DNA of 64,000 bases. It comes from Neotamlana sargassicola. GTDB taxonomy: Bacteria; Bacteroidota; Bacteroidia; Flavobacteriales; Flavobacteriaceae. Each line of letters starts with the position of its first letter. Position 1 is the first letter of the stretch. Position numbers and translations under genes: made by a program. Shown piece by piece: positions 1-64,000 of the stretch. Below the pieces are notes generated by a model. The model searched no databases and was not told the origin of the DNA. It saw only the letters and a program-made list of their open reading frames with translations. The stretch lies in assembly GCF_020523965.1 (NCBI RefSeq), contig NZ_JAJAPX010000001.1, positions 372,001-436,000 on the forward strand, given 5' to 3'.

Positions 1-671
1 GAAATGGTTGGTATAAATTTGTTTGTATACCAATCTTCTCCTTTAAGTTTCACCAAAATTAATCGGCTTAATATGCCTAATAAAAATGGAAGGCCTAAAT
101 AAATAGCCACACTTTCTGCAATTGTTGCTATGGAAATATCGACAATAGCACCTTCAAACCCAAAAAGTGGCGGTAATTTGGTAATAAATAACCATGCATA
201 AAAGCTATAACCAAATACTTGAAAAATACTATTTAATGCAACCAAACCAGCACCGTACTCACTACTTCCTTCGGCTAAATCGTTCCAAACTAAAACCATG
301 GCAATGCATCGCGCAAGCCCTATTAAAATAAGACCAACCATATATTCTGGATAATCTTTTAAAAAGGTAATGGCCAAAACAAACATTAATACAGGACCAA
401 CAATCCAGTTTAAAACAAGTGAAATGGAAAGTATTTTAGTATTACGAAACACCTTTGGCAACAAGGCATAATTAACTTTGGCAAGGGGTGGGTACATCAT
501 TAAAATTAAACCTATTGCAATAGGAATATTTGTTGTTCCTTTATTAAATGAATTAATAATATTTGGAAAACTTGGAAAGAAATAACCAATTCCTACTCCA
601 ATCGCCATAGCGATAAATATCCATAAGGTTAAATTCTTATCTAGAAAGCTTAATTTTCTCATTGCATTCAT
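1..671 (-). CDS. acr3: Arsenite efflux permease, ACR3 family (3' end cut by window edge)
   Basis: Polytopic inner-membrane transporter expected to export arsenite. About 223 codons are readable leftward from an ATG at 671 (a second ATG at 662 is possible) and the frame is still open at base 1, so the C-terminus lies outside the window. Hydrophobic segments run through the whole visible part. The motif [16 protein letters not shown] at about residues 120-135 is the family signature and contains the conserved membrane cysteine (about residue 122) needed for arsenite transport in characterised ACR3 proteins. The downstream partner genes (arsR, arsC type) cannot be seen. Family assignment is firm; substrate is by family. 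Confidence 0.88.
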
Positions 672-752
672 TAATTTGAATATTGCAATATTACGATGAT
701 TGGATATATTATCAAAATTAAGATTTAATTATTTACGTTAAGAAATAATTAA

Positions 753-1373
753 TTACAACAACTTAAAAAAAGACTCTCCGGTTATATGCTTTGCTCCTAA
801 ACTTTCTAAATGTTTAGTATGCACTTGGCAATCTATAAGTGTATAATTAGAATTTTTAATGAAAGTAACAAATCCTACTTTACTCGCATTACTCACTTTT
901 GTGAACATACTTTCACCGTAAAAAACACCATTTTTTATATCGACACCGTATAAACCACCAACCAAAACATTGTTTTGCCAAACCTCAATCGATTTTGCAT
1001 AACCTTGTTCATGTAGTTTAGTATATGCTTCAATCATTCTTTTGGTAATCCATGTTCCATCTTGGTTTTTTCTATTCGCTAAGGCACATTGGGTTATCAC
1101 CTCTTTAAAATCTTTATTTACAGTTACATTAAAATTGCCATTTCGAAGTACTTGCCGCATACTTTTAGAAATTTTAAGTTCCTGCGGATATAAAACAAAC
1201 CGCGGATTTGGTGCCCACCACAAAATAGGTTCGACATCATACCATGGAAAAATTCCCATTTTGTATGCCAACAGTAAACGCGGCACAGTTAAATCGCCTC
1301 CAATTGCCAATAAACCATCGCTATAAGCTTCATCTGGATCTGGAAACCAAAGGTCTTCTGTGAGTTGATACAT
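753..1373 (-). CDS. aat: Leucyl/phenylalanyl-tRNA--protein transferase
   Basis: Cytosolic enzyme of the N-degron pathway; it moves Leu or Phe from aminoacyl-tRNA to proteins with N-terminal Arg or Lys, marking them for ClpS/ClpAP. The 206-residue product has family landmarks in order: GIFPWY (40-45), WWAPNPRFVL (52-61), GGLYGV (139-144), GESMFT (153-158) and DCQVHTKHLESLGA (181-194). Length is usual for the family. It reads in the same direction as the DUF3127 gene upstream but is separated from it by a strong hairpin, so it probably has its own promoter. Confidence 0.95.
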   Translation of the reverse strand: MYQLTEDLWFPDPDEAYSDGLLAIGGDLTVPRLLLAYKMGIFPWYDVEPILWWAPNPRFVLYPQELKISKSMRQVLRNGNFNVTVNKDFKEVITQCALANRKNQDGTWITKRMIEAYTKLHEQGYAKSIEVWQNNVLVGGLYGVDIKNGVFYGESMFTKVSNASKVGFVTFIKNSNYTLIDCQVHTKHLESLGAKHITGESFFKLL

Positions 1374-1380
1374 TTTGTAA

Positions 1381-1413
1381 AAATAAAAAACCTTTCAATA
1401 AGCTATTGAAAGG
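1381..1413 (-). terminator. Intrinsic terminator of the DUF3127 gene
   Basis: An inverted repeat (cctttcaata / tattgaaagg, tight loop) is followed on the minus strand by a T-rich tract. It lies between the DUF3127 stop and the start of aat, so it separates two co-directional genes. Confidence 0.75.
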
Positions 1414-1456
1414 TTAAGTGTTATACACGATTCCAAAAAATAATTTAGAAAACTAA

Positions 1457-1834
1457 TTAAAACGGTAAATCGTCGTGATCGTCTTCGTTTAAATCGCCAG
1501 CTGGTTCAAACGCATCTGCTGGAGGAACTGGAGGTAAATTTTCTCCACCGGCTTCAGCCTGTACAGCCTCAATTCTCCATCCTTGAATTGAGTTAAAGTA
1601 TTTTGTCTCTCCTTGTGGATTCACCCATTCTCTACCACGTAAATTAATATTTATTTTTACAGGTTGACCAACTTTGTAATTGTTTAGTAAATCGGTTTTA
1701 TCTTGTACAAATTCAACCATAATATGTTGTGGGTACTGCTCTTCTGTCGTTACCACTATTTCTCTTTTTCTAAACCCATTATTACCAAAAGTTTGGGTTT
1801 CGCCAATCACTTTAATTCTTCCTTGAACTTCCAT
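1457..1834 (-). CDS. DUF3127 domain protein (OB-fold-like, conserved in Bacteroidota)
   Basis: 125-residue acidic-tailed protein. Residues 1-95 are beta-rich and match the DUF3127 family, whose members resemble small OB-fold single-strand-binding proteins (inference from family, no biochemistry known to me). The last about 30 residues are low-complexity with Pro, Ala and Asp and end in an acidic tip, DDHDDLPF, much like the acidic C-terminal tip of SSB proteins that recruits partners. Single-gene unit ending in its own terminator. Confidence 0.75.
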   Translation of the reverse strand: MEVQGRIKVIGETQTFGNNGFRKREIVVTTEEQYPQHIMVEFVQDKTDLLNNYKVGQPVKININLRGREWVNPQGETKYFNSIQGWRIEAVQAEAGGENLPPVPPADAFEPAGDLNEDDHDDLPF

Positions 1835-1912
1835 CTAATCAAATTATTTATTACTATTTATTTATCTTACTTTTTATATTTTTTCTGTGGGCTACAAAGG
1901 TCTATTTATTTT

Positions 1913-2782
1913 TTAAGTTAACAATACTTTCCAAGCACTATCTACATCACCAAAACTTAAAAATTTACGAGCCAACTCATGTTTTTCTACTTGGCTGTAA
2001 GCTATTATTTCAGGTTTTTTAACCGCTAAGTTTTTAAAAAACTCAGCGGCTTCTTCTTGGGTTGGTAAAACCTCAACATTTCCTAAAATACCTAAATCGT
2101 TACCGGTTAAAACAGTACTGTTTTTTATGTTTTCAGGAAAACTATCAACCCCTATTCCTAATGTACTTAAAGGCTTAGCTATTTCAAAAAAGCCTGTTTT
2201 TGCTCTGCTGTATAAATTTCCTCCAGCCCGTGCAACCAAATCTATCTTATTTTGGTCAATTTTACCTTCTTCATTTAAAACAGCCTCATCAATATGCAAT
2301 TTTACAACTTCGCAAATTACTAAATTTCCAGCTCCACCTTCATTTCCTAATTTTACAACATCGGTAACCTTACACTCCATTTGCACCGGAGATTCAGCAA
2401 CCCTAAACGGCTTTACTATATCTGATTTTAACATGGTTAAACCAGCCTTTTCAAACTCGTTCACGCCTTTAGCATACTCGGTACTGCTTAACGACATTTG
2501 CTGCACCAAATCGTAATTAACTACATTAATAACGACTTCTTTTACTGCCTCTACGTTTTCTAACGTGTGTTTTACTGTATTATTCTTAACTCGTCTTGCC
2601 GGAGAAAAAATTAATACTGGTGGGTTAGCACTAAATACGTTAAAAAAACTAAATGGCGATAAGTTTGCTTGTCCTTGGGCATCAATTGTACTTGCAAAAG
2701 CAATGGGCCTTGGTGCCACAGCACTCAACAAATAACCATGTAACTGGCTCGTTGATATGGATTTAGGATCTATGGACAGCAT
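1913..2782 (-). CDS. Flavin reductase family protein (FMN-binding split barrel)
   Basis: Predicted cytosolic FMN-binding oxidoreductase of the flavin reductase-like family. The start is placed at the ATG at 2782 (MLSIDPKSIS) rather than further upstream because the family begins there; this gives 289 residues. Visible landmarks are the N-terminal YLLSAVAPRPIAFASTID and LSPFSFFNVFSANPPVL segments, typical of the FMN-binding half, and a conserved NLYSRAKTGFFEI region. Divergent from the sensor kinase gene, with about 120 bp between starts. The physiological substrate cannot be told. Confidence 0.82.
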   Translation of the reverse strand: MLSIDPKSISTSQLHGYLLSAVAPRPIAFASTIDAQGQANLSPFSFFNVFSANPPVLIFSPARRVKNNTVKHTLENVEAVKEVVINVVNYDLVQQMSLSSTEYAKGVNEFEKAGLTMLKSDIVKPFRVAESPVQMECKVTDVVKLGNEGGAGNLVICEVVKLHIDEAVLNEEGKIDQNKIDLVARAGGNLYSRAKTGFFEIAKPLSTLGIGVDSFPENIKNSTVLTGNDLGILGNVEVLPTQEEAAEFFKNLAVKKPEIIAYSQVEKHELARKFLSFGDVDSAWKVLLT

Positions 2783-2901
2783 CGCAAATTTATTTAAACA
2801 AAGGTAACTATTCTTGCCTGCATCTAAAAACCGATTTACTAACAACTTAAACAATAATATTAACAGAATTGCATTATATTACCGAACAAATCCCTTTGTT
2901 A

Positions 2902-4056
2902 ATGATTTTAAGCAAGCACAGCAATTTATTTCGTTGGATAATTATTACCGCTTCTTTTGCCATTGTTTCTCTTATTTTATGGAAAACCTTCGAGTTTTTT
3001 CAGCATTTTAAAGAAGAAGAACGTATTAAAATGGAAAATTGGTCGTTTGCTCAAACCGACTTATTAAAAACCACAAATTTAGATATCGATCTTGGTAATT
3101 TGCCACTTAAAGTTATTACCAGTAATAAAACCACACCAATGATTATGGTTGCCGAAAATGGTAGCTACGATTTTAATAACATTGATGAAAGTAAGGTTAT
3201 AGACTCTATTGCAGTACAAAAATTAATTGCAAAGTTTCAAGAAGAAAATAACCCCATAAAAGTAAAATTAGACGGAAGGGTAATTAGCACTATTTACTAC
3301 GGAAACTCACCACTTTTAAACAAACTAAAGTATTACCCATTAGCCTTATTTTTAATTATTTTTTTGTTTGCCGCCGTAATTTATTTCTTTTATAAAAGCA
3401 GTAAAACCGCAACACAAAATAAGCTTTGGTCTGGTATGGCAAAGGAAACGGCGCATCAAATAGGAACACCACTTTCCTCTTTAATTGGTTGGACCGAAAT
3501 TTTAAAAACCGAAAACGTTAATCCGGATTATATTGTTGAAATAGAAAAAGATATAGATCGCCTACAAACCATAACCGAACGTTTTAGCAAAATTGGCTCG
3601 CTACCGGTTTTAGAGGCTTCGAATATTGTTGAAGAAACTGTAAACTCTTTTGATTACCTAAAAGCGAGAGCATCAAAACTTATAACATTTGAAATAAAGA
3701 TCCCAAACGAAGAAATTATCGTAAATCTTAATAAACAACTTTATAGTTGGGTTATTGAAAATTTAGTGAAAAATGCCATTGATGCCATGAAAGGTCGAGG
3801 CAAATTAATTGTTGAAATTTCACAATTAGAAAACAACGTAATGATTAAAGTAACCGATAGCGGTAAAGGTATCGCTAAAAAAGATTTTAATAAAATTTTT
3901 GAGCCTGGGTTTACCACTAAAAAACGTGGTTGGGGCTTAGGCTTATCGCTTACAAAACGAATAATTGAAGACTTTCATAACGGAAAAATAAAGGTTCTTC
4001 ATTCCGAAATAGGCAAAGGCACCACCATTCAAATTCAATTAAAACGAAACAATTAA
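2902..4056 (+). CDS. Membrane sensor histidine kinase
   Basis: Two transmembrane helices (about residues 12-28 and 145-164) flank a 115-residue periplasmic domain, followed directly by the kinase core: H-box ETAHQIGTPLSSLIGW with phospho-acceptor His at about 185, N-box ENLVKNAIDAM (286-296), G1 DSGKGI (319-324) and G2 GWGLGLSL (343-350). The start is the ATG at 2902; an upstream in-frame TTG is less likely. No HAMP domain and no response-regulator gene nearby, so it is an orphan kinase. The next gene begins two bases after its stop and is probably co-expressed. Signal unknown. Confidence 0.87.
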   Translation: MILSKHSNLFRWIIITASFAIVSLILWKTFEFFQHFKEEERIKMENWSFAQTDLLKTTNLDIDLGNLPLKVITSNKTTPMIMVAENGSYDFNNIDESKVIDSIAVQKLIAKFQEENNPIKVKLDGRVISTIYYGNSPLLNKLKYYPLALFLIIFLFAAVIYFFYKSSKTATQNKLWSGMAKETAHQIGTPLSSLIGWTEILKTENVNPDYIVEIEKDIDRLQTITERFSKIGSLPVLEASNIVEETVNSFDYLKARASKLITFEIKIPNEEIIVNLNKQLYSWVIENLVKNAIDAMKGRGKLIVEISQLENNVMIKVTDSGKGIAKKDFNKIFEPGFTTKKRGWGLGLSLTKRIIEDFHNGKIKVLHSEIGKGTTIQIQLKRNN

Positions 4057-4057
4057 C

Positions 4058-4402
4058 ATGCCAGAAACGTTCATTACATTATCTGAAATCGCTTTAAAAA
4101 ACAACTGTCCGGTTTGTTTTAATAATGAGGGTTTACGCTTAACATTTAAGCAAAAAATAATAGAAACTAGTTTTTATAAAAATGCCACTACAAATGTTAG
4201 TAACACTTTAAGTTGTAATAAATGTGAATCTACTATTTACCCTGTACAATGGACAGAAGATATTGAGCGTGTTTTCGATTATCATAAAAAACTAAATACT
4301 CCAGAAAAGGTTTTAAATTACAAAAATCCGTTTTGGATTACACTTGCTTTTATTATAATTACAGCTATTGCAATTGGTGTTTACTTCGGCTTAAAAAACT
4401 AG
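4058..4402 (+). CDS. Small zinc-ribbon membrane protein of unknown function
   Basis: 114 residues. Two CxxC pairs (C17/C20 and C53/C56) would form a zinc ribbon, and a single hydrophobic segment at about 92-111 anchors the C-terminus. Its ATG follows the sensor kinase stop with one base between, so the two are surely co-transcribed and may act together. I do not recognise a named family. Confidence 0.65.
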   Translation: MPETFITLSEIALKNNCPVCFNNEGLRLTFKQKIIETSFYKNATTNVSNTLSCNKCESTIYPVQWTEDIERVFDYHKKLNTPEKVLNYKNPFWITLAFIIITAIAIGVYFGLKN

Positions 4403-4601
4403 AGGGTAAACCTCCTCTAACATTATTGAGCACCTTCCTTTTAACCAAATAAATACGCAATGCCTTGGTTTTACATCGTGGTTTTTCAAAAATTTTCTTT
4501 GGGTAATTCTCTGTAAGTATCTAATAAAAAAATGTAAAGAGCACAGATAACACAATGACTTTAAATGGTTAAAAACGCTTAGAAAAACTTTTTTATGTCA
4601 T

Positions 4602-4991
4602 TTACAAAAATGCCTTAATTGCCTCTGCGACTTCTTTAAACTGTTCGGTTGTTAAGTTTTCCTTTTTAGTAAATCTGGCATCGTCCATGGCATTCAAAGG
4701 AATTAAATGTACATGTGCATGGGGCACCTCTAAGCCAATTACAGTTAAGCCAACTCTGTTACAAGGTATAGCTTTTTCTATGGCTTTTGCTACTTGTCTT
4801 GAAAAAGACATTAAACCATTATATGTTGCTTCATCTAAATCGAATAATTTATCAACCTCTTTTTTTGGAATACAAAGTGTATGTCCTTTTGCATTGGGAT
4901 TAATATCTAAAAACGCGAAAAAATCTTCGGTTTCAGCGATTTTGTAACAAGGTATTTCGCCGTTAATTATTTTAGTGAAAATAGAAGCCAT
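4602..4991 (-). CDS. HIT family (histidine triad) nucleotide-binding protein
   Basis: 129-residue Hint-type purine nucleotide phosphoramidase or hydrolase. The ATG at 4991 (MASIFTKIINGEIPCYKI) is the family start; the reading frame extends further upstream into the greA terminator but that is not expected to be translated. The active-site triad HAHVHL sits at 91-96 and LDINPNAKGHTLCIPK at about 29-43 is the nucleotide-binding strand-loop. Downstream of greA but separated by a terminator. Confidence 0.92.
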   Translation of the reverse strand: MASIFTKIINGEIPCYKIAETEDFFAFLDINPNAKGHTLCIPKKEVDKLFDLDEATYNGLMSFSRQVAKAIEKAIPCNRVGLTVIGLEVPHAHVHLIPLNAMDDARFTKKENLTTEQFKEVAEAIKAFL

Positions 4992-5021
4992 AGTAGAATA
5001 TTTTGTATCGATGTAAATATA

Positions 5022-5059
5022 AAAAAGATTCCAAACCAAAAGAGATAAGGAATCTTTTT
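5022..5059 (-). terminator. Intrinsic terminator of greA
   Basis: Eleven-base-pair inverted repeat (aaaaagattcc / ggaatcttttt) with a T-run on the minus strand, 20 bp past the greA stop. Confidence 0.75.
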
Positions 5060-5078
5060 AAAAATTTTAAATGAAGAA

Positions 5079-5552
5079 TTATCTAGAAATTTCAACAATA
5101 TCAAATTTCATAACACCACTTGGCACTTTAATTTCTGCAACATCGCCAACAGACTTACCTAATAAACCTTTACCAATAGGAGAATTTACCGATATTTTAC
5201 CAGAAGCTAAGTCTGCTTCGCTTTCTGCTACCAAAGTATAATTCATTTCCATACCGTTGGTTTGGTTTTTTATCTTCACCTTACTTAGCACTAATATTTT
5301 TGAGGTGTCTAACTGCGACTCGTCTATAATTCGAGCATTAGCTAAAGTCTCTTCCATTTTAGAAATTTTCATCTCTAACATGCCTTGAGCTTCTTTAGCT
5401 GCATCGTATTCTGCATTTTCACTTAAATCGCCTTTGTCTCGTGCATCGGCAATAGCTTGTGAGGCTTTTGGGCGTTCTATATCTTTAAGCTGATTAAGCT
5501 CGTCTCTTAATTTTTTTAATCCTTCTGGTGTATAGTATGATACTTTACTCAT
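5079..5552 (-). CDS. greA: Transcription elongation factor GreA
   Basis: 157 residues, normal length. It rescues backtracked RNA polymerase by stimulating transcript cleavage. The N-terminal coiled coil (about 8-75) carries the GDLSENAEYDAAKEAQ tip with the acidic pair (D/E) that reaches the polymerase active site; the C-terminal FKBP-like domain covers about 80-157 and includes SPIGKGLLGKSVGD. Its leader (5553-5650) has a perfect tcccga/tcggga hairpin near 5588-5605, which could be regulatory. Confidence 0.96.
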   Translation of the reverse strand: MSKVSYYTPEGLKKLRDELNQLKDIERPKASQAIADARDKGDLSENAEYDAAKEAQGMLEMKISKMEETLANARIIDESQLDTSKILVLSKVKIKNQTNGMEMNYTLVAESEADLASGKISVNSPIGKGLLGKSVGDVAEIKVPSGVMKFDIVEISR

Positions 5553-5740
5553 AACTTCATCGTTTTACTTAATACAAAAAGCTGAAAATCCCGAAATATC
5601 GGGACAGCATACAAAAAAATCCCGCATATACGAGATTGTAAAACAAAAATACAAAATTTTTAAATACATAATTATTTTACAGTTATAAAGTACTAAAACA
5701 GATTACTTTTGTTGTAAATTGGCCAAAATTATTTTCACAT

Positions 5741-6175
5741 ATGAAGTCTCTCTTTGCCCTAATAATTTCTTTATTCTTATTTAGTTGTAGCAGCAATACT
5801 GTAACCAACGAAAACTGCAATTTCTTGCTCGATATTAACGTGAATATAACCATTAATTTAAGTCTTCCCCAATACAGTACACTAGGTTTTGTAGGAAACT
5901 CAATTTACATTTCTGGAATTGGAAATAATGGAATTATTGTTGCAAATACTGGTTCTAGTTACATGGCTTGGGATGCTAGCGACCCAAATTATGTTCCAGG
6001 TACTTGTTCTGCTTTAGTGCCAAATGGCCTGTTTGGAACTAACGATTGTGGCAACGGAAATACTTATAATTTTGTAACTGGTGAAATTAGCGATAACGAC
6101 GACCCTACTTTAGTTTGCGCTTTAAAAAACTACCGCGTGCAGCAAAATGGAAACTCTTTAACGATATACAATTAA
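5741..6175 (+). CDS. Rieske-fold-like lipoprotein lacking Fe-S ligands
   Basis: 144 residues. A lipoprotein signal ends at LFLFSC (Cys16). From about residue 55 onward the layout follows small Rieske-type ferredoxin lipoproteins common in Flavobacteriaceae: a loop where CPxH should be (here DASDPNYVP), a second loop where CxxH should be (here DCGNGNTYNF), and a C-terminal LKNYRVQQNGNSLTIYN. The four cluster ligands are not conserved, so an Fe-S cluster is unlikely. A TACTTTTG -7-like box lies at 5704-5711. The 3' end overlaps thiF by 4 bp on the opposite strand. The Rieske relationship is my inference from pattern. Confidence 0.6.
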   Translation: MKSLFALIISLFLFSCSSNTVTNENCNFLLDINVNITINLSLPQYSTLGFVGNSIYISGIGNNGIIVANTGSSYMAWDASDPNYVPGTCSALVPNGLFGTNDCGNGNTYNFVTGEISDNDDPTLVCALKNYRVQQNGNSLTIYN

Positions 6176-7230
6176 ATTGATAGTCCGTTTTTTAAATTAA
6201 TAAGCTTTGCATTATTAGTTAAAGCTTCTTGTAAAAATTGTATAGCATGTTTACTCCTGATGCCCGATTTACAATAAACAACCAACGGTTTATCGGTGTT
6301 TATTTCTTGATATCTTTTGGGTAATTGATTTAAAGGAATATGTAACCCGCCAATATGATGCTGTTCGCGTTCCCAATTTTCACGCACATCAAGCAAGTTG
6401 TAATCTGTTTTGTTTTTATTTAAAACGCTTAAAGAAATTTCGTTTTCTGTTGAAGCAATACCACAGAAAAAATCGTAATTTTCTTCTAATGTTTTAATAT
6501 TAGCATGTTCAGTTTTATTAAACTTTAAAGTTATTTGTCGCATACTCAACACATCAAAAACCAATAATTTATTAGCTAAAACTTCTCCAATTCCGCAAAT
6601 TATTTTAATAACTTCGTTAGCTTGTAAACTGCCAATAATTCCGGGTAAAACGCCCATAACTCCAATTTCTGAACAGTTAGGAGATTCTTCCGGTTTTGGT
6701 GGTGTTGGGTATAAACATCGATATGTACCACTTCCTTTAAAATTAAAAACACTTACTTGACCTTCAAATTTAAAAATAGAGCCATAAACCAAAGGTTTGT
6801 TTGTAATTACAGCTGCATCGTTAGTTAAATATCGGGTTTGAAAATTATCGCTTCCATCAATAATAACATCAAATGCTTTAAAAAGACTTATTGCATTTTC
6901 CTTTGTAAGTTTCTCTTTAAATACCTTAAAATTCACAAACGGATTTAACTGTTCTAACCGTTTAGCTACAATTTCTGCCTTGGGTTTATTAACATCGTTA
7001 ATCGTATATAAAACTTGCCTTTGCAGGTTGGTTTGGTCTACAACATCATTATCAATAATTCCAATGGTGCCTATTCCTGCAGCAGTTAAATATTGTAAAA
7101 TAGGGCAACCTAAACCACCAGCACCAATAACTAAAACTTTAGCTTCTTTTAATTTTAGCTGACCTGCTTCGCCAATTTCTTTTAAAATGATATGGCGATT
7201 GTATTGCTTTTGTTCTTCTGTTGTAAGCAT
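6172..7230 (-). CDS. thiF: ThiF-type adenylyltransferase fused to a rhodanese domain
   Basis: 352 residues. It should adenylate the C-terminal Gly-Gly of ThiS and help hand over sulfur. The N-terminal E1-like domain has the nucleotide-binding GAGGLGCP (36-43), the DNFQTRYLTNDA segment and the YRCLYPTPPKPEESPNCSE loop typical of ThiF/HesA. The CxxC zinc pairs seen in MoeB are not evident. The C-terminal rhodanese domain (about 260-352) has active-site CKSGIRS with Cys at about 320. Being last in the thi operon supports ThiF over MoeB. The fusion means one protein could do both ThiS adenylation and persulfide transfer. Confidence 0.88.
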   Translation of the reverse strand: MLTTEEQKQYNRHIILKEIGEAGQLKLKEAKVLVIGAGGLGCPILQYLTAAGIGTIGIIDNDVVDQTNLQRQVLYTINDVNKPKAEIVAKRLEQLNPFVNFKVFKEKLTKENAISLFKAFDVIIDGSDNFQTRYLTNDAAVITNKPLVYGSIFKFEGQVSVFNFKGSGTYRCLYPTPPKPEESPNCSEIGVMGVLPGIIGSLQANEVIKIICGIGEVLANKLLVFDVLSMRQITLKFNKTEHANIKTLEENYDFFCGIASTENEISLSVLNKNKTDYNLLDVRENWEREQHHIGGLHIPLNQLPKRYQEINTDKPLVVYCKSGIRSKHAIQFLQEALTNNAKLINLKNGLSI

Positions 7231-7258
7231 AGTTGTTTATTGAGGTTGTTGGTTTTAA

Positions 7259-7561
7259 TTATAGTTTCTCTCCCTTAATTAAAATTGAAGTTTGGATAGC
7301 TTGTTCTTTTAGATGTAAAAATTGTTTTCGCTCCTCGTCTTTTTTAAAGTTTTCAAAGTCTTCTTCAGTATCGAACTCCACCAAATGAATTTCGTAAGGC
7401 TGTTCTATTTTAGCTTCAATTAAAGAATTTTTATTTGGTCTTACACGTAACACGAGTCTTCCATTATATTTAGAAATAATGGGAATAGCCACACTTTCAA
7501 ACTCGTTAAAAATAGCTTCTTGACCTTCCTTAATATAGATAAGCTGTGTTAAATGAATCAT
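7259..7561 (-). CDS. Small DUF1330-like protein inside the thiamine operon
   Basis: 100 residues, one compact alpha/beta unit resembling DUF1330 or ABM-type dimeric ferredoxin-like barrels (starts MIHLTQLIYIKEGQEAIFNE and has an IHLVEFDTEEDFENF strand-helix). It sits between thiH and thiF with 17-28 bp spacers, so it is co-transcribed with them. No catalytic residues can be assigned and no role in thiamine synthesis is known to me. Confidence 0.65.
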   Translation of the reverse strand: MIHLTQLIYIKEGQEAIFNEFESVAIPIISKYNGRLVLRVRPNKNSLIEAKIEQPYEIHLVEFDTEEDFENFKKDEERKQFLHLKEQAIQTSILIKGEKL

Positions 7562-7578
7562 AGAGTAAATTTAGTGAT

Positions 7579-8727
7579 TTACCCAAAATGTTCCCAATCT
7601 TTCCAAACAACTTCTAAACCTTGGTCTTTTAGCATTTGGGTGAAATCTTCGGTGCTTCTTTCATCTGAAATTTCAAACTGTTCTAACGATTTTGGTTCTA
7701 CAGCATATCCACCAGGATTGGTTTTAGACTCTGAACTGATGGACGTAATACCCAATTGCACAATGTTATTTCTAAAATGTTCACTTTCGCGCGTAGACAT
7801 AGATAGTTCTAAATCTTCATCTAACAATCTGTAAGCGCAAATAAGTTGTACCAAATCGGCATCAGTCATTTCTACTTTCGGCTCTAAACCGCCCGAATGC
7901 GGGCGTAATCTTGGAAAAGAAATAGAGTATTTTGTTTTCCAATACTGTTTTTGTAAATATTTTAAATGTAACGCAGTAAAAAAAATATCGGCACGCCAAT
8001 CTTCTAAACCAAATAAAGCGCCTAAGCCAATTTTATGAATTCCAGCTTGCCCTAACCTATCGGGAGTTTCCAATCGGTAATTAAAATTTGATTTTTTCCC
8101 TTTCGGGTGATGCTTTTTATATTCCTCTTTATGATACGTTTCTTGATACACTAAAACGGCATACAAACCATTTTGCATCAATAACTCATATTCATCTTTT
8201 TCTAACGGTTGTACTTCTATAGTGATGTTTGAAAAATAGGGTTTTATAAGTTTAATTGCGTTGTTAATATAGTTTACACCAACGGTTTGGTTGGCTTCAC
8301 CGGTTACCAATAACACATGATCGAAACCTTTTTGTTTTAAGTATTTAACCTCTTTTAAAATTTCGGCATCTGTAAGCGTTCGTCTTGGAATTTTATTAGT
8401 AAAACTAAACCCGCAATAGGTGCAAATATTTTGGCACTCGTTACTTAAGTAAAGTGGTGCATACATTTGCATAGTGTTACCAAAACGCTTTTTGGTGAGT
8501 TGACGACTTATTTGAGCCATTTGCTCTAAAAAAGGTTTGGCTGCTGGCGATATTAAAGCTTTAAAGTCTTCTAAATCTCGTTTTTCTGTGGCTAATGCAT
8601 GTTCTACGTCATTTATGGTTTTAGAATTAATATCATGAAGAACTTCATCCCAAGTGTAATTTTTGAATGTTTCTGTGAAGCTATTAGTTTTTTGCCCTTC
8701 GTTTTTTGCTATGTCGTTTTGTATCAT
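7579..8727 (-). CDS. thiH: 2-iminoacetate synthase (radical SAM, thiazole branch)
   Basis: 382 residues. It cleaves tyrosine with SAM to give 2-iminoacetate (dehydroglycine) for thiazole synthesis. The radical SAM motif CQNICTYC (Cx3Cx2C, Cys 98, 102, 105) is present, followed by GFSFTNKIPRRTL and the conserved LGALFGLEDWRAD and SFPRLRPHSGG segments. Located between thiG and thiF in the operon. Use of ThiH rather than the oxidase ThiO fits an organism able to use SAM radical chemistry for this step. Confidence 0.96.
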   Translation of the reverse strand: MIQNDIAKNEGQKTNSFTETFKNYTWDEVLHDINSKTINDVEHALATEKRDLEDFKALISPAAKPFLEQMAQISRQLTKKRFGNTMQMYAPLYLSNECQNICTYCGFSFTNKIPRRTLTDAEILKEVKYLKQKGFDHVLLVTGEANQTVGVNYINNAIKLIKPYFSNITIEVQPLEKDEYELLMQNGLYAVLVYQETYHKEEYKKHHPKGKKSNFNYRLETPDRLGQAGIHKIGLGALFGLEDWRADIFFTALHLKYLQKQYWKTKYSISFPRLRPHSGGLEPKVEMTDADLVQLICAYRLLDEDLELSMSTRESEHFRNNIVQLGITSISSESKTNPGGYAVEPKSLEQFEISDERSTEDFTQMLKDQGLEVVWKDWEHFG

Positions 8728-8759
8728 TACTATTTAAGCTAAACGCTAATAGCCAAAAG

Positions 8760-9533
8760 CTAATCAGCTAAAAATTTTGTTAATGGGCTACTCGCTTCTG
8801 CCTGTTTTTTTACAGGAGCTAATTTAGCCTCGAATGCCATTCTACCTGCTTGAACAGCTATTTTAAACGCTTTTGCCATAGTTACGGGATTTTGCGAAAC
8901 TGCAATTGCTGTGTTTACTAAAACCGCATCGGCACCAATTTCCATGGCATGTGCTGCATGCGACGGCGAACCAATTCCTGCATCTACAATTACAGGCACG
9001 TTAGATTGCTCGATTATAATTTCTAAAAAATCTTGTGTTTTTAAGCCTTTATTACTTCCAATTGGTGCTCCTAATGGCATAACACATTGCACCCCAACTT
9101 CTTCTAAACGTTTACATAGAACAGGGTCGGCATGAATATAGGGCATAACCACAAAGCCTTTTTTTACCAATTCTTCGGCCGCTTTTAAAGTTTCAATTGG
9201 ATCTGGCAGTAAATATCTTGGATCTGGATGTATTTCTAATTTTACCCAATTGGTTTCTAAGGCTTCACGCGATAGTTCTGCCGCAAAAACCGCTTCCTTA
9301 GCATCACGAACACCAGATGTATTTGGTAATAAGTTTATGTGAGGTTTGTTTAAATGTGCTAAAATATCATCGTCTTCATTATTAATATCAACTCTTTTTA
9401 GAGCAACAGTTATTAATTCGCTTTCGCTTACTAACAGCGCTTCTTGCATGAGTTTAGATGAACTAAATTTTCCAGTTCCGGTAAATAACCTTGAGTTGAA
9501 TGTTTTGTCTGCTATTGTTAATTGCTGATTCAT
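8760..9533 (-). CDS. thiG: Thiazole synthase
   Basis: 257 residues. TIM-barrel enzyme that condenses 1-deoxy-xylulose 5-phosphate, iminoacetate and ThiS-thiocarboxylate into the thiazole. The Schiff-base lysine is in [10 protein letters not shown] (Lys98); [12 protein letters not shown] and [20 protein letters not shown] are conserved phosphate-binding strands. The upstream spacer holds a paired inverted repeat (9544-9622); the 32-bp downstream spacer has gctaa repeats. Confidence 0.96.
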
Positions 9534-9543
9534 TGTTTTACTC

Positions 9544-9622
9544 TTGTCAGGTCGAGCGCAGTCGAGACCTTATTTATATTTCGTTTATTCCATAGACCTC
9601 TCGACTGCGCTCGAGGTGACAA
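9544..9622. repeat. Inverted pair of a dispersed tcgagcgcagtcgag element
   Basis: Two copies face each other: ttgtcaggtcgagcgcagtc at 9544 and its near reverse complement ending gctcgaggtgacaa at 9622, with a 25-bp AT-rich loop. The arms could pair over about 25 bp in RNA. A single related arm (actgagcgcagtcgaagtg) occurs at 19844. It lies within the thi operon between thiE and thiG. Confidence 0.7.
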
Positions 9623-9636
9623 TTAATTTAATCAAA

Positions 9637-10275
9637 TTATAATTTATACACTTGTTCTCGTGTACTTGGACCTCCTAACACTTTATTAAATGCTGAAATA
9701 TTATTAAAATTCTTAGTAATTACCCCAGAAACAGCAACCCCATAAACTCCAGTTTTTAATAACTCTGGCACATCGTTAATGGTAATTCCGCCAATGGCAA
9801 TTACTGGGGTTTTGGTGTTGAGCAATTCTAGAATAGATTGATAGCCTTGTAAGCCCAAAACCGGACTTAACTTTTCTTTGGTTTTTGTAAACCGAAATGG
9901 ACCTAAGCCTATATAATTTACTTCTTCGGAAATTAGTTTTTCGCAATCTTGAAGTGTATTAGCTGTTCCTCCAATAATTTGCCACGATGCTAAATGTTTT
10001 CTGGCTTCGAGCGTTGATGCATCGTTTTTACCTAAGTGTACGCCATCTGCTTTTACCGCTTTGGCTATTTTGTAGTAATCATTTATAATTAACCGCGTTT
10101 GAAAATGACCAGTTATTTCTCTAGCCTTTTGTGCCGTTTCTAATATTATTTTTTCATCTAAATTTTTTAACCTTAACTGAACCCAATCTGCACCAGATGT
10201 ACAGGCATTTTGTATGTTTTTTAAATGCTCGTCGGGTGTGCTTCCTTGTGATATATATTGTAATTTACTTATCAT
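9637..10275 (-). CDS. thiE: Thiamine phosphate synthase
   Basis: 212 residues, TIM barrel. It joins hydroxymethylpyrimidine diphosphate and thiazole phosphate. Landmarks: WVQLRLK (31-37), LIINDYYKIAKAVKADGVHLG (62-82) with substrate-binding residues, GLGPFRFTKTK (123-133) and AIGGI. It is the more canonical of two ThiE-family proteins in the operon. Its start is 5 bp from the stop of the tenI-like gene upstream. Confidence 0.92.
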   Translation of the reverse strand: MISKLQYISQGSTPDEHLKNIQNACTSGADWVQLRLKNLDEKIILETAQKAREITGHFQTRLIINDYYKIAKAVKADGVHLGKNDASTLEARKHLASWQIIGGTANTLQDCEKLISEEVNYIGLGPFRFTKTKEKLSPVLGLQGYQSILELLNTKTPVIAIGGITINDVPELLKTGVYGVAVSGVITKNFNNISAFNKVLGGPSTREQVYKL

Positions 10276-10280
10276 ACTCG

Positions 10281-10871
10281 TTAGTTTTTAAAGGCATTTT
10301 TTATGTTTATAAAACTTTGTAATGGGTTTTCGCTATGCCAAACACCACCAAGCACACCAACGCCTTTAAACCCTAGCTTTTTAAATTCTGAAAGGTTATG
10401 CTCTGTAACACCTCCCATACCTACTATGGTTTTATCGATATGATTTACATCGAATTCGCGACCTTTATACCCTTGTTTAGATATGGAAGAAAATACCGGA
10501 CTTAGTAAATGATAATCGAACTCGAAATAACAGTTTTCTAATTCTTCTGGTTCGTGAAACGACGAGCTTATGGTTTTACCAAACATATTTAAATTTTTAA
10601 AATATTGCCCAGGATTATCTATATGATCTCTTCGCTTTTGTTCCTGAAAATGAATACCTTTTAAGTTATATTGATTTATTAATTTGTGATGATAATGCAC
10701 TACAACTCGGTTATGATATTTTGTATCTATTTGATTTAAATAGTTGCAGTGTTGATTATAATCTTTATTTGGTTTTCTTAAATGATAGTATTGCAAACCT
10801 TCTTGAAATAACTGGTTTAGTATTTCAATTTCGTTTGTTATGTCTTGCTCTGGTGCTATTAAAACTATCAT
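10281..10871 (-). CDS. TenI-like / second ThiE-family protein
   Basis: 196 residues of the ThiE/TenI TIM-barrel family. It lacks the GxGPxFxTxTK loop; the corresponding region reads LLSPVFSSISKQGYKG and the phosphate loop VGMGGV. This resembles TenI, the thiazole tautomerase that aromatises the ThiG product, although a divergent thiamine phosphate synthase cannot be excluded. Immediately upstream of thiE. A 247-bp gap without genes separates it from thiS. Confidence 0.72.
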   Translation of the reverse strand: MIVLIAPEQDITNEIEILNQLFQEGLQYYHLRKPNKDYNQHCNYLNQIDTKYHNRVVVHYHHKLINQYNLKGIHFQEQKRRDHIDNPGQYFKNLNMFGKTISSSFHEPEELENCYFEFDYHLLSPVFSSISKQGYKGREFDVNHIDKTIVGMGGVTEHNLSEFKKLGFKGVGVLGGVWHSENPLQSFINIKNAFKN

Positions 10872-10920
10872 TTCTGTTATAATTACTTCTTGATATTATT
10901 GTGAAACCCAGTGTAACAAA

Positions 10921-11033
10921 ATGTATCGAGAACTTGAGTTAGGGATTGCAGTGGCATCCTTTTTTGTTTTTTCTACAAAAAAGATATAACGGAAAGCCCG
11001 CCCACGCTTTTTTTTGGCGTGGGAACTCCCTGA
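10921..11033 (+). repeat. Composite dispersed repeat, copy A (GTATCGAGAA plus TTAGGGATTG element)
   Basis: Starts with tgtatcgagaac, an arm fragment of the repeat described at 20019-20313, then 10939-11033 carries ttagggattgcagtggcatc, a ttttttg/ctacaaaaaa hairpin, ggaaagcccg and a perfect 7-bp hairpin cccacgc/gcgtggg. The end (tccctga) pairs back with ttaggga. It fills the thiS-tenI gap, where thiC sits in many flavobacterial thi operons. Confidence 0.65.
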
Positions 11034-11118
11034 TTATTTTACAAATATACTTCAGATCCTTTTTCTTTAAAGGCTCTTATTATCTTCACGTAGAACATAT
11101 CCTTGAATATAACATTAT

Positions 11119-11319
11119 TTATCCACCTTGAGTAGATTTTATAATTAAAACATCGTCGTCGCTTTTTAAATCTGTTGATGACCAGTCCGATTTTTTTACA
11201 ACTTCATTATTAATCGCCACAGCAATACCGTTTATTGAAACTTTATAGATTTCTATGAGTTGCTCTACCGATATGTTATCTGGTACTTCACGACGTGTTT
11301 GGTTTACTTTAATATACAT
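11119..11319 (-). CDS. thiS: Sulfur carrier protein ThiS
   Basis: 66 residues, ubiquitin-like beta-grasp protein ending in the required Gly-Gly (IKSTQGG), which ThiF adenylates and converts to thiocarboxylate as sulfur donor to ThiG. The core INGIAVAINNEVVKKSDW is typical. It follows the TonB receptor by 30 bp. Confidence 0.93.
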   Translation of the reverse strand: MYIKVNQTRREVPDNISVEQLIEIYKVSINGIAVAINNEVVKKSDWSSTDLKSDDDVLIIKSTQGG

Positions 11320-11349
11320 TGTTTTGCTTGGGTTTACTTTAAAAAATAT

Positions 11350-13482
11350 TTAAAATTTTAAGGTTACACCCATTAAAAAATTAATAGTCGCTTGCGGATA
11401 ATACCCTTCGTAGCTTAATGTTGTGGTTTCTCCTGGTACCGACCAAGTATCGTCGTAAGTTCCAAAATAACCGTTAGACACATATTCGTTGCTAAAAATA
11501 TTATTTACTAGTCCCGATAGCACAATGGATTTAAATATTTTATTAGGATTGATAACATAATTCACATTAAAATCGCTTATAAAATACGCATCAAGTTTCG
11601 ATGCTTCCCAATCGATATTACCCATATACTGTTCGCCAACATATTTATTTAATAAGGTTAGTTGCAGACTTTTTGTTGGATAAAAATTAAGCGCATTTCC
11701 AATAACAACATTTGGCGAAAATGAGATATTGGTATTTCCTAAATTTACCAATTCGCCATCGATAGAAGATGTAAAGTCTACATTTTTATTGGTACTTAAT
11801 GCTACATTGGTTGTAGTGTTAAAAAAGTCTGTAAACTTAATGGTAGCATCAACCTCTAAACCTAAGCGATAACTTTTACCACTAGTTGCTCTAATTGGGC
11901 TTCCTACATCGTCTAACTCGCCCGTTAACACCAGCTGATTTTGATAAAACATATAATACAAGTTTGTACTTACTGCAATATTTTCGGTGTTGTGTCTCCA
12001 ACCTAATTCAATATCGTTTAAAGTTTCGTTTTCGGTTACGCCTACTTCAAAATCGCCACGGTTAGGTTCGCGGTTTGCTCTAGCGTAAGACAAATAGTAG
12101 TTATTATTAACACTTGGCTTATAGGTTAAACCTACTTTAGGGTTGAAAAAACTAAAACTAGCATCGGTAACAAACTCAACTCTATCGGAATTTAAACCAT
12201 CGGTTTCATAATTTACAAAACGGCCTTGTAAGTCTACAAAACCAGTAAGTGATTCTGCTAACTTGAATGTGGCTTTCGAGAAGACACTAAAATCGCTTTT
12301 CTTGGCATCACCAAAGTAATAATGATCTCTAATTTCTGTACCTTCAGCTAAATCGCTTCCCCAAATAACTTCACCAAAATGATCGCCAGAGTAAGTATTG
12401 TAAGATCCTCCAGAAATTAACTCTAGGCCAGAGTTTTTATAGGTTACGTTTGCATTTACTACGTAAAAATGATTATCTAACCAACGACGCACAATAATAT
12501 CGGAACCCTCTTCAATTAAATTAGCAAAATCTTCTGCCGATTCTTCTGGTTTGTATTGCTCGAAATAACCTTCGCCTTTGGTGTAGTTTAAACCAATGTT
12601 TGTAGACCAATTATTATTTATACGCTCGTTCCAATGTAATTGGTAATGGTTTTGCCAATAATTATCGGTTTCGTTATCGTAAGTGTATGGGTTTTGACGA
12701 CGATCTTCTTCTAACTCATCGGCGGTTAAACCATACCAAGCTTGATACGTGTATTCTTTATTCCCAAAAGTTAAAGCTTTTATTAAAGTATTATCATCTT
12801 TATAAATACCTTGAAGGAAATATGATTTTAAATCGGTAAATGCACGATCTACGTAACCATCGGAATAAATCTTTGAAAAACGTCCTGAAATTTCGAAATG
12901 ATCGTTAAGTAAACCTGTACTTAATTTTACCGTGTGTTTTCTGGTATTGTAGCTACCGAAACTGTTGGCAATTTCACCTGAAGCTTCTTCGGAAAAAGCA
13001 TCGGTAAGCAAGTTTATACTCGCTCCAAAAGCCGCAGAACCGTTGGTTGATGTACCAACACCACGTTGCAACTGTAAACTCTCTGTTGATGATGCAAAAT
13101 CGCCTAAATTTACCCAAAATGTACCTTGACTTTCTGGGTCGTTATAAGGAATACCATTAATAGTTACATTTACACGTGTACCATCTGTACCACGCACACG
13201 AATACTGCTGTAACCAACACCAGCTCCGGCATCGCTAGTAGTTACTACCGATGGTAAATAGTTTAGTAACGTAGGGATATCTTGCCCTAAATTACGTTTT
13301 GCCAACTCTTGTTTGCTTACATCGGAGTGTGTAATTGGCGAATCGGCATCAACTCTTACCGCGCTCACTAAAACCTCGTCGAGTTTTTGTGTTGTTGTAG
13401 AATCTTTTTGGGTTTGATTTTGTTGGGCATTTACGCCGACTGATAACACTAAAAGCGTTAAAAAAAGAAAAATGTTTTTCAT
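11350..13482 (-). CDS. TonB-dependent outer-membrane receptor under TPP riboswitch control
   Basis: 710 residues. Signal peptide (1-19, ending VNAQ), a TonB-box-like stretch LDEVLVSAVRV (about 34-44), plug domain with GYSSIRVRGTDGTRVNV and NGIPYNDPESQG, then a beta barrel ending in aromatic-terminated VTLKF. First gene of the thi operon, behind a TPP riboswitch, so it should take up thiamine or a precursor such as hydroxymethylpyrimidine. This agrees with the thiamine-regulated outer-membrane receptors predicted for Bacteroidota. Substrate is inferred from regulation only. Confidence 0.88.
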   Translation of the reverse strand: MKNIFLFLTLLVLSVGVNAQQNQTQKDSTTTQKLDEVLVSAVRVDADSPITHSDVSKQELAKRNLGQDIPTLLNYLPSVVTTSDAGAGVGYSSIRVRGTDGTRVNVTINGIPYNDPESQGTFWVNLGDFASSTESLQLQRGVGTSTNGSAAFGASINLLTDAFSEEASGEIANSFGSYNTRKHTVKLSTGLLNDHFEISGRFSKIYSDGYVDRAFTDLKSYFLQGIYKDDNTLIKALTFGNKEYTYQAWYGLTADELEEDRRQNPYTYDNETDNYWQNHYQLHWNERINNNWSTNIGLNYTKGEGYFEQYKPEESAEDFANLIEEGSDIIVRRWLDNHFYVVNANVTYKNSGLELISGGSYNTYSGDHFGEVIWGSDLAEGTEIRDHYYFGDAKKSDFSVFSKATFKLAESLTGFVDLQGRFVNYETDGLNSDRVEFVTDASFSFFNPKVGLTYKPSVNNNYYLSYARANREPNRGDFEVGVTENETLNDIELGWRHNTENIAVSTNLYYMFYQNQLVLTGELDDVGSPIRATSGKSYRLGLEVDATIKFTDFFNTTTNVALSTNKNVDFTSSIDGELVNLGNTNISFSPNVVIGNALNFYPTKSLQLTLLNKYVGEQYMGNIDWEASKLDAYFISDFNVNYVINPNKIFKSIVLSGLVNNIFSNEYVSNGYFGTYDDTWSVPGETTTLSYEGYYPQATINFLMGVTLKF

Positions 13483-13567
13483 CTCGATTAAATAAAAATT
13501 AATCGAATAAAAAGAGGTAATTATTCTTAATTGTTAGTAAAAAATGATTTGTTGAACGTAAAAACAT

Positions 13568-13614
13568 TTAGTTCACATTTAGCTTTAACAATAGGATCAT
13601 GAAAGATGAACTAA
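13568..13614 (-). promoter_or_regulatory. Possible riboswitch expression-platform stem
   Basis: Between the TPP aptamer and the receptor start an 8-bp inverted repeat, ttagttca (13568-13575) and tgaactaa (13607-13614), brackets a 31-base loop and is followed leftward by atgttttta. It may be the regulated terminator, but the T-run is weak. With the aptamer it accounts for the 376-bp gene-free stretch 13483-13858; I see nothing else there. Confidence 0.3.
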
Positions 13615-13659
13615 CCGCACTCACTAAAACTGTTTACTAGACATTTTTTTAACGTTCGC

Positions 13660-13768
13660 TTCCCTAAACAGCATTACCTGTTCTAGGTTCATTGGGTATG
13701 ATCTCAGCCTTTTTTTAATTCAAAATTCTGAATTCAGAATTTTGAATTAAGTAAGCACCCCTTTATGA
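13660..13768 (-). promoter_or_regulatory. TPP (thiamine pyrophosphate) riboswitch
   Basis: Reading leftward: ctcataaaggggtgctta, a long hairpin, then the thi-box core ggctgagatcatacc and tgaacctagaacaggtaatg ending gtttagggaagcg. These are the conserved P2/J2-4 and P4/P5 sequences of the THI element. The optional P3 stem is replaced by a perfect 36-bp palindrome (13715-13750). A TATCTTTG -7-like box at 13777-13784 would start the RNA just ahead of the aptamer. About 180 bases of expression platform follow before the TonB receptor start. Confidence 0.93.
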
Positions 13769-13858
13769 GAACGACGCAAAGATAATTACGAAATGTTAAA
13801 TTTTCATAATTTAATTGCCTTTTTTTCTTTAAGATGATTTTATTTGAAACCTAACACA

Positions 13859-14266
13859 TTAAACATCTGGCTTCTTTCGATTGGCTTTTTTTTCGGCATT
13901 GCGTTTTTTGTTGTTTAAACGTTTTTTAATAACCGACTTTTGCACTTTGGTTTTAATACGTTTTTTACGAACCACTAACGACGCTTTTATTAACTCTAAA
14001 AAACGTTGTGTTATTATGGTTTTATTTTTATGCTGACTTCTTGTTTCGCCGCATTGCAATATTAAAACACCATCGTTGGTTAGTCTGTTTTTAAGCTTTT
14101 CTTCGATGCGGAGTTTTTGAAGATCGGATAAAGCTTGAGACTCCCATAAATTAAAGCCCAATTCAATTTTTGAAGACACCTTATTTACATGTTGCCCACC
14201 ACTACCAGAGCTACGAATAGCTTTAAAAGTGAGTTCTTGTATTAAGGTGTCTTCATTAATTGCCAC
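13859..14266 (-). CDS. arfB: Alternative ribosome-rescue factor ArfB (peptidyl-tRNA hydrolase)
   Basis: 135 residues. The catalytic GGQ (23-25) in AIRSSGSGGQHVNKVSSK and a very basic C-terminal tail (about 100-135), which enters the empty mRNA channel, define ArfB/YaeJ; full-size release factors are much longer. The start codon is GTG and shares one base with the preceding TAG stop (TAGTG), so translation is likely coupled to the DUF4301 gene. Last gene of the leftward operon from 18.4 kb. Confidence 0.92.
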   Translation of the reverse strand: MAINEDTLIQELTFKAIRSSGSGGQHVNKVSSKIELGFNLWESQALSDLQKLRIEEKLKNRLTNDGVLILQCGETRSQHKNKTIITQRFLELIKASLVVRKKRIKTKVQKSVIKKRLNNKKRNAEKKANRKKPDV

Positions 14267-15810
14267 TATACTTGGTGTACTGGTTTAAGTAAGTCGTTTA
14301 CTGTTTTAACTGGGTTAAAAGTTTCAACAGGAACCTCAACAAAAATAGAGTTCCAATACGCCATACTACCGTTCCAAAGTCCTGGTAATTCCAAGGCTTG
14401 AATATCGATACCGTTTTGCGTTTTCATAGTAATAAAAGCCGCTTCCGGATCGACGTATTGCATTAAATCGAACTTTTCGCCTTTGTAGTTTTTTACACCG
14501 CAAACTAAATCGGTTGGATTAAAATGTGTTGCGTTTTGCACAATATCGTTTTGCTGCGAGTTTTTCTCATCAATTTGAGCAAACTCCACAACTTGTAGCG
14601 AAGTGTTTCCATCTTTATCTTTAACCCAAAACGGTCCGCCACCAGGTTCGCCTTCATTTTTAACCATTCCGCAAACTCTAATTGGTCGGTTTAAGCGCTC
14701 TTTTAAATAAGTTACTTTCTCAGCTTTAGAAAAATCGTCAAAGTCATCATTTAAAACCACGTTTAGTTTACTTTTTATAAATGCAGCTATTTCAAGAAGT
14801 TTTGCTTCATCGGCATCAGCATCTAAATCATTTAGATAAGTAAATGCTTGCTCTTGAGCTTCCAGCAATACTGCTGCAAGTACTTTTTTGTAGTTTGAAA
14901 TGTCTTTATTCATTTCTAAAACCACAATATTATCAATGTTTTTAATGAAAATAATATCGCTATCTAGTTCATTTAAATTTTCTAACAACGCACCATGACC
15001 TGCTGGTCTGAATAAAATAGAACCGTCTTCTTTTCTAAAAATTTCGTTTTTTGTAGTTAAAGCTAAAGTTTCGGTTGCTTGATTTTGATATGAATAGGTT
15101 ACATTAAAACTAATTCCTGTTTCTGCTTCTAAAGCTGCTTTTACAGCTTCGAATTCAGCCTTAAAATAGTCGTGATGTTTTTCTGAAACAGTAAAATGTA
15201 AATTGGCTTTTCCGTTTGAAGATGCATATATTTTAGATTCCATTAAATGCTCTTGAAAAGGTGTTTTTGCTCCAGTTTCATATTTGTGAAATGGCAGTAA
15301 TCCTTTAGGTAAAAAACTATAATTTAAGCCCTCTTCACTTAAAACTGTTTCAACAATTTTATAGCTTGCTTCACTTTCGCTTAAAGCATCAAAATTAGGA
15401 TTTAATGCTTTAACTTTTGTCATTACCTTTTCGTAAAACGGGAAGCTTTCTAACCCAGAGAAAAAAGTTTTAATTAGCTTATCGTTATTAGCTTCGGCGT
15501 AAGCTTCAACCGTATCTGTTTCTGGATTAAATTTATTTAAAAACTGAAACAAAAATTTAAACATACGTGTTGCTGCTCCAGAAGCAGGAACAAACTTTAA
15601 AATATCTAAACTATCTTGTTTTGCATGATAACTTTCAATTAATTTTTGCATGTCGTTGTCGTTGTATTTCTCAATACCGTGACCAATAGTTGCTGCCGAT
15701 ATTAGATTAGAATACGACATACCATTTTTAATTCGAGATACTTGAGCTTCAACCTGCTCAAGCGAAATGCCTTTGTTTTTAATTTGATCGAGATCTTTTT
15801 CTGTAAACAT
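14266..15810 (-). CDS. DUF4301 family protein
   Basis: 514 residues, cytosolic, conserved in Bacteroidota. The segment FVPASGAATRMFKFLFQFL (about 76-94) resembles the sugar-nucleotidyltransferase-type nucleotide-binding loop, and PAGHGALLENLNELDSDIIFIKNIDN also recalls UTP-sugar uridylyltransferase-like folds; this is inference from pattern. It overlaps the upstream kinase gene by one base (TAATG) and the downstream arfB by one base. Role unknown. Confidence 0.78.
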   Translation of the reverse strand: MFTEKDLDQIKNKGISLEQVEAQVSRIKNGMSYSNLISAATIGHGIEKYNDNDMQKLIESYHAKQDSLDILKFVPASGAATRMFKFLFQFLNKFNPETDTVEAYAEANNDKLIKTFFSGLESFPFYEKVMTKVKALNPNFDALSESEASYKIVETVLSEEGLNYSFLPKGLLPFHKYETGAKTPFQEHLMESKIYASSNGKANLHFTVSEKHHDYFKAEFEAVKAALEAETGISFNVTYSYQNQATETLALTTKNEIFRKEDGSILFRPAGHGALLENLNELDSDIIFIKNIDNIVVLEMNKDISNYKKVLAAVLLEAQEQAFTYLNDLDADADEAKLLEIAAFIKSKLNVVLNDDFDDFSKAEKVTYLKERLNRPIRVCGMVKNEGEPGGGPFWVKDKDGNTSLQVVEFAQIDEKNSQQNDIVQNATHFNPTDLVCGVKNYKGEKFDLMQYVDPEAAFITMKTQNGIDIQALELPGLWNGSMAYWNSIFVEVPVETFNPVKTVNDLLKPVHQV

Positions 15811-16379
15811 TAGTTTGTAATTTTTAGAATTTTGTTAATGTGCTTTACTGCTATTTCTAATCGTTCTGTTTTGTTGCCTTTTAGCAAAACGTACGGGCGA
15901 TTGTATTTAATTAATGCATCTTCAAACGCCTTAAACATTTGCTCCCTTCTTTCCGGTTTGTCTCGCAAATCGTCACCTTCCCAAGGGGTATCAATATAAG
16001 TTAAAAAATATAAATTGTAGGTGTTTTGAAGCGCGTATTTTTCTAAAATGGGGTCGCAACTACCTACATAATACGCATCGGAATATACTTTGGTTTCCAA
16101 TAAATCTGTATCGCAAATTAAAACCGTATTCGTTTTTTGGGCGAGTTCGTTTTCTAATTGCATTTGCCCATAGGCAATAGGCAGTAAATCGTCTGCTTCA
16201 CAGGTTTTGCGTTCGTTATTCCATTTATTTTGTAAATACTCACGTGCGTATTCTGGCACCCAAATAGAATTATAATATCTAGCCAGTTGCCTAGACAATG
16301 TTGTTTTCCCGGTGCTTTCTGGGCCAAATAATACTACTTTTATGCAGTTTGCGGGTTGCTGTTTAAGTTTTTCTTCCAT
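15810..16379 (-). CDS. NadR-like nicotinamide riboside kinase
   Basis: 189 residues. P-loop GPESTGKTTLSRQLA (19-33), then VPEYAREYL and LICDTDLLETKVYSD, as in the C-terminal kinase domain of NadR. It should phosphorylate nicotinamide riboside to NMN. There is no N-terminal adenylyltransferase or DNA-binding domain. It overlaps pnuC by 40 bp, and no internal Met would shorten it while keeping the P-loop, so the overlap is probably real and the two are translationally coupled. Confidence 0.88.
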   Translation of the reverse strand: MEEKLKQQPANCIKVVLFGPESTGKTTLSRQLARYYNSIWVPEYAREYLQNKWNNERKTCEADDLLPIAYGQMQLENELAQKTNTVLICDTDLLETKVYSDAYYVGSCDPILEKYALQNTYNLYFLTYIDTPWEGDDLRDKPERREQMFKAFEDALIKYNRPYVLLKGNKTERLEIAVKHINKILKITN

Positions 16380-16972
16380 GCTTTATAGCCGTAAATAGCT
16401 ATTATTGTAAACACTAAATATTGTAAACTGGTTAAAGTAAAGCCTTTGTAAAAATACAAGGGCACCGAAATAACATCGCCAATAATCCAGAGTATCCAGT
16501 TTTCTAGTTTTCGCTTAGCCATTAGCCACATACCAACAAAAAATATGGCTGTGGTTAAAGTATCTATATATGCCACCCAACTGGTCCATTTATTAAAAGC
16601 TGTATAAACTAAATAAACAAAAACGAGGGTTGCTAAAAATATAGCTAAACTTATTTTTTTTTCGTTAAATGTAGTTCGCGATATAGGAGTAACATGTTCA
16701 GCATCAATTTTTTTAGTCCAAATATACCAACCATAAACACTCATTATAAAATAGTAAGCGTTAATCATCATATCGCCTAACAAGCCCCATTTAGAAAGCA
16801 AGTACACAAAAATTACGGTGCTAATCATTCCTGTTGGAAACACTAGAACACTATTTTTTTTAGAATATAAAACCGATAAAAAGCCAAAAATAATAGCTAT
16901 GGCTTCTAAAACTACATCAATGGTTTCATATTCTGCGTATTGTCCAAATAAATAATCGAAAATACTTTGCAT
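16340..16972 (-). CDS. pnuC: PnuC-type nicotinamide riboside transporter
   Basis: 210 residues with about seven hydrophobic segments and the family motif region MSVYGWYIWTKK near residue 77-88. PnuC proteins are facilitators that work with a trapping kinase; the overlapping downstream NadR-like kinase supports nicotinamide riboside as substrate rather than thiamine (PnuT) or riboflavin (PnuX), and no TPP riboswitch precedes it. Confidence 0.88.
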   Translation of the reverse strand: MQSIFDYLFGQYAEYETIDVVLEAIAIIFGFLSVLYSKKNSVLVFPTGMISTVIFVYLLSKWGLLGDMMINAYYFIMSVYGWYIWTKKIDAEHVTPISRTTFNEKKISLAIFLATLVFVYLVYTAFNKWTSWVAYIDTLTTAIFFVGMWLMAKRKLENWILWIIGDVISVPLYFYKGFTLTSLQYLVFTIIAIYGYKAWKKNLNSNPQTA

Positions 16973-16976
16973 GTGT

Positions 16977-17711
16977 TTATTTTTTTATTTGACTGAAGAA
17001 GGCTTCATCTTCCTCGAAAGCGGTACCAATTACAACCAAATCTGCACCTGCAAGGTAAGCACTTTCTAGTTGTTTTTTACTACGAATACCACCGCCAACA
17101 ATTAAGGGAATGTTAAGAATAGCTTTTACTGCTTTTATAATTTCCTGTGAAACCGCATATTTCGCTCCGCTACCTGCCTCTAAATACACCAATTGCATTC
17201 CTAAATATTCGGCGGCTTTCGCTGTATTTCCAATTTTATCAATATTAGTTTGCGAAATAGGCTGCGTATTTGTTACCCGTTGTACTGCGGTTTCCTTTCC
17301 GCTTTCAATTAAAATATATCCAGTGGGAATTACTTCTAAATTGGTGCTTTTTAATTTTGAAACCGCTTCAATATGTTTACCTATTAAATACTCTGGGTTT
17401 CTGCCTGAAATTAAACTTAAAAATAAAAGTCCGTCTGCTTCTTTCGTTATTTGCGTCACATCACCTGGAAACAAAATAACAGGAAGCATAGTGTGATTTT
17501 TAATTTTTTTCACTAAAGCTTCAGTAGCATCAACTTCAACTGTGCTTCCTCCAACAAAAATATGTGTAGCTATTGATGCATTTATTTTTGCAATAAAGCT
17601 AGCGGTGTTTTCAAATACAAACTTATCAGGATCAATTAAAATTGCAAGTAGTTTGTCTTCTTTAAAAATTGAAGATTTAATGCCGCTTAATATGTTTTTG
17701 TTTTCAGCCAC
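16977..17711 (-). CDS. Geranylgeranylglyceryl phosphate synthase family protein (PcrB/GGGPS)
   Basis: 244 residues, TIM barrel. LLAILIDPDKF (22-32) with the conserved Asp pair, the FVGGS loop, YLEAGSGAKYAV and VGGGIRSKKQ phosphate-binding loops match the GGGP synthase family, which makes the first ether bond between glycerol 1-phosphate and a prenyl diphosphate. Bacteroidota homologues with this activity are known, but no archaeal-type lipids are. Ends 4 bp ahead of pnuC in the same operon. Confidence 0.87.
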   Translation of the reverse strand: MAENKNILSGIKSSIFKEDKLLAILIDPDKFVFENTASFIAKINASIATHIFVGGSTVEVDATEALVKKIKNHTMLPVILFPGDVTQITKEADGLLFLSLISGRNPEYLIGKHIEAVSKLKSTNLEVIPTGYILIESGKETAVQRVTNTQPISQTNIDKIGNTAKAAEYLGMQLVYLEAGSGAKYAVSQEIIKAVKAILNIPLIVGGGIRSKKQLESAYLAGADLVVIGTAFEEDEAFFSQIKK

Positions 17712-17741
17712 AAATTAGTGTATATTTTTTTTCAATAAGCT

Positions 17742-18368
17742 TTATTGTATGGCATAGGCAAAAGTAAATCCTTCAAACTCCAAACATGCGACATGGTAAC
17801 GGTATTTTTTTCCTTCATAATCAATCCATGCAATACTAGTGTCTTCATCATCAGAAAAAGGAATAACCAAACAATGCTGTTTAAAACTTAAACCTGGTGT
17901 AGCAAACAATTTATATAACGACTCTTTTACGCACCAAATTTTGGTTAAATATTGCACGTAATCCTTAGCCGCTTCATTTAAATAATTAGCCTCATAACCA
18001 ACAAATTTATGTGCTATTACTTTTATTTTTTCGCGTTGTTTTTCAATATCTATACCTACAATTCCATCGCTAATAACCACTGCCGAAAATATAAAAGAGT
18101 GCGTAATAGAAATTTGTTTACCATCCTTTAAATGTGGCTTTCCATGTTCGTCGTAAAACAAATCGGCATCGGTGTAACCAAAAGCTTTTAGCAAATGGCG
18201 CACACTTAAAAAACCACGTTGGTGCAATTCGCTTTTCATACCTAAAACACGCTTTAAAGTTTCTGGTTTAAGCTCCAAATCTTGCATTAAAAAATCGTAC
18301 GATTCGGTAATCTTCCAAATTTTAACGGTAGTTTGTGAATTAGGGCTGATGGTTTTATAAAGTGGCAT
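17742..18368 (-). CDS. 4'-phosphopantetheinyl transferase, Sfp-like
   Basis: 208 residues. It should move 4'-phosphopantetheine from CoA onto acyl- or peptidyl-carrier proteins. Motifs: ISITHS (86-91), VGIDIE with metal-binding acids (104-109) and WCVKESLYK (145-153), all characteristic of the superfamily. It is the first gene of the leftward operon and divergent from ahcY. Possible carrier-protein targets are not in the window. Confidence 0.9.
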   Translation of the reverse strand: MPLYKTISPNSQTTVKIWKITESYDFLMQDLELKPETLKRVLGMKSELHQRGFLSVRHLLKAFGYTDADLFYDEHGKPHLKDGKQISITHSFIFSAVVISDGIVGIDIEKQREKIKVIAHKFVGYEANYLNEAAKDYVQYLTKIWCVKESLYKLFATPGLSFKQHCLVIPFSDDEDTSIAWIDYEGKKYRYHVACLEFEGFTFAYAIQ

Positions 18369-18391
18369 GTAATATTGTAAAACTTATTGAT

Positions 18392-18470
18392 TATCTTTGC
18401 ACTGCCTAAGTTGGTATTGGCATTTTTCGCAAGCGAATTTAACCAAATTAAGTGCTAAATCCCAAAGGCA
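18392..18470 (+). promoter_or_regulatory. ahcY -7 box and possible structured leader
   Basis: A TATCTTTG box (18392-18399) has no well-spaced TTG partner. The leader just after it can fold: tgcct (18403-18407) with aggca (18466-18470), ttggt (18411-18415) with accaa (18442-18446), and a ttcg-caag-cgaa hairpin between. The single-stranded stretch ttaagtgctaaatccc recalls the GCTAAA of SAM-responsive RNAs but does not match SAM-II topology. Could be a leader regulator or chance. Confidence 0.35.
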
Positions 18471-18500
18471 AATCAATTAAAAAAATTAGAAAGAAAAAAT

Positions 18501-19817
18501 ATGAGTACTAAAACAATTCCGTACGTAGCAAACAAAGTAAAAGATATTACTTTGGCAGAATGGGGCCGAAAAGAAATTGAATTAGCCGAAGCAGAAATGC
18601 CAGGTTTAATGAGCTTACGCGAAGAGTACAAAAACGATCAACCTTTAAAAGGTGCGCGTATTGCAGGTTGCTTACACATGACCATACAAACCGCTGTTTT
18701 AATTGAAACTTTACAAGCTCTTGGCGCCGAGGTTACTTGGAGTTCATGTAACATTTTCTCTACACAAGACCAAGCTGCTGCTGCTATTGCCGCTGCTGGA
18801 ACTGCCGTTTACGCATGGAAAGATATGACCGAAGAAGAATTCGATTGGTGTATCGAGCAAACCTTATTTTTTGGCGAAGACCGTAAACCACTTAACATGA
18901 TTCTTGACGATGGTGGCGATTTAACCAATATGGTTTTAGATAAATACCCAGAATTAGCTCCAGGAATTAAAGGGTTAAGCGAAGAAACCACAACGGGCGT
19001 TCACCGTTTATACGAGCGTGTTAAAAACGGAACATTACCAATGCCTGCAATTAACGTAAACGATTCGGTTACAAAATCTAAATTCGATAACAAATACGGA
19101 TGTCGTGAAAGTGCTGTAGATGCTATTCGTCGTGCTACCGACGTTATGTTAGCCGGAAAACGCGTAGTAGTTTGTGGTTATGGCGATGTTGGTAAAGGTA
19201 CAGCAGCCTCTTTTAAAGGCGCTGGAAGTATTGTAACTGTTACAGAAATAGATCCAATTTGTGCTTTACAAGCCGCTATGGATGGTTTTGAAGTTAAAAA
19301 ACTAGAAAACGTAGTTGCAACTGCCGATGTAGTAATTACAACTACAGGAAACAAAGATATAGTTCGTGCAGAACACTTTAAAGCTATGAAAGATAAAACC
19401 ATAGTTTGTAACATTGGGCACTTCGATAACGAAATACAAATGGCTTGGTTAAACGAAAACTACGGAAATACCAAAAATACCATTAAACCACAAGTAGATA
19501 AATATACCATTAATGGTAACGATATTATTATACTTGCCGAAGGTCGTTTAGTAAACCTAGGTTGTGCCACTGGCCACCCAAGTTTCGTAATGAGTAACTC
19601 GTTTACCAACCAAACTTTAGCACAAATCGAGCTTTGGAATCATAGCGATAAATACGAAAATGATGTGTATATGCTACCAAAACACCTCGATGAAAAAGTA
19701 GCAAAACTACACTTAGAAAAAATTGGCGTAGAGCTTACCGAACTTAAACAAGATCAAGCCGAATATATTGGCGTAACTGTAGAAGGTCCTTACAAACCAG
19801 AACACTACAGATATTAA
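18501..19817 (+). CDS. ahcY: Adenosylhomocysteinase
   Basis: 438 residues. NAD-dependent cytosolic enzyme that splits S-adenosylhomocysteine into adenosine and homocysteine, keeping methyl-transfer reactions running. Landmarks are [15 protein letters not shown] (about 57-71), the NAD-binding GYGDVGKG at about 226-233, and the C-terminal PYKPEHYRY, whose Lys/Tyr reach the neighbouring subunit's NAD. Length is typical. It is a single-gene unit with its own terminator. Confidence 0.98.
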
Positions 19818-19880
19818 AAGTATCAACCTGAATAATGCCACACTGAGCGCAGTCGAAGTGTTTTTCAGTATCTAAAAAAC

Positions 19881-19918
19881 AAAATCCCAAGCTATACATT
19901 TAGTTTGGGATTTTTTTT
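19881..19918 (+). terminator. Intrinsic terminator of ahcY
   Basis: Ten-base-pair stem (aaaatcccaa / ttgggatttt), 14-base loop and a run of eight T's. Confidence 0.88.
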
Positions 19919-19929
19919 ATTCTTATTTT

Positions 19930-20013
19930 GGGCGTTACCACAAGGGTCGGGCTTTCGGCAGTCGCTCCTTCCTACGTCAGGGAGCTTCAACAAATGCCTC
20001 AATCCCTAACGCG
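19930..20013 (-). repeat. Dispersed TTAGGGATTG element, copy B
   Basis: On the minus strand: gcgttagggattgaggcatt, tgttgaagctccctgacg, aggagcgactgccgaaagcc, cgacccttgtggtaacgccc. It shares GTTAGGGATTGAGGC and GCGACTGCCGAAAGC with copies A (10939) and C (48511). An aattgtatcgagaag arm lies just before it on that strand, as in copy A. Confidence 0.7.
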
Positions 20014-20018
20014 GAAAA

Positions 20019-20147
20019 CTTCTCGATACAATTTCTTCGTGCCTCGAAATTACTCGAAGTGACGTGACTTATAAAAAAATATAAAACGTAAATACAAAAC
20101 GAGCGTCAGTTCGAGTGATTCGCCCTAAGCGAATTGTATCGAGAACC
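20019..20147. repeat. Palindromic repeat unit U1
   Basis: Starts cttctcgatacaatttc and ends gcgaattgtatcgagaacc, so the ends are inverted copies of each other. Inside are ctcgaagtgacgtgacttat and cgagcgtcagttcgagt. About 128 bp, nearly identical to U2, 167 bp away. Together with copy B and the ahcY terminator this explains the 497-bp stretch 19818-20314 that has no gene. Confidence 0.85.
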
Positions 20148-20186
20148 TTAACCTATTAATCTTAGCTCATTTTAACCATATCTAAA

Positions 20187-20313
20187 CTTCTCGATACAAT
20201 TTCTCGTACCTCGAAACCACTAGAAGTGACGTGACTTATAAAAATTCCAAAACGTATTTAGCAAACGAGCGTCAGTTCGAGTAATTCGCCGTAAGCGAAT
20301 TGTATCGAGAACC
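20187..20313. repeat. Palindromic repeat unit U2
   Basis: Same order as U1 with few changes: cttctcgatacaatttctcg, cactagaagtgacgtgactt, gagcgtcagttcgagtaatt and end aattgtatcgagaacc. The last base is one position before the stop codon of the GIY-YIG gene. Spacer to U1 is 39 bp. Confidence 0.85.
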
Positions 20314-20314
20314 T

Positions 20315-20608
20315 TTAATGTTTAAATTTCTTCTTAGCTAAATTGGGTAGTTTATCAAATTCTCCATTTATTAGAGCTTCTTTTTTAGCTCTAGACCATT
20401 TTTTTATTTGCTTCTCAGTTTGAATAGCAATACTAATATCCGTGAATTCGGCGTAAAATACTAGTTCCAAAGGTCTTCTTTTATAAGTATAACTTTCCAC
20501 ATATTTTCCTGCCTTATGTTCTTCTAATCTTTTAGTTAAATTAGAGGTTATACCTGTGTAATAGGAATTATCAGAACATTTAAGGATGTAAACATAGGAT
20601 ATTTTCAT
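20315..20608 (-). CDS. Single-domain GIY-YIG nuclease superfamily protein
   Basis: 97 residues, UPF0213-like. The GIY-YIG motif appears as YVYILKCSDNSYYTGIT (5-21), followed by the conserved Arg in NLTKRLEEH (Arg27) and the metal-binding Glu in AIQTEKQIKKWSR (Glu65), so catalysis could be intact. No DNA-binding domain is attached. The gene lies exactly between repeat unit U2 and the half-unit U3: its stop is one base from U2 and its start 16 bp from U3. A role in repeat spread is an inference; UPF0213 proteins have no settled function. Confidence 0.85.
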   Translation of the reverse strand: MKISYVYILKCSDNSYYTGITSNLTKRLEEHKAGKYVESYTYKRRPLELVFYAEFTDISIAIQTEKQIKKWSRAKKEALINGEFDKLPNLAKKKFKH

Positions 20609-20624
20609 TTTAAAAATATATTTA

Positions 20625-20680
20625 CTTCTCGATACAATTTCTCGTACCTCGAAACCACTCGAAGTGACGTGGCTTATAAA
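20625..20680. repeat. Half repeat unit U3
   Basis: Left half of the U1/U2 unit: cttctcgatacaatttctcg, tacctcgaaaccactcgaag, tgacgtggcttataaa. It is cut off exactly at the stop codon of the next leftward gene (20681). Confidence 0.8.
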
Positions 20681-20941
20681 TTAATCCTGCTCGAAATACC
20701 ACCACAAACTAGAATCTATACTCGATTTCATTTTATTAATATCGACTTCGTCTTTTAAAAACACGGTAAGGTTTTCGTTGGCGCGGTTACGACCTATACT
20801 TTCTCTTATCTCAATGGTTTCAATTTCGTTAAAATGCTCTAAATGATTTTTTATTCTAGCATCTAGCGATTCATCGCCTAAAAAAATCTTGATGGTAGGT
20901 TGCGTTGGGGAATTTCTAATTTCAGATCTAAACGGTAGCAT
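20681..20941 (-). CDS. Small conserved-type hypothetical protein
   Basis: 86 residues. The alternating strands and helices (TIKIFLGD, RIKNHLEHF, IETIEIRESI, ENLTVFLKDE) suggest a ferredoxin-like alpha/beta fold, and it ends in an aromatic SLWWYFEQD. I do not recognise a family. Its stop touches half-repeat U3 and it is divergent from the DUF1569 gene. Possibly co-transcribed with the GIY-YIG gene across U3. Confidence 0.5.
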   Translation of the reverse strand: MLPFRSEIRNSPTQPTIKIFLGDESLDARIKNHLEHFNEIETIEIRESIGRNRANENLTVFLKDEVDINKMKSSIDSSLWWYFEQD

Positions 20942-21029
20942 AATCTCATCAATTTAAGTTAAACAATCTTGGTTTTAGTTGGTATTTACTAAAGTTACAA
21001 ATTTATTTAATATCTTTTTCTAAATTAAA

Positions 21030-21503
21030 ATGCAAATGAGCAACAAGCAACTAGACTTAATAAACCAGCAATTAGTAAAAATTGAAAACCATATACCTCA
21101 AATTAATTTAATTAACACCAAAGCATCAAAAGCATCAATTGGCTGGCATTTAGACCACAGTTTAAAGGTTTTTAATGCCGTTTGTACTGCGACAATACAA
21201 TCGAACCCCAAAGATTATAAATGGACATTCAATTTCTGGCGTGCCCTTTTGTTTAAGTTAAATTATATACCACGAGGCAAAGCCAAAGCGCCAAAATACG
21301 TTTTACCACCAGAAAATATACAAGAAAACGACATTCGTAATCAGTTAGAAACTGCAAAATCGAATTTAAGTGCGTTGCAAAATTTACCTAAAACAAGTTT
21401 TTTTAAGCATTTTATATTTGGCAAATTAAACAAGAAACAAACACTGCGTTTTTTACAAATGCACACGCATCATCATTTAAAAATTATTGCCAAAATAGAA
21501 TAA
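21030..21503 (+). CDS. DUF1569 / DinB-like four-helix protein
   Basis: 157 residues (the ATG at 21036 is an alternative start). Predicted four-helix bundle of the DinB/YfiT superfamily. Candidate metal ligands are the histidines in GWHLDHSLKVF (His40, His43) and in the C-terminal MHTHHHLKII. DinB-like proteins often use bacillithiol or other thiols, but the substrate here is unknown. Convergent with the phytase gene. Confidence 0.72.
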   Translation: MQMSNKQLDLINQQLVKIENHIPQINLINTKASKASIGWHLDHSLKVFNAVCTATIQSNPKDYKWTFNFWRALLFKLNYIPRGKAKAPKYVLPPENIQENDIRNQLETAKSNLSALQNLPKTSFFKHFIFGKLNKKQTLRFLQMHTHHHLKIIAKIE

Positions 21504-21506
21504 ATG

Positions 21507-21534
21507 AAAAAACCCTTTCTACGAATAGAAAGGG
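21507..21534 (-). terminator. Intrinsic terminator of the phytase gene
   Basis: Perfect ccctttcta/tagaaaggg stem with cgaa loop, then six T's on the minus strand; it sits just past the convergent DUF1569 stop. Confidence 0.8.
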
Positions 21535-21561
21535 CTCAAAAAAATTAACTTCTAAAAAAAA

Positions 21562-22569
21562 TTAATCTAAGTCTAAAAGGGCTAAATCGTGAAAAAAGAA
21601 GTTTTTCTCGTCGTTCATAGACACGAATAAGCCATTAGGAAACTTATTACCTAAAGCCACGGTTGTAACATCGCAACCATCGGTTTCAATAGTTCCTAAA
21701 TTTATTTCTTTAATAAAAGCATCGGTTTTTAAATCGAATATATTAAACGAGTGCGCTTGTTGATTCGATACAATTAAAAAACCTTTGTTTTTGTATTTTG
21801 CAATGGCAATGCCTTCAATATCATCAGTGAAATATTCGCTACCAAAACAACCTAACTCTTCGTTACCCATACTTGGTTCGGCATAGTATTTACGAACGCA
21901 TTGTCCTTCATCAGAATAATAAACAATCCCATTTTCGTTATCTACAGCAATGGCTTCAATTTCTTTTTTTCCGCTAAAATTTCCAAACTTTCTAACCAAA
22001 TTAGCGTGAACACCTAAACTATCAGTCACCAATTCGTATTGATATAAATAGCCTGTTTTTGGTCCTGCTTTTCTGCCAACAATAGCATAAATAGTTTCTG
22101 TTTTTGGCGATTTATACAACGCAATTCCCATAGGCGCATTGTGTTCTAATTCGGTAGCATCTGTAAACACTTTAAACCCTCCACCATCTAATGGTTTCAT
22201 GTCTGGAACCGAAAACACACGAATTTGTTGCTTTTCTCTTTCTGTAAACGCAATAATATCGGTTTTAGTAGAATCGGTTAATTTAAAACCGTATTCTAAA
22301 TCGACATTATTAGGGCGTTGTATGTTTTTTATGCTTTTTTCATGGATAATTTTTCCATCTAAATTAAAGGCATAAATACCGCCATTTGTTTTTTTATCGG
22401 TACCAAAAACTATACTTTTTGAGGCATCGTTTGGGTTTACCCATATTGCCGGATCGTCGGTATCGTTTGGTGTTTTTTCTGTAATAACCGTTGGTTTAAT
22501 TACCGGCAACTGTTTTTTACAAGAAGAAACAATTGCCAGTAAGCTAAACCCGAATAAGAGTTTTTTCAT
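21562..22569 (-). CDS. Beta-propeller phytase lipoprotein (3-phytase)
   Basis: 335 residues. Lipoprotein signal with Cys17 in AIVSSCKK, so it is probably anchored in the outer membrane or periplasm. DDPAIWVNPNDASKSIVFGTDK (split around 38-59) is the classic start of the BPP fold, and propeller strands such as EAIAVDNENGIVYYSDEG and DIEGIAIAKYKNKGFLIVSNQ supply calcium and phosphate ligands. It releases phosphate from phytate. Three bases separate its start from the stop of the TonB receptor gene, so the two form one transcript. Confidence 0.92.
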   Translation of the reverse strand: MKKLLFGFSLLAIVSSCKKQLPVIKPTVITEKTPNDTDDPAIWVNPNDASKSIVFGTDKKTNGGIYAFNLDGKIIHEKSIKNIQRPNNVDLEYGFKLTDSTKTDIIAFTEREKQQIRVFSVPDMKPLDGGGFKVFTDATELEHNAPMGIALYKSPKTETIYAIVGRKAGPKTGYLYQYELVTDSLGVHANLVRKFGNFSGKKEIEAIAVDNENGIVYYSDEGQCVRKYYAEPSMGNEELGCFGSEYFTDDIEGIAIAKYKNKGFLIVSNQQAHSFNIFDLKTDAFIKEINLGTIETDGCDVTTVALGNKFPNGLFVSMNDEKNFFFHDLALLDLD

Positions 22570-22571
22570 TT

Positions 22572-25454
22572 TTATTTTTTAAATAAATCGTATTTTAAAC
22601 CAATTGTAAAACGTTGCCCGTAATACTCACGTTGCATAGTACGACTACTAACGCCTTGGTAAAAACGTAATGGTTGGTTGGTAATATTGTTTAAGCTTGT
22701 GTATGCGCTCAAGCCGTTACCAAATGCATATGTTGCATTAAAATCTAAGAAAAATTGTTTGTCGTAGTAACGATCTTCAAAAGCATTTCCTCCAATTTCA
22801 TCAATATAAGAATCTGAGAAGTTACTTGATAAACGAATGCTTAACTTGTTGTTTGCATAACCTAAAGAAGCATTAAACATATTTGGCGCTGTGTTTGGTA
22901 AACCTAAATCGTCGCGCTCGTCGCCATCTTCATTTCTAATACCATTAGCATCAGATGTTAAATGTGTGTAGTTTAAATATACGCTAAAATCTTTAGCAAA
23001 ACCAGGTAAGAAATCTAGTTTTCTTTGGAAAGCAAATTCGAAACCTAAAACCGAAGCATCATCGCCGTTTAAAGGTTGGTAAACTTCATAACCTGTAGTG
23101 TCGTCGCCATAAGTATCATCGGTAGTTTCGGTTTGGTATGTGTAAATAAAATCGTTTATTTTTTTGTAGAAAACACCACCAGATAAAATACCAACAGATT
23201 TAAAATAATGTTCTGCCATAATATCGAAGTTCATTGATGTTGTTGGATCTAAATCTGGGTTACCAAGTACCACTTCGTTGTCTTCGTTAATAATTTCTGC
23301 TCTTGGAATTAAATCGGCATAATTAGGACGCGCCAAAGTATTTGTCCATGCGAAACGGAAAACAGTGTTGTCGTTTAAATCGTATTTTAAATGTAAACCT
23401 GGTAAAATATTAACATAAGAATTTGTTTCGCTTACAGCTTCAACAATAATTTCTTCGTCGATACCAGCATCTTCATCTTCTTCAATAAATGTTAATCTAT
23501 AACCTTCAGAATCTAAATTTGTACTTTCAATTCTAACACCAGCTAAAACACTTAATTTGCTAGTTAATTGCTGACTTGTCATGATGTAACCTGCAAAAAC
23601 ATTTTCGTTTACATCAAAGTTTCCGCTTTGGTATTCATCAACTAAATCTTCACCTTCAAATTGTGTAGCATCGGTTAAATTTAAAGCTCCAACAAATTCT
23701 GGAGTTGCAAAGCTTCCTATTTGGTATTGGCTTCCAGCTAAAAAGTCTGAATCTGTATAATCTCTGGTTGGTAACGTTCCCAATAAATCGAAAGCTGAAT
23801 CTTCTGGAGAATATTCGGTAAAATCGTTATCTCTGTTTTTGTTTTTAAAACGCCCACGAACACCAAACTTTAAAAATCCGTCTTCACTATTAAATAAGTT
23901 TAATGGTAATTTAAAGTTTACAAATACGTTCATATCTGTTTCTTCGGTGTATTGGTTTTCTTCGGTTAACTCACCAAACTCAAAGTTGTTGTACGCTGCA
24001 TCGGTAGCATCAACTGGTGTGTAAAGAGGAAATTGAGAATCGTTATTATAGTTAATTGCATATTCGCTTTCGTGAACTAAATAACGTTCGTTTAAACGCT
24101 CTTCTGATGCTTTTGCATAAGAGGCCATCCAATCTATTTGTAAACTATTAGCCAAGTGATTTCCACCTAAGCTAAAGTTAAACATACGCTGGTCTTCTAA
24201 ACGCGTATTTTTGTTTCGGTTGTTATCTATACCTGCTTTTGTTTCGCGTTTTGCTTCAACAGGAAACATGGTTAAGTTTCCGTTGCCATCAACTGTAAAA
24301 TCTCCAGCTTCAATGTCTTCACCATCAAGAATTTCGTGTTCTAACACAAAACGATTTTCGCGATCGTCTCTCCAGTTGTAAATAGATTTAAAATAAATAC
24401 TGTTATTATCGTTAAATTTGTAATCTAAATTCGCCGAGAAACTTCTGCGAATACGTTGTACTAAATATTGTCTAATTTCAAAAACGTTGGTGTATGGATT
24501 AACATCAACTTCTTCTAAATTATCTTCGTCGCCGTTGTTGTATTCGAACTCATCGGTCCATTCTGCTTCAAAGTTATCACTTCCAAAATCGTTGTCGTTG
24601 ATAGATGCAGAAACCATCCAACCAAATTTTCCGTTATCGCTTCTATCACCTAATAAAAACTGACCGTTTAAAATACGTTTTCCTGTAATTGAATTTACAC
24701 CAGAACCAGCAGTTGCAGATAAGCGAAAGCCTTGAGGCGAAGTACGTGTAATTAAATTTACAGAACCACCAAGGGCATCGGCATCCATATCTGGTGTTAC
24801 CGCTTTATTAACTTCAATAGTTTGAATCATGTCCGATGGAATTAAATCCATTTGAACCTCCCTGTTATCGCCTTCGGCAGATGGAATTCTACTTCCGTTT
24901 AAGGTAACCGAGTTTAACTGTGGCGCTAAACCACGAACAATAATGTTTCTAGCTTCACCTTGATCTACTTTCATTGTAATTCCAGGAATACGCTTTACAG
25001 CATCACCAATGTTAGCATCTGGAAATTTACCAATTTGATCTGTAGATACAATATTGGTAATGTTTGTTTTGTTTTTTTGCGTGTTTAATGCTCTAGCTTG
25101 CCCACCAATAGAATAGCTTGTAATTTCAACCGCATCAAGTTCTGTGTTTTCTGATGATAAGTGGATATCTACAGAAATTGTTTGTCCTGCAGTTACAGAA
25201 ACCTTTTCGTTATAATCGGCGTAACCTAAATACTTAATTAATAATGTATAATCGCCTTCAGGAATATCTACTAAAGTAAATGTACCATCGAAATCTGATA
25301 CTGCTCCTTTTTTTAATTGTTCTATTACTACTGTAGCACCTGGTACAGTAATACCATTATTATCTGTAATTACACCTTGAATGTTTCCGTTTTGTGCAAA
25401 CATAAAAGAAGTTAATAATAATGCTAAAAATGATAAAAAATGATTTTTCCTCAT
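22572..25454 (-). CDS. TonB-dependent receptor with carboxypeptidase-regulatory-like domain, phytase-linked
   Basis: 960 residues. Signal peptide (1-20, MFAQ), a CarboxypepD-regulatory-like beta-sandwich (about 22-105, IQGVITDNNGITVPGATV), TonB box region DAVEITSYSI, plug (RNIIVRGLAPQLNSVTLNG) and a C-terminal barrel ending TIGLKYDLFKK. It is the outer-membrane import partner of the phytase encoded immediately downstream; phytate or inositol phosphates are the likely ligand. A TAGCTTTG -7-like box lies at 25483-25490. Confidence 0.9.
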   Translation of the reverse strand: MRKNHFLSFLALLLTSFMFAQNGNIQGVITDNNGITVPGATVVIEQLKKGAVSDFDGTFTLVDIPEGDYTLLIKYLGYADYNEKVSVTAGQTISVDIHLSSENTELDAVEITSYSIGGQARALNTQKNKTNITNIVSTDQIGKFPDANIGDAVKRIPGITMKVDQGEARNIIVRGLAPQLNSVTLNGSRIPSAEGDNREVQMDLIPSDMIQTIEVNKAVTPDMDADALGGSVNLITRTSPQGFRLSATAGSGVNSITGKRILNGQFLLGDRSDNGKFGWMVSASINDNDFGSDNFEAEWTDEFEYNNGDEDNLEEVDVNPYTNVFEIRQYLVQRIRRSFSANLDYKFNDNNSIYFKSIYNWRDDRENRFVLEHEILDGEDIEAGDFTVDGNGNLTMFPVEAKRETKAGIDNNRNKNTRLEDQRMFNFSLGGNHLANSLQIDWMASYAKASEERLNERYLVHESEYAINYNNDSQFPLYTPVDATDAAYNNFEFGELTEENQYTEETDMNVFVNFKLPLNLFNSEDGFLKFGVRGRFKNKNRDNDFTEYSPEDSAFDLLGTLPTRDYTDSDFLAGSQYQIGSFATPEFVGALNLTDATQFEGEDLVDEYQSGNFDVNENVFAGYIMTSQQLTSKLSVLAGVRIESTNLDSEGYRLTFIEEDEDAGIDEEIIVEAVSETNSYVNILPGLHLKYDLNDNTVFRFAWTNTLARPNYADLIPRAEIINEDNEVVLGNPDLDPTTSMNFDIMAEHYFKSVGILSGGVFYKKINDFIYTYQTETTDDTYGDDTTGYEVYQPLNGDDASVLGFEFAFQRKLDFLPGFAKDFSVYLNYTHLTSDANGIRNEDGDERDDLGLPNTAPNMFNASLGYANNKLSIRLSSNFSDSYIDEIGGNAFEDRYYDKQFFLDFNATYAFGNGLSAYTSLNNITNQPLRFYQGVSSRTMQREYYGQRFTIGLKYDLFKK

Positions 25455-25616
25455 GTTGTTGTTTGATTAATTTTAGTTGATGCAAAGCTATATTGGCAAC
25501 ATTGCTTTTAGCTAAAATTGATGTTAACAAACGGTAATTTACAAGTGAAATTCACCTATAAATGATAGCAACATTAACACTGCAATAACATTGGATTGAT
25601 GTTTATTTAAAAACCA

Positions 25617-27188
25617 CTAAAGGTTTAAAATATAAGCTTGTAGATCGTCTTTTGAAGCTAACGGAAGCTTCTTACGCATTCTATATCGGGCTATACGAAC
25701 ACTGTCTGGTGTAATATTTAAAATTGAAGCAATGGCTTTAGACGATAAGTTTAAACGAAGCAACATGCATAAACGCATTTCGGACGATGTTAACTCTTCG
25801 TGAACTTGAGTTTTTAAATTTTTAAAAAAGCTAGGATTTATTTGACTGAAATATGCCATGAGTTCTGTCCACTCATTTTCTTTTGATAAATCAGAATTAA
25901 TAGTTTTTACAATATCTTTAAGTTTTGTTTTTACTAACTCTGGGTTTCTGCTTTTTAAATTATTTAGTGTTCTAGAAATATCGGCTAACAATTTATTTTT
26001 GTGCGCTAAGTTTAAACTGTAATTAGTTAAAGCAGAAATTTTAATATCTATTTCTCTTTTTAATGAGGCTTCTTCGGCAGTTTTAATATCTAGATCTGCT
26101 TGTAATAATTGCTGCTTGTATGTTAATAGTTTCTGCTCTTGCTTTTTTCGCTTTTTTAAATGCATTACACCAATAACAAACACTAAAATCACTGCTAAAC
26201 TTATAATAATAATGGCTAGTTGCCGTGTTTTATTTATTTGATTTTGCTTGTTTAATATAGCTACTTGGGCTTCATTTTCTTTTACATTGTAAAGCACTTC
26301 CATGGCGCTTACCAATTGTATATTCTGGTTTTTAAGCTGCTGTTCGCTAATTAAGTTTTGCTTATTCAGGTATTCGTATGCTTTCTTATAATCTTGAAGT
26401 TCTGCATATGTTCTAGATAAATCTTTAAGTGCGCTTTCTTCTTGTTGTTTATTATTTTCAGATTGGGCTAAGTTTAAAGCTTCTTCTGTTAATTTAAGAG
26501 CTTGCTCATATTGATTTTGTTTTCGGTAAACATCGGCAAGATTATTAATTATATTAATTTTTAAATCTGACGTTTTTGCTGATTCAAAACTATATGCTTT
26601 ATTAAAATAGTTTCTAGCTAAATCGTACTGCTCTAAATCTTCATAAATGCTTCCTATGTTTTCGTTTGTTAATGCAATTCCCGTGCTATCATTTAAACTC
26701 TCAAATAATTGTAAACTCTCGTTTTGATAATTTAAAGCCGCGTTATAATTACTTTGTTTTTCGTAAACACTTCCTAAAATAGCATTTGCTGTAGCTAAAC
26801 CGGTTTTATAGTTAATTGATTTTGCTATTGAAACACTACTCTGGGAATATTGTGAAGCCTCAGCATATTGTTTTAAATGTAAATGAATGAAAGCAATTTT
26901 GTTATTAGCATAAACAAAAAGCGTGTCTTTTTTTAAGTGAATCTGTTGTGCGTTGTGGTAATTTTTAATGGCTTCACTGTCTAACCCTAAATCTTTGTAA
27001 AAATTAGCTAAATAAATGAAGTTTTTTGCGATGCCTAAGGTATCATTTTCATGTTTTGCTAAATTAAGCGCACCCTTTATTGTATTAATTTTAGATATAG
27101 CATTTTTAGACACTATATCTTGGGCGCTTAAAAGCTTAACGCCAAAAACAACAATCAGTAAAAAATAAAATGTTTTAGTAAAATTCAC
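25617..27188 (-). CDS. TPR-containing membrane regulator with C-terminal LuxR-type HTH
   Basis: 523 residues. Signal peptide or N-terminal anchor (1-22), tetratricopeptide repeats (about 35-300), one transmembrane helix (323-344), a long coiled region, and a C-terminal HTH (about 460-523; SSKAIASILNITPDSVRIARYRMRKKL). This architecture is a one-component membrane regulator, common in Bacteroidota beside TonB-receptor loci, and it probably controls the phytase operon just downstream. A 163-bp spacer separates it from the receptor gene. Confidence 0.82.
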   Translation of the reverse strand: MNFTKTFYFLLIVVFGVKLLSAQDIVSKNAISKINTIKGALNLAKHENDTLGIAKNFIYLANFYKDLGLDSEAIKNYHNAQQIHLKKDTLFVYANNKIAFIHLHLKQYAEASQYSQSSVSIAKSINYKTGLATANAILGSVYEKQSNYNAALNYQNESLQLFESLNDSTGIALTNENIGSIYEDLEQYDLARNYFNKAYSFESAKTSDLKINIINNLADVYRKQNQYEQALKLTEEALNLAQSENNKQQEESALKDLSRTYAELQDYKKAYEYLNKQNLISEQQLKNQNIQLVSAMEVLYNVKENEAQVAILNKQNQINKTRQLAIIIISLAVILVFVIGVMHLKKRKKQEQKLLTYKQQLLQADLDIKTAEEASLKREIDIKISALTNYSLNLAHKNKLLADISRTLNNLKSRNPELVKTKLKDIVKTINSDLSKENEWTELMAYFSQINPSFFKNLKTQVHEELTSSEMRLCMLLRLNLSSKAIASILNITPDSVRIARYRMRKKLPLASKDDLQAYILNL

Positions 27189-27271
27189 AATTGGTTAGTG
27201 TAAAATTCTCAAAGAAAGAACTCGCACTTTACTCAAATGTAGTTACAATATTAATTTACCATTAATAATGC

Positions 27272-27307
27272 AAAAAACCCTTCCTGAATAAACAGAAAGG
27301 GTTTTTT
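27272..27307 (-). terminator. Intrinsic terminator of rplU-rpmA
   Basis: Inverted repeat aaaaaaccc-ttcctg / cagaaa-gggtttttt, T6 on the minus strand, 27 bp past rpmA. Confidence 0.8.
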
Positions 27308-27333
27308 AAAATAATTTCTTAAGAAAAAGTTTC

Positions 27334-27594
27334 TTAAGCCTCGAAAGGCTCGATAGAAACGTAAGATTTGTTATCTTTTTTCTTAGTAAACTTTACAACA
27401 CCATCTACATAGGCGTGTAATGTATGATCTTTTGAAGAATATACGTTTTCACCTGGGTGATGCGTATTTCCTCTTTGTCTTACGATAATGTTACCAGCTT
27501 TAGCAGCTTGACCACCAAAAATCTTAACACCTAAGCGTTTCGATTCTGATTCTCTACCGTTCTTAGAACTACCTACTCCTTTTTTATGAGCCAT
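27334..27594 (-). CDS. rpmA: Large ribosomal subunit protein bL27
   Basis: 86 residues, normal length. [24 protein letters not shown] is the conserved N-terminus reaching toward the peptidyl-transferase centre (quoted in two parts: [24 protein letters not shown]); no N-terminal cleavage extension of the Firmicutes type. [18 protein letters not shown] follows. Second gene of the rplU-rpmA operon. Confidence 0.97.
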
Positions 27595-27634
27595 TGTTTT
27601 AAGGTTTTATTGTTATACTTAAGTGGTTTTGCAA

Positions 27635-28294
27635 TTAAGCTTTACCACCATCTAATTCGTCTTGCCATTTCTTTAACTCATCCCACTTACCATCTGCAGC
27701 TAATTGAGCTTGTGCTGGCCAAGTATCTGTTACGTGGTTACCACGAACACCAGAGATAATTTCAGAAATTTTAGCAGCATCGGTTTTTGCTAATTGAGCG
27801 AAAGTTGTAATTCCAGCTTCAGCTAAAGTTTCAGCAATTTTAGGTCCGATACCTTCTACTTTCTTCAAATCATCACCTTTAGATGATTTTTTAGGAGCTG
27901 CCTTTTTAGCTTCAGCTTTTGGAGCTGCTGCCTTTGGTTCAGTTTTCTTAGTTTCTTTTTTTGGAGCAGCTTTTTTAGCTCCAGAAGCTACAATGCTTTC
28001 AATAACGATTTCTGTTAAAGATTGTCTGTGTCCGTTTTTCACACGGTAACCTTTACGTCTTTTCTTTTTGAAAACTATAACTTTATCACCTTTAAGGTGC
28101 TTTAAGACTTTTGCTCCAACTTGAGCTCCGTCTATAGCCGGGGCGCCTACAGTAACATTGTCACCATCACCTAAAAGAAGAACGTTATCGAAAGATACTT
28201 CTTTCCCTTCTTCAGTTTGTAAACGGTTAACAAAGACTTTTTGGTCTTTTTCAACTTTAAATTGTTGCCCTGCTATCTCTACAATTGCGTACAT
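27635..28294 (-). CDS. rplU: Large ribosomal subunit protein bL21 with C-terminal helix-hairpin-helix extension
   Basis: 219 residues, about twice the usual 103. Residues 1-103 are a standard L21 ([32 protein letters not shown]). A Lys/Ala/Pro-rich linker (about 106-140) leads to a domain (141-219) with [20 protein letters not shown], the signature of the DUF4332/HhH fold seen in nucleic-acid-binding proteins, and ends in a conserved-looking [20 protein letters not shown]. The extension is in frame with no stop, so it is a real fusion. Extra function unknown. Confidence 0.93.
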
Positions 28295-28360
28295 AGCGTA
28301 ACGTTTATATTAATTAATATTATTAAATAAAATATGCCTAAACCTCAATTTAAGCGGGTG

Positions 28361-28390
28361 CAAATATACTGCTAATTAATTAATCTACAA
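28361..28390 (-). promoter_or_regulatory. Promoter of rplU-rpmA
   Basis: Minus strand TTG, 19-bp spacer, TATATTTG: an exact match to the Bacteroidota primary-sigma consensus. Transcript start is expected near 28355, giving a 60-base AT-rich leader. Confidence 0.8.
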
Positions 28391-28404
28391 ACGTTTTAAA
28401 GGTT

Positions 28405-28851
28405 TTAAACTAAATTTTTCGATTTTTTTAATAGTTGCATCACAGTAAACGTAGATACTAAGGTAGTTGCAAACCCCATAACTGCCACAATAAAGGTTAC
28501 CATACCGACGCTAGTATTAAACGCATCACCATTAATATTTTTAAATAATTCAGTTAAAAAACCGACATTTATTTCGGTACTATAAACCAAAAAGAAAACA
28601 GTAAATATTGCCGTTGCAACAAAACCTGTTATTAATCCTGTTTTAAACCCTTCACCGTAGGTAAAAGTTGCGTGCTCTTCTAATTTTTTAAACCTTATAG
28701 TTTCGTAAATTCCACAAGCTGTAATAAAGGCATTAAAAAAACTAAATGCGGGGTTGGTGTGTTTGTCCACCATTGCTAAGACCAAAAAATAAGCTATTAA
28801 AATGGCACTAGTAACTAACCCAAAACGTAGTGGTAGTGATAAATTTTTCAT
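28405..28851 (-). CDS. DUF4199 family membrane protein
   Basis: 148 residues with four hydrophobic segments (about 10-28, 35-50, 70-92, 115-138). It matches the DUF4199 family of small inner-membrane proteins in Bacteroidota. Function unknown. Single gene, divergent from the HMA lipoprotein gene. Confidence 0.75.
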   Translation of the reverse strand: MKNLSLPLRFGLVTSAILIAYFLVLAMVDKHTNPAFSFFNAFITACGIYETIRFKKLEEHATFTYGEGFKTGLITGFVATAIFTVFFLVYSTEINVGFLTELFKNINGDAFNTSVGMVTFIVAVMGFATTLVSTFTVMQLLKKSKNLV

Positions 28852-28983
28852 AAAATGTCCTGTTTAGTTCTCTTAAATTTCGTGAAAATTTATCAGATTA
28901 AATAATTTTTAACCACTTTTAAACATAATACCAGTCCTATTTTCTGTAATTTTGCTAAAACCTAATTTAATATTTCACGTAAA

Positions 28984-29481
28984 ATGAAACATTTAAAATA
29001 TATTTTAATAGTAGTGTTAACAGCCACTTTTTTTACTAGCTGTAAAAACGAAACCAAGCAACCTGAAGTGAAAACAGTTGAAGTTGCTGCCTCGGAAAAT
29101 AAAAAAGAATTAGATCCAAATGCAACATATGCTAAAGCTGAATTTACCATTGATGGAATGACCTGCCAAATTGGTTGTGCCGCAACGATACAAAAGAAAA
29201 TATCGAAAATGGATGGCGTAAAATCGGCTAAAGTGGATTTTGACAAAAAATTAGCTATGGTTGAGTACGACGAAGCTAAGGTAAACCCAGAAAAATTAAC
29301 CAATACTGTAACTAGTGTTGCCGACATTTATAAGGTTAGCAACATGAAAACCGTTGATGCCTTTTCTTCTGAAAAAAAATGTGGCGACGATTGTAAAAAA
29401 ACATGCTGTTCAAAAACCGAAGGTGAAAAAATGGCCTGCAAACCAGATTGCAAAATGGCATGTTGCGAGAAAAAAGCATAA
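28984..29481 (+). CDS. HMA-domain lipoprotein with cysteine-rich tail
   Basis: 165 residues. Lipoprotein signal ends at FFTSC (Cys20). A heavy-metal-associated domain (about 50-115) follows with GMTCQIGC (Cys61, Cys65), that is CxxxC instead of the usual CxxC. The last 35 residues hold eight cysteines (KKCGDDCKKTCC, MACKPDCKMACC), like a short metallothionein. It probably binds copper or another soft metal in the periplasm or outer membrane. A TAATTTTG -7-like box lies at 28947-28954. No P-type ATPase is nearby. Confidence 0.8.
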   Translation: MKHLKYILIVVLTATFFTSCKNETKQPEVKTVEVAASENKKELDPNATYAKAEFTIDGMTCQIGCAATIQKKISKMDGVKSAKVDFDKKLAMVEYDEAKVNPEKLTNTVTSVADIYKVSNMKTVDAFSSEKKCGDDCKKTCCSKTEGEKMACKPDCKMACCEKKA

Positions 29482-29571
29482 TTTTACTAAACCTAAACTG
29501 CTCCCTTTTGAAGCAGTTTTTTTACGCGTAATTATTAGTACTTTTACCAAAATTTAAATTAAAGAAAATCT

Positions 29572-30012
29572 ATGTATTCAGTTTTACAATCCGTTCATTC
29601 CTATTGGGCATTTTTAGTATTAATTGTTTTGGCTATTGCTGCTATTAACGCTTTAATTAAAAGCTTTAGCGATAAACCCTACGAACCTAACGATTTTAGA
29701 AAAGCGCTGTTTACATTAATTGTAACGCACATTCAATTATTAATAGGACTAATATTATATTTTGTTTCTCCAAGATTACAACTGTTTTCCGAATTAGGTA
29801 TGGGAGGCGTTATGAAAGATGCCGTAAACCGCTTATATTTAGTTGAGCATCCGGTTATTAATATAATAGCTGTTGCTTTAATTACCATTGGATACTCTAA
29901 ACACAAAAAGAAATTAACTTCTCATGGGAAATTTGAACTCATCGCCATTTTTTACACGCTTGGACTTGTTTTATTATTATCAAGAATACCTTGGAGTACT
30001 TGGTTAGGTTAA
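29572..30012 (+). CDS. Small four-helix membrane protein of unknown function
   Basis: 146 residues, four hydrophobic helices (about 12-30, 45-65, 92-108, 120-138). Histidines at helix ends (VTHIQLL, VEHPVIN) recall cytochrome b-type membrane bundles, but no clear haem pair can be proven. Widely present in Flavobacteriaceae as an uncharacterised protein, as far as I recall. Ends in a strong terminator. Confidence 0.62.
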   Translation: MYSVLQSVHSYWAFLVLIVLAIAAINALIKSFSDKPYEPNDFRKALFTLIVTHIQLLIGLILYFVSPRLQLFSELGMGGVMKDAVNRLYLVEHPVINIIAVALITIGYSKHKKKLTSHGKFELIAIFYTLGLVLLLSRIPWSTWLG

Positions 30013-30019
30013 AAAAGTT

Positions 30020-30046
30020 AAACCGACTAATTAAGTCGGTTTTTTT
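30020..30046 (+). terminator. Intrinsic terminator (possibly bidirectional)
   Basis: Stem aaaccgac/gtcggttt with a short loop and T-run on the plus strand; an A-run on the left gives T's on the other strand, which could also stop the leftward nuclease gene. Confidence 0.78.
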
Positions 30047-31118
30047 ATGTTTTAATTTTGACTTCTTTAATTAAAAACACATAAACGGGAAAATGATCGC
30101 TAAATCCATTTGTAAAACCATTACTCCAGCTTTTAAATGGATAGCCTTTATATTTACCCGAATTCTGAATAATATATTGCTTATTGTAAATACCGGCTTT
30201 GTAAAATTTAAATGAGCTATAATCGTTTTCAAGAAGTGGTTTTGTTAACAAAATTTGGTCGAATAAACTCCATGAATCTCGATAAGCCGTTGTTCCTATT
30301 CCTTTTTTAAAGTAATTTTCAAAAGGATTGTAAATACCTTTAAAAGCTACCTTGTTTTTATCTCTTTTCGTTTTTAAAACATTTTTAAAACTCGTATTGT
30401 TTGGGTTATCGTTAAAATCACCCATTATTAAAATATTTGCATAAGGGTCTTTAACTTGTAAGGAATCGACTAAACGCCTAGTTAATTTTGCAGCGGCTAC
30501 TCTTTTGGCTCTGCTTTTAGCTTCACCTCCTCTTCGAGAGGGCCAATGATTTACAATGATATGTATATCATTTTCTTCTAACTTTCCAGAAACTAATAAC
30601 TGATTTCTTGTAAATACACGTTTTTGCGTTTTGTTATCATATATTTTAAGTTCATGTGAACTTGTTGAAATAGGTGTAAAAAATGCTTTTTGATACAAAA
30701 GCGCCACATCAATACCACGAGCATCTGGCGAATTAAAATGAATAATCCCATAATTTCTATCTACAAGGAGCGAATCCATAATCAAATCTTCAATAACCCT
30801 TTTATTCTCAACTTCCGATAATCCTATAATTACGGGCGAATTTCGAGTTTCATCCTTACCAATATCGGCTAAAACCCTTGCCATATTTTTAACTTTTTGT
30901 TGGTAAATAAAAGACTTGTTGGCTTTTAATTCCATAATAGGACTGTACTCGTCCAATTTATTAGGGTCGTTTATAGTGTCAAATAAATTCTCCAAATTAT
31001 AAAAAGCCACAGTATGAATTTTATAATCTTTTGTTTGACTAAATACTGAAAATGAATTAGTTAACAAGAAATATAATACAGCAACCCCAAAATATCTTTT
31101 TAAAAACTTCAAATACAT
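30045..31118 (-). CDS. Secreted endonuclease/exonuclease/phosphatase (EEP) family protein
   Basis: 357 residues with a signal peptide (about 1-28, VFSQ). EEP-fold landmarks: AFYNLENLFD (38-47), the metal-binding Glu in LSEVENKRVI (about 102), VNHWPSRRGGE, MGDFNDNPN and the catalytic SDHFPV near the C-terminus. Enzymes of this fold cut phosphodiester or phosphomonoester bonds in nucleic acids or lipids. It is the secreted paralogue of the protein at 35537-36508, and both flank a TonB receptor/DUF5689 pair. Confidence 0.87.
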   Translation of the reverse strand: MYLKFLKRYFGVAVLYFLLTNSFSVFSQTKDYKIHTVAFYNLENLFDTINDPNKLDEYSPIMELKANKSFIYQQKVKNMARVLADIGKDETRNSPVIIGLSEVENKRVIEDLIMDSLLVDRNYGIIHFNSPDARGIDVALLYQKAFFTPISTSSHELKIYDNKTQKRVFTRNQLLVSGKLEENDIHIIVNHWPSRRGGEAKSRAKRVAAAKLTRRLVDSLQVKDPYANILIMGDFNDNPNNTSFKNVLKTKRDKNKVAFKGIYNPFENYFKKGIGTTAYRDSWSLFDQILLTKPLLENDYSSFKFYKAGIYNKQYIIQNSGKYKGYPFKSWSNGFTNGFSDHFPVYVFLIKEVKIKT

Positions 31119-31191
31119 AGAAACTATATTACAAAAAATGAGTGAATTTATTTCAAAACAAATTTAATTTTCCTACATTTAAATTTCTTGT

Positions 31192-33999
31192 ATGCCAACT
31201 AAATCCCTTATAATACCGCTCCTTTTCGGAATTTTCTCGCTTGCAGCATATTGCCAGAACCCAACAGTTAAAGGCAGTATTCTTGACGGCTATTCATACC
31301 AACCCATTGAAAACGCTACTATTACCATTAAAGCCACCAATGACTTTGTACTTACTAATCTTAATGGTGAATTTAATTTTGAAAACAACCTGCCCCTAGG
31401 TGAACAAATGCTGCAAATTTCTAAAACAGGATATCTAGATAAACGCATTCCAATTATCATTAATGAAGGTAAAACATTAGATCTCTCTGGCATAACCTTA
31501 GAAAAAGACACTTCGCAAACAACCGATTTATTCACCATTTCACTTACCGATGATGAATTGAATGATGATTTTTCTGGAGCCGACAATATTTCTGGCCTGC
31601 TAGCATCATCGCTCGATATATTTCAACGCACAGCGGCTTTCGAGTATAGCGCTTCCTTTTTTCGCATTCGCGGATTAGATTCTAACAACAGTTCTGTTTT
31701 AATTAATGGCATTGAAATGAACAAAACTTTTAACGGCAGGCCACAGTGGAGTAATTGGGGCGGTATTAATGATGTATTAAGAAACCAAGAATTAAGCGCT
31801 GGTTTAGCTCCTTCAAATTATACTTTTGGTGGTGTTTTAGGAAGCACAAATATTAATATTCGCCCTTCTCAAGCTCGACCAGGAAGCCGGTTAACTTACT
31901 CATCTTCTAACCGAAGTTACACCAATAGGTTAATGGCTACTCATGCTTCTGGTTTACTAAAAAACAACTGGGCTTATACTGCTTCCGTTGGCAGGCGTTG
32001 GGGAAACGAAGGTTATCAAGACGCTACAAATTATAGCGCCAATTCATTTTTTGCATCTTTAGAAAAGCAATTCAACACCAAACACAGTTTAAATTTAGCA
32101 GCTATTTACACGCCTAACCGAAGAGGAAAATCATCACCCAACACACAAGAAGTTTACGATTTAAAAGGCATTAAATACAACGAATATTGGGGTTGGCAAA
32201 ATGGCGAAAAGCGAAATTCAAGAATTAAAGAGGTAAACGAACCTATTTTTATTATAAGTCATTATTGGAAAATAAATAACAAAACCAACCTAAACACCAA
32301 TATTGGTTACCAATTTGGTAAATTAAGTAATAGTCGTTTAGACTATAACGGAACCGATTTAGTTAACAACTTTCCGCAAAGTGGAGGCAGTAACCCAAGC
32401 CCAACGTATTACCAAAAGCTACCAAGTTATTTTGAACGTAATTTTCCTGATAATTTAGAGTATGCGTATTTAGCTTTAAACGAATTTCAAGATAACGGAC
32501 AAATAAACTGGAATGCGCTTTACAATGCTAATATTACAAACACCGCAAATGGTGGGAATGCTATTTACGCCTTATATGAAGACCGAGTTGATGACACACA
32601 AATCAACATAAATTCAATCTTAAACAAAGTGTTAAACGAACATATTACTTTAAACGCTAGTTTAAACTTTAAATCTTTAAAATCTGAAAACTTTGCTAGC
32701 GTTCTAGATTTATTAGGTGCAAAAACGTACTTAAATGTTGATGCCTACGCGACTACAATCAATGAAGCTCAAAACGATTTACAAAACCCAAATAAATTAG
32801 TAAGCGAGGGCGACAAGTTTAAATACCATTATAATATTTCATCAAAGGAAATAGGTGGTTTTGCGCAAGCACAATTCAGTTATAGCAAAGTAGATTTTTA
32901 TACTGCTTTACATACCAAAAGCACTAGTTATCAAAGAGAAGGATTATACCAAAATGGCGGTTTTCCAGATAATTCTTTAGGTAAAGGCGAAATGCTTAAC
33001 TTTTTTGGTTTTGGATTAAAAGCCGGTTTAACCTATAAACTTTCTGGCAAACATGTTTTCGATATCAATGCTGGTTATATTACCAAAGCACCAACTATTC
33101 AAAACACTTATACAAACTCTAGAGAAAACCATAATACAGTACCTAATATTTCAGAAGAACAGATTTCCTCTATCGATGTAAGTTATATTTTCAGGTCGCC
33201 CATTGCTAAAGCTAAACTTACTGGTTATTATACAAATATTAATAATGCTAACGAAATTTCGTTCTATTTTGCCGATGGCATTGGTGGCGATAATTCGGTT
33301 TTTGTTCAAGAAATTCTTCAAGGCATTAATAAAAAACATTTAGGTTTAGAGTTTGGTATTGAAGCCCAAGTTACGCCAACCATCAAATTAAAAGGTGTCG
33401 CATCGGTTGGTCAATTCACATATAACAACAACCCCGATTTATACCTTTCTACAGAACCAGATGAAGATGCCGAAAATGCCGGTTTTATTAACGGCTTTAA
33501 AGACTTTGGAAAGGCCTATTTAAAAAATTACCGTTTAGCTTCTGGCCCACAACAAGCTTTCTCTGCTGGTTTCGAGTATCGCGACCCCAATTATTGGTGG
33601 TTTGGCGCATCTGCAAACTTTTTCAATAACACATTTATTGATGTAAGTCCGTTAACAAGAACATCAAATTTTAACACAGATTTTGATGGCAACGTTTTTA
33701 ACGATTACAATGAAACCATAGCGAGAGCACTTTTAAAACAAGAACAATTTGATGACTATATGGTCGTGAATTTAGTTGGCGGAAAATCATGGAAAATCAA
33801 CAAATATTACATTGGCTTATTTGCTAGCATTAACAATGTTTTAAACGAAATTTATAAAACAGGTGGTTTTGAACAAGGTAGAAATGCCAATTACAGAGAG
33901 CTTAGAGATGATAAAGCACTTGATACGCCTGTTTTTGGATCGAAATATTGGTACGGTCGTGGCACCACCTACTTTTTAAACTTAAATGTTAGTTTTTAG
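31192..33999 (+). CDS. TonB-dependent receptor with carboxypeptidase-regulatory-like domain, EEP-linked
   Basis: 935 residues. Signal peptide (1-21), regulatory-like beta-sandwich (about 25-100, VKGSILDGYSYQPIENATIT), plug with FRIRGLDSNNSSVLINGIEM (about 156-175), long barrel ending in FLNLNVSF. Divergent from the first EEP gene and 110 bp upstream of the DUF5689 lipoprotein gene. It probably imports the products made by the EEP enzymes (nucleotides or other phosphodiesters); inferred from context. Confidence 0.88.
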   Translation: MPTKSLIIPLLFGIFSLAAYCQNPTVKGSILDGYSYQPIENATITIKATNDFVLTNLNGEFNFENNLPLGEQMLQISKTGYLDKRIPIIINEGKTLDLSGITLEKDTSQTTDLFTISLTDDELNDDFSGADNISGLLASSLDIFQRTAAFEYSASFFRIRGLDSNNSSVLINGIEMNKTFNGRPQWSNWGGINDVLRNQELSAGLAPSNYTFGGVLGSTNINIRPSQARPGSRLTYSSSNRSYTNRLMATHASGLLKNNWAYTASVGRRWGNEGYQDATNYSANSFFASLEKQFNTKHSLNLAAIYTPNRRGKSSPNTQEVYDLKGIKYNEYWGWQNGEKRNSRIKEVNEPIFIISHYWKINNKTNLNTNIGYQFGKLSNSRLDYNGTDLVNNFPQSGGSNPSPTYYQKLPSYFERNFPDNLEYAYLALNEFQDNGQINWNALYNANITNTANGGNAIYALYEDRVDDTQININSILNKVLNEHITLNASLNFKSLKSENFASVLDLLGAKTYLNVDAYATTINEAQNDLQNPNKLVSEGDKFKYHYNISSKEIGGFAQAQFSYSKVDFYTALHTKSTSYQREGLYQNGGFPDNSLGKGEMLNFFGFGLKAGLTYKLSGKHVFDINAGYITKAPTIQNTYTNSRENHNTVPNISEEQISSIDVSYIFRSPIAKAKLTGYYTNINNANEISFYFADGIGGDNSVFVQEILQGINKKHLGLEFGIEAQVTPTIKLKGVASVGQFTYNNNPDLYLSTEPDEDAENAGFINGFKDFGKAYLKNYRLASGPQQAFSAGFEYRDPNYWWFGASANFFNNTFIDVSPLTRTSNFNTDFDGNVFNDYNETIARALLKQEQFDDYMVVNLVGGKSWKINKYYIGLFASINNVLNEIYKTGGFEQGRNANYRELRDDKALDTPVFGSKYWYGRGTTYFLNLNVSF

Positions 34000-34040
34000 C
34001 CAATAATTGGCAATAAATAAATGATAAATTCATTGTCAAC

Positions 34041-34083
34041 CTGAATTTGTTTCAGATGAAATGAGATACTGAAACGAGTTCAG
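34041..34083. repeat. Dispersed hairpin element in the receptor-DUF5689 spacer
   Basis: ctgaatttgtttcag (34041-34055) faces ctgaaacgagttcag (34069-34083); with G-U pairs this is a 15-bp RNA stem. Flanks cattgtcaac and catgat are typical of a flavobacterial intergenic repeat. It may reduce read-through from the receptor gene into the lipoprotein gene. Confidence 0.6.
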
Positions 34084-34109
34084 CATGATATCAAAACATA
34101 TTAAAAAAG

Positions 34110-35534
34110 ATGAAAAAAATAATCCCCGCAATACTATTCGCTTTTCTATTTACCTGTGTAAATAATGAAGATTTTAGTATTCCAGATATTTCTACAGAAG
34201 ACCCTATAATTCCAGAAAGCAACATCACCACATTTTCGGCTATAAAATCGCTTTACGAACAAGCGGTAAACAACGGAAATTCAACCGCAAAAATTTATAG
34301 CGATACCGATTTATATATTGAAGGCTATGTAATTTCAACCGATAAATATGGTAATTTTTTCGAAGAACTCATCATTCAAAATAAAACAGACGATAGCAAC
34401 CCAGATAACGACCCAAGGCTAGGGTTTTCAATTAGTATAAACGCCAGCAGCTTAAGTGACACCTACCAAATAGGACAAAAGATTTATGTTAAAATGAACG
34501 ATTTAACCCTTGGAGAATCTAATGGTGTTATAACAATTGGCAAAGGTAATGCTGCTGAAGTCGAACAAATTCAAGCATCAGAATATCAAGATATCATTTT
34601 AAGAACTAACGAAATCGCAGATATTTCACCAAAAATAGCAGGTTTTGAAACCTTAACCAGTGCCGATTTAAATACGCTTATTAAATTAGAAAACATGCAA
34701 CTTAATCGGTATGAAAAGGGAAGAACTTTTTCTGCTGAATCCTTCGATGAATTTGACGGTTTTAGGCTACTAGAAAGCTGTGAAACTGGTGTATCTACCT
34801 TTTTACAAACCAGTACATTTGCCGATTTTAATGCTTTAGTCGTTCCGCAAGGTCAAGGACATATCACAGGAGTTTTTTCTAGAGATTTTGGTGATGATTT
34901 TAATGTGCTTATTGTAAATTCTTCTGAAGACGTTAATTTTGAAAACACTAATAGATGTGATCCTGCAGAATGGGAATGCGGATTAGCTGAAACTTTAGGC
35001 GCTAGCAATTTATTATACCAAGATTTTGAAGACCAAAGTAACAACCGCTTTGTTGAAATTGAAGGTTGGACGAATTACATTGAAACCGGAACCGAAGCTT
35101 GGGAAGGCTACTCATCAACCTCATCAAATGCATCTTTGGGGCGTTCTTGCAGATTTCAATGTGCCAGTTCTGGCGATGTAAGCAACATAGGCTGGTTAAT
35201 TACACCAGCTATAAATTTAGATGAACACGATGGTGAAACACTTCGCTTTAAAACTTCAAATAGTTTAGCCGATAGTAGTTTTATGGAAGTGTTATATTCA
35301 CAAGATTGGGATGGCAACGAAGCTACAATTACCACTGCAAATTGGGGTGTTTTTGCTGATGCTTACATTGTACAAGACACCGATTCTTTTGCGACTTGGT
35401 TTAATTCTGGAACCATAGATTTATCCTGCCAAGCCGGAACACTATACATCGCCTTTAAATTTACTGGAGGCGGTATTGATTCGTTTGATGGTATTTATGA
35501 GTTAGATGAGATAAGTGTTGATTATGTAGATTAA
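34110..35534 (+). CDS. DUF5689 lipoprotein with C-terminal choice-of-anchor-like domain
   Basis: 474 residues. Lipoprotein signal with Cys16 (FLFTCVNN). The N-terminal half (about 35-275) matches DUF5689, an OB-like domain (DLYIEGYVISTDKYGNFFEELIIQ in two parts: DLYIEGYVISTDKYG, NFFEELIIQ). The C-terminal half (about 300-474) resembles choice-of-anchor J/DUF5017 jelly-roll domains (LLYQDFEDQSNN, GWLITPAINL, TLYIAFKF). Probably the surface-exposed partner of the TonB receptor. Ends 2 bp from the convergent second EEP gene. Confidence 0.8.
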   Translation: MKKIIPAILFAFLFTCVNNEDFSIPDISTEDPIIPESNITTFSAIKSLYEQAVNNGNSTAKIYSDTDLYIEGYVISTDKYGNFFEELIIQNKTDDSNPDNDPRLGFSISINASSLSDTYQIGQKIYVKMNDLTLGESNGVITIGKGNAAEVEQIQASEYQDIILRTNEIADISPKIAGFETLTSADLNTLIKLENMQLNRYEKGRTFSAESFDEFDGFRLLESCETGVSTFLQTSTFADFNALVVPQGQGHITGVFSRDFGDDFNVLIVNSSEDVNFENTNRCDPAEWECGLAETLGASNLLYQDFEDQSNNRFVEIEGWTNYIETGTEAWEGYSSTSSNASLGRSCRFQCASSGDVSNIGWLITPAINLDEHDGETLRFKTSNSLADSSFMEVLYSQDWDGNEATITTANWGVFADAYIVQDTDSFATWFNSGTIDLSCQAGTLYIAFKFTGGGIDSFDGIYELDEISVDYVD

Positions 35535-35536
35535 AA

Positions 35537-36508
35537 CTACTTCTTAAAAACCGTATAAACAGGAAAATGATCGCTATAACCTCCATTATATTTTTTACCA
35601 ACATAAGTTCTAAAAGGCGACCCTTTGTAACGACCACTAAAGGTTTTTAAAAAATCTTCATCAAAAATATTTGCTTTAAAAAATTCAAATTCATTATTCG
35701 AGTTTTTAAAGTAATTGGTTGTAAACATAATTTGATCGAACAAATTCCATTTTCTATGATGATATGTTGTACCGCGACTAAAAGATCGTAAAGTTTCCAT
35801 AGGGTTATAAAGTCCGAAATTATCAACTAAATTCTTAATACTTTTATTATCGGGTTCGTCGTTAAAATCGCCCATAACAATAATTCTTGCATCTTCATTC
35901 TCTTGTTTTAGCTTAGTAATAATTTCGGCCACTTTATTTGATGATGCCATACGTTTATACTCGGTTTCTTTCTGTCCTTCACGTCTAGATGACCAATGCG
36001 TTACAATAACATGTACTTTTTCTTCATCTAACCTTCCAGAAACCAAAAGAATATCTCTGGTATAATCTGGCGAACCATCTTCATCTCTAAGTAAAACGCT
36101 ATACGTTTCAGAATGTAAAACTTCAAAACTAGCTTTATCGTAAATTAAGGCAACATCAATACCGCGTTCGTCTGGCGAATCGTAATGTACAAATCCGTAA
36201 TTATAATCTTTTAAATGTTTATAATTCAGTAAATCTTGAATAACTGTGGCATTTTCAACTTCAGCTAAACCAACAATAGCCGGGTTTTTACCGGTTTCGC
36301 GCTTTCCTATATTAGAAATGGCGTAACTTAATTTCCTAAGTTTATTATCGTAGCGTTTTGGTGTCCATCGTTTTACAGAGGTTGGTAAAAAATCGCTATC
36401 ATGAGTATTTCTATCTTTGTGTATATCAAATAAATTTTCAAGGTTATAAAATGCAATAGTTTGCAAATCGTTTCTCACCGGGATATCATCAAAAATGTCG
36501 CTCATCAA
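35537..36508 (-). CDS. Endonuclease/exonuclease/phosphatase family protein, no signal peptide
   Basis: 323 residues. Same landmarks as the paralogue at 30045: AFYNLENLFDIH, LAEVENATVI, VTHWSSRREGQ, MGDFNDEPD, SDHFPVYTV. It begins MMSDIFDDIPVRNDL with no hydrophobic stretch, so it is predicted to be cytosolic. A split into a secreted and an internal enzyme around one receptor suggests outside and inside steps of the same pathway. Confidence 0.85.
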   Translation of the reverse strand: MMSDIFDDIPVRNDLQTIAFYNLENLFDIHKDRNTHDSDFLPTSVKRWTPKRYDNKLRKLSYAISNIGKRETGKNPAIVGLAEVENATVIQDLLNYKHLKDYNYGFVHYDSPDERGIDVALIYDKASFEVLHSETYSVLLRDEDGSPDYTRDILLVSGRLDEEKVHVIVTHWSSRREGQKETEYKRMASSNKVAEIITKLKQENEDARIIVMGDFNDEPDNKSIKNLVDNFGLYNPMETLRSFSRGTTYHHRKWNLFDQIMFTTNYFKNSNNEFEFFKANIFDEDFLKTFSGRYKGSPFRTYVGKKYNGGYSDHFPVYTVFKK

Positions 36509-36556
36509 TAAAAATTTAACTTCAAAAATATAAAAATATAAGTGCTAACAATTGAT

Positions 36557-36564
36557 TAACTTTG
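36557..36564 (+). promoter_or_regulatory. -7-like box ahead of hflX
   Basis: TAACTTTG, 16 bp before the hflX ATG; no well-spaced TTG partner, so confidence is limited. Confidence 0.4.
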
Positions 36565-36580
36565 TTTATATTTTACATAT

Positions 36581-37804
36581 ATGATAGAGAAAAAAGATAT
36601 TACTTTAGAAAAAGCGGTTTTAATTGGAATTATTACTAAAGACCAAGATGAAACTAAACTTAAAGAATATTTAGATGAATTAGAATTCTTAACTTTTACC
36701 GCCGGTGGTTATGCCGTAAAACGCTTTACGCAAAAAATGGACATGCCAAACTCGAAAACTTTTATTGGAAGCGGTAAAATGGAAGATGTGCGCCAGTTTA
36801 TAGAAGAAAACGACGTAGGAACTGCTATTTTCGACGACGAACTTTCGGCAGCTCAAGAGCGCAATATTAGCAAAATACTTAACGTAAAAGTTCTAGACCG
36901 AACTAATTTAATTCTAGATATTTTTGCCCAACGTGCGCAAACGAGTTATGCTCGTACTCAAGTAGAATTGGCGCAATGTGAGTATTTATTACCTCGTTTA
37001 CGAGGTATGTGGACGCACCTTGAACGCCAAAAAGGTGGTATTGGCATGCGCGGTCCGGGTGAAACCGAAATTGAAACCGACAGACGTATTGTTCGCGATA
37101 AAATAGCTTTACTAAAAGCAAAAATAAAAACCATCGATAAGCAAATGGCCGTACAACGTGGAAACCGTGGCAAAATGGTTCGCGTGGCACTTGTTGGTTA
37201 CACCAACGTTGGTAAATCTACACTCATGAATGTTATTAGTAAAAGTGAAGTATTTGCCGAAAACAAACTTTTTGCAACACTCGATACTACAGTTCGTAAA
37301 GTTGTTATACAAAATTTACCTTTTTTATTAAGCGACACAGTAGGGTTTATTCGTAAACTACCAACCCAGCTTGTAGATAGCTTTAAAAGTACTTTAGATG
37401 AAGTTCGAGAAGCCGATTTACTATTGCATATTGTTGATATTTCGCATCCTAATTTTGAAGAACACATAGAATCGGTAAACAAAATATTAGGCGAAATAGA
37501 AAGCAGCGACAAACCAACCATTATGGTTTTTAATAAAATTGATGCTTACCAAGCTGAACCGCTTGATGAGGACGATTTAGAAACCGAACGCACCGAAAAG
37601 CATTACTCGCTTGAAGAATGGAAAAGCACCTGGATGAACAAAATTGGAAACAATGCTTTGTTTATTTCTGCGTTAAATAAAAAGAATCTTGACGATTTTA
37701 AAAAACGTGTTTACGATGAAGTTAGAGAAATTCACGTAACACGTTTTCCGTACAACCATTTTTTATATCCAGACTACAACGAATTAGATGCAGACGACGC
37801 CTAA
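36581..37804 (+). CDS. hflX: Ribosome-associated GTPase HflX
   Basis: 407 residues. It splits stalled or hibernating ribosomes under stress. The N-terminal HflX domain (about 1-175; QTSYARTQVELAQCEYLLPR, GMRGPGETEIETDRR) precedes the G domain with G1 GYTNVGKST (about 205-213), the DTVGFIRKLP G3 region and NKID G4. Length is usual. The pbp gene starts within its last 17 bp. Confidence 0.96.
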   Translation: MIEKKDITLEKAVLIGIITKDQDETKLKEYLDELEFLTFTAGGYAVKRFTQKMDMPNSKTFIGSGKMEDVRQFIEENDVGTAIFDDELSAAQERNISKILNVKVLDRTNLILDIFAQRAQTSYARTQVELAQCEYLLPRLRGMWTHLERQKGGIGMRGPGETEIETDRRIVRDKIALLKAKIKTIDKQMAVQRGNRGKMVRVALVGYTNVGKSTLMNVISKSEVFAENKLFATLDTTVRKVVIQNLPFLLSDTVGFIRKLPTQLVDSFKSTLDEVREADLLLHIVDISHPNFEEHIESVNKILGEIESSDKPTIMVFNKIDAYQAEPLDEDDLETERTEKHYSLEEWKSTWMNKIGNNALFISALNKKNLDDFKKRVYDEVREIHVTRFPYNHFLYPDYNELDADDA

Positions 37805-40088
37805 AAACCAAGACATAAACCGCTTTAAAACTAAACTAACTGCTTTCCTAAAAAAGAAGTGGGTAAAGTTTAGTTTTATTGGTATTGGAGTAATTATTTT
37901 ATTTTTTATCGGGCTTTACTTTAGCATTTATTTAGGCGCATTTGGTAAACTACCAACAAAAGAGGACTTAAGTTCTATTAAACAAGAAGAAGCTACTCAA
38001 GTTCTAGATTCTAATAAAAAACTTATAGGCAAATATTACATTTACGATAGGCAACCTCTAGAATTTGAAGATTTTCCAGAACATTTAATCCAAGCTTTAA
38101 TTGCCACCGAAGATGCCAGATTTTACGAACACGACGGTGTAGATAATGTAAGTTTAGGGCGCGTGTTTATAAAAAGTATTTTGCTTCGCGATAAATCGGC
38201 TGGGGGTGGTAGTACCATAACATTACAATTAGCAAAAAACCTATTTGGACGCAAGCATTACCCAATTGTGGGCATCATAGTTAATAAATTTAAAGAAGCT
38301 ATAATTGCCAAACGCATTGAGGAAATCTACTCTAAAAACGATATTTTAACACTGTATTTTAATACCGTTCCGTTTCCCGATAATACGTACGGCATAGAAA
38401 GTGCAGCACAAAAGTTTTTCAACAAATCGGCTAAAAAATTAACACAAAACGAAGCCGCATTGCTTGTTGGCACACTAAAAGCTAATAATTATTACAACCC
38501 AAGATTGCATGAAGAGCGTTGTAAAGAGCGCCGAAATGTGGTGCTTAATCAAATGGTGAAATACAATTATTTACCACAGGACTCTCTAAATATTTTAAGT
38601 AAACACGATGTAAATTTAAGCTACCATTCTTTTAACCACGACGTTGGTATTGCACCATATTTTAGAGAACAAGTTAAGCAAGAGCTCACTCAAATTTTAG
38701 ACTCCATTAATAAGGCTGATGATACCGAATACAACTTATATAAAGATGGATTAAAAGTTTACACCACTTTAAATGCAGATATGCAGCGTTTGGCTGAAGA
38801 CGCTATGGCATCGCATTTAACCAAATTACAAACTGCTTTTGAAGCTTCCTATGGAAAAAATTCGCTTTGGAAAAAAAATTCAGCTTTACTTGAAGCCACA
38901 ATAAAAAAGCATAAAACCTATAAAATTTTAAAAGAAAAAGGTTTATCTCATCAGCAAATAATAGATTCTTTATCGGTTAAACGCGATATGGAAGTTTTTA
39001 ATTGGGAAGGCGACACCATTCAAAATATATCGACTATTGATAGTTTACAGCATTATTTGAAGCTTTTAAATACCGGCATGCTAGCTATTGAACCAAAAAC
39101 TGGTGCCATTAAAACCTATATTGGCGGTATTGATTATCGCTATTTTAAATACGACCACGTATCGCAAAGCGAAAGGCAAGTTGGCTCTACATTTAAACCT
39201 TTTGTTTATACCGCAGCCATTGAAAACGGTATGAAACCATGTACTTATTTTTCACTTTCTGAGGTTACTTATAAAAATTACGATAATTGGACGCCGAGTA
39301 ATTCTGGTAGCAAAGAAGAAGATCCGTACATAAACTACACCCTAGAAAAAGCCTTAAGTAACTCTATAAACACAATTGCCGTTAAGGTGTTTAACGAAGT
39401 TGGTATTCCTAAAGTTATTAATCAAGTTAAAAAATTAGGCATTACTAAAACGCTTCCAGAAGAACCATCGTTAGCGCTTGGTGTTGCCGAAATTAATTTA
39501 AAAGAATTAACCGGAGCTTACGCTAGTTATTTAAACAACGGACACAGTGTTAAACCGTATGCCATAACCAGAATTGAAGATAAACATGGTAATTTAATTG
39601 CTGAATTTAAACCAGAAATAAATAAAACTGAAGCTTTTAGCGATTACACAAAAGAAGTGATGCTAGAAATAATGAAAGCTACAGTAAACTCTGGAACGGC
39701 TTCTCGATTACGAAATACTTATGGTTTAACAAACGATATTGCTGGTAAAACAGGAACCACCCAAAACAATAAAGATGGCTGGTTTGTTGGCTTAACACCT
39801 AATTTGGTTACCGTAACTTGGGTTGGAAACGACAACCATAGCATTGGTTTTAAAAGCACAGGCTTAGGCCAAGGCGCTAATTCCGCATTACCAATTTTCG
39901 CAAAATTTTATCAAAAATTAAATGCAAATGCCGAATTTAATTCTATTACTAAAAGTAGATTTGATAAACCAGATTCTAAAGTTATTGAAGATTTAAACTG
40001 CGAACCAGAAAAACGAGATGGCTTTTTAAAACGATTATTTGGTAAGAAGAAAAAAGTGAAAAATTTTAATTCAAATGATGAGAAGTAA
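37788..40088 (+). CDS. Bifunctional penicillin-binding protein 1A-type (transglycosylase/transpeptidase)
   Basis: 766 residues. Short cytosolic tail, one transmembrane helix (about 26-46), glycosyltransferase GT51 domain (EDARFYEHDGVDN at about 107-119, GGGSTITLQLAKNLFGRK) and a transpeptidase with SxxK in GSTFKPFVYTAAIE (about 467), SNSINT and KTGTTQNNKDGW. It polymerises and cross-links peptidoglycan in the periplasm. Its ATG overlaps the hflX 3' end by 17 bp, so they are coupled. Confidence 0.94.
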   Translation: MQTTPKNQDINRFKTKLTAFLKKKWVKFSFIGIGVIILFFIGLYFSIYLGAFGKLPTKEDLSSIKQEEATQVLDSNKKLIGKYYIYDRQPLEFEDFPEHLIQALIATEDARFYEHDGVDNVSLGRVFIKSILLRDKSAGGGSTITLQLAKNLFGRKHYPIVGIIVNKFKEAIIAKRIEEIYSKNDILTLYFNTVPFPDNTYGIESAAQKFFNKSAKKLTQNEAALLVGTLKANNYYNPRLHEERCKERRNVVLNQMVKYNYLPQDSLNILSKHDVNLSYHSFNHDVGIAPYFREQVKQELTQILDSINKADDTEYNLYKDGLKVYTTLNADMQRLAEDAMASHLTKLQTAFEASYGKNSLWKKNSALLEATIKKHKTYKILKEKGLSHQQIIDSLSVKRDMEVFNWEGDTIQNISTIDSLQHYLKLLNTGMLAIEPKTGAIKTYIGGIDYRYFKYDHVSQSERQVGSTFKPFVYTAAIENGMKPCTYFSLSEVTYKNYDNWTPSNSGSKEEDPYINYTLEKALSNSINTIAVKVFNEVGIPKVINQVKKLGITKTLPEEPSLALGVAEINLKELTGAYASYLNNGHSVKPYAITRIEDKHGNLIAEFKPEINKTEAFSDYTKEVMLEIMKATVNSGTASRLRNTYGLTNDIAGKTGTTQNNKDGWFVGLTPNLVTVTWVGNDNHSIGFKSTGLGQGANSALPIFAKFYQKLNANAEFNSITKSRFDKPDSKVIEDLNCEPEKRDGFLKRLFGKKKKVKNFNSNDEK

Positions 40089-40110
40089 AGATTAATTACT
40101 TCTCTTTTTT
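40080..40110 (+). terminator. Intrinsic terminator of hflX-pbp
   Basis: gagaagta/tacttctc stem followed by six T's, overlapping the pbp stop and the end of the convergent membrane protein gene. Confidence 0.75.
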
Positions 40111-40794
40111 AGTAAACATATCACTTACATTATCTAAAACTTCGCCTTTAACAAGCCAAGATATTCCAAAGGGAATTATTGCTGTAGTTTCAAAAATAAA
40201 CACATAATATTTGGTTAGCACAATGTCGTAATCTTCTAAAACAATAAAAACAACAATTAATGCTATTGATGCCCAGACTAAGTTTCTACAAATTTTATAA
40301 ATAGTATTATTAACATCGTTAGAGCTTCTTGTAAATTTAAATTTAGACATCCACCCCATAGTAAACATAAAAACTCCTGCAGCTACTAAATGTATTGTGT
40401 TTTTAAATGTGTTGCCGTGACCTAACAACGGGTAGTTTTCATCTCTACAAATAATATCAATACTCGCACTTAAACTTTCTTTGCAACACGTTGGTACAAA
40501 AACAACAACTAATGCAGCTATACCACCAATATTGGTTAAAATATCGTCGCTTATAGTTTCTGTTTTAGAATCGAATTTATAGCCTTTATACGACAACAAA
40601 AACAAACCAAAAACCGATAAAATAATTATGAAAAATAAAGAAGGCAGTGGCTTATAATAATAATGACTTATAGATGCCAATAATTCGCCACCAGAAAAAT
40701 AGACTAAAATTGGCAAAAAAAGACCTAGAACACCTATAAGTTTTCGTATTCTATAATCGGAGTGTTGTAAATCTTTATTATGCTTAGCTTTCAT
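40096..40794 (-). CDS. Six-helix membrane protein of unknown function
   Basis: 232 residues, six predicted transmembrane helices, with an extramembrane loop carrying a Cys pair and further Cys (VPTCCKESLSASIDIICRDE, about residues 101-120). HLVAAGVFMFTMGW contains a His typical of membrane bundles. I do not recognise a named family. Separated from DUF3078 by a terminator. Confidence 0.6.
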   Translation of the reverse strand: MKAKHNKDLQHSDYRIRKLIGVLGLFLPILVYFSGGELLASISHYYYKPLPSLFFIIILSVFGLFLLSYKGYKFDSKTETISDDILTNIGGIAALVVVFVPTCCKESLSASIDIICRDENYPLLGHGNTFKNTIHLVAAGVFMFTMGWMSKFKFTRSSNDVNNTIYKICRNLVWASIALIVVFIVLEDYDIVLTKYYVFIFETTAIIPFGISWLVKGEVLDNVSDMFTKKEK

Positions 40795-40814
40795 AACGGT
40801 TTTATTTACCCTAA

Positions 40815-40852
40815 AAATAAAAAAAAGCCACTTACAACGTAAGAGGCTTTTT
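40815..40852 (-). terminator. Intrinsic terminator of the DUF3078 gene
   Basis: aaagcc(a)cttac / gtaag(a)ggcttt stem with long T-run on the minus strand. Confidence 0.78.
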
Positions 40853-40876
40853 CCTGTTTTTTTATTTCTTTTTCAA

Positions 40877-41815
40877 TTAGAAGCTATAGCTTAAACCAAC
40901 TGTGTAATACGTTTGTAATTTATTGTCAATACTATCAAACGTAGCATTTTCATCACCACCATCTGCAGCATCAAGTGTTTGAATATAGTTTAAAGCTTCT
41001 TGTTTGTTGTCTCTTAAACCAAAATCAAATCCTACACCAATTTTCTTCCATAACGTGTAGCTAAAAGAGTTTGTCCAAGTCCAGTTAGATAAGTCACTAG
41101 ACTTGTAGCTTTGGAAAGCAGATAAGTTTGTTTTAAAGTTTATTGCACCAATTTTTCTTGTATAATCAGCAACTATTTTTGCACCTAAAGACGATTCGAA
41201 AACAGCATCGTTATCAGCAAAAACAAAGTTGTAGTTTAATGGGTGTACAACAACTAAAAGGTTTGTTATTGGCGTCCATGTAATACCAACACCAACATCT
41301 AAATAACCAGGGTCGTTAAAGTTTTCTAATAACGTCGTTCTGTATTCAGCTAAAGCTGAAACTGCTAATTTTTCAGATAATTTATAACCATATAAAGATG
41401 ATATGTTAAAGATATCTGTTGCTGGCTCAAAGCTATCATTGTCTGTAGCATCATCTCTGTCATCATACTTAATCCAACTTAAGTTAGAAGTTAATGAGTT
41501 TCTCCAGAAATACTTGTCTTGGATTTGGTTTGCAAACGCATTAAATGTAAAACCAATATTTCCTGAATTTAAATTTGGAGCCGATTGCGAATACCAGTTA
41601 TTAAAACCAGATAGACTACCACCAATGGTACCAAAAGCACCAATTCTCCATCCTGGTAAGGCATCAATTTTTGCTTGAATAGCATTAGCTTCGCCTTGAG
41701 CTTTATCAGCAATTGCTTGCTTTTCTGCTTTTTGTGCTTGTAATTCTTCTTTAGTTTGTGCGTTTGTAGAAATAACTCCTAAAAACAACAATCCTAATAC
41801 TAGTACTTTTTTCAT
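40877..41815 (-). CDS. DUF3078 outer-membrane beta-barrel protein
   Basis: 312 residues. Signal peptide (1-19, STNAQ), a short Ala/Gln/Lys-rich coiled-coil stretch (about 22-50), then a DUF3078 barrel whose strands end in the aromatic-terminated YTVGLSYSF. The first strand region GTIGGSLSGFNNWYSQS is typical of this family. Role unknown; frequently near suf genes in Flavobacteriaceae, as far as I recall. Confidence 0.82.
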   Translation of the reverse strand: MKKVLVLGLLFLGVISTNAQTKEELQAQKAEKQAIADKAQGEANAIQAKIDALPGWRIGAFGTIGGSLSGFNNWYSQSAPNLNSGNIGFTFNAFANQIQDKYFWRNSLTSNLSWIKYDDRDDATDNDSFEPATDIFNISSLYGYKLSEKLAVSALAEYRTTLLENFNDPGYLDVGVGITWTPITNLLVVVHPLNYNFVFADNDAVFESSLGAKIVADYTRKIGAINFKTNLSAFQSYKSSDLSNWTWTNSFSYTLWKKIGVGFDFGLRDNKQEALNYIQTLDAADGGDENATFDSIDNKLQTYYTVGLSYSF

Positions 41816-41892
41816 TTAAGTTTAAATTTTATTTTGAAAGTTTATACAAATATACGGTTATGACCCTCGATTTAGTTTAGAGTCACTAAATT

Positions 41893-42402
41893 TTAGGATT
41901 TTTTTTTGAAAAGCGGCACCGAAGAACAAGCTTCGCCATACATTATTGATTTCGCTACTTTTTTAACCTTATTGGCAAGCATGATGTAAGCATTTTGAGG
42001 CACAGGTTTTTTAGAACAACCTTTTATAATTACAGGTTTATCTGTATATTCAGATACCTCCAAATCGTTTATAATGTCTTGGTAAATTGAAGTTTCTAGA
42101 GCTCCTAAATTGCCTACAATTGTTTTTTTTGCGAAAGGCTCTAAATGCAAACTAAGTAGCATATATGCCCAACCCGGAATTATAGCATCGCTACTACAGG
42201 TTAGTGCTACATAATTATCTTTGTATTGCGACCAATCGTGTTCGCTTACCTGTGTTCTAAAATCTTTTTCTCGAAGCACAAAACCTTCAAAAAGCCAATC
42301 TTTTATATCGAAAAGAACACGCGTTCCTTTAGGGTAAAAATCTTCTAAATCTAATGTAACTAGTTTACTATTCGCCACGCGATTTATAATTTCATCTGCC
42401 AT
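41893..42402 (-). CDS. DUF2480 family protein
   Basis: 169 residues, cytosolic, conserved in Bacteroidota. Cysteines CSS (about 69) and KGCSKKPVP (about 129) and the C-terminal GEACSSVPLFKKKS could bind metal or an Fe-S cluster. Its place at the end of the suf operon agrees with a link to Fe-S metabolism, but there is no proof. Follows the ABC transporter by 18 bp. Confidence 0.78.
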   Translation of the reverse strand: MADEIINRVANSKLVTLDLEDFYPKGTRVLFDIKDWLFEGFVLREKDFRTQVSEHDWSQYKDNYVALTCSSDAIIPGWAYMLLSLHLEPFAKKTIVGNLGALETSIYQDIINDLEVSEYTDKPVIIKGCSKKPVPQNAYIMLANKVKKVAKSIMYGEACSSVPLFKKKS

Positions 42403-42420
42403 AATATGCCATATTTTTTG

Positions 42421-44262
42421 TTATTGATAACCTTCTGCTTGAAGGGAAAAGAGTTCAGAATATAACGTTTTATTCTGCATTAACTCATCGTGAGTTCCAA
42501 TTTCTAAAACTTTACCGTCTTGTAAAACCAAAATTCTATCGGCTTGCCTTACGGTACTAAATCTATGTGAAATAATAATACTTGTTTTACTTTCTGTTAG
42601 TCCAATAAATCGGCCAAAAACTTCACTTTCGGCTTTAGCATCTAGAGCCGATGTTGGCTCGTCTAAAATAATAACTTCGGCATCTTTCATGTAAGCTCGT
42701 GCCAAAGCTACCTTTTGCCATTGTCCGCCAGAGAGCTCTTGCCCATTAGAAAAACGCTTACCCAAACGCTGGTTGTAGCCATATTTTAATTCGCTAACCA
42801 CACCACTCGCCAAACTTAGTTCGGCCGCATTTTCAATTTTTAATTGATTTTCTAATTCTGTAATACTTCCAATGGCTATATTTTCTTTTACAGTAAATTC
42901 ATATTTAAAAAAGTCTTGAAAAATCACTCCAAAAAAAGCTTGATATTCCGATTTTTTGTAACGGTTTATATTGATGCCGTCTAATAAAATTTCTCCTGAA
43001 GTTGGCTCGTAAAAACGCAATAACAATTTTGTTAACGTTGTTTTTCCCGCTCCGTTTTGGCCAACAAACGCCATTTTTTCGCCTGCTTTAAGGGTAAAAT
43101 TAATGCCCTTTAAAATGTCTTTTTCAGATTCTGGATAATGAAAATAAACATCTTTAAACTCGAAACCTTCTTTAATTTCTTTAGGTAAAGGTAAATCTTC
43201 GTTAACTTCTGGTTTTACCGAAATATCTACAAAATCGAAATAATCTTTTAAGTAAAGTGCGCTTTCTGCTATGCGTGTAAATTTGGAGAAGAACTCTTGT
43301 AAATTCTTCATTAAACGATTAAAAGATCCTGATAAAAACGTTAATTCGCCTAAACTTATCGCTCCAGAAAGTACACGATAAATAATAAAAACATAAGCAC
43401 CATAATAACTTAAGGAGCCTAAAACGTTAAACAGAAAACCTAATGCCGACCGCTTTACAGCTAGTTTTTTATTGAGTTTGAAATATTCTTCAGATAGATT
43501 TTTAAAACGATTTACAACAAAGTCGGTTAAATTAAAAAGCTTAATTTCTTTAGCTGTTTTATCGTTAGCACCAATAAAACGTAGGTAATCTAGTTCTCGT
43601 CGTTCTGATGTCCAACTTCTAGCCAAAGAGTATTGCTGTTGGCTAAAACGAATTTCATTTATAAACGAAGGAATTATACTTAAAACCAGTAAAATAATTA
43701 AATAAGGATCGAAAATTACCAAACCACCAACTAAAGTGGTTATAGAAATGGCACTTTGTAATTGCCCTAAAACATTAGACATTAAACCTACACGGCCTGT
43801 TGTTTGTGTTCTGGCACGTTCTAGTTTATCGTAAAATTCGGCATCTTCTAATAAACTTATATTTATTTGATTGGTTTTTCGAATAATAGTTACCGAAGTG
43901 GCAATATTGTATTGGTCGCCCAACAAACCATCTGTAAGTGAAACGGCTCTACTTATTAAATCGGAAAGAATAACTAAACCAAACTCTAAACCAACGTAAC
44001 CCCAAAGTTGTGAATAGTCTGTAACCTCTAAAGAAATTTGGTAAATTATTTCATCTATAATTAATTTACCTACCCATAAAATAATAACAGGCAATAATGC
44101 GGCTATTAGTCTGCAAAATGCTGTAAGTAAAAATAGCTTTTTATTTACATTCCAAATTTCTTTAAAGAAACGCGGAATGTAAACTAAAGCATTAAAAGAT
44201 GTTTTTAAGTCAACTTTTTTTCTTTTACTATCTTTAAACGACCTTGGCCCACGATTAACCAT
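42421..44262 (-). CDS. ABC transporter, fused permease and ATPase
   Basis: 613 residues. Six-helix membrane domain (about 30-330) and ATPase domain (about 370-613) with Walker A GQNGAGKTTL, signature LSGGQ and Walker B VIILDEP, as in half-size exporters that dimerise. Located 10 bp after the DUF59 gene, within the suf operon. It resembles lipid A/multidrug exporters more than Atm1-type Fe-S exporters, but the substrate cannot be told. Confidence 0.87.
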   Translation of the reverse strand: MVNRGPRSFKDSKRKKVDLKTSFNALVYIPRFFKEIWNVNKKLFLLTAFCRLIAALLPVIILWVGKLIIDEIIYQISLEVTDYSQLWGYVGLEFGLVILSDLISRAVSLTDGLLGDQYNIATSVTIIRKTNQINISLLEDAEFYDKLERARTQTTGRVGLMSNVLGQLQSAISITTLVGGLVIFDPYLIILLVLSIIPSFINEIRFSQQQYSLARSWTSERRELDYLRFIGANDKTAKEIKLFNLTDFVVNRFKNLSEEYFKLNKKLAVKRSALGFLFNVLGSLSYYGAYVFIIYRVLSGAISLGELTFLSGSFNRLMKNLQEFFSKFTRIAESALYLKDYFDFVDISVKPEVNEDLPLPKEIKEGFEFKDVYFHYPESEKDILKGINFTLKAGEKMAFVGQNGAGKTTLTKLLLRFYEPTSGEILLDGININRYKKSEYQAFFGVIFQDFFKYEFTVKENIAIGSITELENQLKIENAAELSLASGVVSELKYGYNQRLGKRFSNGQELSGGQWQKVALARAYMKDAEVIILDEPTSALDAKAESEVFGRFIGLTESKTSIIISHRFSTVRQADRILVLQDGKVLEIGTHDELMQNKTLYSELFSLQAEGYQ

Positions 44263-44272
44263 GCTTTAAATT

Positions 44273-44599
44273 TTATAGCATACCCAATTCTAACTTGGCT
44301 TCTTCGCTCATAAGCTCTTGTGTCCATGGCGGGTCGAAAGTAATTTCAACCTCTGCATTGTTTACCTCATTAAGCGATTTTACTTTCTCCTCAACCTCCT
44401 GTGGTAAAGTTTCTGCTACTGGGCAATTTGGTGTTGTAAGCGTCATTAAAATTTTAACGTCGTTATCTTCATTTACAAATACATCGTAAATTAAACCTAA
44501 CTCGTAAATATCTACAGGTATTTCAGGATCGTAAATCGTTTTTAAAACATTTACTATTTTTTCTCCTAATTCGGCGGTGTTTATTGTTGAATCACTCAT
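44273..44599 (-). CDS. DUF59/MIP18 family SUF-system protein (SufT-like)
   Basis: 108 residues. MIP18-type domain with TIYDPEIPVDIYELGLIYDV and the conserved Cys in TLTTPNCPVAETLP (about 59), implicated in Fe-S cluster transfer or maturation. Lies in the suf operon after sufE. Confidence 0.9.
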   Translation of the reverse strand: MSDSTINTAELGEKIVNVLKTIYDPEIPVDIYELGLIYDVFVNEDNDVKILMTLTTPNCPVAETLPQEVEEKVKSLNEVNNAEVEITFDPPWTQELMSEEAKLELGML

Positions 44600-44676
44600 T
44601 TTATTAAATGTTTTTTTGTTTATCTGTTAATACGTTTAATTGTTTTCTTAACAAATAAACGGCTCAACAAATCAAC

Positions 44677-45099
44677 TTAATTAAGTTGTGTTTGGTATGC
44701 AATAGCATACATTTTAAGTTGTTTTACCATACTAACCAAACCATTAGCGCGCGTTGGCGATAAATGCTCTTTTAACCCAATTTTATCAATAAAATCGGTG
44801 TTAGCTTCAATAATATCTTTTGGGTGTTGATTAGAAAATACACGAATTAATATAGCAATAATACCTTTAGTTATAATCGCATCGCTATCGGCAGTAAAAT
44901 CAACTTTATTATCATTCATTTCTGCATGTACCCAAACTTTACTTTGGCAACCTTTTATAATATTATTATCGGTTTTATATTGGTCGTCAATTAAAGGTAA
45001 ATCTTTACCAAGATCTATCATGTACTGGTAACGCTCTTCCCAATCTTCAAACATTGAGAATTCGTCTATAATTTCGTTTTGTATTTCTTCTATAGTCAC
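44677..45099 (-). CDS. sufE: SufE family sulfur acceptor
   Basis: 140 residues. It takes the persulfide from SufS and passes it to SufBCD. The active cysteine is in IIKGCQSKVWVHAEM (Cys51). Length is normal. Confidence 0.94.
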   Translation of the reverse strand: MTIEEIQNEIIDEFSMFEDWEERYQYMIDLGKDLPLIDDQYKTDNNIIKGCQSKVWVHAEMNDNKVDFTADSDAIITKGIIAILIRVFSNQHPKDIIEANTDFIDKIGLKEHLSPTRANGLVSMVKQLKMYAIAYQTQLN

Positions 45100-45215
45100 G
45101 TGTACAATTTTTTAAGTTGAAAGATTTCAATTTTATTTTTTGAAAATGAAAAGGTTTCGCTAAAACCCTGCTTTACAACATGAATTTAAATACAAAAATA
45201 CAACAAGAATTAATG

Positions 45216-46001
45216 CTATTCAATGTTTTCTGAAAGAGATAAGATTTCTTTAACGAGATTAGATATTTCTGCTGGTGGATTTCCATGATCGAAAGGCGCC
45301 GACTGATACGTCTTTCCGTTTTTCGTTATTTTTAAATGAGCTAATGCCGCACCATCGAAGGCATATTTATGACTTGGCGCTTTCAATTCTGAAATTTCCT
45401 CGATTTTAATAATTTTTAAAGTATTTTTTATACGTTCCCAGTCTTGTTGTGAAATTGATGTTTTATTATAAGAACCACCACGCTTTTGAGTTAATAATAC
45501 CGATTGTGCATTAACTAAAACTTCCTTAAAAAAACCTCTTGATGAAACAGTATAATCAATTGAAATCTGCTCTTGTTTAAAGGCTTTTAGCAGCAATTTT
45601 TTCTTGTTGAATAAAGAAAACCCGTTATCACTAAATAAAATAGCATTGGCATTTTTGAAAGTTTTTAAAAATTCAGTTTCAATGGCATTTGCATCATTTA
45701 AACAGATTTTTTTAGTTGATATTATATTGCTAAAATTAATCGCGTTTTCGTTTATGGTGTAATTTCCTGAAAACTGATTACACCCTGAAAATCCAGAAAC
45801 GGTGTTCGATGCGCTATTATAACTTATAGTCAATCCATGAGCCGTTATATCGCTACCATTTAAATTAGTGATATTAAAGCTATTATTTAAATCGATTAAA
45901 ATAGAATTGCTGTTTTGTTTGTCGAGCATTAATTGATAATCGGTTGGTCCCCAGCAGCATTTTAAAATGACTAAAGGCAAAAAGACTGATATGAGTTTCA
46001 T
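45216..46001 (-). CDS. META (HslJ-like) domain protein, probable lipoprotein
   Basis: 261 residues. An N-terminal signal with Cys15-16 (VILKCCWG) suggests lipidation. The central part (about 38-115) is a META domain (ITNLNGSDI, SGFSGCNQFSGNYTI, CLNDANAIETEFLK). The C-terminal half is unrecognised. Sits between the M43 protease and sufE; a terminator precedes it, so it starts a second transcript unit or is read through. Confidence 0.75.
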   Translation of the reverse strand: MKLISVFLPLVILKCCWGPTDYQLMLDKQNSNSILIDLNNSFNITNLNGSDITAHGLTISYNSASNTVSGFSGCNQFSGNYTINENAINFSNIISTKKICLNDANAIETEFLKTFKNANAILFSDNGFSLFNKKKLLLKAFKQEQISIDYTVSSRGFFKEVLVNAQSVLLTQKRGGSYNKTSISQQDWERIKNTLKIIKIEEISELKAPSHKYAFDGAALAHLKITKNGKTYQSAPFDHGNPPAEISNLVKEILSLSENIE

Positions 46002-46024
46002 AAGTAATTTTTAAAAATAAGATA

Positions 46025-46050
46025 CAAAAAAGACGCCAAAGTTGGCGCCT
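46025..46050 (-). terminator. Intrinsic terminator of the M43 protease gene
   Basis: gacgccaa/ttggcgcc hairpin with T6 on the minus strand; splits the suf cluster between the protease and the META gene. Confidence 0.75.
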
Positions 46051-46079
46051 TTAAAATTCTTTATATTTTTTTTTATGAT

Positions 46080-47141
46080 TTAAGGCAACATACTTTCACG
46101 AGCACCACCTGGAGCAAAAATTGCTCTCATACGAACTTTTTGACCTTCTGAAAACATATACATGCAAGCATCATCAACATAGTCCATATAGTTCATGGTC
46201 ATGTCGTTTGTTCTACAATTAACCGTTGGATAAGACGGACAACCATAGTTTGGCCCATCAGAAGAAGGGGTATCTGAAACAAAATCGTCCTGTTTACATC
46301 TCCCATCACCCCAAATATGGCGCAGATTTAAATAATGTCCAACTTCGTGAGTCATTGTTCTGCCTTTATCAAATGGAGCTTGCACATAACCTGTAGTTCC
46401 AAAGAATTGCGGCGAACAAACTACACCATCAGTAGCTAAGTTACCACCAGGAAATTGCGCATAACCCAGAATGCCACCACCAATGTTACAAACCCAGATA
46501 TTTAAATGTGTTTCTGGAGATACCGGAGGATAAGCACTTTTTACAGCATTGTTGGTTCCCCAAGACGTTCTTGAGTCTGCATACCTATATGTGTTTGCTA
46601 AAGTAAAGCTAAATTCACTATCTGCGGCTAACCCTTCAAACTCTGTTGGCACTTCATTTACATCATTATTAGCTTTCCTAAAATCGTCATTAAGTACAGC
46701 TATTTGTGAACTAATTTGAGCATTACTAATATTTTCATCAGCATTACTATAAACAACAATAACATTAACAGGAATGTTTATGATACCTAAGTTATCTGGA
46801 GTTGGGTCTTCTCCACCACCGTCGTTTCCACCATTTCCATTTCCTGGGTTGGAAGGCTTGCCTTTTGCAGCAATAAATTGTCTCGTGTGGTATTCAACAT
46901 CATACATTTTTTTTGCCAAGCCTGGATTTTCATCCAGTTGCCTGTTCAAAACATTCATGGAATAACAGTTTTTTAACTCGTCTTTAACATTAGAAGCTTT
47001 TGCTGTTAACTCGCTACTATCTGTGTAGAGATAGAAGTCACTCATATCAATCTCTTGTTCTGTAGAAATTTCAGTTTTGTCGTCATCGCAAGCTGTAAGC
47101 ATTAAGGCCAAAGCAGCCATACTAAAAAATAATTTTTTCAT
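46080..47141 (-). CDS. M43-family zinc metalloprotease lipoprotein (cytophagalysin-like)
   Basis: 353 residues. Lipoprotein signal with Cys18 (LMLTACDDDK). A Gly/Asn/Pro-rich linker (about 95-115) precedes the catalytic domain with the zinc site MTHEVGHYLNLRHIWGDG (HExxHxxxxxH; about 264-281) and the Met-turn MTMNYMDYVDDACM. It lacks the C-terminal secretion domain usual in secreted Bacteroidota M43 proteases, in keeping with a membrane-anchored form. Placed between sufS and sufE; no known Fe-S role. Confidence 0.88.
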   Translation of the reverse strand: MKKLFFSMAALALMLTACDDDKTEISTEQEIDMSDFYLYTDSSELTAKASNVKDELKNCYSMNVLNRQLDENPGLAKKMYDVEYHTRQFIAAKGKPSNPGNGNGGNDGGGEDPTPDNLGIINIPVNVIVVYSNADENISNAQISSQIAVLNDDFRKANNDVNEVPTEFEGLAADSEFSFTLANTYRYADSRTSWGTNNAVKSAYPPVSPETHLNIWVCNIGGGILGYAQFPGGNLATDGVVCSPQFFGTTGYVQAPFDKGRTMTHEVGHYLNLRHIWGDGRCKQDDFVSDTPSSDGPNYGCPSYPTVNCRTNDMTMNYMDYVDDACMYMFSEGQKVRMRAIFAPGGARESMLP

Positions 47142-47285
47142 CGTAAATAATTTGAATTAGTCGCCTGTTAAGATATGACTTTTTAACAAAAAAAACTTAC
47201 AAATTTCTAAAAATTATGTTAATTCAATGCGGAAATGCAATTTAATTAAAGCTTGTTAAAGAAAATAGCAAATTATAAATGAAAT

Positions 47286-48500
47286 TTAACTCAACATCAT
47301 TTTTGCTTTTTTAACACCTTCAACTAAAATATCTATTTCAGATTTTGTGTTATAAAATGCAAATGAAGCTCGCACGGTACCTGGAATTTTAAAATAATCC
47401 ATTATGGGTTGAGCGCAGTGGTGACCTGTACGAACTGCAACCCCTAACTTATCGAGAATAGTACCAACATCGTAGGGATGAATACCTTCTAAATTAAATG
47501 AAATTACCGATGTTTTATGTCTTGAAGTACCGTATATTTTTAAACCTTCTATTTCTAAAAGTTTATTTGTAGCATATTCTAAAAGTTCATGCTCGTATGC
47601 TGCAATAGCATCGAAACCTACCGCATTCATATAATCGATGGCTGCACCAAAGGCTATGCCACCACAAATATTTGGTGTTCCTGCTTCAAACTTATGTGGT
47701 AAAGCTGCATAGGTAGTTTTTTCGAAAGTTACTTCGGCAATCATTTCTCCTCCTCCTTGGTATGGTGGTAATTTGTTAAGCCAATCTTCTTTACCATACA
47801 ATACGCCAACACCTGTTGGACCACACATTTTGTGGGCTGAAACTACATAAAAATCGACATCTAACGCTTGAACGTCTGGTTTAATATGCGGGCTAGATTG
47901 TGCGCCATCAACTAAAACAGCTGCTCCAACTTCGTGTGCTTTTTTTATAATATGATCTATAGGATTTATTGTTCCTAAAGCATTTGAAATATGATTTACA
48001 AAAACAAGCTTTGTATTCTGGTTTAATAACGTTTCGAATGCCTTAATTTCCAACTCACCATTTTGGTTCATTGGTATTACTTTTAAATTGGCTCCTGTAC
48101 GCTCGCAAAGCATTTGCCAAGGCACTATATTACTGTGATGCTCTAAAGCTGATACTATAATTTCGTCGCCCTTTTTTAAGAGTGCAGAAAACCCGTTGGC
48201 TACTAAATTTATACCATGTGTAGTTCCTGAAGTATAAATTATTTCGTGGGCATGTTTAGCGTTAAAATGTGCTTGTATTTTATATCGTGCTTGCTCGTAT
48301 AAATCGGTTGCTTCTTGGCTTAAAGCATGCACACCACGATGTATATTAGCGTTGTAGTTTGAGTAATAATTTACAATTACATCTATAACTTGCTGTGGTG
48401 TTTGCGATGTTGCTGCATTATCGAAATACACCAAAGGTTTACCGTTTACTTGTCTGGACAGTATTGGGAAATCTTTTCGTATATTTTCTACTTTAAACAT
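47286..48500 (-). CDS. sufS: Cysteine desulfurase SufS
   Basis: 404 residues, PLP enzyme that takes sulfur from cysteine. PLP lysine in VVSAHKMCGPTGVGVLYG (about 226), active cysteine in VRTGHHCAQPIMDY (about 365). Length is usual. The 116-bp upstream spacer holds a dispersed repeat (48511-48579). Confidence 0.96.
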   Translation of the reverse strand: MFKVENIRKDFPILSRQVNGKPLVYFDNAATSQTPQQVIDVIVNYYSNYNANIHRGVHALSQEATDLYEQARYKIQAHFNAKHAHEIIYTSGTTHGINLVANGFSALLKKGDEIIVSALEHHSNIVPWQMLCERTGANLKVIPMNQNGELEIKAFETLLNQNTKLVFVNHISNALGTINPIDHIIKKAHEVGAAVLVDGAQSSPHIKPDVQALDVDFYVVSAHKMCGPTGVGVLYGKEDWLNKLPPYQGGGEMIAEVTFEKTTYAALPHKFEAGTPNICGGIAFGAAIDYMNAVGFDAIAAYEHELLEYATNKLLEIEGLKIYGTSRHKTSVISFNLEGIHPYDVGTILDKLGVAVRTGHHCAQPIMDYFKIPGTVRASFAFYNTKSEIDILVEGVKKAKMMLS

Positions 48501-48510
48501 GATGTTGTGT

Positions 48511-48579
48511 TTAGCCCCGATTGAGGCATTTGTTGGAGCCCGCCCGATAGGGAAGCGACTGCCGAAAGCGGGATTAGCT
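48511..48579 (+). repeat. Dispersed TTAGGGATTG-type element, copy C
   Basis: ttagccccgattgaggcatt, tgttggagcccgcccgat, agggaagcgactgccgaaag, cgggattagc. Its ends pair (ttagccccg with cgggattagc, imperfect). It shares GATTGAGGCATTTGTTG and GCGACTGCCGAAAGC with copy B. It begins 11 bp from the sufS start codon inside the suf operon. Confidence 0.75.
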
Positions 48580-48616
48580 TCAAAAAAAAATTAAATACTA
48601 AAAAATGCTTTTAGGA

Positions 48617-49930
48617 CTATAAATCGAAACCTAAACTTACTCCTAATTTATTGGCTATAATTTTTGTAATGCGTTGTTTTAACTCTGGTATTTTTACCGA
48701 GCTTAATACATCGTTACTAAATGCAAACATTAATAATGCTTTGGCTTCTTTTTTAGGAATACCGCGCGATTGCATGTAAAACATAGCACTTTCGTCTAAT
48801 TGACCAATGGTACAACCGTGTGAACATTTTACATCGTCTGCAAAAATTTCTAGTTGTGGTTTGGTATTAATAGTAGCTTTATCGCTTACTAAAATGTTAT
48901 TGTTGGCTTGAAATGCATTTGTTTTTTGCGCTTCTTTTTCTACAACAACTTTACCGTTAAAAACACCTGTTGAATTTTCGTCGAAAATACCTTTATAATC
49001 TTGATGACTTTCGCAATTTGGCTCGATATGATGCACTAGCGTATTATGGTCTACATGTTGTTTGTTTCCAATAATGGTTACTCCTTTTAGTGTAGAATCG
49101 ATACGCTCTCCATTTTGATAAAAATTAAGGTTGTTACGTGTTAACTTACCTCCAAAAGAGAATGTGTGTACAGAGGCTAAACTACTTTGCTTTTGCTTAA
49201 TAAACGTATTGTCTATTAACGATGCATTGGCGTTATCGTTTTGTATTTTGTAATAATCTACAATAGCACGTTTTGCTGCGAAAATTTCTGTTACGCTATT
49301 AGTTAATACCGGATTATTGGTTAAACTTTGGTGACGTTCTATAATTTGAACATGCGAATTTTCGCCTACAACAATTAAATTACGAGGTTGCAACATAATT
49401 GCTGCTTCGTTACCTGTTGAGAAGTGTATTATTTGAATTGGTTTTTCTACCAATTTATTTTTTGGAATATGGATGTATGCGCCTTCGCTTGAAAATGCCG
49501 TGTTTAAAGCTGATAAGCTATCGCTTTCTGCGGCTTTATTAAAATAATTTTCTATTACCAAACGATATTTTGGTTTACATAACGCTGACGACATTAGGCA
49601 AACATCGATACCTTCGTGTGTGGTTTGCGATAGGTGCGATGAATATTTACCATCTATAAATACAATTTTATAAGTATCTATATCGTGAATAAAATATTTT
49701 TTTACATCGTTATATTCTAAAGCGGTTTCTTGCTTTGGAAAAACGCAATAGTCTTCGCTTAAAACTTTGTTTAAAGAGGTGTATTTCCAGGCTTCATCTT
49801 TTTTACTAGGAAAGCCTTTTTCTTGAAATACTTTTATAGCATCGTTTCGTAAATTATTCACATATGATCCCATATCTGAACGGTCTTCGAATACTAAATG
49901 CGATGATAGTAATTTGTCTTTTAAATCCAT
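48617..49930 (-). CDS. sufD: Fe-S cluster assembly protein SufD
   Basis: 437 residues. Beta-helical scaffold partner of SufB in the SufBC2D complex. KYTSLNKVLSEDYC near the N-terminus and the C-terminal SHGCTIGQLDESAMFYMQSRG, with His in DVKCSHG, are diagnostic. Follows sufC by 73 bp, in which gtttac motifs recur. Confidence 0.94.
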   Translation of the reverse strand: MDLKDKLLSSHLVFEDRSDMGSYVNNLRNDAIKVFQEKGFPSKKDEAWKYTSLNKVLSEDYCVFPKQETALEYNDVKKYFIHDIDTYKIVFIDGKYSSHLSQTTHEGIDVCLMSSALCKPKYRLVIENYFNKAAESDSLSALNTAFSSEGAYIHIPKNKLVEKPIQIIHFSTGNEAAIMLQPRNLIVVGENSHVQIIERHQSLTNNPVLTNSVTEIFAAKRAIVDYYKIQNDNANASLIDNTFIKQKQSSLASVHTFSFGGKLTRNNLNFYQNGERIDSTLKGVTIIGNKQHVDHNTLVHHIEPNCESHQDYKGIFDENSTGVFNGKVVVEKEAQKTNAFQANNNILVSDKATINTKPQLEIFADDVKCSHGCTIGQLDESAMFYMQSRGIPKKEAKALLMFAFSNDVLSSVKIPELKQRITKIIANKLGVSLGFDL

Positions 49931-49938
49931 TTTTTTTA

Positions 49939-49999
49939 GTTTACAGTGGCAGTTTTCCGTTTACAGCTGTACTGTTTACTCATACTGAGACTGGTTTAC
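49939..49999. repeat. Short degenerate direct repeats (gtttac x4) in the sufC-sufD spacer
   Basis: gtttac occurs at 49939, 49959, 49974 and 49994 within 61 bp, with related cagtggcag/cagctgtac stretches between. Looks like a degraded intergenic repeat array; function not evident. Confidence 0.5.
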
Positions 50000-50002
50000 T
50001 TT

Positions 50003-50755
50003 TTAAGCGTTCACTTCTTCTTTAATCCAATCGTAACCTTTAGCTTCAAGTTCGTGAGCTAACTCTTTAGTACCTGATTTTACAATTTTACCTTTGTAAA
50101 GTACGTGTACGTAATCTGGAACAATATAATCTAACAAACGTTGGTAGTGCGTAATTACAATTACAGAATTGTCTTTACTTTTTAGTTTGTTAACACCATT
50201 TGCTACAATACGAAGTGCATCGATATCTAGACCAGAATCGGTTTCATCAAGAATTGCCAATTTTGGATCTAACATAGCCATTTGGAAAATTTCGTTACGT
50301 TTTTTCTCTCCTCCCGAAAAACCTTCGTTTAAAGAACGTGATAAGAAATTACGATCTATCTCTAATAAATCGGCTTTTTCACGAATAAGTTTTAGCATGT
50401 CTTTAGCAGGCATTTCTTCTAAACCTTGTGCTTTACGCGATTCGTTTATAGCTGTTTTTATAAAGTTAGTTACTGAAACTCCAGGAATTTCTACTGGATA
50501 TTGAAACGATAAAAAGACACCTTTGTGAGCACGCTCTTCAGCATCTAACTCTTCAATAGCTTCTCCATTAAAAGAAATTGATCCTTTCTGTACTTCATAA
50601 TCTTCTTTTCCTGCAATTACAGAAGCTAACGTACTTTTACCAGAACCGTTTGGCCCCATAATAGCGTGAACTTCTCCTGGTTTTACTTCAAGGTTTATGC
50701 CTTTTAAAATATCCTTGTCCTCAACACTTGCGTGTAAATCGTTAATTTTTAACAT
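50003..50755 (-). CDS. sufC: SufC ATPase
   Basis: 250 residues, ABC-type ATPase of the SufBC2D scaffold. Walker [10 protein letters not shown] (34-42), signature [12 protein letters not shown] and Walker [13 protein letters not shown], with the SufC-specific E-K-K-R. Its ATG lies 1 bp beyond the stop of the small lipoprotein gene upstream. Confidence 0.96.
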
Positions 50756-50756
50756 C

Positions 50757-51176
50757 CTATTGTTCTAATTTTACAACGTTGCTACTTTCCTTTGGTTTAG
50801 AAACATTAATTATCTCAACAATTTCAACTTTATTTTCCCAAAGAATTTTATCGTCTTTTTTATTTGTAATTTTTCCTCTAATTATAACATCAACCATATC
50901 GGTTGGCTGCCTTTTATATTGTTTTGCCTTTGCATTGAGCTCTAGCATTTTATCAGTAACATAAACTCCATAAATTTCGTTATGTGTTTGCAATACTGCG
51001 GCATCTCCAAAATAAACAAACTCACCTTTTAACAAGGTTAAACCATCGCTTTGCTTTTCTGTACGCCCACTACTTTTATCGGTAGCTACTGGCACATCTT
51101 CTGGTTTAGTTTTTGCATCGTTTTTACAATTTGTAAAAGCGATAAGCACAAATAATAAATAAATGATTTTTTTCAT
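50757..51176 (-). CDS. Small lipoprotein of unknown function inside the suf operon
   Basis: 139 residues. Lipoprotein signal with Cys17 ([10 protein letters not shown]). The rest is a compact beta-rich domain ([42 protein letters not shown]) resembling an OB-like fold. It sits between sufB and sufC, 1 bp from sufC, so it must be co-translated. Why a lipoprotein is inserted in the core of suf is unclear. No family recognised. Confidence 0.7.
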
Positions 51177-51230
51177 TTTGAAAACTTAATTCCACAAACA
51201 CTTTAACGTTACAAAGTGTGTATTTAAAAT

Positions 51231-52679
51231 TTATCCTACGCTACCTTCTAAACTTATTTCTAATAGTTTTTGAGCCTCAACAGCAAACTCCATTGGTAAT
51301 TTATTTAACACCTCTTTACTAAACCCATTTACAATTAATGCAATAGCCTTTTCGGTATCTATACCACGTTGGTTACAGTAAAAAATTTGATCTTCACCAA
51401 TTTTACTTGTTGTTGCTTCGTGTTCTATTTTAGCCGATTTATTTTTAGCCTCGATATATGGAAACGTATGTGCACCACATTCGTTACCCATTAACAAACT
51501 ATCGCATTGTGAAAAGTTACGTGCGTTTTCTGCTCTAGAATTTACTTGAACTAAACCACGGTAACTGTTTTGCGATTTTCCTGCCGAAATACCTTTTGAT
51601 ATAATGGTTGATTTAGTGTTTTTGCCTAAATGAATCATTTTTGTACCGGTATCGGCTTGCTGGTAGTTATTTGTAACCGCTATTGAGTAAAATTCTCCTA
51701 CCGAATTATCGCCTTTTAACACACAACTAGGGTATTTCCAGGTTACAGCAGAACCAGTTTCTACTTGCGTCCATGAAATTTTTGCGTTTTTCTCGCATAA
51801 ACCACGTTTGGTTACAAAATTAAAAACACCACCTTTACCTTCGGCATTTCCTGGAAACCAATTTTGTACAGTTGAGTATTTTATCTCTGCATCATCTAAA
51901 GCAATTAACTCTACAACCGCTGCGTGCAACTGGTTTTCGTCGCGACTTGGGGCTGTACAACCTTCTAGGTAACTTACGTAACTACCTTCGTCTGCCACCA
52001 CTAAAGTTCTTTCAAACTGACCAGTTCCGGCTTGATTTATACGGAAATATGTAGACAGCTCCATTGGGCATTTTACACCTTTTGGTATGTAACAAAAACT
52101 ACCATCACTAAAAACAGCAGAGTTTAAAGCGGCGTAAAAATTATCTTTTTGAGGTACAACTGTACCAATATATTTTTTTACAAGTTCTGGATGCTCTTTT
52201 ATCGCTTCAGAAATACTCATAAAAATAATTCCTTTTTCACCTAAAGTCTTTTTAAAAGTTGTAGCCACAGAAACAGAATCTACCACTACATCCATAGCGA
52301 CTCCGGCTAATTTTTTCTGCTCGTCTAGAGAAATTCCTAACTTCTCGAAAGTTGCTAACAACTCCGGATCTACCTCATCTAAACTGTCGTACTTTGGTTT
52401 ACTGTTTGGTGCAGAATAATAAGAAATAGCCTGGAAATCTGGCTTCTCATAATTAACATTCGCCCAGTCTGGCTCTTCCATATTTTGCCAAACTCTAAAA
52501 GCCTCTAAGCGCCATTCGGTCATCCACTCTGGCTCTTCTTTCTTTTTTGAAATAGCACGAACAATATCTTCGTTTAACCCAACAGGAAATGTTTCAGATT
52601 CTATATCTGTATAAAAACCATATTCGTACTCTTTGGTTTTTAATTCTTCTCTTAAATCATCCTCGGTATATTTCGACAT
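51231..52679 (-). CDS. sufB: Fe-S cluster assembly protein SufB
   Basis: 482 residues. Main scaffold subunit, on which the cluster is built. Conserved segments include [10 protein letters not shown]-like [40 protein letters not shown] and the C-terminal [18 protein letters not shown] with [21 protein letters not shown]. Length is normal. Confidence 0.96.
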
Positions 52680-52695
52680 AATGCTTTCTTAATTA

Positions 52696-53025
52696 TTATA
52701 ATGAAAACGACTCCCCACAACCACATGTGCGGTTGGCGTTTGGATTATTAAACACAAATCCAGTTCCGTTTAAACCTCCTGAATATTCTAAAGTTGTACC
52801 TATAAGATACAAAAAGCTTTTTTTATCGACAATAATTTTTACACCATTATCTTCAAAAACCTTGTCATCGTCATTGCTTTCCTTGTCGAACTTTAAATCG
52901 TAAGACAACCCAGAACAACCACCGCTTTTTACACCCACACGCACATAGTCTGTACTTGGGTTAAAGCCGTCATCGTTCATAAGCTCAATAACTTTCTTTT
53001 TTGCTGTTTCAGAAACTTTTATCAT
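52696..53025 (-). CDS. sufA: A-type Fe-S carrier protein (SufA/IscA/ErpA)
   Basis: 109 residues from the ATG at 53025 (MIKVSETAKKKV); a TTG-initiated extension upstream is unlikely because the promoter lies there. Three conserved cysteines: GGCSGLSY and TCGCGESF near the C-terminus. It carries assembled clusters to target proteins and is the first gene of the suf operon. Confidence 0.94.
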   Translation of the reverse strand: MIKVSETAKKKVIELMNDDGFNPSTDYVRVGVKSGGCSGLSYDLKFDKESNDDDKVFEDNGVKIIVDKKSFLYLIGTTLEYSGGLNGTGFVFNNPNANRTCGCGESFSL

Positions 53026-53043
53026 ATTGTTTTTTATTGAGTG

Positions 53044-53073
53044 CAAATATACAATTTAAGACGTGTATTTCAA
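53044..53073 (-). promoter_or_regulatory. Promoter of the suf operon
   Basis: Minus-strand TTG, 19-bp spacer, TATATTTG, 18 bp ahead of the sufA ATG: an exact Bacteroidota consensus. No obvious IscR- or Fur-like palindrome overlaps it. Confidence 0.8.
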
Positions 53074-53512
53074 CATAACCTAACATTATATTACTATATA
53101 GTTTTATAGCTTTTTTTTATAGATTAGCTCTTAACACGTCTCCAAAATTTTAAATTTAACAGGATTTAATAGGTAAAGCTTGTTATTTCTAACCGAACCA
53201 CAAAAAACTTAACCTATTTAGCAGGACATGAGAACCTTATACTATTTCTAATCATTACCTATAAAATTATTATTTTCATTTTTTTACAACGAAGTTGTCG
53301 TGATTACACACTTATGGAAGTTATTGATAAAGTCATCCTCACCGGTACAGATAATGCCTACCCACTTCCAAAACTTTTGTACTAAAAAAGTAGATCACAA
53401 CAATAGAAAATCAAAAATGAAATTTAGGAACAGAAACTTTATTATTATTCGAAATAAGTCCCATACATTTTAGTTAATGGCATAATTATGATAAAAAACA
53501 AAATTAGCTTCT
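53074..53512. other. Gene-poor intergenic stretch between suf promoter and thiL
   Basis: 439 bp, very AT-rich. It contains one 23-codon ORF (53314-53385, plus strand, MEVIDKVILTGTDNAYPLPK...) with no evident translation signal, and a small acaac-gaa-gttgt hairpin at 53286. I see no tRNA, known riboswitch or repeat. It may be the remains of a lost gene. Confidence 0.4.
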
Positions 53513-53520
53513 TATTTTTG
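53513..53520 (+). promoter_or_regulatory. thiL -7 box, possibly giving a leaderless transcript
   Basis: TATTTTTG ends 4 bp before the thiL ATG (53525). With the usual 5-7-bp distance the RNA would begin at or next to the start codon. No clear TTG partner. Confidence 0.45.
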
Positions 53521-53524
53521 CATT

Positions 53525-54568
53525 ATGATAGAAGATAAAAACCAGCAAAGAACACAGTTAAGCGATTTAGGTGAATTTGGTTTAATTGACCATTTAACCA
53601 AAAACTTTAAGATAAACCACAGTTCTACAATTAAAGGTATTGGTGATGATGCCGCTGTATTAAATTTTAAAAAGCAAGTTGTTGTTACCACAGATTTATT
53701 GGTAGAAGGCGTGCATTTTGATTTAAGCTACATGCCTTTAAAACACTTAGGTTACAAATCTGTAATTGTAAACCTATCTGATGTTTATGCTATGAATGCT
53801 ACTGCAACACAAGTTACCATTTCTATTGCTGTTTCTAATCGTTTTCCTCTAGAAGCCATAGAAGCCATTTATGCAGGTATTGAAACAGCTGCTAAAATTT
53901 ATAATATTGATGTTATTGGCGGAGACACAACATCCTCTAATAAAGGTTTATTAATTTCGGTTACAGCCATTGGCGAAGTAGACAAAAATGAAGTAGTTTA
54001 CAGAAACGGAGCTAAACCTAACGATTTATTGGTGATAAGTGGCGATATTGGTGCGGCTTATATGGGCTTACAAGTTTTAGAACGGGAAAAGGAAGTTTAT
54101 AAAGTAAACCCTAATAATCAACCAGATTTAGAACCGTATACTTACATTATTGAGCGCCAATTAAAACCAGAAGCCAGAAAAGATATTGTAAAACTTTTAA
54201 GTGATTTGGATGTTAAACCTACTTCTATGATTGACATTAGTGATGGTTTATCCTCTGAAATCATGCATTTATGCACACAAAGCAAAGTAGGGTGCGATTT
54301 ATACGAAAACAAACTACCTTTAGACCCTCAAGTAATTTCAACTTGCGAAGAATTTAACATAGACAGCACAACCGTTGCTTTAAACGGAGGTGAAGATTAT
54401 GAATTACTTTTCACTATATCGCAAGACGATTACCCTAAAATAAAAGCCAACCCTAATTTAAGTGTTATTGGTTTTATTAAGGAAGAAAAAGAAGGATTAC
54501 ATTTAATTACCAGAGCAGACACAAAAATTCCTTTAAAAGCACAAGGCTGGAAAAATTTTAATGACTAA
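53525..54568 (+). CDS. thiL: Thiamine-monophosphate kinase
   Basis: 347 residues. It phosphorylates TMP to TPP, the last step of the pathway whose earlier genes lie at 6-13 kb. GIGDDAAV (about 39-46) and the metal-binding Asp residues in VIGGDTTSSN and DISDGLSSEI are typical; GGEDYELLFT lies near the C-terminus. The 3' end overlaps the convergent zinc-finger gene by 11 bp. No riboswitch is seen here. Confidence 0.96.
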   Translation: MIEDKNQQRTQLSDLGEFGLIDHLTKNFKINHSSTIKGIGDDAAVLNFKKQVVVTTDLLVEGVHFDLSYMPLKHLGYKSVIVNLSDVYAMNATATQVTISIAVSNRFPLEAIEAIYAGIETAAKIYNIDVIGGDTTSSNKGLLISVTAIGEVDKNEVVYRNGAKPNDLLVISGDIGAAYMGLQVLEREKEVYKVNPNNQPDLEPYTYIIERQLKPEARKDIVKLLSDLDVKPTSMIDISDGLSSEIMHLCTQSKVGCDLYENKLPLDPQVISTCEEFNIDSTTVALNGGEDYELLFTISQDDYPKIKANPNLSVIGFIKEEKEGLHLITRADTKIPLKAQGWKNFND

Positions 54569-54827
54569 AGCTAATTAAATTACCTACTATTAGTGGTGGT
54601 GTGGTGGTTTCGGTTGTAGTTGGAAGATGTCCGTGACGTTTTATAAACATCGATGCTAACACATCATTAATTTCTCTATATTTTGGTGTTAGCTCAACAA
54701 GATAGCCGTTGCTATTTGTGGTTAGTTCTTTACCGCAATTTTTGCAGGTATACTCTTTTACATGTAAAGTAACTTCTCTAGACACTTGGTAATGGTGCCC
54801 AAAGATTTTACAATGAAGGTTTTTCAT
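54558..54827 (-). CDS. Small zinc-finger protein, paralogue 1
   Basis: 89 residues. CKIFGHHYQVSREV supplies Cys6 and His11, CKNCGKELTTNSNG supplies a CxxC (about 28-31), which together could make a zinc site; DUF1660-like prophage proteins have the same layout. The C-terminal half ends in a Thr-rich TTTETTTPP. Clearly homologous to the next gene, 66 bp away. Function unknown. Confidence 0.68.
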   Translation of the reverse strand: MKNLHCKIFGHHYQVSREVTLHVKEYTCKNCGKELTTNSNGYLVELTPKYREINDVLASMFIKRHGHLPTTTETTTPPLIVGNLISFSH

Positions 54828-54893
54828 TCGCTATCAAAATCTTTTTAATTAGTTAATTAGAGACTTTTAAACTAATAAAAAAGACTAAAAAAA

Positions 54894-55142
54894 TTATACC
54901 ACTTGCGAGCTAATCGATGAAGTGATAGATTTATCCTGCAAACGTTTATTTCGTACTGAGTGAATTTTCTCTAAAACTTCGTTTATCTCCTTAAATTTAG
55001 GTGTTAACGCGGTTAAATCGCCATTACTGTTTGTGGTTAATTCCTTCTTGCAGCGAGAACATCGATACTCTTTTACGTGACGTGTTACTTTTTTTGTTAC
55101 ATGGTAGTCATGCCCAAAAACATTACAGTAAATTCGGGGCAT
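54894..55142 (-). CDS. Small zinc-finger protein, paralogue 2
   Basis: 82 residues from the ATG at 55142, chosen because it lines up with the start of paralogue 1 (MPRIYCNVFGHDYH against MKNLHCKIFGHHYQ); an ATG at 55175 would add 11 residues. CSRCKKELTTNSNGDL is the CxxC block, and LTPKFKEINEVLEKI matches LTPKYREINDVLASM in the neighbour. The two arose by tandem duplication. Function unknown. Confidence 0.68.
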   Translation of the reverse strand: MPRIYCNVFGHDYHVTKKVTRHVKEYRCSRCKKELTTNSNGDLTALTPKFKEINEVLEKIHSVRNKRLQDKSITSSISSQVV

Positions 55143-55231
55143 AAGCGCTGCTCTAATAGGTGAATAATTTCTCATAGTATTTGGATTTGGTATCTAAATC
55201 TACAAAAAATATTTAAAAACACGATAAAACG

Positions 55232-56011
55232 CTATGTTTTTTCGACGAAATGCGTTATTGTTTTCAGTAATTCTGAAGCATTCTCGATAAAACTCATATG
55301 TCCGTCTGGAAATGAGACTATTGCGCAATTATTTTTTTCTGCTTGACGTAAAAGAGATTTGTAGAATAAAACAGGATCTTTTTCTCCTGCTATAATTAAA
55401 GTTTTAAAAGATGCATTTTTTAAAACATGCTGTCTATCTCGCCTTATTTTCATACCTTCTAAGGCTGCAATTATACCTTGCAGAGGAGTTTTGGTGGCTT
55501 CTTTTATTGTTTCCTTTATCTGGTTTGCAAACCGATTTCGGTTTTCTGGCCAAAATAAGTTGGCTATAGCCATTCTTATAAAAAGTTCATGATTGTTTTT
55601 TACCGTATCAATAGCACGTGTGCGGTTTTGCTTCCTTTCAATTGAATCTGCTTCAGCTGTAGAATTTAATAAACACAAACCCGAAACCATTTCTGGCCAA
55701 TTTTCGGCGAAAGCCAAAGCAACATAACCACCCATTGAATGTCCAACCAAACTAACTTTAGCAATATTTAAATGCCTTAAAACCGCACATACAGTTTCCG
55801 CCATGAGCTCCATGCTATGCACATAACCCAAGCAATCGGTTTTACCATGCCCCAATAAATCAACACAAATTACCCTATTTTTTTTACTAAGTTCTTGTAT
55901 AAAATCTTCCCACATACCGCTGTGCTCTAAAAACCCATGCAACAGCACCAAGGTTTCACCCTTACCAGAATCTGTGTAAAAAACTGAAGCTTCTTTGTAA
56001 ATAAAAGTCAT
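55232..56011 (-). CDS. Alpha/beta hydrolase
   Basis: 259 residues, cytosolic. LVLLHGFLEHSGMWEDF (oxyanion region), nucleophile elbow GHSMGGYVALAFAE with Ser92-93, acid in AGEKDPVLF and catalytic His in PDGHMSFIEN. Closest in style to BioH/MenH/YfbB-type esterases; the substrate is unknown. It overlaps no neighbour but follows the ACT-like gene by 6 bp, so they share a transcript. Confidence 0.88.
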   Translation of the reverse strand: MTFIYKEASVFYTDSGKGETLVLLHGFLEHSGMWEDFIQELSKKNRVICVDLLGHGKTDCLGYVHSMELMAETVCAVLRHLNIAKVSLVGHSMGGYVALAFAENWPEMVSGLCLLNSTAEADSIERKQNRTRAIDTVKNNHELFIRMAIANLFWPENRNRFANQIKETIKEATKTPLQGIIAALEGMKIRRDRQHVLKNASFKTLIIAGEKDPVLFYKSLLRQAEKNNCAIVSFPDGHMSFIENASELLKTITHFVEKT

Positions 56012-56017
56012 TTAAAT

Positions 56018-56674
56018 TTATGCTTTTACTTTCTTAATGGCAGTAAATGCCTTGTCTACAAATTCATCTTCAACTAATATAGTGAACTCGTTAGTTGTAG
56101 AAATAACCTCGTAAAGCACCACACCTTCCCAAGCTAAGCGCTTAAAAAAATGATAATATAGGCCTGCTATTTTAGAATTGTCCTTGGGTAAATTTATACT
56201 TATGGCCGTTAACCCATCTTGAACTGCCAGAAAAGTTTCACCTTGCAACTGACTTTTTATAAAATCATTTAAACTACTGGATATTATTATATTGCTTTCA
56301 TGAATACCACGTGTAAAGGTGTAAAATAATTTAGATTCTTGATTGATTCGTTCTAGAATTTTAGCATGATTATCAATTATAGTATCAGAATTTTTTACGG
56401 TAAAATCGGTAAGATTGGAGCGCACGGTAATATCGCCTAAATTTTGTATTACCCGCTTCATTTTAATAGAGTTAGACAAAGCTACTGGCGGGTTATATCG
56501 CCTTAAAGCCATCATTATAGCTCCAGGCTTTACATCTTTTTTTAACATTTTGCTTATTGGCTCGGTTAACTCAATAGCCAAAGCACTAAAATTAATAATG
56601 TTTCTTGAAAGCGCCTCTTCAAGATAAGGTTGCGATATTAAAATATCTTCTACACAATTAGATACTGTTTTCAT
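56018..56674 (-). CDS. ACT-like regulatory protein facing aspartate kinase
   Basis: 218 residues. The N-terminal part (about 1-90) is helical (VEDILISQPYLEEALSRNII) and could bind DNA or RNA. The C-terminal part (about 95-218) has two alternating strand-helix units, LTAISINLPKDNSKIAGLYYHF and FTILVEDEFVDKAFTAIKKV, which look like paired ACT domains of aspartate kinases. Divergent from lysC with a 98-bp gap. A role in amino-acid-responsive control of lysC is an inference. Confidence 0.6.
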   Translation of the reverse strand: MKTVSNCVEDILISQPYLEEALSRNIINFSALAIELTEPISKMLKKDVKPGAIMMALRRYNPPVALSNSIKMKRVIQNLGDITVRSNLTDFTVKNSDTIIDNHAKILERINQESKLFYTFTRGIHESNIIISSSLNDFIKSQLQGETFLAVQDGLTAISINLPKDNSKIAGLYYHFFKRLAWEGVVLYEVISTTNEFTILVEDEFVDKAFTAIKKVKA

Positions 56675-56772
56675 GTTAATTATTTAACAATTTGTGTAAA
56701 AATAATTTTTTTTTATTAAAAACATAGAAAATTATAAAAGGAGTTTTAATTTAGCCAACAAATTAATTGAAA

Positions 56773-58095
56773 ATGAAGGTATTGAAATTTGGAGGAACCT
56801 CTGTAGGTTCGGTAAAAAACATGAGCAACGTTAAAAGTATAATTAACGATGGCAAAAAAAAGGTTGTTGTGCTTTCGGCTATGTCTGGAACTACCAACGC
56901 TTTAGTTGCAATTGCTCAATTTATTTCGGAAAAAAATTCTAATGAAGCTTTAGAACATATTAATGCGCTTCATGAAAAATATACAGCCACTATTAACGAG
57001 TTGTTACAAGAAAAAACTTTAAACTACAATGTAAAAAGTTATGTAAATGATGTGTTCGATTTTTTAATAGAATGCACTTACAAAACACATACATTAGCTT
57101 TAGAAAATAAAATTTTGGCTCAAGGCGAACTATTATCTACATATATGTTTAACAGCTATTTAGCGCAAGAAGGTATTAGCGCCGCTTTACTTCCTGCTCT
57201 AGATTTTATGCGTATTGATGAGCACAAGGAACCTGACTTTGCTTACATTAAAGAAAACTTTAACCAAGTAATTAAAAATGCTGGTGAAGCTGAAATTTAC
57301 ATAACTCAAGGCTTTATTTGTTTAGATACTGAAGATGAAATTTCTAACCTTCAACGTGGCGGAAGCGATTATACAGCTACAATAATTGGAGCCACAATAA
57401 AAGCTGAAGAAGTACAAATTTGGACCGACATTGATGGGATGCATAATAACGACCCACGTCATGTTGAAAACACCAAACCAATTTCTAACCTGTCGTTTGA
57501 TGAAGCTGCAGAATTAGCTTATTTTGGAGCTAAAATATTACATCCGCAAACCATTTCGCCGGTTAGAAAAGATCAAATTCCTGTACGCTTAAAAAACACT
57601 ATGGATCCTGAAGCTTATGGCACATTAATATCTGAAGAAACCTCAGAAAACGGTGTTAAAGCTATAGCTGCGAAAGATAACATTACTGCTATAAAAATTA
57701 AATCGGGCAGAATGTTACAAGCCCATGGTTTTTTGAAACGTGTTTTTGAAATTTTTGAAGTTTATGAAACCTCTATCGACATGATTACCACATCGGAAGT
57801 TGCTGTTTCATTAACCATAGACGATGATAAAAATTTAGAAAAAATACTGAACGAATTAGAAAAATTCTCAACTGTAGAAGTTGATAATAACCAAAGTATT
57901 GTTTGCTTAGTTGGACATGCAGTAGTAAACCACCAAGAAACTTTTAAATTGTTTCAAATACTACAAGATGTTAAAATAAGAATGATTTCTTATGGAGGAA
58001 GCAACAACAACATTTCTTTATTAATTGATACCAACAATAAAATCACCACACTACAAAAGCTAAATAATTATTTATTTGAATTAGTCACTCTGTAA
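56773..58095 (+). CDS. lysC: Aspartate kinase
   Basis: 440 residues from the ATG at 56773 (MKVLKFGGTSVGSV); a TTG six bases upstream is less likely. The amino acid kinase domain has KFGGTS (5-10), QRGGSDYTATIIGA and WTDIDGMHNNDPR; two C-terminal ACT modules follow (about 305-440), which usually give lysine and/or threonine feedback. Monofunctional, with no homoserine dehydrogenase part. It phosphorylates aspartate for Lys, Thr and Met synthesis. Ends in a strong terminator. Confidence 0.94.
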   Translation: MKVLKFGGTSVGSVKNMSNVKSIINDGKKKVVVLSAMSGTTNALVAIAQFISEKNSNEALEHINALHEKYTATINELLQEKTLNYNVKSYVNDVFDFLIECTYKTHTLALENKILAQGELLSTYMFNSYLAQEGISAALLPALDFMRIDEHKEPDFAYIKENFNQVIKNAGEAEIYITQGFICLDTEDEISNLQRGGSDYTATIIGATIKAEEVQIWTDIDGMHNNDPRHVENTKPISNLSFDEAAELAYFGAKILHPQTISPVRKDQIPVRLKNTMDPEAYGTLISEETSENGVKAIAAKDNITAIKIKSGRMLQAHGFLKRVFEIFEVYETSIDMITTSEVAVSLTIDDDKNLEKILNELEKFSTVEVDNNQSIVCLVGHAVVNHQETFKLFQILQDVKIRMISYGGSNNNISLLIDTNNKITTLQKLNNYLFELVTL

Positions 58096-58118
58096 ATCAC
58101 TAAGCTAGCGTGGAGAAA

Positions 58119-58152
58119 AAAAGGGATTGCTTTTGCAATCCCTTTTGTTTTT
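58119..58152 (+). terminator. Intrinsic terminator of lysC (bidirectional)
   Basis: Perfect 12-bp stem aaaagggattgc/gcaatccctttt, tttt loop, T-rich tail; A-run on the left lets it serve the convergent pepP gene too. Confidence 0.88.
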
Positions 58153-59445
58153 CTATGAATTCATAATGTCTTCAATTTCATCAGCTTCAATAGGAATATT
58201 TTTCATTAAATTAAAAGGTTCTCCTTGTTCTTGAATTACCACATCGTCCTCTAATCGAATACCAAAACCTTCATCAGGAATATAAATTCCAGGCTCTACA
58301 GTAAATACCATATTTGGTACCATTGGATCGGTTAAAATTCCGTAATCATGCGTATCTAAACCAATATGATGAGACGTTCCGTGCATAAAGTACTTTTTGT
58401 AAGCAGGCCAATCAGGATCTTCATTTTGCACATCAGCTTTATCTAGCAAACCTAAACCTAAAAGTTCAGAAGTCATTATTTTACCAACCTCAACATGATA
58501 ATCTTCCCAAATAGTACCAGGAATTAACATTTTTGTTGCTTCTTTTTTTACATTGTTTACCGCGTTATAAACATCTTTTTGTCGTTTAGTAAACGTACCA
58601 GAAACAGGAATGGTTCTAGTTAAATCGCTAGAATAATTTGCATACTCTGCGGCTGTATCAAGCAAAATTAATTCCCCGGCTTTACATTGTTTGTTATTTT
58701 CTAAATAATGCAACACATTTGCGTTATTTCCAGAACCAATTATTGGCGAGTATGCAAAACCTTTAGATCGATTTTTAATAAATTCGTGCAATAACTCTGC
58801 CTCGATTTCATATTCCCAAACTCCGGGTTTTACAAAATTTAACAACCGTCTAAATCCCTTTTCAGTAATATCACAAGCTTGCTGCATTAAAGCAATTTCT
58901 TGTGACTCCTTTACCGAACGTAATCGTTGTAAAATAGGAGCACTTTTGGCAACGCTATGAGCTGGATATTTTTGCTTTAACCATTTAGAAAATCGATCTT
59001 CACGGGTTTCGGTTTCTACATTTGCACGATAATGTTCGTTTGTATTTATGTAAACAGTATCACATTGTGTCATTAGTTCAAACATTACTTTTTCCATGTC
59101 TTGTAACCAATACACCGTTTTTACGCCACTGGTTTTGTAAGCCGCTTCTTTGTCTAGTTTTGCGCCCTCCCATACAGCAATATGCTCGTTAGTTTCTCGA
59201 AGGAATAAAATTTCACGATGTTTTTCTTTTGGGCAATCTGGAAATATTACCAAAATACTCTCTTCTTGGTCTACCCCGCTTAAGTAAAAAATATCGCGAT
59301 GTTGCTGAAATGGCAAGGTACTATCTGCGCTAATTGGGTATATATCATTAGAGTTAAAAACAGCCAAACTTTTCGGCTTCATATTAGCCGCAAACTTTTT
59401 TCTGTTTTTTATAAACAACTCATTATCAATAGGTAAATATTTCAT
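58153..59445 (-). CDS. pepP: Xaa-Pro aminopeptidase (M24B)
   Basis: 430 residues. Creatinase-like N-terminal domain (about 1-165) and pita-bread metalloprotease domain. Metal ligands appear in LLDTAAEYANYSSDLTRTIP (two Asp), FMHGTSHHIGLDTHD (His) and FTVEPGIYIPDEGFGIRLED (two Glu). It removes N-terminal residues preceding proline. Single gene; a TAGCTTTG -7-like box is at 59478-59485. Confidence 0.93.
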   Translation of the reverse strand: MKYLPIDNELFIKNRKKFAANMKPKSLAVFNSNDIYPISADSTLPFQQHRDIFYLSGVDQEESILVIFPDCPKEKHREILFLRETNEHIAVWEGAKLDKEAAYKTSGVKTVYWLQDMEKVMFELMTQCDTVYINTNEHYRANVETETREDRFSKWLKQKYPAHSVAKSAPILQRLRSVKESQEIALMQQACDITEKGFRRLLNFVKPGVWEYEIEAELLHEFIKNRSKGFAYSPIIGSGNNANVLHYLENNKQCKAGELILLDTAAEYANYSSDLTRTIPVSGTFTKRQKDVYNAVNNVKKEATKMLIPGTIWEDYHVEVGKIMTSELLGLGLLDKADVQNEDPDWPAYKKYFMHGTSHHIGLDTHDYGILTDPMVPNMVFTVEPGIYIPDEGFGIRLEDDVVIQEQGEPFNLMKNIPIEADEIEDIMNS

Positions 59446-59589
59446 AATAAAAATAGAAATTAAATTTTGTAATTACACAAAGCTACAAAAAGCTATTTGG
59501 CTTACTAAGCTTTTAACATAATGTAAGTTTTTCAGGGCATAATCTTCTTTAAAATCATTCTAAATACGCAGTAAAATGCCATTTAATGC

Positions 59590-59620
59590 TTGTTAAAAAT
59601 AGCTTTGAGCCTTACCTTTG
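59590..59620 (+). promoter_or_regulatory. Promoter of sdhCAB
   Basis: TTG (59590-59592), 20-bp spacer, TACCTTTG (59613-59620), about 27 bp before the sdhC ATG; good consensus match. Confidence 0.75.
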
Positions 59621-59646
59621 TTATATATAAATAAACTAACAAAATA

Positions 59647-60324
59647 ATGGGCGGATTTTTTAAATCTTCGATAGGAAGAAAGGTTGCCATGGCACTTTCG
59701 GCATTCTTCCTTATGGTATTCTTACTACAACACTTCGCAATTAATTTACTTTCTGTTTTTAACCCTGATGCGTTTAATGAAGTGTCGCATTTTATGGGAA
59801 CGAATCCTATGGTTCAATTTGCATTACAACCGGTTTTAATTTTTGGTGTAGTGTTTCATTTCATCATGGGTTTTGTTTTAGAAATTAAAAACAAAAAGGC
59901 ACAAGGTGTTGCTTATGTAAAAAATAATGGTGCCGCAAATTCTTCTTGGATGAGTAGAAATATGATTTGGAGTGGTGCAGCTATTTTAGCTTTTATCGTG
60001 CTTCACTTTATCGATTTCTGGATTCCTGAAATTAACACAAAATACATTCAAGGCGATTGGTCTGGAACGCTAGACGGCGTTGAAGGGTTTCGTTACTACG
60101 AGGAGCTTACTCATAAATTTGTAAGCCCTATTCGTGTTGGTGCTTATGTATTGGCTTTTGTGTTTTTAGCTTTACACTTACTACACGGGTTTACCTCGGC
60201 GTTTCAATCTGTAGGAGCAACGGCTGGAAGAAAACAAACTTTACAAAACATTGGTAAAGCGTATTCTATAATAATTCCTTTAGGATTTATTTTTATAGCA
60301 CTTTATCATCATTTTAACCATTAA
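59647..60324 (+). CDS. sdhC: Succinate dehydrogenase cytochrome b subunit
   Basis: 225 residues, five hydrophobic helices, the single-subunit membrane anchor type (B-type, as in Bacteroidota and Wolinella-like enzymes, with no separate SdhD). Histidines in [31 protein letters not shown] and LALHLLHGF are candidates for the two haem ligands. It links succinate oxidation to menaquinone. First gene of sdhCAB. Confidence 0.93.
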
Positions 60325-60335
60325 TCTTACATAAT

Positions 60336-62348
60336 ATGGCTTTAAATTCAAAAGTACCTCAAGGTCCAATTAAAGATAAATGGACAACTTATAAAGACAA
60401 AATTGATTTGGTAAACCCTGCAAACAAACGTCTTATAGATGTTATTGTTGTAGGTACTGGTTTAGCTGGAGGTTCTGCAGCTGCAACTCTTGCCGAATTA
60501 GGATATAACGTAAAAGCATTTTGTTATCAAGATTCACCTCGTCGTGCACACTCAATTGCAGCGCAAGGTGGTATAAATGCTGCCAAAAACTATCAAGGTG
60601 ATGGCGATTCAACTTACAGATTATTTTACGACACTGTAAAAGGTGGCGATTACCGTTCGCGTGAAGCTAACGTATACCGTTTAGCTGAAGTATCGGCAAA
60701 TATTATTGACCAATGTGTGGCTCAAGGCGTTCCTTTTGCTCGCGATTATGGTGGCCTTTTAGATAACCGCTCTTTTGGTGGAGTACTTGTTTCTAGAACA
60801 TTTTACGCTAAAGGACAAACTGGTCAGCAATTATTATTAGGCGCTTATTCTGCAATGAACAGACAGATTGCCCGTGGTAAAATAGAAATGTTTAACCGTC
60901 ACGAAATGCTAGATGTTGTAAAAGTAGACGGAAAAGCTCGTGGTATTATTGCGCGTAACTTAATTACAGGAGAAATTGAGCGTCATTCAGCTCATGCTGT
61001 AGTTATTGCTTCTGGTGGTTACGGAAATGTTTATTTCTTATCTACCAATGCTATGGGTTCTAATGCTACTGCAGCATGGAAAATTCATAAAAAAGGAGCT
61101 TATTTTGCTAACCCTTGCTATACACAAATTCACCCAACTTGTATTCCTCGTTCTGGTGATTACCAATCTAAATTAACGTTAATGTCGGAATCCTTACGTA
61201 ACGACGGACGTATTTGGGTGCCAAAAAACATGGAAGACGTTATTGCTATTCGTGAAGGCAAGAAAAAACCAACCGATTTATCGGAAGACGAAAGAGATTA
61301 CTACTTAGAGCGTCGCTACCCAGCTTTTGGTAACTTAGTACCTCGTGATGTTGCATCGCGTGCCGCTAAAGAACGTTGTGATGCTGGTTATGGTGTTAAC
61401 GCTACTGGTGAAGCTGTATATTTAGATTTTGCTTCAGCTATTGAAAGATACGGTAAAGAGCAAGCTAAAATTCTTGGTATTACAAACCCTTCAGCAGGAA
61501 AAGTATACGAATTAGGTCAGAAAATAGTAGAAGCTAAATACGGAAACTTATTCCAAATGTACGAGAAAATCGTAGATGAGAATCCGTATGAAACGCCTAT
61601 GATGATTTATCCTGCAACACACTATACAATGGGAGGTGTTTGGGTTGATTATAACTTAATGACCACTGTTGATGGTTTATACTGTATTGGTGAAGCTAAC
61701 TTCTCCGATCATGGTGCTAACCGCTTAGGTGCCTCTGCATTAATGCAAGGTTTAGCCGATGGATACTTTGTATTGCCTTACACAATTGGTGATTATTTAT
61801 CTAATGAAATTCGTACTGGAAAAATTCCAACAGATACTCCTGAATTTGATGAAGCTGAAAAAGAAGTAAAAGATCGAATCGATTTCTTTATTAATAATAA
61901 AGGAGAACACTCTGTAGATTATTACCACAAAAAATTAGGAAAAATAATGTGGGATAAATGCGGAATGGCTAGAAACGAACAAGGCTTAAAAGAAGCTATG
62001 GCCGAAATAAAAGCACTTCGTGAAGATTTCTGGAAAAACGTAACTGTACCTGGAAATGCAAACGAAATGAACCCAGAACTAGAAAAAGCTGGAAGAGTAG
62101 CTGATTTCTTAGAACTTGGTGAACTTTTTGCTAAAGATGCACTAAACAGAAACGAATCTTGTGGCGGACACTTTAGAGAAGAGTCTGTTGAGTTAGATGG
62201 CGAACAAAAAGGAGAAGCTAAACGTAACGATAGTGACTATGCTTATGTTGCTGCTTGGGAATACAAAGGCGAACCTGCCGATGCAGTATTGCACAAAGAG
62301 GAATTAGAGTTTAACGATATCGAACTGAAACAACGTTCATATAAATAG
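60336..62348 (+). CDS. sdhA: Succinate dehydrogenase flavoprotein subunit
   Basis: 670 residues. FAD-binding [20 protein letters not shown] (about 36-55) and the FAD-attachment region [18 protein letters not shown] with the covalent His; [10 protein letters not shown] and [20 protein letters not shown] are active-site and FAD segments. Length fits the B-type family, longer than E. coli SdhA. It starts 11 bp after sdhC. Confidence 0.97.
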
Positions 62349-62354
62349 TTGATG

Positions 62355-62414
62355 GTTGTCAGTTATTAGTTTCCTGTAAAACTAACAACGAGCAACTAAC
62401 AACCAAAAACTAAA
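62355..62414. repeat. Partial inverted repeat in the sdhA-sdhB spacer
   Basis: gttgtcagttattagttt is followed by aaactaacaacgagcaac and taacaacc; the two sides are partly complementary. It is one more intergenic repeat type inside an operon. Confidence 0.5.
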
Positions 62415-62418
62415 ACAA

Positions 62419-63162
62419 ATGAATTTAACATTAAGAATCTGGAGACAGAAAGACTCTAACACTAAGGGTCAAATGGTAGATTATAAAGTTACCGAAATTT
62501 CAGAACACATGTCTTTCTTAGAAATGATGGATGTTCTAAACGAACAGTTAATTGCAAAAGGCGAAGAACCTGTTGCTTTCGATCACGATTGTCGTGAAGG
62601 TATTTGTGGTATGTGTTCTATGTATATAAATGGTGAAGCTCACGGTCCAGATCGTGGCGTTACAACATGTCAATTACACATGCGTATGTTTAAAGATGGT
62701 GACACTATTACCATTGAGCCATTCAGAGCTGCTGCTTTCCCAGTAATTAAAGATTTAGTTGTAGACAGAACATCTTTTGATAGAATACAACATGCTGGTG
62801 GTTACATTTCGGTAAACACCTCTGGAAACACACAAGATGCAAACGCATTACCAATTTCTAAACATGCTGCCGATGAAGCTATGGATGCTGCAACATGTAT
62901 TGGTTGTGGTGCATGTGTTGCTACATGTAAAAACTCGTCTGCTATGTTATTTGTTGGTGCTAAAGTATCGCAATATGCACTTTTACCACAAGGACAAGTT
63001 GAAGCTGCAGATCGTGTAAAAAACATGGTAGCTCAAATGGATTTAGAAGGTTTTGGTAACTGTACAAACACAGGAGCTTGCGAAATTGAATGCCCTAAAG
63101 GAATTTCTTTAGAAAACATTGCAAGAATGAACCGTGAATTAATGAAAGCTTCGGTTTCTTAA
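62419..63162 (+). CDS. sdhB: Succinate dehydrogenase iron-sulfur subunit
   Basis: 247 residues. [2Fe-2S] ligands in [19 protein letters not shown] with VTTC, [4Fe-4S] and [3Fe-4S] ligands in [13 protein letters not shown] and [16 protein letters not shown]. Electrons pass from FAD to the membrane anchor. The 70-bp spacer after sdhA carries repeats of a ttagtt/aactaac type. Followed by a strong terminator. Confidence 0.97.
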
Positions 63163-63185
63163 CCAGCCAAAATAAATACTCTTAT

Positions 63186-63231
63186 AAAAAAGCTCAAGTA
63201 AAAACTTACTTGAGCTTTTTTTATTTTTTTT
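63186..63231 (+). terminator. Intrinsic terminator of sdhCAB
   Basis: 15-bp perfect stem aaaaaagctcaagta/tacttgagctttttt, 6-base loop, T-rich tail. Confidence 0.9.
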
Positions 63232-63311
63232 AGCTACTTTTATTTTTTTATACTATGCAATTTGGCATAAAAATTTCATATAACATTTAATATACCCCAA
63301 TTTACAACGAA

Positions 63312-64000
63312 ATGAAACACCAACTCTGCATAATTATCCTAGCATTTTTCACAGGAATTTTAACCCATTCACAAACCGAAATTCAACAACAATGGTTTAA
63401 TGAAAAGGAACTGCTTAAACATATAAAAACATTATCATCTGATGCTTTTGAGGGCAGAAGAACAGGAACACCAGGAGCAGAAAAAACTAAAAAGTACATT
63501 ATTAATCAATTTCATGCTCTTGGAGTAAAACCATTAACCAATAAATACAGACAGAATTTCACATTTTCGAAAGGTGTAAAACAATACCAAGCTACAAACA
63601 TTTTAGGCTATATAAAAGGCACATCGAAACAAAAAAAATATATTGTAATTACAGCACATTTCGATCATGAAGGTATTAAACGCAACGAAATTTATAACGG
63701 TGCAGACGATAATGCTTCAGGCATTGGCGCACTTTTTAGCTTTGCCGAGTACTTTAAAAATAACCCTCCAAAACATACTGTAATTTTAGCCGCTTTAGAT
63801 GCTGAAGAACTCGGTTTAAAAGGCTCATATTATTTTACAAAAAACCCTTTAATTCCGCTTAAAAATATTATTGTAAACATAAATCTTGATATGGTAAGTC
63901 GAAGCGATAAAAAAGAGTTGTTTGTTGTAGGAACAGACACCCATAATCGTTTTAAAAACATCGTTAACAATTACAAAAACAGCGAACAATTTAAACTAGT
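63312..64000 (+). CDS. Secreted M28 family aminopeptidase (3' end cut by window edge)
   Basis: About 229 codons are visible from the ATG at 63312. Signal peptide (1-20, ending THSQ). M28 landmarks: GRRTGTPGAEKTKKYI (about 49-64), the zinc ligand His in VITAHFDHEG, the Asp in NGADDNASGIGALF, AALDAEELGLKGS with the catalytic Glu pair, and INLDMVSRSD. It probably clips N-terminal residues from peptides in the periplasm or outside. C-terminus not visible. Confidence 0.87.
   Translation, partial: MKHQLCIIILAFFTGILTHSQTEIQQQWFNEKELLKHIKTLSSDAFEGRRTGTPGAEKTKKYIINQFHALGVKPLTNKYRQNFTFSKGVKQYQATNILGYIKGTSKQKKYIVITAHFDHEGIKRNEIYNGADDNASGIGALFSFAEYFKNNPPKHTVILAALDAEELGLKGSYYFTKNPLIPLKNIIVNINLDMVSRSDKKELFVVGTDTHNRFKNIVNNYKNSEQFKL

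Follow-up and report, generated by a model that had tools for sequence, protein, structure and literature searches.

The single-domain GIY-YIG protein encoded between palindromic repeats in the window (the whole stretch of DNA analysed, 64,000 nucleotides long) is probably a hairpin-specific DNA nuclease whose targets are the REP-like repeats surrounding its gene, a reading to which we assign a probability of about 0.78. Judged from the comparative data below, it would very probably be the missing dedicated partner of the CGTC-tagged REPs, acting on their hairpins in single-stranded DNA. The arrangement of repeats and gene in the window is itself far beyond chance. The parts of the locus, from one bordering gene to the other, are as follows:

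18501-19817: S-adenosylhomocysteinase gene (ahcY site), one border of the repeat/nuclease locus
19841-19863, plus strand: hairpin element, CACTGAGCGCAGTCGAAGTG, not of the units' flavour but of the one found around paralogue L002 elsewhere in the window genome
20019-20147: unit 1, 129 bp, two hairpin elements opposite in orientation; a large single hairpin when folded, z -7.2
20019-20064, minus strand: hairpin element forming the left arm of unit 1; CGTC tag at the minus-strand 5' end, outer stem CTTC/GAAG
20104-20147, plus strand: hairpin element forming the right arm of unit 1; CGTC tag at 20104, outer stem GTTC/GAAC
20187-20313: unit 2, 127 bp, built like unit 1; fold z -3.9
20187-20231, minus strand: hairpin element forming the left arm of unit 2
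20270-20313, plus strand: hairpin element forming the right arm of unit 2, starting with CGTC at 20270
20315-20608, minus strand: gene for a single-domain GIY-YIG nuclease of 97 aa that retains its catalytic residues (Pfam match, invariant residues, fold model)
20625-20669, minus strand: the 'half unit', one hairpin element lying 16 bp before the start codon of the nuclease gene
20681-20941: small ORF, the other border of the locus

The first-pass annotation had described two near-identical units, each ending in inverted copies of one sequence, and a half unit beyond the gene. This description holds: units 1 and 2 are identical at 114 of 129 positions, the 14-bp ends TTCTCGATACAATT and AATTGTATCGAGAA are perfect inverted copies, and the half unit, when aligned to unit 2, extends over 20624-20680. 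The two distances given for the gene, one base from unit 2 and 16 bp from the half unit, are also right, but the gene lies on the minus strand, and the sides have to be exchanged. Specifically, it is the nuclease stop codon that lies one base from the right arm of unit 2, while the 16-bp gap faces the start codon and not the end of the gene.

The window protein matches PF01541 at 65 bits and no further Pfam family. Across 40 aligned relatives, Tyr7, Tyr17, Gly19, Arg27, His31, Glu65 and Lys69 are invariant, which confirms the earlier remark that Arg27 and Glu65 are kept; with the fold and the catalytic Tyr, Arg and Glu all present, the protein belongs to the GIY-YIG superfamily. No NCBIfam family scored over its cut-off for the nuclease and PADLOC gave no match, while a PDB sequence search returned UPF0213 proteins and, apart from these, only unrelated chains matched weakly or over a short length. 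UPF0213 is the best solved relative (PDB 1zg2, 1ywl), and a structure model of middling confidence (mean pLDDT 76) has UPF0213 and Slx1 as its nearest folds. Slx1 is a branched-DNA nuclease; the modelled fold would thus fit, without proving, a hairpin substrate.

Its gene content and its relatives place the window, G000:C10:372001-436000, probably in the Flavobacteriaceae. Within this family, 120 genera were searched and relatives were found in 73, the genome-wide statistics being based on pattern counts and 20-kb loci. Virtually all of the 30 closest relatives, read by eye, are bracketed by palindromes. When 65 GIY genes from 60 stretches of at most 20 kb were compared with 813 control genes of the same stretches, the median inverted flank score was 27 against 17, with scores of at least 30 in 35% of the GIY genes and 0.5% of the controls; the corresponding medians for the direct flank score were 46 and 17. 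A wider scan covered 84,980 genomes and returned 80 loci; its named set is skewed to Pseudomonadota (62/80) because a single Azospirillum protein served as query. Of 79 GIY genes, 46 had a tagged hairpin on each side at a distance of up to 150 bp, compared to 11 of 895 controls and 2 of 243 isolated controls. On the 5' side, 64 of the 79 carried a tagged hairpin within this distance, and 33 were without one on one or both sides. The enrichment of GIY-YIG genes beside palindromes proposed for related genomes is therefore clearly evident.

The partnership had been put forward as a flavobacterial one, and it is not so limited: other hairpin flavours take part, and the 46 doubly bracketed genes span at least nine named phyla. 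Bracketing of the classical CGTC kind was found in Azospirillum lipoferum, Novosphingobium aromaticivorans, Sinorhizobium meliloti, Shinella, Neorhizobium, Sphingobium, Aeromonas and Neisseria gonorrhoeae, where the repeat, CGTCATTCCCGC..GCGGGAATC, is dRS3-like; bracketing by other flavours was found in Planktothrix, Sphingomonas and Spirosoma. The GIY gene of Rhizobium tumorigenes showed no clear bracketing. A bracketed GIY-YIG gene on a Planktothrix agardhii plasmid (L147) has an MmeI-type restriction enzyme gene on one side and the DISARM gene drmA on the other.

Bracketing is not general to small GIY-YIG genes, since true UPF0213-type genes have none: tagged hairpins were present at 0 of 10 such genes (B. 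subtilis YazA and nine others). The earlier label 'UPF0213-like' is correct for the fold, which the window protein shares along with its size, but not for the setting, as the UPF0213/YazA genes stand in tight operons, often with those for tRNA1(Val) methyltransferase and rsmI, and lack the palindromes, whereas the window gene has tagged hairpins. In three Bacillota loci (L156, L273, L277) the UPF0213/YazA gene lies in a tight operon between the tRNA1(Val) methyltransferase gene and rsmI.

Each unit of ~128 bp is a pair of ~45-bp hairpin elements facing each other, and the half unit corresponds to one element. Each repeat has two stems, the outer one short, together with a (C/T)GTC tag and an internal loop of conserved sequence (GAG / TCGA); one window element reads CGTC-A-[GTTC]-GAGT-[inner stem]-GTATC-[GAAC]-C, with GATTCGC/GCGAATT as the inner stem of the right arm of unit 1. 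In the partner element CTTC/GAAG replaces GTTC/GAAC, so that both sides of a pair are changed inside the window itself. As single-stranded DNA, both whole units fold far above shuffled sequences (the z values listed above). When the five arms of the window were folded singly as DNA, three did no better than shuffles and two right arms did better, at z of about -2.2. Since single arms mostly fold no better than shuffles, the evidence for the hairpins is covariation and not energy.

This covariation is found in both stems. Among 80 distinct elements of the window flavour, the base before TTCTCGATA pairs with the base after ACTCGAA in 76, and these pairs include all four Watson-Crick kinds (37 CG, 32 GC, 5 AT, 2 TA). 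In the GAGCGCAGTCGA flavour, the outer arms are exact complements in 48 of 59 elements, compared to 4.2 expected. An inverted pair of GAGCGCAGTCGA-type elements with differing outer stems (GGTC/GACC and CCTC/GAGG) is also present at 9546-9618 of the window. The inner stems vary among copies within one genome and still pair. Specifically, stems of at least 5 were found in 16/29, 16/19, 8/9 and 4/8 distinct elements of four genomes, against 1-4% in shuffles; when halves were swapped between elements in the same test, such stems remained in 0-9%, and in 39% in G016, where the stems are of shared sequence. Stems thus pair despite copy-to-copy differences, and therefore shape and tag are kept while the stem sequence drifts.

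The same pattern applies to all repeat flavours, which have a common (C/T)GTC tag and stems that differ by compensatory change. CGTCA is the 5-mer with the most even enrichment beside genes of all six flavours, and (C/T)GTCA is present in the 5' flank of 134 of 159 labelled genes. These observations bear on the proposal that the hairpins are the gene's own terminators or RNA stabilisers, spread by other means. The elements stand at both gene ends and could be transcribed, and an action in RNA is ascribed to REPs (PMC3733652). A terminator, however, would not need the shared (C/T)GTC tag, nor does this proposal account for elements lying upstream as well as downstream or for arrays free of the gene, and we regard it as distinctly unlikely.

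The window genome contains eight PF01541 genes. Three small paralogues each lie between palindromes unlike those of the window gene: GTCAGGTTGAGCGCAGTCGAAACCC at L002, ATTCCTGCGAAAGCAGGAAT and TACCCGCTTTCGCGGGCA at L003, and TTTCCGAGAAATCGGAAA and ATTCCCTCTTTCGAGGGAAT at L004. Three flavours are present in this genome, and its UvrC and exonuclease-type PF01541 proteins are not bracketed. A fifth small GIY-YIG gene (L006, G000:C10:943218-946433; gene at 1495-1803) stands directly behind tRNA-Asn; the tRNA end and terminator are duplicated after the gene, and the C-terminus of the protein resembles translated tRNA sequence. L006 has the look of a separate GIY-YIG element whose site is a tRNA gene.

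Paralogues of differing flavour occur in 14 genomes, and host background is therefore not the cause of the flavours. Mapped on a tree of 168 proteins (102 columns, weak support, with near copies clustering by descent), the six flavours, labelled from the flanks by eye and by pattern, require 12 changes, compared to a mean of 63.7 in shuffles, with 0 of 200 shuffles as low. Repeat flavour thus follows nuclease clade, paralogues within one genome included. Among the flavour F genes (L126, L130, L135, L137, L138), several precede the same downstream gene, bioA-like by eye, across genera; this place, kept across genera, speaks for a branch that has settled and passes vertically, not for a gene in active movement.

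The abundance of the repeats was then compared with the presence of the gene. The window repeat family has about 30 copies at some 17 places in its own genome. Its pattern, TTCTCGATAC..CACTCGAA, was detected in 50 of 120 genera, with at most 55 copies, and a backwards control gave 1 match. The suggestion that the number of units is related to the presence of the gene was borne out: at least two elements, counting those beside the nuclease gene itself, occur in 16 of 16 genomes with a window-type nuclease (median 9; one of them, G077, assigned by flavour and not by tree, the other 15 all holding copies) and in 20 of 104 others (Fisher p 2e-10). Among these others, the share is 18 of 57 with other GIY relatives and 2 of 47 with none. 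In the genus comparison, G000 (the window genome) and G003, both with the gene, have 30 and 17 copies, while G001 and G002, where a window-type nuclease is absent, have 13 each; copy numbers of 20-25 were counted in three further genera that likewise lack it. Two gene-free arrays of window hairpin units lie in the window genome at G000:C32:357935-358294 and G000:C32:385596-386189, with periods of ~158 and 155 bp.

The comparison of empty and filled sites, proposed earlier across strains, was carried out on sister species at the ahcY site. In G002 this site holds exactly one element, the one corresponding to the left arm of unit 1 (20019-20064), and the empty site reads ..aaacTTCTCGATACAATTTCTTCGTGCCTCGAAATTACTtGAAGTGACG..acttata/tattaatcctg. 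The window genome has at the same site an element, the array, the gene and a further element, ending in acttataaattaatcctg. The site is also filled in G003, in a different arrangement, and at the same locus of G016 a repeat array contains two nuclease gene copies, equally similar. In G001 the element is followed by an unrelated ORF (L024); this ORF, which stands after ahcY beside the single hairpin element of the site, is methyltransferase-like by eye. Taken together, these sites would fit either insertion into a repeat or loss by repeat-repeat recombination.

The ORF of G001 would also agree with the view that repeat-rich gaps are merely safe landing places for small mobile genes, the nuclease being unrelated to the repeats. 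However, such a passenger role leaves unexplained the match of flavour and clade, which largely refutes it, as well as the different flavours beside the paralogues of one genome and the tracking of the gene by copy number; in addition, control genes of the same loci are almost never bracketed. A passenger role is accordingly very unlikely. By contrast, the partnership of nuclease and repeats first suggested from the window is strongly supported, both by the enrichment beside repeats and by copy numbers that track the gene.

For a hairpin-specific nuclease acting on its surrounding repeats, the following course of events may be envisaged. Wherever DNA becomes single-stranded, during replication, repair or uptake, the repeat would fold into a hairpin; the nuclease would recognise tag and hairpin and cut there; and repair of the cut from another copy would spread the repeats, occasionally inserting the nuclease gene in one of them. 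Residence among its own targets would maintain the gene, and, once it is lost, the repeats would stay behind as relics. Counting against this reading are the repeats present in genomes that lack the window-type nuclease, the fixed place of several flavour F genes and the 33 of 79 genes not bracketed on both sides. Whether the spread is due to the nuclease alone is, on the sequence evidence, close to an even question.

Among known systems, the window repeats appear by their sequence to belong with the CGTC-tagged REPs. These were surveyed by Di Nocera and others (2013), who included the dRS3 repeats of Neisseria and described the class as without a dedicated transposase or enzyme (PMC3733652). 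Both have a (C/T)GTC tag at one end, a hairpin, inverted dimers and intergenic positions, and the surveyed A. lipoferum, S. meliloti and N. aromaticivorans (PMC3733652), as well as Neisseria, have bracketed GIY genes here. Unlike these REPs, the window elements are longer, with two stems and a variable sequence. They do not have the classical form (a stem of 8-9 bp beginning AT, a loop of 4-5 and a tail CCA), which the proteobacterial class C elements do have; their outer stem is instead 4 bp long (CTTC or GTTC), and besides an internal loop they have an inner stem whose sequence varies.

The analogy with RAYT/REP systems drawn in the first-pass annotation holds for the anatomy, since a single-domain nuclease gene is bracketed by matching palindromic repeats found genome-wide, often as inverted pairs (REPINs), but not for the enzyme. 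RAYT systems consist of HUH tyrosine enzymes and GTAG-tagged REPs, whereas here a GIY-YIG gene, and no HUH/Y1 tyrosine transposase, lies between the repeats, and the tag is (C/T)GTC and not GTAG at the hairpin foot. Because its enzyme belongs to another family, the window system stands outside RAYT/REP, though similar in working. It is extremely unlikely that the repeats owe their movement to a RAYT or other transposase, with the GIY-YIG gene simply caught between them: RAYTs are indeed thought to move GTAG-tagged REPs, but RAYTs and transposases were sought beside CGTC repeats with only a few fortuitous cases (PMC3733652), and the gene bracketed here is a GIY-YIG gene. GIY-YIG homing endonucleases share the catalytic domain and the residence of the gene at its own target; they differ in that the window system has no intron or intein and no separate DNA-binding domain, and has a probable multicopy hairpin target.

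The closest known case is Ssn of Neisseria. A 2025 paper is reported to describe these site-specific single-strand nucleases as GIY-YIG enzymes that cut single-stranded DNA at a Neisseria repeat and have thousands of homologues; the repeat, NTS, is reportedly present in hundreds of copies, and Ssn reportedly modulates transformation. If this account is right, the partnership is known in kind. Our literature search, limited to one library, returned no paper joining GIY-YIG with REPs, dRS3, RAYT, UPF0213 or Ssn. Both Ssn and the window protein are small single-domain GIY-YIG proteins with a multicopy repeat as target, putative in the case of the window protein, and dRS3-type repeats stand on both sides of the gonococcal homologue. 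The window type differs in falling into another clade than the gonococcal protein on the 168-protein tree and in having repeats with a conserved tag and internal loop and freely varying stems. New here, provided this account of Ssn is correct, would be the match of flavour and clade, stems that drift while the tag stays fixed, the link to the whole class of CGTC REPs, and a flavobacterial type with elements of its own.

The case of Ssn also raises the possibility, which we rate at somewhat below even, that the nuclease cuts the repeats but serves mainly to police DNA exchange, tuning transformation or recombination, with the spread of repeats as a side effect; the repeats might then, on the same tentative footing, mark self DNA or set the places where incoming single strands are cut. 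The gonococcal relative, whose identity with the window protein is 38% across 76 residues and which has dRS3-like bracketing, speaks for such a role, as do the reported cutting and transformation effect of Ssn. Against it, repeat number varies widely between sister genera. This role and that of a hairpin-specific nuclease targeting its surrounding repeats are not mutually exclusive.

In conclusion, the hairpin-specific nuclease proposed for the window may be one instance of a broader system. With odds that we judge to be evenly balanced, single-domain GIY-YIG proteins would be the general partners and dispersers of CGTC-tagged REPs across bacteria, forming a second, RAYT-independent REP system that reads hairpin shape and tag while stems drift and clades and flavours coevolve. 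CGTC-tagged REPs are widespread small bacterial repeats whose enzyme was left open by the 2013 survey (PMC3733652), and one family of small nucleases, tracking them from phylum to phylum, is a concrete candidate. Stems that vary freely and yet remain paired suggest recognition by shape; if true, this would be of value both to single-strand DNA tools and to an understanding of the spread of repeats through genomes.
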